From positions 1-16,975 of the forward strand of contig JAJYLN010000030.1 in NCBI GenBank assembly GCA_021787665.1: a stretch of 16,975 nt of DNA, given 5' to 3'. A program made the position numbers and the translations under genes. The notes under the pieces are model-generated. The model saw only the letters and a program-made list of their open reading frames with translations, made no database searches and had not been told where the DNA came from. Numbering within the stretch: position 1 is the first letter of the stretch; each line of letters opens with the position of its first letter. The stretch comes from a bacterium (GTDB lineage Bacteria > JAMCPX01). Positions 1-16,975 of the stretch are shown here, piece after piece.

Positions 1-80
1 AGATGTACCTTGATATCGTATTTCGTGTGCGTCCCTGTACGATATTGTCGCATGCAACCACATTTGCACATTCTTCTCTT

Positions 81-92
81 CGCCTAAAGGCG
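81..92. repeat. Small perfect hairpin in left-end non-coding DNA
   Basis: The bases cgcct-aa-aggcg form a perfect 5-bp stem with a 2-base loop, followed directly by a purine-rich stretch. The surrounding sequence (1-169) has no recognisable gene: one frame is open from 3 to 125 but the peptide resembles nothing I know. Subterminal hairpins of this kind occur at ends of IS200/IS605-type elements, so this could be the remnant of an element end. No transposase is visible, so the identity stays open. Confidence 0.3.
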
Positions 93-169
93 AGGGATTT
101 CAACCATCCCCGAAGAGGACATTAAAACTGAAAAACAATAATGCCTTACAAAAACATTACAAAGCTGTT

Positions 170-373
170 TTGAAAGCGCTCGGATATTTAGAAAGCAATC
201 CAAGACATAAAAGTCTTAATACCCATAAATATACTTCACTTGTTGGCGAGAATGAAGAAGAAATTTTTGAAGCTTATGCAGAAAGTAATACCCCTGCTGC
301 TTATCGCATCTTCTGGCATTATGGTCCCGGAAAAGAAATTATAACCATTGTTGCAATAGTTCCTCATCCTTAA
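170..373 (+). CDS. RelE/ParE-like conserved small protein, start unclear
   Basis: The reading frame encodes a compact alpha/beta protein whose second half (FEAY, then AAYRIFWHYGPG, then ITIVAIVPHP) has the strand-strand-HP pattern of RelE/ParE-fold toxin-like proteins. If it is a toxin it would act in the cytoplasm, on mRNA or gyrase depending on the subfamily; that is inference from fold only. The listed start is a TTG at 170 with no ribosome binding site in front. The frame stays open upstream back to about 14, and residues KHYKAV encoded at 152-169 continue the protein naturally, yet no ATG is in that frame. The ATG at 141 is in another frame and stops after ten codons. The gene is therefore probably 5'-truncated or decayed. 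No antitoxin gene is visible on either side. The ORF is real by its motif pattern; its function and activity are uncertain. Confidence 0.5.
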   Translation: MKALGYLESNPRHKSLNTHKYTSLVGENEEEIFEAYAESNTPAAYRIFWHYGPGKEIITIVAIVPHP

Positions 374-439
374 TTTTTCTCCATTTATCTCAACCGGCTT
401 TTGATCTCCTCTATTGTCAGTAAGAAAACTCTTGCACGC

Positions 440-455
440 TGACATACTGCTGTCA
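440..455. promoter_or_regulatory. Inverted repeat, copy A (candidate WYL-regulator operator)
   Basis: TGACA-TACTGC-TGTCA is an interrupted palindrome. The identical 18-base string TGACATACTGCTGTCACT recurs at 1406-1423, and the similarity between the two copies continues for roughly 15 more bases. A strong ribosome binding site (aaggagg, 479-485) and an ATG at 492 follow, so the repeat sits where an operator or promoter would be. A diverged third copy lies before the WYL gene. Binding by that regulator is inference. Confidence 0.45.
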
Positions 456-491
456 CTCCCGCATGGCATTTTCGCATCTAAGGAGGATACC

Positions 492-632
492 ATGGTCTTG
501 TAAAACAAGGTGCTGGTTGTGGTGGTAACGGTAGCTGACCTGCAAAAAGATTCACGGCTCTCATTCAAGCGCAGGCTAAAAAACATCAAAGACTGGGGCA
601 TGTGGGTATCCGGGTATATCAAAGGGGAATAA
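492..632 (+). pseudogene. Short degenerate ORF behind a good ribosome binding site
   Basis: An AAGGAGG ribosome binding site lies 6 nt before the ATG at 492, but the frame meets TAA after three codons (501-503). The same frame is then open to the TAA at 630. It reads a valine-rich strand followed by a basic, amphipathic stretch (SFKRRLKNIKDW) and ends GYIKGE. With the stop read through this would be a protein of about 46 residues. Alternatively a GTG at 510 could start a 40-residue peptide, without a ribosome binding site of its own. I do not recognise the family. Inverted-repeat copy A is placed as the control region of this ORF. It may be a recently inactivated small gene, or chance. Confidence 0.3.
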
Positions 633-694
633 GCTGAGTATTTGTATTTGTTTTAAGAAAGGGGTAAAGATTAAGAATAAAGGGAAAGAAGTTC

Positions 695-1408
695 ATGGTA
701 GATGAAATTAGTATAAAAGCTTCACAGGAAGAAATAAACAATGAATTGCGTTCACTGTATCAGAAAAACTCTTCCAAACTTAAAAAACTTGTCCAAGATT
801 ACAAGGGAGCTTCTTGTCCACACCTTCTTTTCATACCCAGTTCATATCTGAGATGTAAGAATAAACTATTAGTTGTCGGCCAGCAAACAAACGGTTGGGA
901 CTGCAGTAGCTTAATTTCTTGTTGTTCAGACATTGTTGTTTCTCTTATGAAAGAATATGAGGAGTTCAATCTTGGCGAAAAATATGTTTCATCCCCTTTT
1001 TGGCAAGCCAGCATTGAATTCAATCAAATTATAAACCCCGACGACAAGAATAAACGTGCATTTCTTTGGTCGAATTTGATCAAAATCGACCAAGACGAGC
1101 ATCGGCCTGAACCTCAGCTTGAAGAAGCCGTTACATCACTTAACCTACTTCAATCCGAAATAAGGATAGCCAAGCCAAATGTCGTAGTGTGTTTCACAGG
1201 TCCATATTATGACGAACGTCTGCGATCAAGCTTTCCAAAAATTGAGTTTGTTCCCGTCAACCCAAACATTGCAACGAGGCAACTTGCAAAGCTCGTTCAT
1301 CAAAGATTACCTGAACTGTCATTTAGAACGTACCATCCTAAATATTTGAAATTATCGCATAAGTGGTGTTTGTTGAAATCAATCGGCAGACAAATAATTT
1401 CCGACTGA
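695..1408 (+). CDS. Uracil-DNA-glycosylase-like hypothetical protein
   Basis: A 237-residue soluble protein with no signal peptide or membrane segment. Its pattern resembles the uracil-DNA glycosylase superfamily fold: a first strand and turn KLLVVGQQTNGW (57-68), a second strand LWSNLIKID (124-132) comparable to the 'TNVVKC'-type strand of family 4/5 enzymes, a third strand PNVVVCFTGP (161-170), and a late TYHPKYL (212-218) like the HPS loop that contacts DNA. The first loop has Q-Q-T-N instead of the usual G-E-x-P, so classical glycosylase chemistry is doubtful. The family reading is an inference from motif order. Start ATG 695 follows an A/G-rich weak Shine-Dalgarno. The TGA stop (1406-1408) lies inside inverted-repeat copy B. 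Neighbours are small or broken ORFs, an ankyrin protein and a WYL regulator, all in AT-rich accessory DNA. Confidence 0.6.
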   Translation: MVDEISIKASQEEINNELRSLYQKNSSKLKKLVQDYKGASCPHLLFIPSSYLRCKNKLLVVGQQTNGWDCSSLISCCSDIVVSLMKEYEEFNLGEKYVSSPFWQASIEFNQIINPDDKNKRAFLWSNLIKIDQDEHRPEPQLEEAVTSLNLLQSEIRIAKPNVVVCFTGPYYDERLRSSFPKIEFVPVNPNIATRQLAKLVHQRLPELSFRTYHPKYLKLSHKWCLLKSIGRQIISD

Positions 1409-1421
1409 CATACTGCTGTCA
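1406..1421. promoter_or_regulatory. Inverted repeat, copy B (candidate WYL-regulator operator)
   Basis: Exact copy of TGACATACTGCTGTCA. Its first three bases are the stop codon of the preceding gene. The downstream context (acttccgcttggtatcttc) matches copy A (actcccgcatggcattttc) closely, so the conserved unit is about 35 bp and includes a GG(T/C)AT(C/T)TT stretch that could be a -10 region. It precedes the small membrane-protein ORF and the ankyrin gene. Confidence 0.45.
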
Positions 1422-1532
1422 CTTCCGCTTGGTATCTTCAGAGGATGAAAGATTTTACACGAAATCTTATCCCGTTAAGCGTTTTCGTTAGCTTATAGAA
1501 ATAAAGAGGCTTAACTATGGAAAGAGGAAGAC

Positions 1533-1706
1533 ATGGGCGGTTTGACTGAACTAATCTAGCATTTGCTTGAGGTGCCTTTTATTATGATGTTTTCTGCTTT
1601 CAAACTGATATTTTTTATCATCGGTGTCATAGCATTCATATATCAACCTATTCCGACGGCAATCATATTGCTGGGCTATTGTCTTATAAAAATAGCTAAA
1701 GAATAA
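1533..1706 (+). pseudogene. Small two-helix membrane protein with in-frame amber codon
   Basis: The ATG at 1533 has a good ribosome binding site (agaggaag, 1522-1529) and opens MGGLTELI before a TAG at 1557-1559. The same frame then continues HLLEVPFI, passes two adjacent ATGs (1584 and 1587) and ends at TAA 1704. Read through, it would be a 57-codon protein. The part from 1584 (40 residues) has two hydrophobic stretches separated by a Q-P-I-P turn and ends with a basic tail (IKIAKE), which suggests a hairpin inner-membrane peptide. A weaker GAGGTG (1570-1575) lies before 1584, so a shortened product by reinitiation is possible. The family is not recognised. A CAG-to-TAG change is the simplest explanation. 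The ankyrin gene starts 15 nt after its stop, so the two were probably cotranscribed. Confidence 0.45.
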
Positions 1707-1721
1707 AAAAGGGGGGACACA

Positions 1722-2612
1722 ATGCAAACCACTGCATTGATAAAGGCCATCAGGGAAAAGGATATAAAGCGGTTAACGCTGTTACTTGCAAACGGTGCTG
1801 ATGTTAATGAGGCAGACGAGCGCGGCTGGAAAGCTTTATTCGAAGCATCAAGCAAAGGTTATATGGACGTTGTTAAACTTCTTCTGGAAAATGGTGCAGA
1901 AATAAACGCACAAGATCGAATAGGCAGGACAGCTTTAGTAATTGCATCGGCCGAAGGTCATATCGACATGATAAAATTTCTTTTGGACCATGGAGCAATG
2001 ATCGATATTACATCGGAAAATACTCCAAAGGACTATAGACCGGATTCCATTTTATTCTGTACGATAGGTTATCCGGACATTACCAGACTTTTTTTACGAC
2101 ATGGGGCAGACGTGAACGCCAAAGACTCTCAAGGTTACACTGTCTTAGCATCGGCATTGGATGCTGAATGTCTGGATACTGCGTATGTCCTTTTGGAGCA
2201 TATTTCGGAGATGAGCGACATAAATGCCCGGACTCAAGAAGGTCATACCGCCTTGATGTATGCCGAGAAGAATGGTTACACGGATATTGTAAGGATTCTG
2301 AAAAATGCCGGAGCTAAAGATGATAACATTGAAACAGCCCTCATAAACACGGCGGGCATGACAGGCCGCATGGACATGATTGAATATTTTATAGGGAAAG
2401 GGGCCAACGTGAATGCTCAAGACGATTATGGTCATTCAGCCCTTATCGAGGCCACTCTTATCGAGGATTCTAAAATTATACAGTATTTGATAGATCATGG
2501 TGCCGATGTGAATATCAAAGATAATCAAGGTGTAACGGCATTGAGTGTTGCTCAACATTACGGATACAGGGATGTTATTGATTTGCTCAATAAAGCGGGT
2601 GCAAAGGAATAA
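1722..2612 (+). CDS. Ankyrin repeat protein
   Basis: A 296-residue protein made almost wholly of ankyrin repeats, about nine in tandem starting near residues 4, 37, 70, 107, 140, 176, 204, 239 and 272. Clear consensus pieces include NGADVNEADERG, NGAEINAQDRIG, HGADVNAKDSQG, GANVNAQDDYG and HGADVNIKDNQG. Repeats 3, 5 and 6 are irregular and carry insertions or a shortened loop. There is no signal peptide, transmembrane segment or catalytic domain, so it is a probable cytoplasmic protein-binding scaffold. The partner cannot be named. Start ATG 1722 follows a GGGGGG ribosome binding site with a 5-nt spacing. The gene lies between the small membrane-protein ORF and the WYL regulator. A scrap of similar repeat coding survives at about 3868-3915, so the locus may once have held a second ankyrin gene. 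Confidence 0.93.
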   Translation: MQTTALIKAIREKDIKRLTLLLANGADVNEADERGWKALFEASSKGYMDVVKLLLENGAEINAQDRIGRTALVIASAEGHIDMIKFLLDHGAMIDITSENTPKDYRPDSILFCTIGYPDITRLFLRHGADVNAKDSQGYTVLASALDAECLDTAYVLLEHISEMSDINARTQEGHTALMYAEKNGYTDIVRILKNAGAKDDNIETALINTAGMTGRMDMIEYFIGKGANVNAQDDYGHSALIEATLIEDSKIIQYLIDHGADVNIKDNQGVTALSVAQHYGYRDVIDLLNKAGAKE

Positions 2613-2642
2613 AGCAACAGGCTCATCTATCGTTAAAACTGC

Positions 2643-2666
2643 CGACATACTGCTTGCTGCTGTCAG
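2643..2666. promoter_or_regulatory. Expanded inverted repeat, copy C, before the WYL regulator
   Basis: GACATACTGC and TGCTGTCAGT match copies A and B but are separated by a few extra bases, which lengthens the element by 7 bp through a TGC-TTGC-TGC duplication. It ends about 30 nt before the start of the WYL gene. A possible promoter overlaps it: TTGCTG (2654-2659), 17 nt, TATATG (2677-2682). This is where an autoregulatory operator would be expected. The different spacing could give a different affinity from copies A and B. Confidence 0.4.
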
Positions 2667-2694
2667 TGTGCCTTGATATATGGTATATTAAAAA

Positions 2695-3705
2695 GTGGTT
2701 TTTATGGCTAACGAGACTGTGTCCAAATTTGCAAGGCTCAGAAAGAAGGCCGGTAAGCCTGCTGGCATATCCGGTAAGGTGATAAGCCTGCTTGATGTCT
2801 ATACCTTGATTGCCCAGAGCAAATTTCCTTCTGTCGATTCTCTTGCAAAGCATTGTGAAGCCTCACGACGCACGATCTACAGGTACCTTGAAATCATAAA
2901 TATGATCGATCCTATTGAATTCGACAAAGAACAGAAAGGCTACAAGTTCGTCAATAGTGACCGCATAAAAAAGGTATTTCTGTCAGACAATGAGTTACTG
3001 ATGCTCCTCATTATGGGAGAGACCGTATCGAACCTCGGCGGTAATTTTAAGAAATCCTTTCAGGACTTTGTCACCGATATCGCCTTTACAAGAAAGCTGC
3101 CTCCTGACAAACTGCCTCTGGTTATCAAAGCACCCGGGGCGATAGACACAGAGACTTCCGGTGAGTATTTCAGAATAATATCCGACAGCATAGCAAATAA
3201 CCGTTCCATAGATATTGTGTATACATCGTTATCCAAAGGCGAGACCACGGAGCGCAGGGTCGATCCTTACGGGCTGTTCTTCTACGAAGGTGCGTGGCAC
3301 GTGATTGGGTATTGTAACGTGAAAAAGGAGCTGAGGACATTCGCAATCGACAAGATACAGAGTCTTCAAGAGACGGACCACTACTTTGTAAAAGATACAG
3401 GCTTTGACTTGAAAGAGTCCCTGTCGGGTAGCTGGGGCATCATATTCAACGAGGACGCGGTCGATATTACGGTACGGTTTTCAAAGGACGTTGCGAGCTA
3501 TATCGACAGGCAGAAAAAGTGGCACCCTACCGAGATACGGAAGCGGATGCCGGATGGCTCCCTTTCGCTTTCGCTCAAGGTCACCGGTGTATCGGAGATC
3601 AAGGGGTGGATCTACTCGTGGATACCGCATATAGAGGTCCTCAAGCCGGCCTGGCTCAGGGCCGAGATCAAACAGGATCTATTACAGGCTGCGGAGAAGC
3701 TTTGA
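2695..3705 (+). CDS. Helix-turn-helix WYL-domain transcriptional regulator
   Basis: A 336-residue cytoplasmic DNA-binding regulator of the YafY/COG2378 type. An N-terminal winged helix-turn-helix covers about residues 32-75, with recognition-helix residues EASRRTIYRYLEI. A WYL domain lies at about 156-228, including RRVDPYGLFFYEGAWHVIGYC and RTFAIDKI. A C-terminal WCX region lies at about 255-333 and ends in the typical LKPAWLRAEI. WYL domains sense ligands, often nucleic acids or nucleotides; the family includes phage-defence repressors such as BrxR and CapW. The eponymous W-Y-L here reads W-H-V. The start could be GTG 2695 or ATG 2704; neither has a good ribosome binding site. An expanded copy of the local inverted repeat sits just upstream, suggesting autoregulation. 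It is the last gene of the AT-rich arm. Confidence 0.92.
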   Translation: MVFMANETVSKFARLRKKAGKPAGISGKVISLLDVYTLIAQSKFPSVDSLAKHCEASRRTIYRYLEIINMIDPIEFDKEQKGYKFVNSDRIKKVFLSDNELLMLLIMGETVSNLGGNFKKSFQDFVTDIAFTRKLPPDKLPLVIKAPGAIDTETSGEYFRIISDSIANNRSIDIVYTSLSKGETTERRVDPYGLFFYEGAWHVIGYCNVKKELRTFAIDKIQSLQETDHYFVKDTGFDLKESLSGSWGIIFNEDAVDITVRFSKDVASYIDRQKKWHPTEIRKRMPDGSLSLSLKVTGVSEIKGWIYSWIPHIEVLKPAWLRAEIKQDLLQAAEKL

Positions 3706-3867
3706 TTTAACCCTTTCGAAATCGGCAATGGCATCAAGCCTACCGAACTATACGTTCCTTTGTTGCCATTGAAGGGCGAAAGCGGATTTATTTACTTCCG
3801 GCTGTCACTCTTTACAGACGCACCCGCGACATTCCTTTACTATAGCTATACTGAAAAAAGTAGTTAC

Positions 3868-3915
3868 TTTTTAGCGTATGGGGCCGATGTGGATGCTCAG
3901 GGTACATCGGGCGGG
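3868..3915 (+). pseudogene. Remnant of an ankyrin repeat coding sequence
   Basis: The frame reads FLAYGADVDAQGTSGG, which matches the end of an ankyrin repeat and the start of its loop (compare GANVNAQDDYG in the intact gene). No start codon, ribosome binding site or further repeats accompany it. The rest of the stretch between the WYL gene and the phosphotransferase gene (3706-3937) shows nothing else that I can support. It is best read as the broken end of a lost ankyrin gene at the boundary of the accessory DNA. Confidence 0.35.
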
Positions 3916-3937
3916 GTACGGCCTTTCACGCTTGCCC

Positions 3938-5005
3938 TTACCGTACGGAGCGCCCGATGACCCCTTTTGCGGCCTGCTCGAGGGCGCTTACGGCGAAGAT
4001 GAGCAGCGCGAAGCGCCGGTCGCTTGTCTGCCCGTGGTAGTACCGGTAGTATATCTGCTGGGCGATACCCGCGAGCCTGAACAGCCCGAAGCAGTAGTAG
4101 AAATCGAAGCTACCGATCCGCACACCTGACTTCTCCTCGTACCGCCGGACCAGTTCCTCCCTGGTCATAGCGCCGGGCATGTCGGTCGGCATCATGCGGA
4201 TCGCCTGGAACTCCGGCGGGTCATCCGCCTGGACCCAGTAGGCAAGCGAGCTACCGAGATCCATGAGCGGATCGCCTATGGTCGCCATCTCCCAGTCGAG
4301 CACGCCGATGATCTTCAGAGGGTTCTCCACAGCCAGCACGACATTGTCGAGCTTGTAGTCGTTATGGACGATGCAAGGCCTGTCCGCCTCACCGGGCATC
4401 TTTTCCTGCAGCCATGCCATTACGGACTCGAAGTCCGGGGCGTCATCCGTGCGTGCGTTTCTATACCTCTCCGACCATCTGTCGACCTGTCTCCTGATGT
4501 ATCCTTCCGGCCTCCCGAAATCGCCGAGCCCCACCTTCTTATAGTCGATCGCGTGGAGCCCGATGTGCACGTCCATCAGGCCTTCGCAGAGCTTCCTTGC
4601 GTCCAGCGGGGCGAAGCTGAGCCCTTCCGGCAGGTCCTTCCTCAGGATGATGCCGCGTATGCGCTCCATGACATAGAACGGGCAGCCCATCACGGCAGTA
4701 TCATCGCTGTACAGAATCGGCCTGGGGCAGTAATGAAAGACGGGGTGAAGGGTGCTGAGGATCGTGTACTCGCGCTTCATATCATGAGCCGTCTTCGCCT
4801 TCGTACCGAAAGGCGGCCTCCTCAGGACAAGCTCCCTCTCGCCGAACCTTATCAGGTACGTCAGGTTGGAATAGCCGCTCGGGAACTGCTCCACGGCGGC
4901 GTTCCCCCGAAGGCCGGGTATGCGCTCCCTGAGAAATCGCTCCACCTTCAGTACATCAAGCCGCTCCCCCTCGCGCATCTCTCGCGATTTGTCGGTAAGA
5001 TCCAT
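3938..5005 (-). CDS. APH-fold phosphotransferase, ACAD10/11-type kinase partner
   Basis: A 355-residue cytoplasmic kinase-like protein of the aminoglycoside phosphotransferase (APH/choline kinase) fold. Visible motifs are the nucleotide loop GYSNLTY (44-50), the strand VLRRPP (60-65), E79 in the alpha-C position, the catalytic loop HNDYKLDN (214-221, base D216, N221) and the metal-binding LDWEMATIGDPLMDLG (236-251, D237). The usual lysine on the beta-3 strand is replaced by Arg-Arg. In animal ACAD10/ACAD11 this domain is fused to an acyl-CoA dehydrogenase and phosphorylates 4-hydroxyacyl-CoA so that the dehydrogenase domain can act. Here the two are separate genes in the same order on the same strand, with a 6-nt gap. 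The same division of labour is likely, so the substrate would be a 4-hydroxyacyl-CoA; that is inference. Confidence 0.88.
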   Translation of the reverse strand: MDLTDKSREMREGERLDVLKVERFLRERIPGLRGNAAVEQFPSGYSNLTYLIRFGERELVLRRPPFGTKAKTAHDMKREYTILSTLHPVFHYCPRPILYSDDTAVMGCPFYVMERIRGIILRKDLPEGLSFAPLDARKLCEGLMDVHIGLHAIDYKKVGLGDFGRPEGYIRRQVDRWSERYRNARTDDAPDFESVMAWLQEKMPGEADRPCIVHNDYKLDNVVLAVENPLKIIGVLDWEMATIGDPLMDLGSSLAYWVQADDPPEFQAIRMMPTDMPGAMTREELVRRYEEKSGVRIGSFDFYYCFGLFRLAGIAQQIYYRYYHGQTSDRRFALLIFAVSALEQAAKGVIGRSVR

Positions 5006-5011
5006 ACCTGA

Positions 5012-6220
5012 TTATTGCACTTTCTTCCCTTCGTACGTTCTCAGTATTCTCCTCGCCACCGACATCTTGTGCACCTCGTCCGCGCCATCGTATATCCGGG
5101 CAGCGCGCTCGTGCCGGTAGAAGAACGCGAGCACGGTGTCGTCCGTGGTGCCGAGCCCGCCGTGCACCTGCAGCGCCCTGTCGATCACACGCTGGAGCAC
5201 GTTGGCGACAAAGAACTTGATGAAGGAGACGTCGTCCCGGGCCTCCTTCTGCCCGAGCTTCTCTATCTTCCACGCCGCGTTAAGGACCATCAGCCGGGAC
5301 GCGCTGATCTCCGCAGCCGACTCCGCGACCCACGATTGTATGATCTGCTTCGTCGCCAGCGTCTTGCCGTCCGTCGCTATGACGCGCTTCATGGCCCTCG
5401 AACACATGAGATCAAACGCCCTGTCGCAGATGCCGATCCACCGCATGCAGTGGTGTATCCTCCCGGGGCCGAGCCGCTCCTGCGCTATCACGAAGCCCAT
5501 GCCTTCCGGACCGAGGAGGTTTTTCTGCGGCACCCGGCACGACTGGAACTGCACTTCGCCGTGGGAGAAAAAGTCTTCGCCGGCATGTCCCATGACCGGG
5601 ATGTTCCTGACGAGGCTGTAGCCCTTCGTGCCTGTGGGCACGATGATCATGCTCGCCCGTGTATAGGGGTGCACCTGCGGGTCGGTTATTGCCATGACTA
5701 TGGTGAATGCGGAGCCGTCTGCTGCCGTGGAAAACCACTTCCTGCCGTTTATCACGAAGTCGTCGCCGTCCTTCACCGCGGTCGTCTCGAGCATAACCGG
5801 GTTCGACCCAGGCATGTCCGGCTCTGTCATGCTGAAACAGCTTCTGATCTGGCCCTGGACGAGCGGCTTAAGATATTCCTCCTTCTGCTGCGCGGTCCCG
5901 TGGAGGTACAAGATCTCCATATTCCCGGCGTCCGGCGCCTGGCACCCGAACACATAGTGCCCGATGGGCGTCCTCCCGAGCGCCTCGGACACCAGCGCAT
6001 GATCGACGAGGCCGAGTCCCATGCCGCCGTACTCCTTCGGCTGGTTCGGCGCCCACAATCCCATCCGTTTTACCGTCCGCCTCTTCTCCTCGAGCAGCGG
6101 AAGTATTGCCTTGATGTTCCTGCTGACGAGCTCGGCCTCGATCGGAATAAGCTCCCTGTCCACGAACTCGTTTATCGCATCTATCGTACCCTTCATCTTC
6201 CCGGCTATTCCAAAGTCCAT
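5012..6220 (-). CDS. Acyl-CoA dehydrogenase, ACAD10/11-like
   Basis: A 402-residue flavoenzyme of the acyl-CoA dehydrogenase family, full length. It should oxidise an acyl-CoA to the 2-enoyl-CoA and pass electrons to electron-transfer flavoprotein. Motifs are CFSMTEPDMPGSNP (128-141, FAD/substrate loop), the strand with GRKWFSTAA (159-167), QVHGGLGTTDD (351-361) and RIYDGADEVHK (375-385). The usual Glu of the medium/short-chain enzymes is Asp378 here, as in ACAD10/ACAD11-type proteins. Start ATG 6220 has an AGGAGGT site about 6 nt upstream. It is followed 6 nt later by the APH-fold kinase, a pairing that suggests breakdown of hydroxylated fatty acids. A tiny lipoprotein ORF lies upstream on the same strand, ending 39 nt before this start. 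Confidence 0.93.
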   Translation of the reverse strand: MDFGIAGKMKGTIDAINEFVDRELIPIEAELVSRNIKAILPLLEEKRRTVKRMGLWAPNQPKEYGGMGLGLVDHALVSEALGRTPIGHYVFGCQAPDAGNMEILYLHGTAQQKEEYLKPLVQGQIRSCFSMTEPDMPGSNPVMLETTAVKDGDDFVINGRKWFSTAADGSAFTIVMAITDPQVHPYTRASMIIVPTGTKGYSLVRNIPVMGHAGEDFFSHGEVQFQSCRVPQKNLLGPEGMGFVIAQERLGPGRIHHCMRWIGICDRAFDLMCSRAMKRVIATDGKTLATKQIIQSWVAESAAEISASRLMVLNAAWKIEKLGQKEARDDVSFIKFFVANVLQRVIDRALQVHGGLGTTDDTVLAFFYRHERAARIYDGADEVHKMSVARRILRTYEGKKVQ

Positions 6221-6259
6221 ACGACCTCCTTTGCTCCCGTTTGCCGGGCCATCTCCGTC

Positions 6260-6379
6260 TTACCTCCGTGGCACGGCCTGCCAAATGGTCAGCGTTCTCC
6301 TCCCTCTCGTGCAGCCGGGCATAAGCAGCACCACGAGCAGCAGTACGCCTACCGCGGAGAAAGCCCTCGTGCATGCCAT
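6260..6379 (-). CDS. Small lipoprotein-like ORF
   Basis: A 39-codon ORF on the minus strand starting at ATG 6379. It begins MACTRAFSAVG, has a leucine/valine-rich core and reaches L-M-P-G-C at residues 19-23, a plausible lipobox with cysteine 23 as the lipidated residue. Only about 16 residues follow, rich in arginine. The mature peptide would be entericidin-sized, anchored in the inner or outer membrane. A GGTGGGGG stretch lies just before the start. A promoter candidate (TGGACA, 17 nt, TAGAAC) ends about 18 nt upstream. The acyl-CoA dehydrogenase follows on the same strand. It may be a real small lipoprotein, a truncated lipoprotein gene, or chance in GC-rich DNA. Confidence 0.4.
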   Translation of the reverse strand: MACTRAFSAVGVLLLVVLLMPGCTRGRRTLTIWQAVPRR

Positions 6380-6396
6380 GCCCCCACCCTAAGCCC

Positions 6397-6425
6397 GTTC
6401 TACTAAATACCCCGGCTCCTGTCCA
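6397..6425 (-). promoter_or_regulatory. Candidate promoter for the minus-strand lipoprotein/ACAD/kinase genes
   Basis: On the minus strand TGGACA (6425-6420) and TAGAAC (6402-6397) are separated by 17 nt. They match the sigma-70 -35 at five and the -10 at four of six positions. Transcription would start near 6390, leaving a short leader before the lipoprotein ORF and a longer one before the acyl-CoA dehydrogenase. The site lies in the divergent gap with the lolD-like gene. Confidence 0.35.
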
Positions 6426-6434
6426 TTACTCTGC

Positions 6435-6462
6435 TTGACTAAGCGGTGGGTGTATTGTTATT
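6435..6462 (+). promoter_or_regulatory. Weak candidate promoter for the envelope operon
   Basis: TTGACT (6435-6440) matches the -35 consensus at five positions. The following -10 candidate, GTTATT after 16 nt (6457-6462), is poor. If used, transcription would start near 6470, just before ATG 6476 of the lolD-like gene, which would rule out the upstream GTG at 6446. It is the only candidate seen before a run of nine closely packed genes. Confidence 0.25.
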
Positions 6463-6475
6463 GAATGCAGACAAT

Positions 6476-7168
6476 ATGAACAGTCCAGTGCCGTTGCTCA
6501 GAATTCTCGATATGCATAAAAGCTTTTATGACAGGAAGAGGCGCATTGACGTCCTGAAGGGGGTAAACCTCGAGGTGTTCGCCGGCGAGACCGTCAGTAT
6601 CATGGGCGTGTCAGGCTCCGGGAAGACCACGTTCCTCCAGATCATCGGCAGTCTTGACAGACCGACGTCCGGGGACGTCCTGTTCAGGGAGGAGAGCATC
6701 TTCGGCAGGTCCACCAACGCGCTCTCGTCCTTCAGGAATGCCAACATAGGATTCGTCTTTCAGTTCCATCACCTGCTCATGGAGTTCGATCTCGTGGAGA
6801 ACGTCATGTTTCCGGCAATCATAGCCGGGACGCCCGGCAAGGAGGCGCAGTCGCGCGCCCTCGGCCTACTCAGGGACGTGGGACTTTCCGATAAGTCTGC
6901 CAACAAGCCGTCCGAGCTCTCCGGGGGCGAGCAGCAGAAGGTCGCCGTCGCGAGAGCGCTCGTCATGTCCCCGCCGATGGTGCTCGCGGACGAGCCGACC
7001 GGCAACCTCGACTCGCACAGCGGCGAAGCGATCATGGGGCTGCTGCTGGAGTTCAACAGGGCGCTGGGCATAACCGTCATCATCGTGACGCACAACGAGT
7101 CGTTCGCAAAGATGATGTCCCGAAGGTACAGGATACGTGATGGGCTGTTGTTTGAAAACCTCGGCTAA
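6476..7168 (+). CDS. lolD: ABC transporter ATP-binding protein, LolD-like
   Basis: A 230-residue cytoplasmic ATPase subunit of the LolD/MacB family. With LolC/LolE it would release lipoproteins from the inner membrane to LolA. Motifs are Walker A GVSGSGKTT (44-52), a Q-loop GFVFQFHHL (92-100), signature LSGGEQQ (148-154), Walker B plus D-loop LADEPTGNLD (170-179) and H-loop VTHN (204-207). I prefer ATG 6476, since family members begin shortly before the first strand. A GTG at 6446 would add ten residues; neither start has a clear ribosome binding site. No LolC/LolE-type permease precedes it, although one usually does; divergent metabolic genes lie there instead. It overlaps bamA by about 29 nt, which supports a role in envelope biogenesis. 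A related lipoprotein or macrolide exporter ATPase cannot be excluded. Confidence 0.88.
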   Translation: MNSPVPLLRILDMHKSFYDRKRRIDVLKGVNLEVFAGETVSIMGVSGSGKTTFLQIIGSLDRPTSGDVLFREESIFGRSTNALSSFRNANIGFVFQFHHLLMEFDLVENVMFPAIIAGTPGKEAQSRALGLLRDVGLSDKSANKPSELSGGEQQKVAVARALVMSPPMVLADEPTGNLDSHSGEAIMGLLLEFNRALGITVIIVTHNESFAKMMSRRYRIRDGLLFENLG

Positions 7169-9446
7169 GCTGCTGCTCCTGACCACCGTTCTCACCGTCC
7201 TGCTCCTCCCGACAAACCTGTTCGCGGATCAGCCGGTGGTGGAGCACATCGACGTCAAGGGCAACTTGCGTATACAGAAGCAGGTCATCCTCGAGAACAT
7301 CCGTCAGGTCCCGGGCAGGGCACTTTCCGAGAAGACAGTCGACCACGACGTCCTGCGTCTGTTCGGGCTCGGGTACTTCGACAGCGTTGAGGTAGACGAG
7401 AGGCCGTCGGGCACAGGCGTTGACCTCATCTACAGGGTCGTGGAAAGGCCCCTCATCAAGGATATCACGTTCAAGGGCAACTCGGAGATCGATACGAAGA
7501 AGCTCAGGGACGTACTGACCTTCAAGCCGAGGGGCTTCCTCGACAAAGCGGCGGTGTCCGTTTCCATCGATAAGATAGTCGACCTGTACAAGGAAAAGGG
7601 CTACTACAACGTCCACGTCACCTACGAGGTGCAGCCTGTCTCCGCCGGAGCAGTGGACGTCGCGATCAAGGTCAAGGAGGGCGAGGTCGCCAGGATAGGT
7701 GCTATTGACTTCATCGGCAACCGGGCGTTCTCCGACGGAGAGCTGCGATCGAATATGGAGAGTTCGACGCCTGACATATTAAGCTTCATCACCGGCAGCG
7801 GGAAATTCAATGAGGCCGAGCTCGACAGGGACGTCACCAGGCTCGCCATGTTCTATATGAACCACGGCTACCTGAACATCAAGATAGAGCAGCCCCACAT
7901 CTTCCTGGATCCGGACGGAAAAAAGATCGACATCGTCATCAACATCGAGGAGGGCCACCGGTACAGGATCTCCTCCATTGACATCCAGGGAGACCTCCTG
8001 TTCCCGAAGGATGTGCTCATGAAGAAGATCCACTCGAGGACCGGGGAGTGGTTCGACAGATCCAAGCTCATGAAAGATATATTCAGACTCACGGACATCT
8101 ACACCAACAATGGGTACGCGTTCGCCAATGTCAACCCTGAGACCTCGGTGAACGACCAAAACAGGACCGTCTCGGTGCAGTTCCAGATCAGCAAGGGCCT
8201 GCTCACCTACATCAAGAGGATCTCCATATCCGGCAACACGAAAACCAGAGACAAGGTCATACGGAGGCAGATGAAGATCCATGAAGGCGAGCTCTACAAG
8301 GAGGACGAGATAAAGGTATCAAAGGAGCTCATCTACTCGACGGGCTTCTTCGACAACGTCGACATCAGTGCCTCGAAGGGATCGTCAGAAGACGATATCG
8401 AGAACATGAACCTCAATGTCAAGGTCAAGGAGGGCCACGGCGGAATGGCGATGCTCGGCGGCGGCTATAGCTCGTACCAGCAGTTCTTCGTAACGGCACA
8501 GATCCAGCTCCAGAACCTGGCCGGGCTCGGTACCCAGCTTAACCTTATGGCACAGGTCGGGGGCATTACCCAGCAATACAGCCTGTCCTACTCGGACCCG
8601 TACTTCCTGGACACGAACTGGTCCATGTCCGCGAGCATCTACAATATGTCCAACATCTACCCCGGCTACACGACGAACGACAACGGGGGAAGCCTGGAGC
8701 TCGGGTACTGGCTCATCGACAGACTCAGGGTCTTCGCGAGCTACGGCTACGACAACGCATACTTTTCCGGGATCAGCAGCGCCTATAGCTACCTGCTGCA
8801 GAACGGCATCACGAGTGCCGTAACGCTCGGCCTTGTTCAGGATACGAGGAACAACCCGATTTACACGACCAAAGGCGATCTCTTGAGCGGATCAGCAGAG
8901 TTCGCCGGCGGTCCCCTGGACGGCAGCTTTACGTTCATAAAGTTCGATGCGTCCGCGTCCCGGTACTTTCCCCTGCCGCTCCACACGGTCCTGATGCTTA
9001 ACGGCAGGATAGGATACGGGTTTGTGCCGGGCAACGGGTTCCTCCCTTTCACGAGCAGGTATTTCCTCGGGGGCATCAACTCGGTGAGGGGGTACAACTA
9101 CCGCACGATCGGGCCGGAGATGCCGGCGCTGTCCACGAACGTGGATCCGCTTGCAGCAGCGACGCAACTTCTGTATGGTGGTAATAAGATGATAGCGACG
9201 ACGGTGGAGTATGTCTTCCCCCTGATCAAGGCGGCAAAGATAGACGGTGTCCTGTTCTTCGACACGGGCAACGCCTATGCGGAGAACCAGGGCTTCTTCG
9301 CGTCGCCCCTGCAGATGGGCTACGGCGCCGGCATACGGTGGTATACCCCCATCGCGCCCTTCAGGTTCGAGTGGGGGTTCCCCCTGAACCCGAGGCCCAC
9401 GGACCAGCCGAACGTCTTCGAATTCTCGATCGGAACATTCTATTAG
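7140..9446 (+). CDS. bamA: Outer membrane protein assembly factor BamA
   Basis: A 768-residue Omp85 protein, the central subunit of the machine that folds beta-barrel proteins into the outer membrane. A signal peptide covers about residues 1-28 (basic start, leucine-rich core, ending LFA before DQP). Five POTRA domains follow at roughly 30-97, 98-177, 178-270, 271-346 and 347-428, each with an 'I-x-G-N' type first strand (for example IDVKGN, ITFKGN, IDFIGN, ISISGN). The C-terminal barrel contains the conserved loop-6 VRGYNYRTIGP. The protein ends ...FSIGTFY, a beta-signal with terminal Tyr where Phe is commoner. ATG 7140 is inside the lolD-like gene; GTG 7137 would add one residue. The skp gene follows 19 nt later, the usual partner for outer-membrane protein delivery. 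Confidence 0.96.
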   Translation: MGCCLKTSAKLLLLTTVLTVLLLPTNLFADQPVVEHIDVKGNLRIQKQVILENIRQVPGRALSEKTVDHDVLRLFGLGYFDSVEVDERPSGTGVDLIYRVVERPLIKDITFKGNSEIDTKKLRDVLTFKPRGFLDKAAVSVSIDKIVDLYKEKGYYNVHVTYEVQPVSAGAVDVAIKVKEGEVARIGAIDFIGNRAFSDGELRSNMESSTPDILSFITGSGKFNEAELDRDVTRLAMFYMNHGYLNIKIEQPHIFLDPDGKKIDIVINIEEGHRYRISSIDIQGDLLFPKDVLMKKIHSRTGEWFDRSKLMKDIFRLTDIYTNNGYAFANVNPETSVNDQNRTVSVQFQISKGLLTYIKRISISGNTKTRDKVIRRQMKIHEGELYKEDEIKVSKELIYSTGFFDNVDISASKGSSEDDIENMNLNVKVKEGHGGMAMLGGGYSSYQQFFVTAQIQLQNLAGLGTQLNLMAQVGGITQQYSLSYSDPYFLDTNWSMSASIYNMSNIYPGYTTNDNGGSLELGYWLIDRLRVFASYGYDNAYFSGISSAYSYLLQNGITSAVTLGLVQDTRNNPIYTTKGDLLSGSAEFAGGPLDGSFTFIKFDASASRYFPLPLHTVLMLNGRIGYGFVPGNGFLPFTSRYFLGGINSVRGYNYRTIGPEMPALSTNVDPLAAATQLLYGGNKMIATTVEYVFPLIKAAKIDGVLFFDTGNAYAENQGFFASPLQMGYGAGIRWYTPIAPFRFEWGFPLNPRPTDQPNVFEFSIGTFY

Positions 9447-9465
9447 CAGTTTTAAGGAGGTAAGT

Positions 9466-10017
9466 ATGAAGAAGATTATAAGTACGATCCTAACGCTGGC
9501 GTTTCTCCTCATACCCTGGATGAAGGCCTACGGCGCAGATCAGGCACCGAAGATAGGCTATATAGACCTTCAGAAGATCCTGCTACAATCGAACGCGGGC
9601 AGGAAGGCAGAGGCGGAGTTCAAGCAACAGGTCGCTCTGAGGGAAAGGCAGCTCAAGGGCAAGAAGAAAGAGCTCGAAGAGATGCAAAAGTCCATTGAAG
9701 CGCAGAGCACGCTCCTCTCCAGAGACGCGCTGATGGAAAAGCAGGCTGAGTTCGTCAAGAAGAGGGACGCGTTTCTCAAGCTCGCACAGGAGTACGACAA
9801 GGAATTGCAGGAGAAGAACGGCGAGTTGACGAAGAAGATACTGCTGAAGGTGCAGGGCATCATCACGAAGATCGGAAAGCAGGGCCACTACAGCGTGATT
9901 CTGGAGAAGTCCCAGGGCGGTATCCTCTATGCGCCGGCCAGCGAAGACCTCACCCGGCAGGTCCTCGACCTGTTCAACAAACAGACCGGCACAACGACGA
10001 AGAACCGCGACAAATAG
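9466..10017 (+). CDS. skp: OmpH/Skp family periplasmic chaperone
   Basis: A 183-residue periplasmic chaperone that holds unfolded outer-membrane proteins on their way to BamA. A signal peptide spans about residues 1-23 (KK start, hydrophobic core, cleavage near AYG/A). The core strand KIGYIDLQKILLQSNAG (29-45) is typical of the family. A charged, Lys/Glu-rich coiled coil of about 47-135 forms the tentacles. The ending YSVILEKSQGGILYAP (142-157) closes the trimer body, followed by a polar tail. ATG 9466 has an ideal AAGGAGG site 6 nt upstream, the strongest in the operon, which fits a need for high expression. lpxD starts 8 nt after its stop, the conserved bamA-skp-lpxD order. Confidence 0.95.
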   Translation: MKKIISTILTLAFLLIPWMKAYGADQAPKIGYIDLQKILLQSNAGRKAEAEFKQQVALRERQLKGKKKELEEMQKSIEAQSTLLSRDALMEKQAEFVKKRDAFLKLAQEYDKELQEKNGELTKKILLKVQGIITKIGKQGHYSVILEKSQGGILYAPASEDLTRQVLDLFNKQTGTTTKNRDK

Positions 10018-10025
10018 AGGCGTTT

Positions 10026-11057
10026 ATGCACACCCTGAAAGAGCTTGCTCAGTTCGTCGGAGGGAGGGTAGCGGGCGATGAGAACATCGCGATAAGCGAT
10101 GTCGCGACCCTGGAGGCGGCGGAGGCCGGCACCATCTCCTTCATCGCCAACCCGAAGTACAGGCCGCTCGTGTTCCAGACGAAGGCCTCTGCGATCGTCA
10201 CCGGAGAGGCTATCGAGGGTATATCCCCTGCACAGATCATCGTCAGGGAGCCGTACCTGGCGTTCTCGAAGATCGTGGCGAGGTTCCACCCGCCGTCGCA
10301 CCCCGACTGGGGCATCGACGGCAGGGCCTATGTCGGCAAGAACACCCTGATAGGAAAGGACACGCACATCGCGCCGTTCTGCTACGTGGAGAGCAACGTC
10401 CAGATAGGCTGCAGGGTCCACCTGTACCCCCACGTCTACATAGGCACCGGGAGCGTCGTCTCCGACGACACGGTGATCTACCCGAACGCCACGCTGTACC
10501 ACCACACGACCGTAGGGAAGCGGTGCACCATACACGCCGGCTCCGTGATAGGGGCCGACGGTTTCGGCTTTGCAAAGGACGGGTTGCGTAACGTCAAGAT
10601 GCAGCAAATAGGCTGCGTGGAAATCGGGGACGACGTGGAGGTCGGGGCGAATACGACCATCGACAGGGCCGCGCTCGGCGTCACCCGGATCGGCAGCGGG
10701 ACGAAGATCGACAACCTCGTCCAAGTGGCCCACAACGTGCACATAGGTGAGAACACCCTCATCGCGAGCCAGGCCGGCATATCCGGCAGCACCTCCGTAG
10801 GGAACAATGTGGTCATCGCCGGCCAGGTCGGCATCATCGGCCACCTCAGGATAGGGGACCAGGTGATGATAGGTGCGCAGTCCGGCATCGCCAAGGACAT
10901 CCCTGACCGCAGCGTGGTATCCGGTACCCCGGCGTTCAACCACGCGGACTGGCTCAAAGCGGTCTCGGTATTCCGGGAGCTCCCGGGCATGCGGCGCACG
11001 TTGAACGATCTGAAGAGGCGCGCGGATCCGGAGCAAGCAAAGGAAGATAAAAAATGA
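10026..11057 (+). CDS. lpxD: UDP-3-O-acylglucosamine N-acyltransferase LpxD
   Basis: A 343-residue cytoplasmic enzyme that adds the second 3-hydroxyacyl chain, from acyl-ACP, to the 2-amino group of UDP-3-O-acylglucosamine, the third step of lipid A synthesis. The N-terminal uridine-binding domain is seen at 1-95 (LKELAQFVGGRVAGD, then SFIANPKY). The left-handed beta-helix covers about 100-290 with many hexapeptide repeats such as IGKDTH, IGENTL and VGNNVV. The catalytic histidine is H236 in LVQVAHNV. A C-terminal helix of about 305-335 follows. Start ATG 10026 has a GAGG site 5 nt upstream. The stop overlaps the fabZ start in ATGA, so the two are translationally coupled. Confidence 0.96.
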   Translation: MHTLKELAQFVGGRVAGDENIAISDVATLEAAEAGTISFIANPKYRPLVFQTKASAIVTGEAIEGISPAQIIVREPYLAFSKIVARFHPPSHPDWGIDGRAYVGKNTLIGKDTHIAPFCYVESNVQIGCRVHLYPHVYIGTGSVVSDDTVIYPNATLYHHTTVGKRCTIHAGSVIGADGFGFAKDGLRNVKMQQIGCVEIGDDVEVGANTTIDRAALGVTRIGSGTKIDNLVQVAHNVHIGENTLIASQAGISGSTSVGNNVVIAGQVGIIGHLRIGDQVMIGAQSGIAKDIPDRSVVSGTPAFNHADWLKAVSVFRELPGMRRTLNDLKRRADPEQAKEDKK

Positions 11058-11491
11058 AGCTGAACATCAAAGAAATAATGACGCTCATACCCCAGCGCTA
11101 CCCGTTCCTGTTCGTCGACAGGGTCGAGGAGCTCGTGCCGGGAGAAAAGATCGTGGCGGTGAAGCTCGTCTCCATGGACGAGCCCATTTTCGCAGGACAC
11201 TTCCCGACCAACCCGATCCTGCCCGGCGTGATCATCATCGAGGCGCTCGCCCAGGCGAGCGGCATCCTCGCAGCAAAGTCCGATGTCGACATGGCCGGGA
11301 CCCCCTATCTCGTCAGCGTGGACGGCTTCAGGTTCCGGGAGCCTGTTCTGCCGGGAGACGTCCTGAAGCTCGTGTCCTCGATAAAGAAGCACGTTAAGAA
11401 CTTTATCGCCTTCTCCTGCACTGCGTACGTCAACGACAAAGTCGCCGCAGAGGGCGAGTTGCTCACCGCCCTCGTAAAGGGGCCCGCATGA
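11054..11491 (+). CDS. fabZ: 3-hydroxyacyl-ACP dehydratase FabZ
   Basis: A 145-residue hot-dog-fold enzyme that dehydrates 3-hydroxyacyl-ACP to trans-2-enoyl-ACP in fatty acid elongation. The catalytic pair is visible: H49 in AGHFPTNPILPGV and E63 in IIEALAQASG. The N-terminal IPQRYPFLFVDRV (12-24) is also typical. It competes with LpxA and LpxD for the same hydroxyacyl-ACP, and its placement between their genes helps set the balance between phospholipid and lipid A. Start and stop codons overlap with lpxD upstream and lpxA downstream by 4 nt each (ATGA). Length is normal for the family. Confidence 0.97.
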   Translation: MKLNIKEIMTLIPQRYPFLFVDRVEELVPGEKIVAVKLVSMDEPIFAGHFPTNPILPGVIIIEALAQASGILAAKSDVDMAGTPYLVSVDGFRFREPVLPGDVLKLVSSIKKHVKNFIAFSCTAYVNDKVAAEGELLTALVKGPA

Positions 11492-12267
11492 ACATACACC
11501 CAACCGCCACAGTATCGCCCGGCGCACGGCTCGGCGATATAGAGATCGGCCCCTGCACGGTCATCGGACCGAACGTCAGCATCGGCGATGGCACAGTCAT
11601 CGGCCCGTTCGTCGTGATCGACGGCCACACGGAGATCGGCAACAATAACAAGATACTGCAGTTCGCCTCGGTAGGCTCCCCGCCGCAGGACCTCAAGTAC
11701 AAAGGCGAGCCCACGAAGCTCGTCATCGGCAATGGCAACATCATCCGGGAGCATGTCGTCATCAACCCGGGCACCGTGACCGGGAAGGGGGTAACCACGA
11801 TTGGCAGCAGGAACATGTTTATGACGGGCTGCCACGTCGCGCACGACTGCACGGTGGGTGACGATACCATATTCGCGAATGGTGCGACCCTGGCAGGACA
11901 CGTCACCGTGGAGAGCATGGCGGTCCTCGGCGGGCTCATCGCGGTACACCAGTTCACGAGAATAGGCAGCATCGCGATGATCGGGGGAGGTGCTATGGTG
12001 GCCATGGACGTACCCCCCTTCGCCGTGGCGAGCGGGGACAGGGCCAGATTGTACGGGATCAACCTGATCGGCCTCAGGAGGCGGGGCTACTCGAGGGAGA
12101 AGATAGCGCTCATCGAGAAGGCGTACCGGCTCCTATTCAGGAGCACCCTGGGCCTCGCGGACGCCGTGAAGAAGGTCGGAGACGAGTTCCCGCCGGACCC
12201 GGACATCAGGCACATCATAGAGTTCATCCAGACCACGAAGCGGGGTGTGTGCAGGTACCGGCTATGA
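11488..12267 (+). CDS. lpxA: UDP-GlcNAc(3N) acyltransferase LpxA
   Basis: A 259-residue acyltransferase, first step of lipid A synthesis: transfer of a 3-hydroxyacyl chain from ACP to position 3 of UDP-GlcNAc. A left-handed beta-helix of hexapeptides fills about 1-185 (IHPTATVSPGA, IGPCTVIGPNV), then a C-terminal helical domain (RRGYSREKIALIEKAYRL). The catalytic base is H119 in HVAHDCTVG; H138 and H154 also match E. coli H144 and H160. G167 aligns with E. coli G173, which permits long (about C14) hydroxyacyl chains. Unusually, N93-P94 replace the H99-R100 of E. coli in the IHRGT motif. Translation is coupled to fabZ upstream and to the oxidoreductase downstream through ATGA overlaps. An amino-sugar donor is an alternative, considered under findings. 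Confidence 0.95.
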   Translation: MNIHPTATVSPGARLGDIEIGPCTVIGPNVSIGDGTVIGPFVVIDGHTEIGNNNKILQFASVGSPPQDLKYKGEPTKLVIGNGNIIREHVVINPGTVTGKGVTTIGSRNMFMTGCHVAHDCTVGDDTIFANGATLAGHVTVESMAVLGGLIAVHQFTRIGSIAMIGGGAMVAMDVPPFAVASGDRARLYGINLIGLRRRGYSREKIALIEKAYRLLFRSTLGLADAVKKVGDEFPPDPDIRHIIEFIQTTKRGVCRYRL

Positions 12268-13229
12268 AGCTCAGGGCGGGGGTCGTCGGTGCCGGCTATC
12301 TTGGTACGTTCCACTGCGAAAAGTACACGCAGATCGATGGGGTGGAACTTGCCGCGGTAGCGGATACGGACGAGGGAAAGAGGATGGCCGCGCACAAGAG
12401 ATTCGGGGTCCCGGCATATGCAAGCTACCGTGATCTGGAGGACCGCGTGGACATCGTGAGCGTCGTCGTCCCGACCGTACACCATTACGAGGTCGCGGGA
12501 TTTTTCCTCAAAAAGGGCATACCCGTGCTGCTGGAGAAGCCCATAACCGACACGGTCCCGCACGCAAGGAGGCTCGTAAATCTCGCCGGCCGGAGCAACA
12601 CCGTGTTCCAGATCGGACACCTCGAGCGCTTCAACAGCGCCATACGGACCGTGAAAAACATGATAACCAGGCCGGTCTTCATCGAGGCACACAGGCTGAG
12701 CCCTTTCACGGCACGGGGCACAGACGTGGACGTTATAAGGGATCTGATGATCCACGAACTCGACATCATATTCTCCCTGGTCCAGTCGGACATCGTTACG
12801 ATAGACGCCGTTGGAGTTCCGGTACTCACGGACAAGATCGATATCGCAAACGCAAGGCTCACGTTCAAGAACGGGTGCGTCGCGAACGTGACTGCAAGCA
12901 GGGTCTCCACGGAGAGGATGCGCAAGATACGGCTCTTCCAGAAGGACAGCTATTTTTCCATCGACTATGGTGCGTCGAAGGTACACATCGTCAGGATCAA
13001 TCAGGGAAAGCAGCCGGAGCTCGGGGCAGAGCAGCTCGACATCTCGCGGGAGGACAGTCTGTTCGAGGAGATAAAGAGCTTTGTCCACGCAGTAAAGACC
13101 GGAACCGAGCCCGTGGTAAAGGGCGTGGACGGTCTGCTTGCGCTGGAGAGTGCATTCCGGATACTCGCGAAGATAGAGAAAAACCTGAGGGCCAGGGACT
13201 ACCCGGGGCACGCAACGCCCCCGGCGTAA
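12264..13229 (+). CDS. Gfo/Idh/MocA family sugar oxidoreductase in the lipid A operon
   Basis: A 321-residue NAD(P)-dependent oxidoreductase. The Rossmann fold opens with GVVGAGYLGTFH (G9-x-G11-x-x-G14). The family signature EKPITDT (91-97) carries the lysine near the nicotinamide, and the C-terminal domain shows IRDLMIHELDIIFSL (158-172), whose H164 fits the catalytic DxxxH position. The substrate is probably a nucleotide sugar or a related sugar. ATG 12264 overlaps the lpxA stop in ATGA and is preferred to a GTG at 12249. In some bacteria GnnA, a member of this family, oxidises UDP-GlcNAc at C3 for conversion to the 3-amino sugar accepted by LpxA. Its partner aminotransferase GnnB is not in this window, so that role is only a hypothesis. 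lpxB follows after 15 nt. Confidence 0.88.
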   Translation: MKLRAGVVGAGYLGTFHCEKYTQIDGVELAAVADTDEGKRMAAHKRFGVPAYASYRDLEDRVDIVSVVVPTVHHYEVAGFFLKKGIPVLLEKPITDTVPHARRLVNLAGRSNTVFQIGHLERFNSAIRTVKNMITRPVFIEAHRLSPFTARGTDVDVIRDLMIHELDIIFSLVQSDIVTIDAVGVPVLTDKIDIANARLTFKNGCVANVTASRVSTERMRKIRLFQKDSYFSIDYGASKVHIVRINQGKQPELGAEQLDISREDSLFEEIKSFVHAVKTGTEPVVKGVDGLLALESAFRILAKIEKNLRARDYPGHATPPA

Positions 13230-13244
13230 TACGGCAGCGGCGTC

Positions 13245-14402
13245 ATGAGAAGGGTGCTGATAATAGCGGGCGAGCCATCCGCGGACATGCACGGTGCCGG
13301 CCTCGTCAGGGCGATACGGTCACAGGTCGTCGCAGGGATCGGAGGAGATCAGGACATCGAGTTCGTCGGCATCGGCGGCCCCCTTATGCGGGAGGCCGGC
13401 GTCAACCTCGTGTTCGACGCCGACAAGATCGCGGTCGTCGGCATTTCCGAGGTACTACGGCACCTGGGGGACATTCGACGGGCATTCAACGCCATGGTCG
13501 CCGAATCCGTGAACAGCCACATCGACCTCGGTATCTTGATCGATTTCCCGGACTTCAACCTCAGGATCGCGAAGCGACTCGCGAGGCACGGCGTCCCTCT
13601 GGTGTACTATATCCCGCCCCAGGTATGGGCATGGAGGAAGGGCAGGATCAGGAAAATCGCGCAGTACTTCAAAAAGGTGCTCGTCATATTCAAGTTCGAG
13701 GAAGCGTTCTACCGGGACGCGGGCGTGGCTGTGACCTTCGTGGGCCACCCCCTGGTAAAAGAGGTAAAGATGTCCGACTCGAAGGAAGGCCTCTTTCGCA
13801 CGTACGGTATACCGGTGGGCGCCCGGGTCGTCGCACTGCTGCCCGGAAGCAGGACGTCCGAGGTAAAGCGACACCTCCCCATCATGCTCCGGGCCGCTGA
13901 GCGGCTGAGCAGGGCGTACGAGGGTCTGAACTTTGTCGTCCCGGTGCTGGGCTCGCAGGCAGCCACGTGCGGTCAGATGATCGCAGCGTGCGATGTGCCG
14001 GTAAAGCTGATCATGGACGACACCTACAACGCCGTGGGCATGTCGGACTTCGCTATCGTGGCGTCCGGCACTGCAACGCTCGAGACCGCGCTGCTGGGCG
14101 TACCCATGGTCGTCGTCTACCGGGTATCCCTGCTCTCGCACATCGTGGCACGGATACTCCTATCCATCAAGCGCATCGGTATCGTGAACATAGCCACCGG
14201 GCAGGACATCGTCCCGGAGCTCATTCAGGATAACTTGAATCCAGAGTCGCTTGCGGATATGATTGGCGTATATCTGAAGGATAGAGAGGCATATGAAACC
14301 ATGAAACGAGGCTATGAGAAGCTCAGGGACGTGCTCGGAAACACGGACGCGTCGCGCAAGGCGGGTGAAGAGATCGTGGGTATACTGAAGGCGCTGCCAT
14401 GA
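13245..14402 (+). CDS. lpxB: Lipid-A-disaccharide synthase LpxB
   Basis: A 385-residue GT19 glycosyltransferase, membrane-associated on the cytoplasmic side. It joins UDP-2,3-diacylglucosamine and lipid X (2,3-diacylglucosamine 1-phosphate) to the tetra-acyl disaccharide 1-phosphate. Motifs are AGEPSADMHGAGL (8-20; SGEPSGD in most homologs), ILIDFPDFNLRIAK (98-110; D100 matches the conserved acidic residue), and PPQVWAWRKGR (124-134). A donor-site region follows with LLPGSRTSEVKRHLP and ASGTATLETALLGVPMVVVYR. The start ATG 13245 has only a weak site. The stop overlaps the msbA start in ATGA. The hydrolase that makes lipid X (LpxH/LpxI/LpxG) is not in this operon. Confidence 0.96.
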   Translation: MRRVLIIAGEPSADMHGAGLVRAIRSQVVAGIGGDQDIEFVGIGGPLMREAGVNLVFDADKIAVVGISEVLRHLGDIRRAFNAMVAESVNSHIDLGILIDFPDFNLRIAKRLARHGVPLVYYIPPQVWAWRKGRIRKIAQYFKKVLVIFKFEEAFYRDAGVAVTFVGHPLVKEVKMSDSKEGLFRTYGIPVGARVVALLPGSRTSEVKRHLPIMLRAAERLSRAYEGLNFVVPVLGSQAATCGQMIAACDVPVKLIMDDTYNAVGMSDFAIVASGTATLETALLGVPMVVVYRVSLLSHIVARILLSIKRIGIVNIATGQDIVPELIQDNLNPESLADMIGVYLKDREAYETMKRGYEKLRDVLGNTDASRKAGEEIVGILKALP

Positions 14403-16210
14403 ACAAGAAGCCGATAGCGAGACTGATAACCTACCTGAAGCCGCACCTGGGAAGGTTCGTGCTCGCGATGTTCCTCATGATCATACTTTCCCTGATGACC
14501 GGGGCCCTTGCCTATCTCGCCGGCCCGCTGGTAAAGTTTGTGATAAACCCCGCAGAGACGACGCTCCATATCGCCGGGCCGTTCGTGTTCCTCGCACGGA
14601 TCCCGAAGCAGGAGCTCTTCTACTACCTGCCCATCACCCTGATCGCGGTGGCCCTGCTCAAGGGGCTGTCGTACTACGGACAGGCATACTTCATGGGAAA
14701 CATCGGCCAGAGGATAATCATGAGCATCCGCAACGACCTGTTCGGGCACATCCAGTATCTGCCCATGGAGTACTTCTCCCGTGTGCAGACCGGCACCCTG
14801 GTCTCGCGGATCATGAACGATGTCGGCCTCGTGCAGGGCGCGGTAACGAGCGCGGTCGCCGGAGTACTGAGGGACAGCTTCTCCGTCATCGTCCTCATCG
14901 CCCTTGCCTTCTACCTCGATTGGAAGCTCGCGGTCCTGACCTTCCTCGTCTATCCGGTTGCCGGCTATGCGGTCGTATGGGTGGGAAGAAAGTTGAGGAA
15001 GGTCAGCATCCAGGGCCAGAACGCTGCGGCAAACCTGAACAACAACCTGTTCGAGTCCATATCGAGCATCAACATCGTCAAGGCCTTCAACCAGGAGGCC
15101 CACGAGATAGGCAGGTTCAGAAGGTTCACTTCCGATCTCTATGCAGCGCTGATGCGGGGCATAAAGGTCAACGCCCTGTTCGTCCCGACCATGGAGTTCC
15201 TCATGGTGATCGGGTTCGTGGGAGCGTTCTGGTACGGCGGTGTCCGCATTATGCACGGCACGCTCACGCCGGAGGGCTTCTTCTCGTTCTTTGCGGCGAT
15301 CGGTTTGCTGTATCAGCCGGTCAAGAACCTCAGCAACATCAACAGCGTGCTCCAGGACGGGCTCGCAGCATCCGAAAGGGTGTTCCAGGTCCTGGATGAG
15401 CCGAAAGAGACCGTGAAGGACGGGCACACCGAAGTTACCGGGATCAGGGACACCATCTCCTTCAACAACGTGTCTTTCCGGTACGGAGACCGCGAAGCAT
15501 TGAAGGGCGTATCGTTCAGGGTCAGAAAGGGGGACGTCCTTGCCATCGTCGGCGATAGCGGGGCCGGGAAGAGCACGCTCGTGAGCCTGCTCATGCGGTT
15601 CTACGACGTCACATCCGGGGCCATAAAGATTGATGATACCGATATACGGGACCTACGGATAAAGTCTCTGAGAGACCTGATGGGCATCGTGACACAGGAG
15701 ACCGTCCTGTTCAACGATACGGTGTACAACAACATCCTTTACGGCAAGAGCGACGCTTCGTTCGAGCAGGTCCTGGAGGCCGCGAAGCTGGCATGCGCAC
15801 ACGACTTTATCGTCAACCTGCCGGACGGGTACAACACTAGTCTCGGGGAGAGGGGGGCGAGGCTCTCCGGCGGGGAGCGGCAAAGGATAGCGATAGCGCG
15901 GGCCATCCTCAAGAACCCGTCCATCCTCATACTCGACGAGGCGACATCGAACCTCGATGCGAAGTCCGAGAGCGAGGTGCAGCGTGCGCTCGATAACCTG
16001 ATGAAGGACAAGACGACCTTCTTTATTGCGCACCGGCTCTACACCGCCGAGCGGGCCGACAGGATTGCCGTGCTGGTACGCGGGGAGCTCGTGGAGGAGG
16101 GCACGCACGAGATGCTCATGAAGAACGCCGGACACTACCGAAAACTCTACACGCTCCAGCACACCCTCTTCGGCAGGGAGAAGGACGCGACCGGGAAAAA
16201 GGGGGTCTGA
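14399..16210 (+). CDS. msbA: ABC exporter MsbA-type, lipid A-core flippase
   Basis: A 603-residue half-size ABC exporter in which membrane and ATPase domains are fused; it acts as a homodimer in the inner membrane. The transmembrane domain covers about 1-320 with six predicted helices. The ATPase domain has Walker A GDSGAGKST (about 384-392), Q-loop VTQET, signature LSGGERQRIAIARAI (about 488), Walker B ILILDEATSNLD (about 509) and H-loop IAHRL (about 542). As the last gene of the lipid A operon it most likely flips lipid A-core to the periplasmic leaflet; multidrug export is the family alternative. It overlaps lpxB by 4 nt. I see no convincing hairpin terminator after its stop, and the sequence turns AT-rich within a few dozen bases. 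Confidence 0.94.
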   Translation: MNKKPIARLITYLKPHLGRFVLAMFLMIILSLMTGALAYLAGPLVKFVINPAETTLHIAGPFVFLARIPKQELFYYLPITLIAVALLKGLSYYGQAYFMGNIGQRIIMSIRNDLFGHIQYLPMEYFSRVQTGTLVSRIMNDVGLVQGAVTSAVAGVLRDSFSVIVLIALAFYLDWKLAVLTFLVYPVAGYAVVWVGRKLRKVSIQGQNAAANLNNNLFESISSINIVKAFNQEAHEIGRFRRFTSDLYAALMRGIKVNALFVPTMEFLMVIGFVGAFWYGGVRIMHGTLTPEGFFSFFAAIGLLYQPVKNLSNINSVLQDGLAASERVFQVLDEPKETVKDGHTEVTGIRDTISFNNVSFRYGDREALKGVSFRVRKGDVLAIVGDSGAGKSTLVSLLMRFYDVTSGAIKIDDTDIRDLRIKSLRDLMGIVTQETVLFNDTVYNNILYGKSDASFEQVLEAAKLACAHDFIVNLPDGYNTSLGERGARLSGGERQRIAIARAILKNPSILILDEATSNLDAKSESEVQRALDNLMKDKTTFFIAHRLYTAERADRIAVLVRGELVEEGTHEMLMKNAGHYRKLYTLQHTLFGREKDATGKKGV

Positions 16211-16365
16211 CCGGTCCTGTCCCAAGCTCTCTTCGTTTCCATAGCCAATCCTCTCGTAATCTGCTATGCCATTGCTCATGGATAATCAATTTCTCCAACA
16301 AGTACGGACTGATGGGCCGGTTTGAAAGGAACCCAAATTTTCTGTCCTTAATAGTTATGAGAAAC

Positions 16366-16371
16366 AAGGAG
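16366..16371 (+). promoter_or_regulatory. Ribosome binding site deciding the GTG start of the hsdM fragment
   Basis: AAGGAG lies 7 nt before a GTG at 16379. No ATG in the frame is close enough to compete, and the protein begins at the expected residue (TNNFRERANFIW), so GTG is the start. The stretch between msbA and here (16211-16378) shows no gene. Confidence 0.6.
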
Positions 16372-16378
16372 CGTAATT

Positions 16379-16867
16379 GTGACGAATAACTTTAGGGAAC
16401 GGGCCAATTTTATCTGGAGTATTGCAGACCTTCTACGCGGTGATTATAAGCAATCAGAATATGGAAGGGTCATTGTACCTCTCACTGTTCTACGGCGTTT
16501 AGATTGTGTACTTGAACCGACAAAAGAATCCGTCTTGGCATATCTCCCTCAGACTAAACGATTATCACCGGAAGCACTCGAGGTAATACTCAAGAGGAAA
16601 GCAAAGCTGAAATTCTATAACAAAAGCAAATATGATTTTCAGAAATTGATTGCTGATCCCAATGATATAGCTGCAAACTTACGGAACTATATTAATGGTT
16701 TTTCAAAGCATGCACGGAATATTTTAGAGCATTTTAATTTTAACGATCATATTAAACGCCTGGATGATGCCAATCTTCTGTATATGCTTTTAAAGCGCTT
16801 TGCCGAGATTGATTTACATCCTGACCAGGTTCCGAACATTGAAATGGGATCACGGGTGTCCAATTAA
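16379..16867 (+). pseudogene. hsdM: Truncated type I restriction-modification methylase, HsdM N-terminal part
   Basis: The 162 residues match the N-terminal helical domain of type I restriction-modification DNA methylases (HsdM_N): FRERANFIWSIADLLRGDYKQSEYGRVIVPLTVLRRLDCVL, then FYNKSKYDF and LRNYINGFSKHARNILEHFNF. The normal protein continues from HPDQVPNIEMG into the methylase domain with the NPPY motif and S-adenosylmethionine site. Here the sequence diverges right after EMG, adds SRVSN and stops, so the catalytic domain is lost. The break coincides with a change to non-coding sequence that looks like a mobile element end. Without that domain it cannot methylate. HsdS and HsdR are not in the window, though a displaced remainder could lie beyond the right edge. 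Confidence 0.85.
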
Positions 16868-16975
16868 AAATCGAATAAATCCAACTGGTTGCCTAATATC
16901 ATGGATGATTCCGTAAGCTCTATTGGTGTAAGCGCTGATAAAATAGGTTTTTTTTCGAAAAGGGACACGCTTAAG
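16853..16975. mobile_element. Probable mobile-element end interrupting hsdM
   Basis: Immediately after the point where hsdM homology ends (about 16848) is cgggtgtccaatta. Near the window edge is aaaagggacacgcttaag. The parts gtgtcc and ggacac are in inverted orientation. No ORF of any size lies between them. Short gggacac-containing leaders with an A-rich flank are what I recall before REP-associated tyrosine transposases in related genomes, so a transposase gene may start just outside the window. The element type is inference. Confidence 0.35.

Follow-up and report, generated by a model that had tools for sequence, protein, structure and literature searches.

A palindrome recurring beside a WYL regulator gene as a probable activator site over a poor -35 element

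WYL proteins are widespread bacterial regulators, and few of their binding sites are known. The closest described system for the locus reported here is DriD of Caulobacter crescentus, a WYL activator whose sites are centred on a non-optimal -35 element at a constant distance to the -10 element, with G-14 conserved, and whose DNA-binding domains flank sigma region 4 (PMC12340889). SiwR from Mycobacterium smegmatis is likewise an activator, and the 19-bp palindrome to which it binds lies between -35 and -10 (PMC10693628). PafB, one half of the actinobacterial PafBC, makes contact with the promoter at about -24 (as quoted in PMC12340889), and the inverted repeats bound by the repressor BrxR are located in front of the brxR gene itself, downstream of the -10 element (PMC9122601).

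The window, i.e., the whole stretch of DNA analysed here, is a complete contig of 16,975 bp from a genome of 2.25 Mb in 35 contigs (features in Table 1). A motif scan of the window found the palindrome TGACATACTGCTGTCA in exact form at 440-455 and 1406-1421, and a third copy at 2643-2665 reads CGACATACTGC-TTGCTGC-TGTCA, that is CGACA-N13-TGTCA, which is 7 bp wider than the other two and, starting with a C, has one mismatch in the left arm as well. All three had been picked out in a reading of the sequence alone (hereafter the sequence-only reading), which had also rightly placed them in intergenic or stop-codon positions: copies 1 and 3 are intergenic, and copy 2 provides the TGA stop of the gene at 695-1408. 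The flanks that it had called identical are alike, with 89% identity over the 35-nt surroundings of copies 1 and 2. Allowing up to one mismatch, TGACA-N6-TGTCA occurs twice in the window, where 0.42 occurrences would be expected, and finding the same 16-mer twice, exactly, inside 1 kb of a 2.25-Mb genome (about 0.001 expected) is far beyond chance.

Table 1. Features around the three palindrome copies (positions in the window)
Feature	Position	Strand	Basis or remark
Palindrome copy 1, TGACATACTGCTGTCA	440..455	+	exact match; homologous box and leader in G001, G004, G007
Extended -10-like TGG-CATTTT, 11 bp past copy 1; weak, 3/6 match	464..472	+	TG invariant, 11 family sites
Exported-protein pseudogene	492..629	+	tblastn/blastn vs L171:8141-8599; window sequence
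Upstream neighbour gene, weak uracil-DNA-glycosylase-superfamily match below cut-off	695..1408	+	TGA stop inside copy 2
Palindrome copy 2, TGACATACTGCTGTCA	1406..1421	+	exact match; syntenic with L173
Extended -10 TGG-TATCTT, 11 bp past copy 2	1430..1438	+	sequence
17-codon ORF after copy 2 (MKDFTRNLIPLSVFVSL)	1445..1498	+	alike in G007
40-aa hydrophobic ORF	1584..1706	+	G007 homologue disrupted by deletion
Ankyrin-repeat protein gene, predicted copy-2 target	1722..2612	+	Pfam Ank_2 2.4e-47
Palindrome copy 3, CGACA-N13-TGTCA, 7-bp expansion	2643..2665	+	window sequence
Alternative core promoter CTGTCA-18-TATATT with TG, overlaps copy 3 right half-site	2660..2689	+	promoter scan
Extended -10-like TGA-TATATG, 11 bp past right half-site of copy 3	2674..2682	+	sequence
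HTH-WYL-WCX transcriptional regulator	2704..3705	+	Pfam; AlphaFold model, Foldseek

The genome-wide search with up to two mismatches that the sequence-only reading had proposed returned five places, namely copies 1 and 2, a one-mismatch box on another contig (C19:9251), and two places with two mismatches that look like chance, given that a control yielded one. The box at C19:9251 has the downstream tail common to the window copies and is the sole convincing extra copy in the genome; it abuts what we take, from our own reading of the sequence, to be the remnant of an IS256-like transposase. Each of the three copies found with up to one mismatch is followed by a -10-like element. A dispersed repeat family without a link to WYL genes was considered and rejected, since a 2.25-Mb genome holds a single convincing further copy, copies per genome are few, and exact copies of the box are associated with WYL genes in various phyla (see below).

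The conserved GG(T/C)AT-type stretch that had been noticed downstream of the copies is present. It is an extended -10 element, and its distance of 11 bp from the palindrome puts the latter over a non-consensus -35. When the -10 hexamer is taken as -12 to -7, the palindrome is centred at about -31.5 with the -35 hexamer inside it, and the implied -35 elements of copies 1 and 2 match the consensus at only one or two of six positions. Across 11 sites of the window's family, conservation is 99% in the palindrome, 59% in the 20 bp upstream and 79% in the spacer, and all 11 have the TG of the extended -10.

In copy 3 it is the left half-site that is shifted by 7 bp. Because the right half-site keeps its 11 bp to the -10-like element and shares bases with a better core promoter (CTGTCA-18-TATATT), the promoter of the regulator gene may be less dependent on the regulator, or less tightly bound by it; matches of this promoter type around copy 3 are no more numerous than in shuffled sequence. 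Autoregulation through copy 3 is plausible. The expansion could possibly tune affinity, as had been suggested, and simple decay is an equally possible reading of it.

The regulator gene, with a possible alternative GTG start at 2695, encodes HTH, WYL and WCX domains in one chain of 333 aa, all above their Pfam cut-offs (HTH_11 26 bits, WYL 74.7, WCX 60.8), and is the only PF13280 gene found in a search of the genome; this one WYL gene adjoins three of the four boxes. Its WYL domain, the part to which the activating ssDNA binds in DriD, keeps one loop arginine (LRTF), while the second typical one is Ala. The AlphaFold model has a mean pLDDT of 84 and a pTM of 0.61, so that the relative placement of its domains is uncertain. 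In Foldseek, DriD (PDB 8tp8, 9pfq) is the top match, over the full length (E 1e-17), with PafBC, CapW and BrxR behind.

The likeness to DriD thus extends from the HTH-WYL-WCX fold to a palindrome on a poor -35 at a fixed distance to the -10 and to a conserved G-14. However, the two proteins share only about 20% identity, DriD has other targets, and its site, ATACGAC-N7-GTCGTAT, has only the GTC core in common with TGACA-N6-TGTCA. SiwR controls adjacent genes, as our regulator is predicted to do, and elsewhere the window's box precedes genes for DinB-superfamily and glyoxalase proteins, classes associated with SiwR; the window boxes themselves adjoin no DinB or glyoxalase gene, their neighbours being the ankyrin gene, the pseudogene, the UDG-like gene and the regulator. 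With PafBC the regulator shares the WYL-WCX architecture, and the PafB contact corresponds roughly to the right half-site here (-28 to -24), but PafBC is a heterodimer that binds a non-palindromic site, and only together with RNA polymerase. BrxR and CapW, which are WYL regulators of local defence genes, differ in being repressors with longer repeats downstream of the -10, whereas the box here lies upstream of a -10-like element, and they are structurally more distant.

A scan of a genome collection for the exact box gave at least 117 stretches, mostly from Bacteroidota and Bacillota, with others too. Among the matches listed, 33 of 118 exact copies (28%) had a WYL gene either just upstream in the same direction or divergent, compared with 286 of 23,600 random positions of the same loci (1.2%); these percentages are rough, because they rest on the matches listed and because the loci scored were also those from which the WYL detector was built. 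In at least 14 of the listed cases the TGA of the box is the stop codon of the WYL gene. The Mucilaginibacter of L069 and the Brevibacillus of L110 are examples of hosts in which an exact box directly follows a WYL gene. The distance to the -10 element shows a peak: among the listed matches, TAnnnT elements lie 11-12 bp downstream of the box in 53 of 74 (118 exact copies), and TAnnTTTG, the -10-type element of Bacteroidota, lies at 11 bp in 12 of 13. DinB-superfamily, glyoxalase and GyrI-like proteins are the commonest families encoded downstream of the box among these matches. Also among them, 72% of the exact copies elsewhere lack a WYL gene placed in this way, so the regulators may be trans-acting or come from other families. 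In 30 WYL loci picked by protein similarity, a number of N5/N6 palindromes near the WYL genes precede a -10 by 11 bp, with modest enrichment over other spacings. Neither a WYL box sequence nor a YafY-DinB operator was found in the literature searched, and the box sequence itself occurs in no paper searched.

We tentatively propose that a near-invariant 16-bp WYL box, placed 11-12 bp before the host's -10, could be a promoter code that WYL activators share in several phyla, among them Bacteroidota, Bacillota and the window's deltaproteobacterium-like lineage. If this is true, the direction of control and the targets would be readable straight from sequence. A box of fixed geometry beside WYL genes in many phyla would make the targets and mode of action of WYL regulators predictable and directly testable.

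Comparison with the upstream regions of WYL homologues, another proposal of the sequence-only reading, found like boxes at the promoters of WYL-containing operons in two relatives' loci, L176 and L178. Over 10 genomes of the family, the box followed by N10 to N12 and TAnnnT gave 16 rows versus none for the reversed control, where one box is counted twice with two gap lengths and some rows are the other-strand reading of the same box. In the genome G003 two boxes have the centre (T/C)ACCTC. One precedes an operon of AAA ATPase, WYL and PD-(D/E)XK nuclease genes, and the other a gene whose product shares 74% identity, over its first 35 residues, with that of a box target in G004; there the box has the centre TACTGC. 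The same AAA gene in G005 again has a TACCTC centre before it. Hence the centre has changed at both G003 promoters, that of the WYL operon and that of the target homologue, as would be expected of a shared regulator, in what are few cases. In G049 a like box, TGCCATACTCCTGTCA, stands before a DnaJ-WYL operon and once more before a small ORF.

G004, G006 and G007 carry boxes, and no full HTH-WYL-WCX gene was found in these incomplete MAGs; G004 and G006 have only a longer WYL protein, and WYL remnants are present in G001 and G007. The longer protein, of about 524-534 aa and distinct from the window's regulator, was seen in G004 (C8), G003 (C73), G006 (C76) and G008 (C267). The G003 operon (L176:2955-7079, G003:C44) is preceded by a WYL-type box and encodes an AAA ATPase, a regulator of the WYL kind and a nuclease of the PD-(D/E)XK/Cas4-like type. 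The ATPase is partly like IetA-type anti-phage ATPases, far below the curated cut-off, and the operon is possibly a defence module.

With respect to the genes beside the boxes, the sequence-only reading had counted the 492 ORF among the targets, but this is a pseudogene: set against L171:8141-8599, its reading frame stops at codon 4 and its middle has been lost in a large internal deletion, which leaves about 14 N-terminal and 33 C-terminal codons. In G007, which belongs to another genus, synteny runs from about the palindrome through to the stop codon of the ankyrin gene, at 83% identity, and 255 of 297 translated positions of the ankyrin homologue are identical. The DNA differences, 23, 14 and 58 by codon position, are consistent with purifying selection on the gene. 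Behind the ankyrin gene, G007 retains a stub of the 3' end of the WYL gene. The gene upstream of copy 2 is not a predicted target of it. The predicted regulon is small and partly decayed, consisting of the ankyrin gene, the pseudogene and the regulator itself; the small local regulon suggested earlier stands as far as the ankyrin gene is concerned, whose box is syntenic in G007, and loses the 492 ORF as well as the small membrane ORF, which is broken in G007.

On balance, these observations point to the palindrome being the WYL box of the 2704-3705 regulator, which would probably bind it and activate from over a poor -35, with a small local regulon. The two parts of this reading differ in strength. 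That the box is the regulator's binding site is very probable, since many unrelated bacteria have this box next to WYL regulators, and here the operator tied to a WYL regulator that the sequence-only reading had proposed holds up, both for the exact box across phyla and for the like boxes at the relatives' WYL operons. Given such binding, activation is likely: the position favours it, because the activators DriD and SiwR bind over or near the -35 and the repressor BrxR downstream of the -10, and with so poor a -35 hexamer the regulator would most likely recruit RNA polymerase. A dimer would read the TGACA and TGTCA arms, which flank the -35 position, with the extended -10 fixed 11 bp away, and would activate, as DriD does, by recruiting RNA polymerase once the regulator's WYL domain has received a signal, which by analogy would be a nucleic acid or nucleotide. 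The targets would be the ankyrin operon through copy 2, the decayed exported-protein gene through copy 1, and the regulator's own promoter through the widened copy 3.

The sequence-only reading had called the regulator a repressor, and this is probably wrong, given the poor -35 under the box and DriD as nearest structure. A WYL dimer covering the -35 and blocking RNA polymerase until a ligand releases it would use the same operator and regulator, and it has precedents in the WYL repressors BrxR and CapW (PMC9122601); furthermore, the box overlaps the core promoter and also stands at the regulator's own promoter, and an extended -10 can work without a -35, so that repression by occlusion is conceivable. 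We nevertheless consider repression unlikely, as the nearest structures are activators, the -35 has one or two matches of six, and the box lies over the -35 like the sites of DriD, and near the position of SiwR's, rather than downstream of the -10 as in BrxR.

If the box were instead read by a different, trans-acting regulator, with the WYL gene as a chance neighbour or former member, this would account for the family genomes that carry boxes and in which no full HTH-WYL-WCX gene was found, and for the many listed copies in other bacteria that adjoin no WYL gene. Such a regulator is very unlikely in view of the excess of WYL adjacency, in conserved orientation, among the matches listed, and of the joint change of the operator centre at the WYL operon and the target in G003; moreover, missing WYL genes can be gaps in the MAGs, and WYL stubs exist. 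The palindrome might also be the recombination site of an integron-like or MITE-like mobile element that spreads gene cassettes, as the copies have differing neighbours and lie close to contig ends, where small and often decayed genes form arrays, homology begins at about the palindrome, and one copy abuts the transposase-like remnant. The sharp left edge is expected of a promoter as well, though, and a mobile border would hardly stay, in many phyla, 11-12 bp away from whichever -10 element the lineage uses, or keep a consistent orientation to adjoining WYL genes (both among the matches listed), nor would it be found in so few copies per genome with a conserved palindrome and drifting flanks; we regard it as highly improbable.

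Returning to the activator site that we prefer, some further features of the box-bearing loci deserve mention. In L172:3322-3362 and L170:320-362, leader arms TATCC(C/T)C...G(G/A)GGATA span the -10 and the ribosome-binding site, and the arms are complementary, with paired changes between the two copies. A hairpin TATCC...GGATA sequestering the ribosome-binding site in the leader of the copy-1 family was considered and rejected: its covariation, measured over six sequences in a register one column off the one in which 90% of cells pair, did not exceed that of shuffles, and its left arm overlaps the -10.

Boxes persist while their neighbours decay (L173, L171, L170 and window 492-629): of the WYL gene, G007 and G001 keep only 3' remnants, and G000, G004 and G007 all have a broken copy of the exported-protein gene. 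Small genes, some of them toxin-antitoxin-like, are arrayed on the box-bearing contigs (L171:1-8599, which is G001:C117, and L170). Together with the frequent position of boxes close to a contig end, this suggests variable islands. At the far end of the window's own contig, an ORF at 16379-16867 matches the N-terminal domain of HsdM of type I restriction-modification systems.
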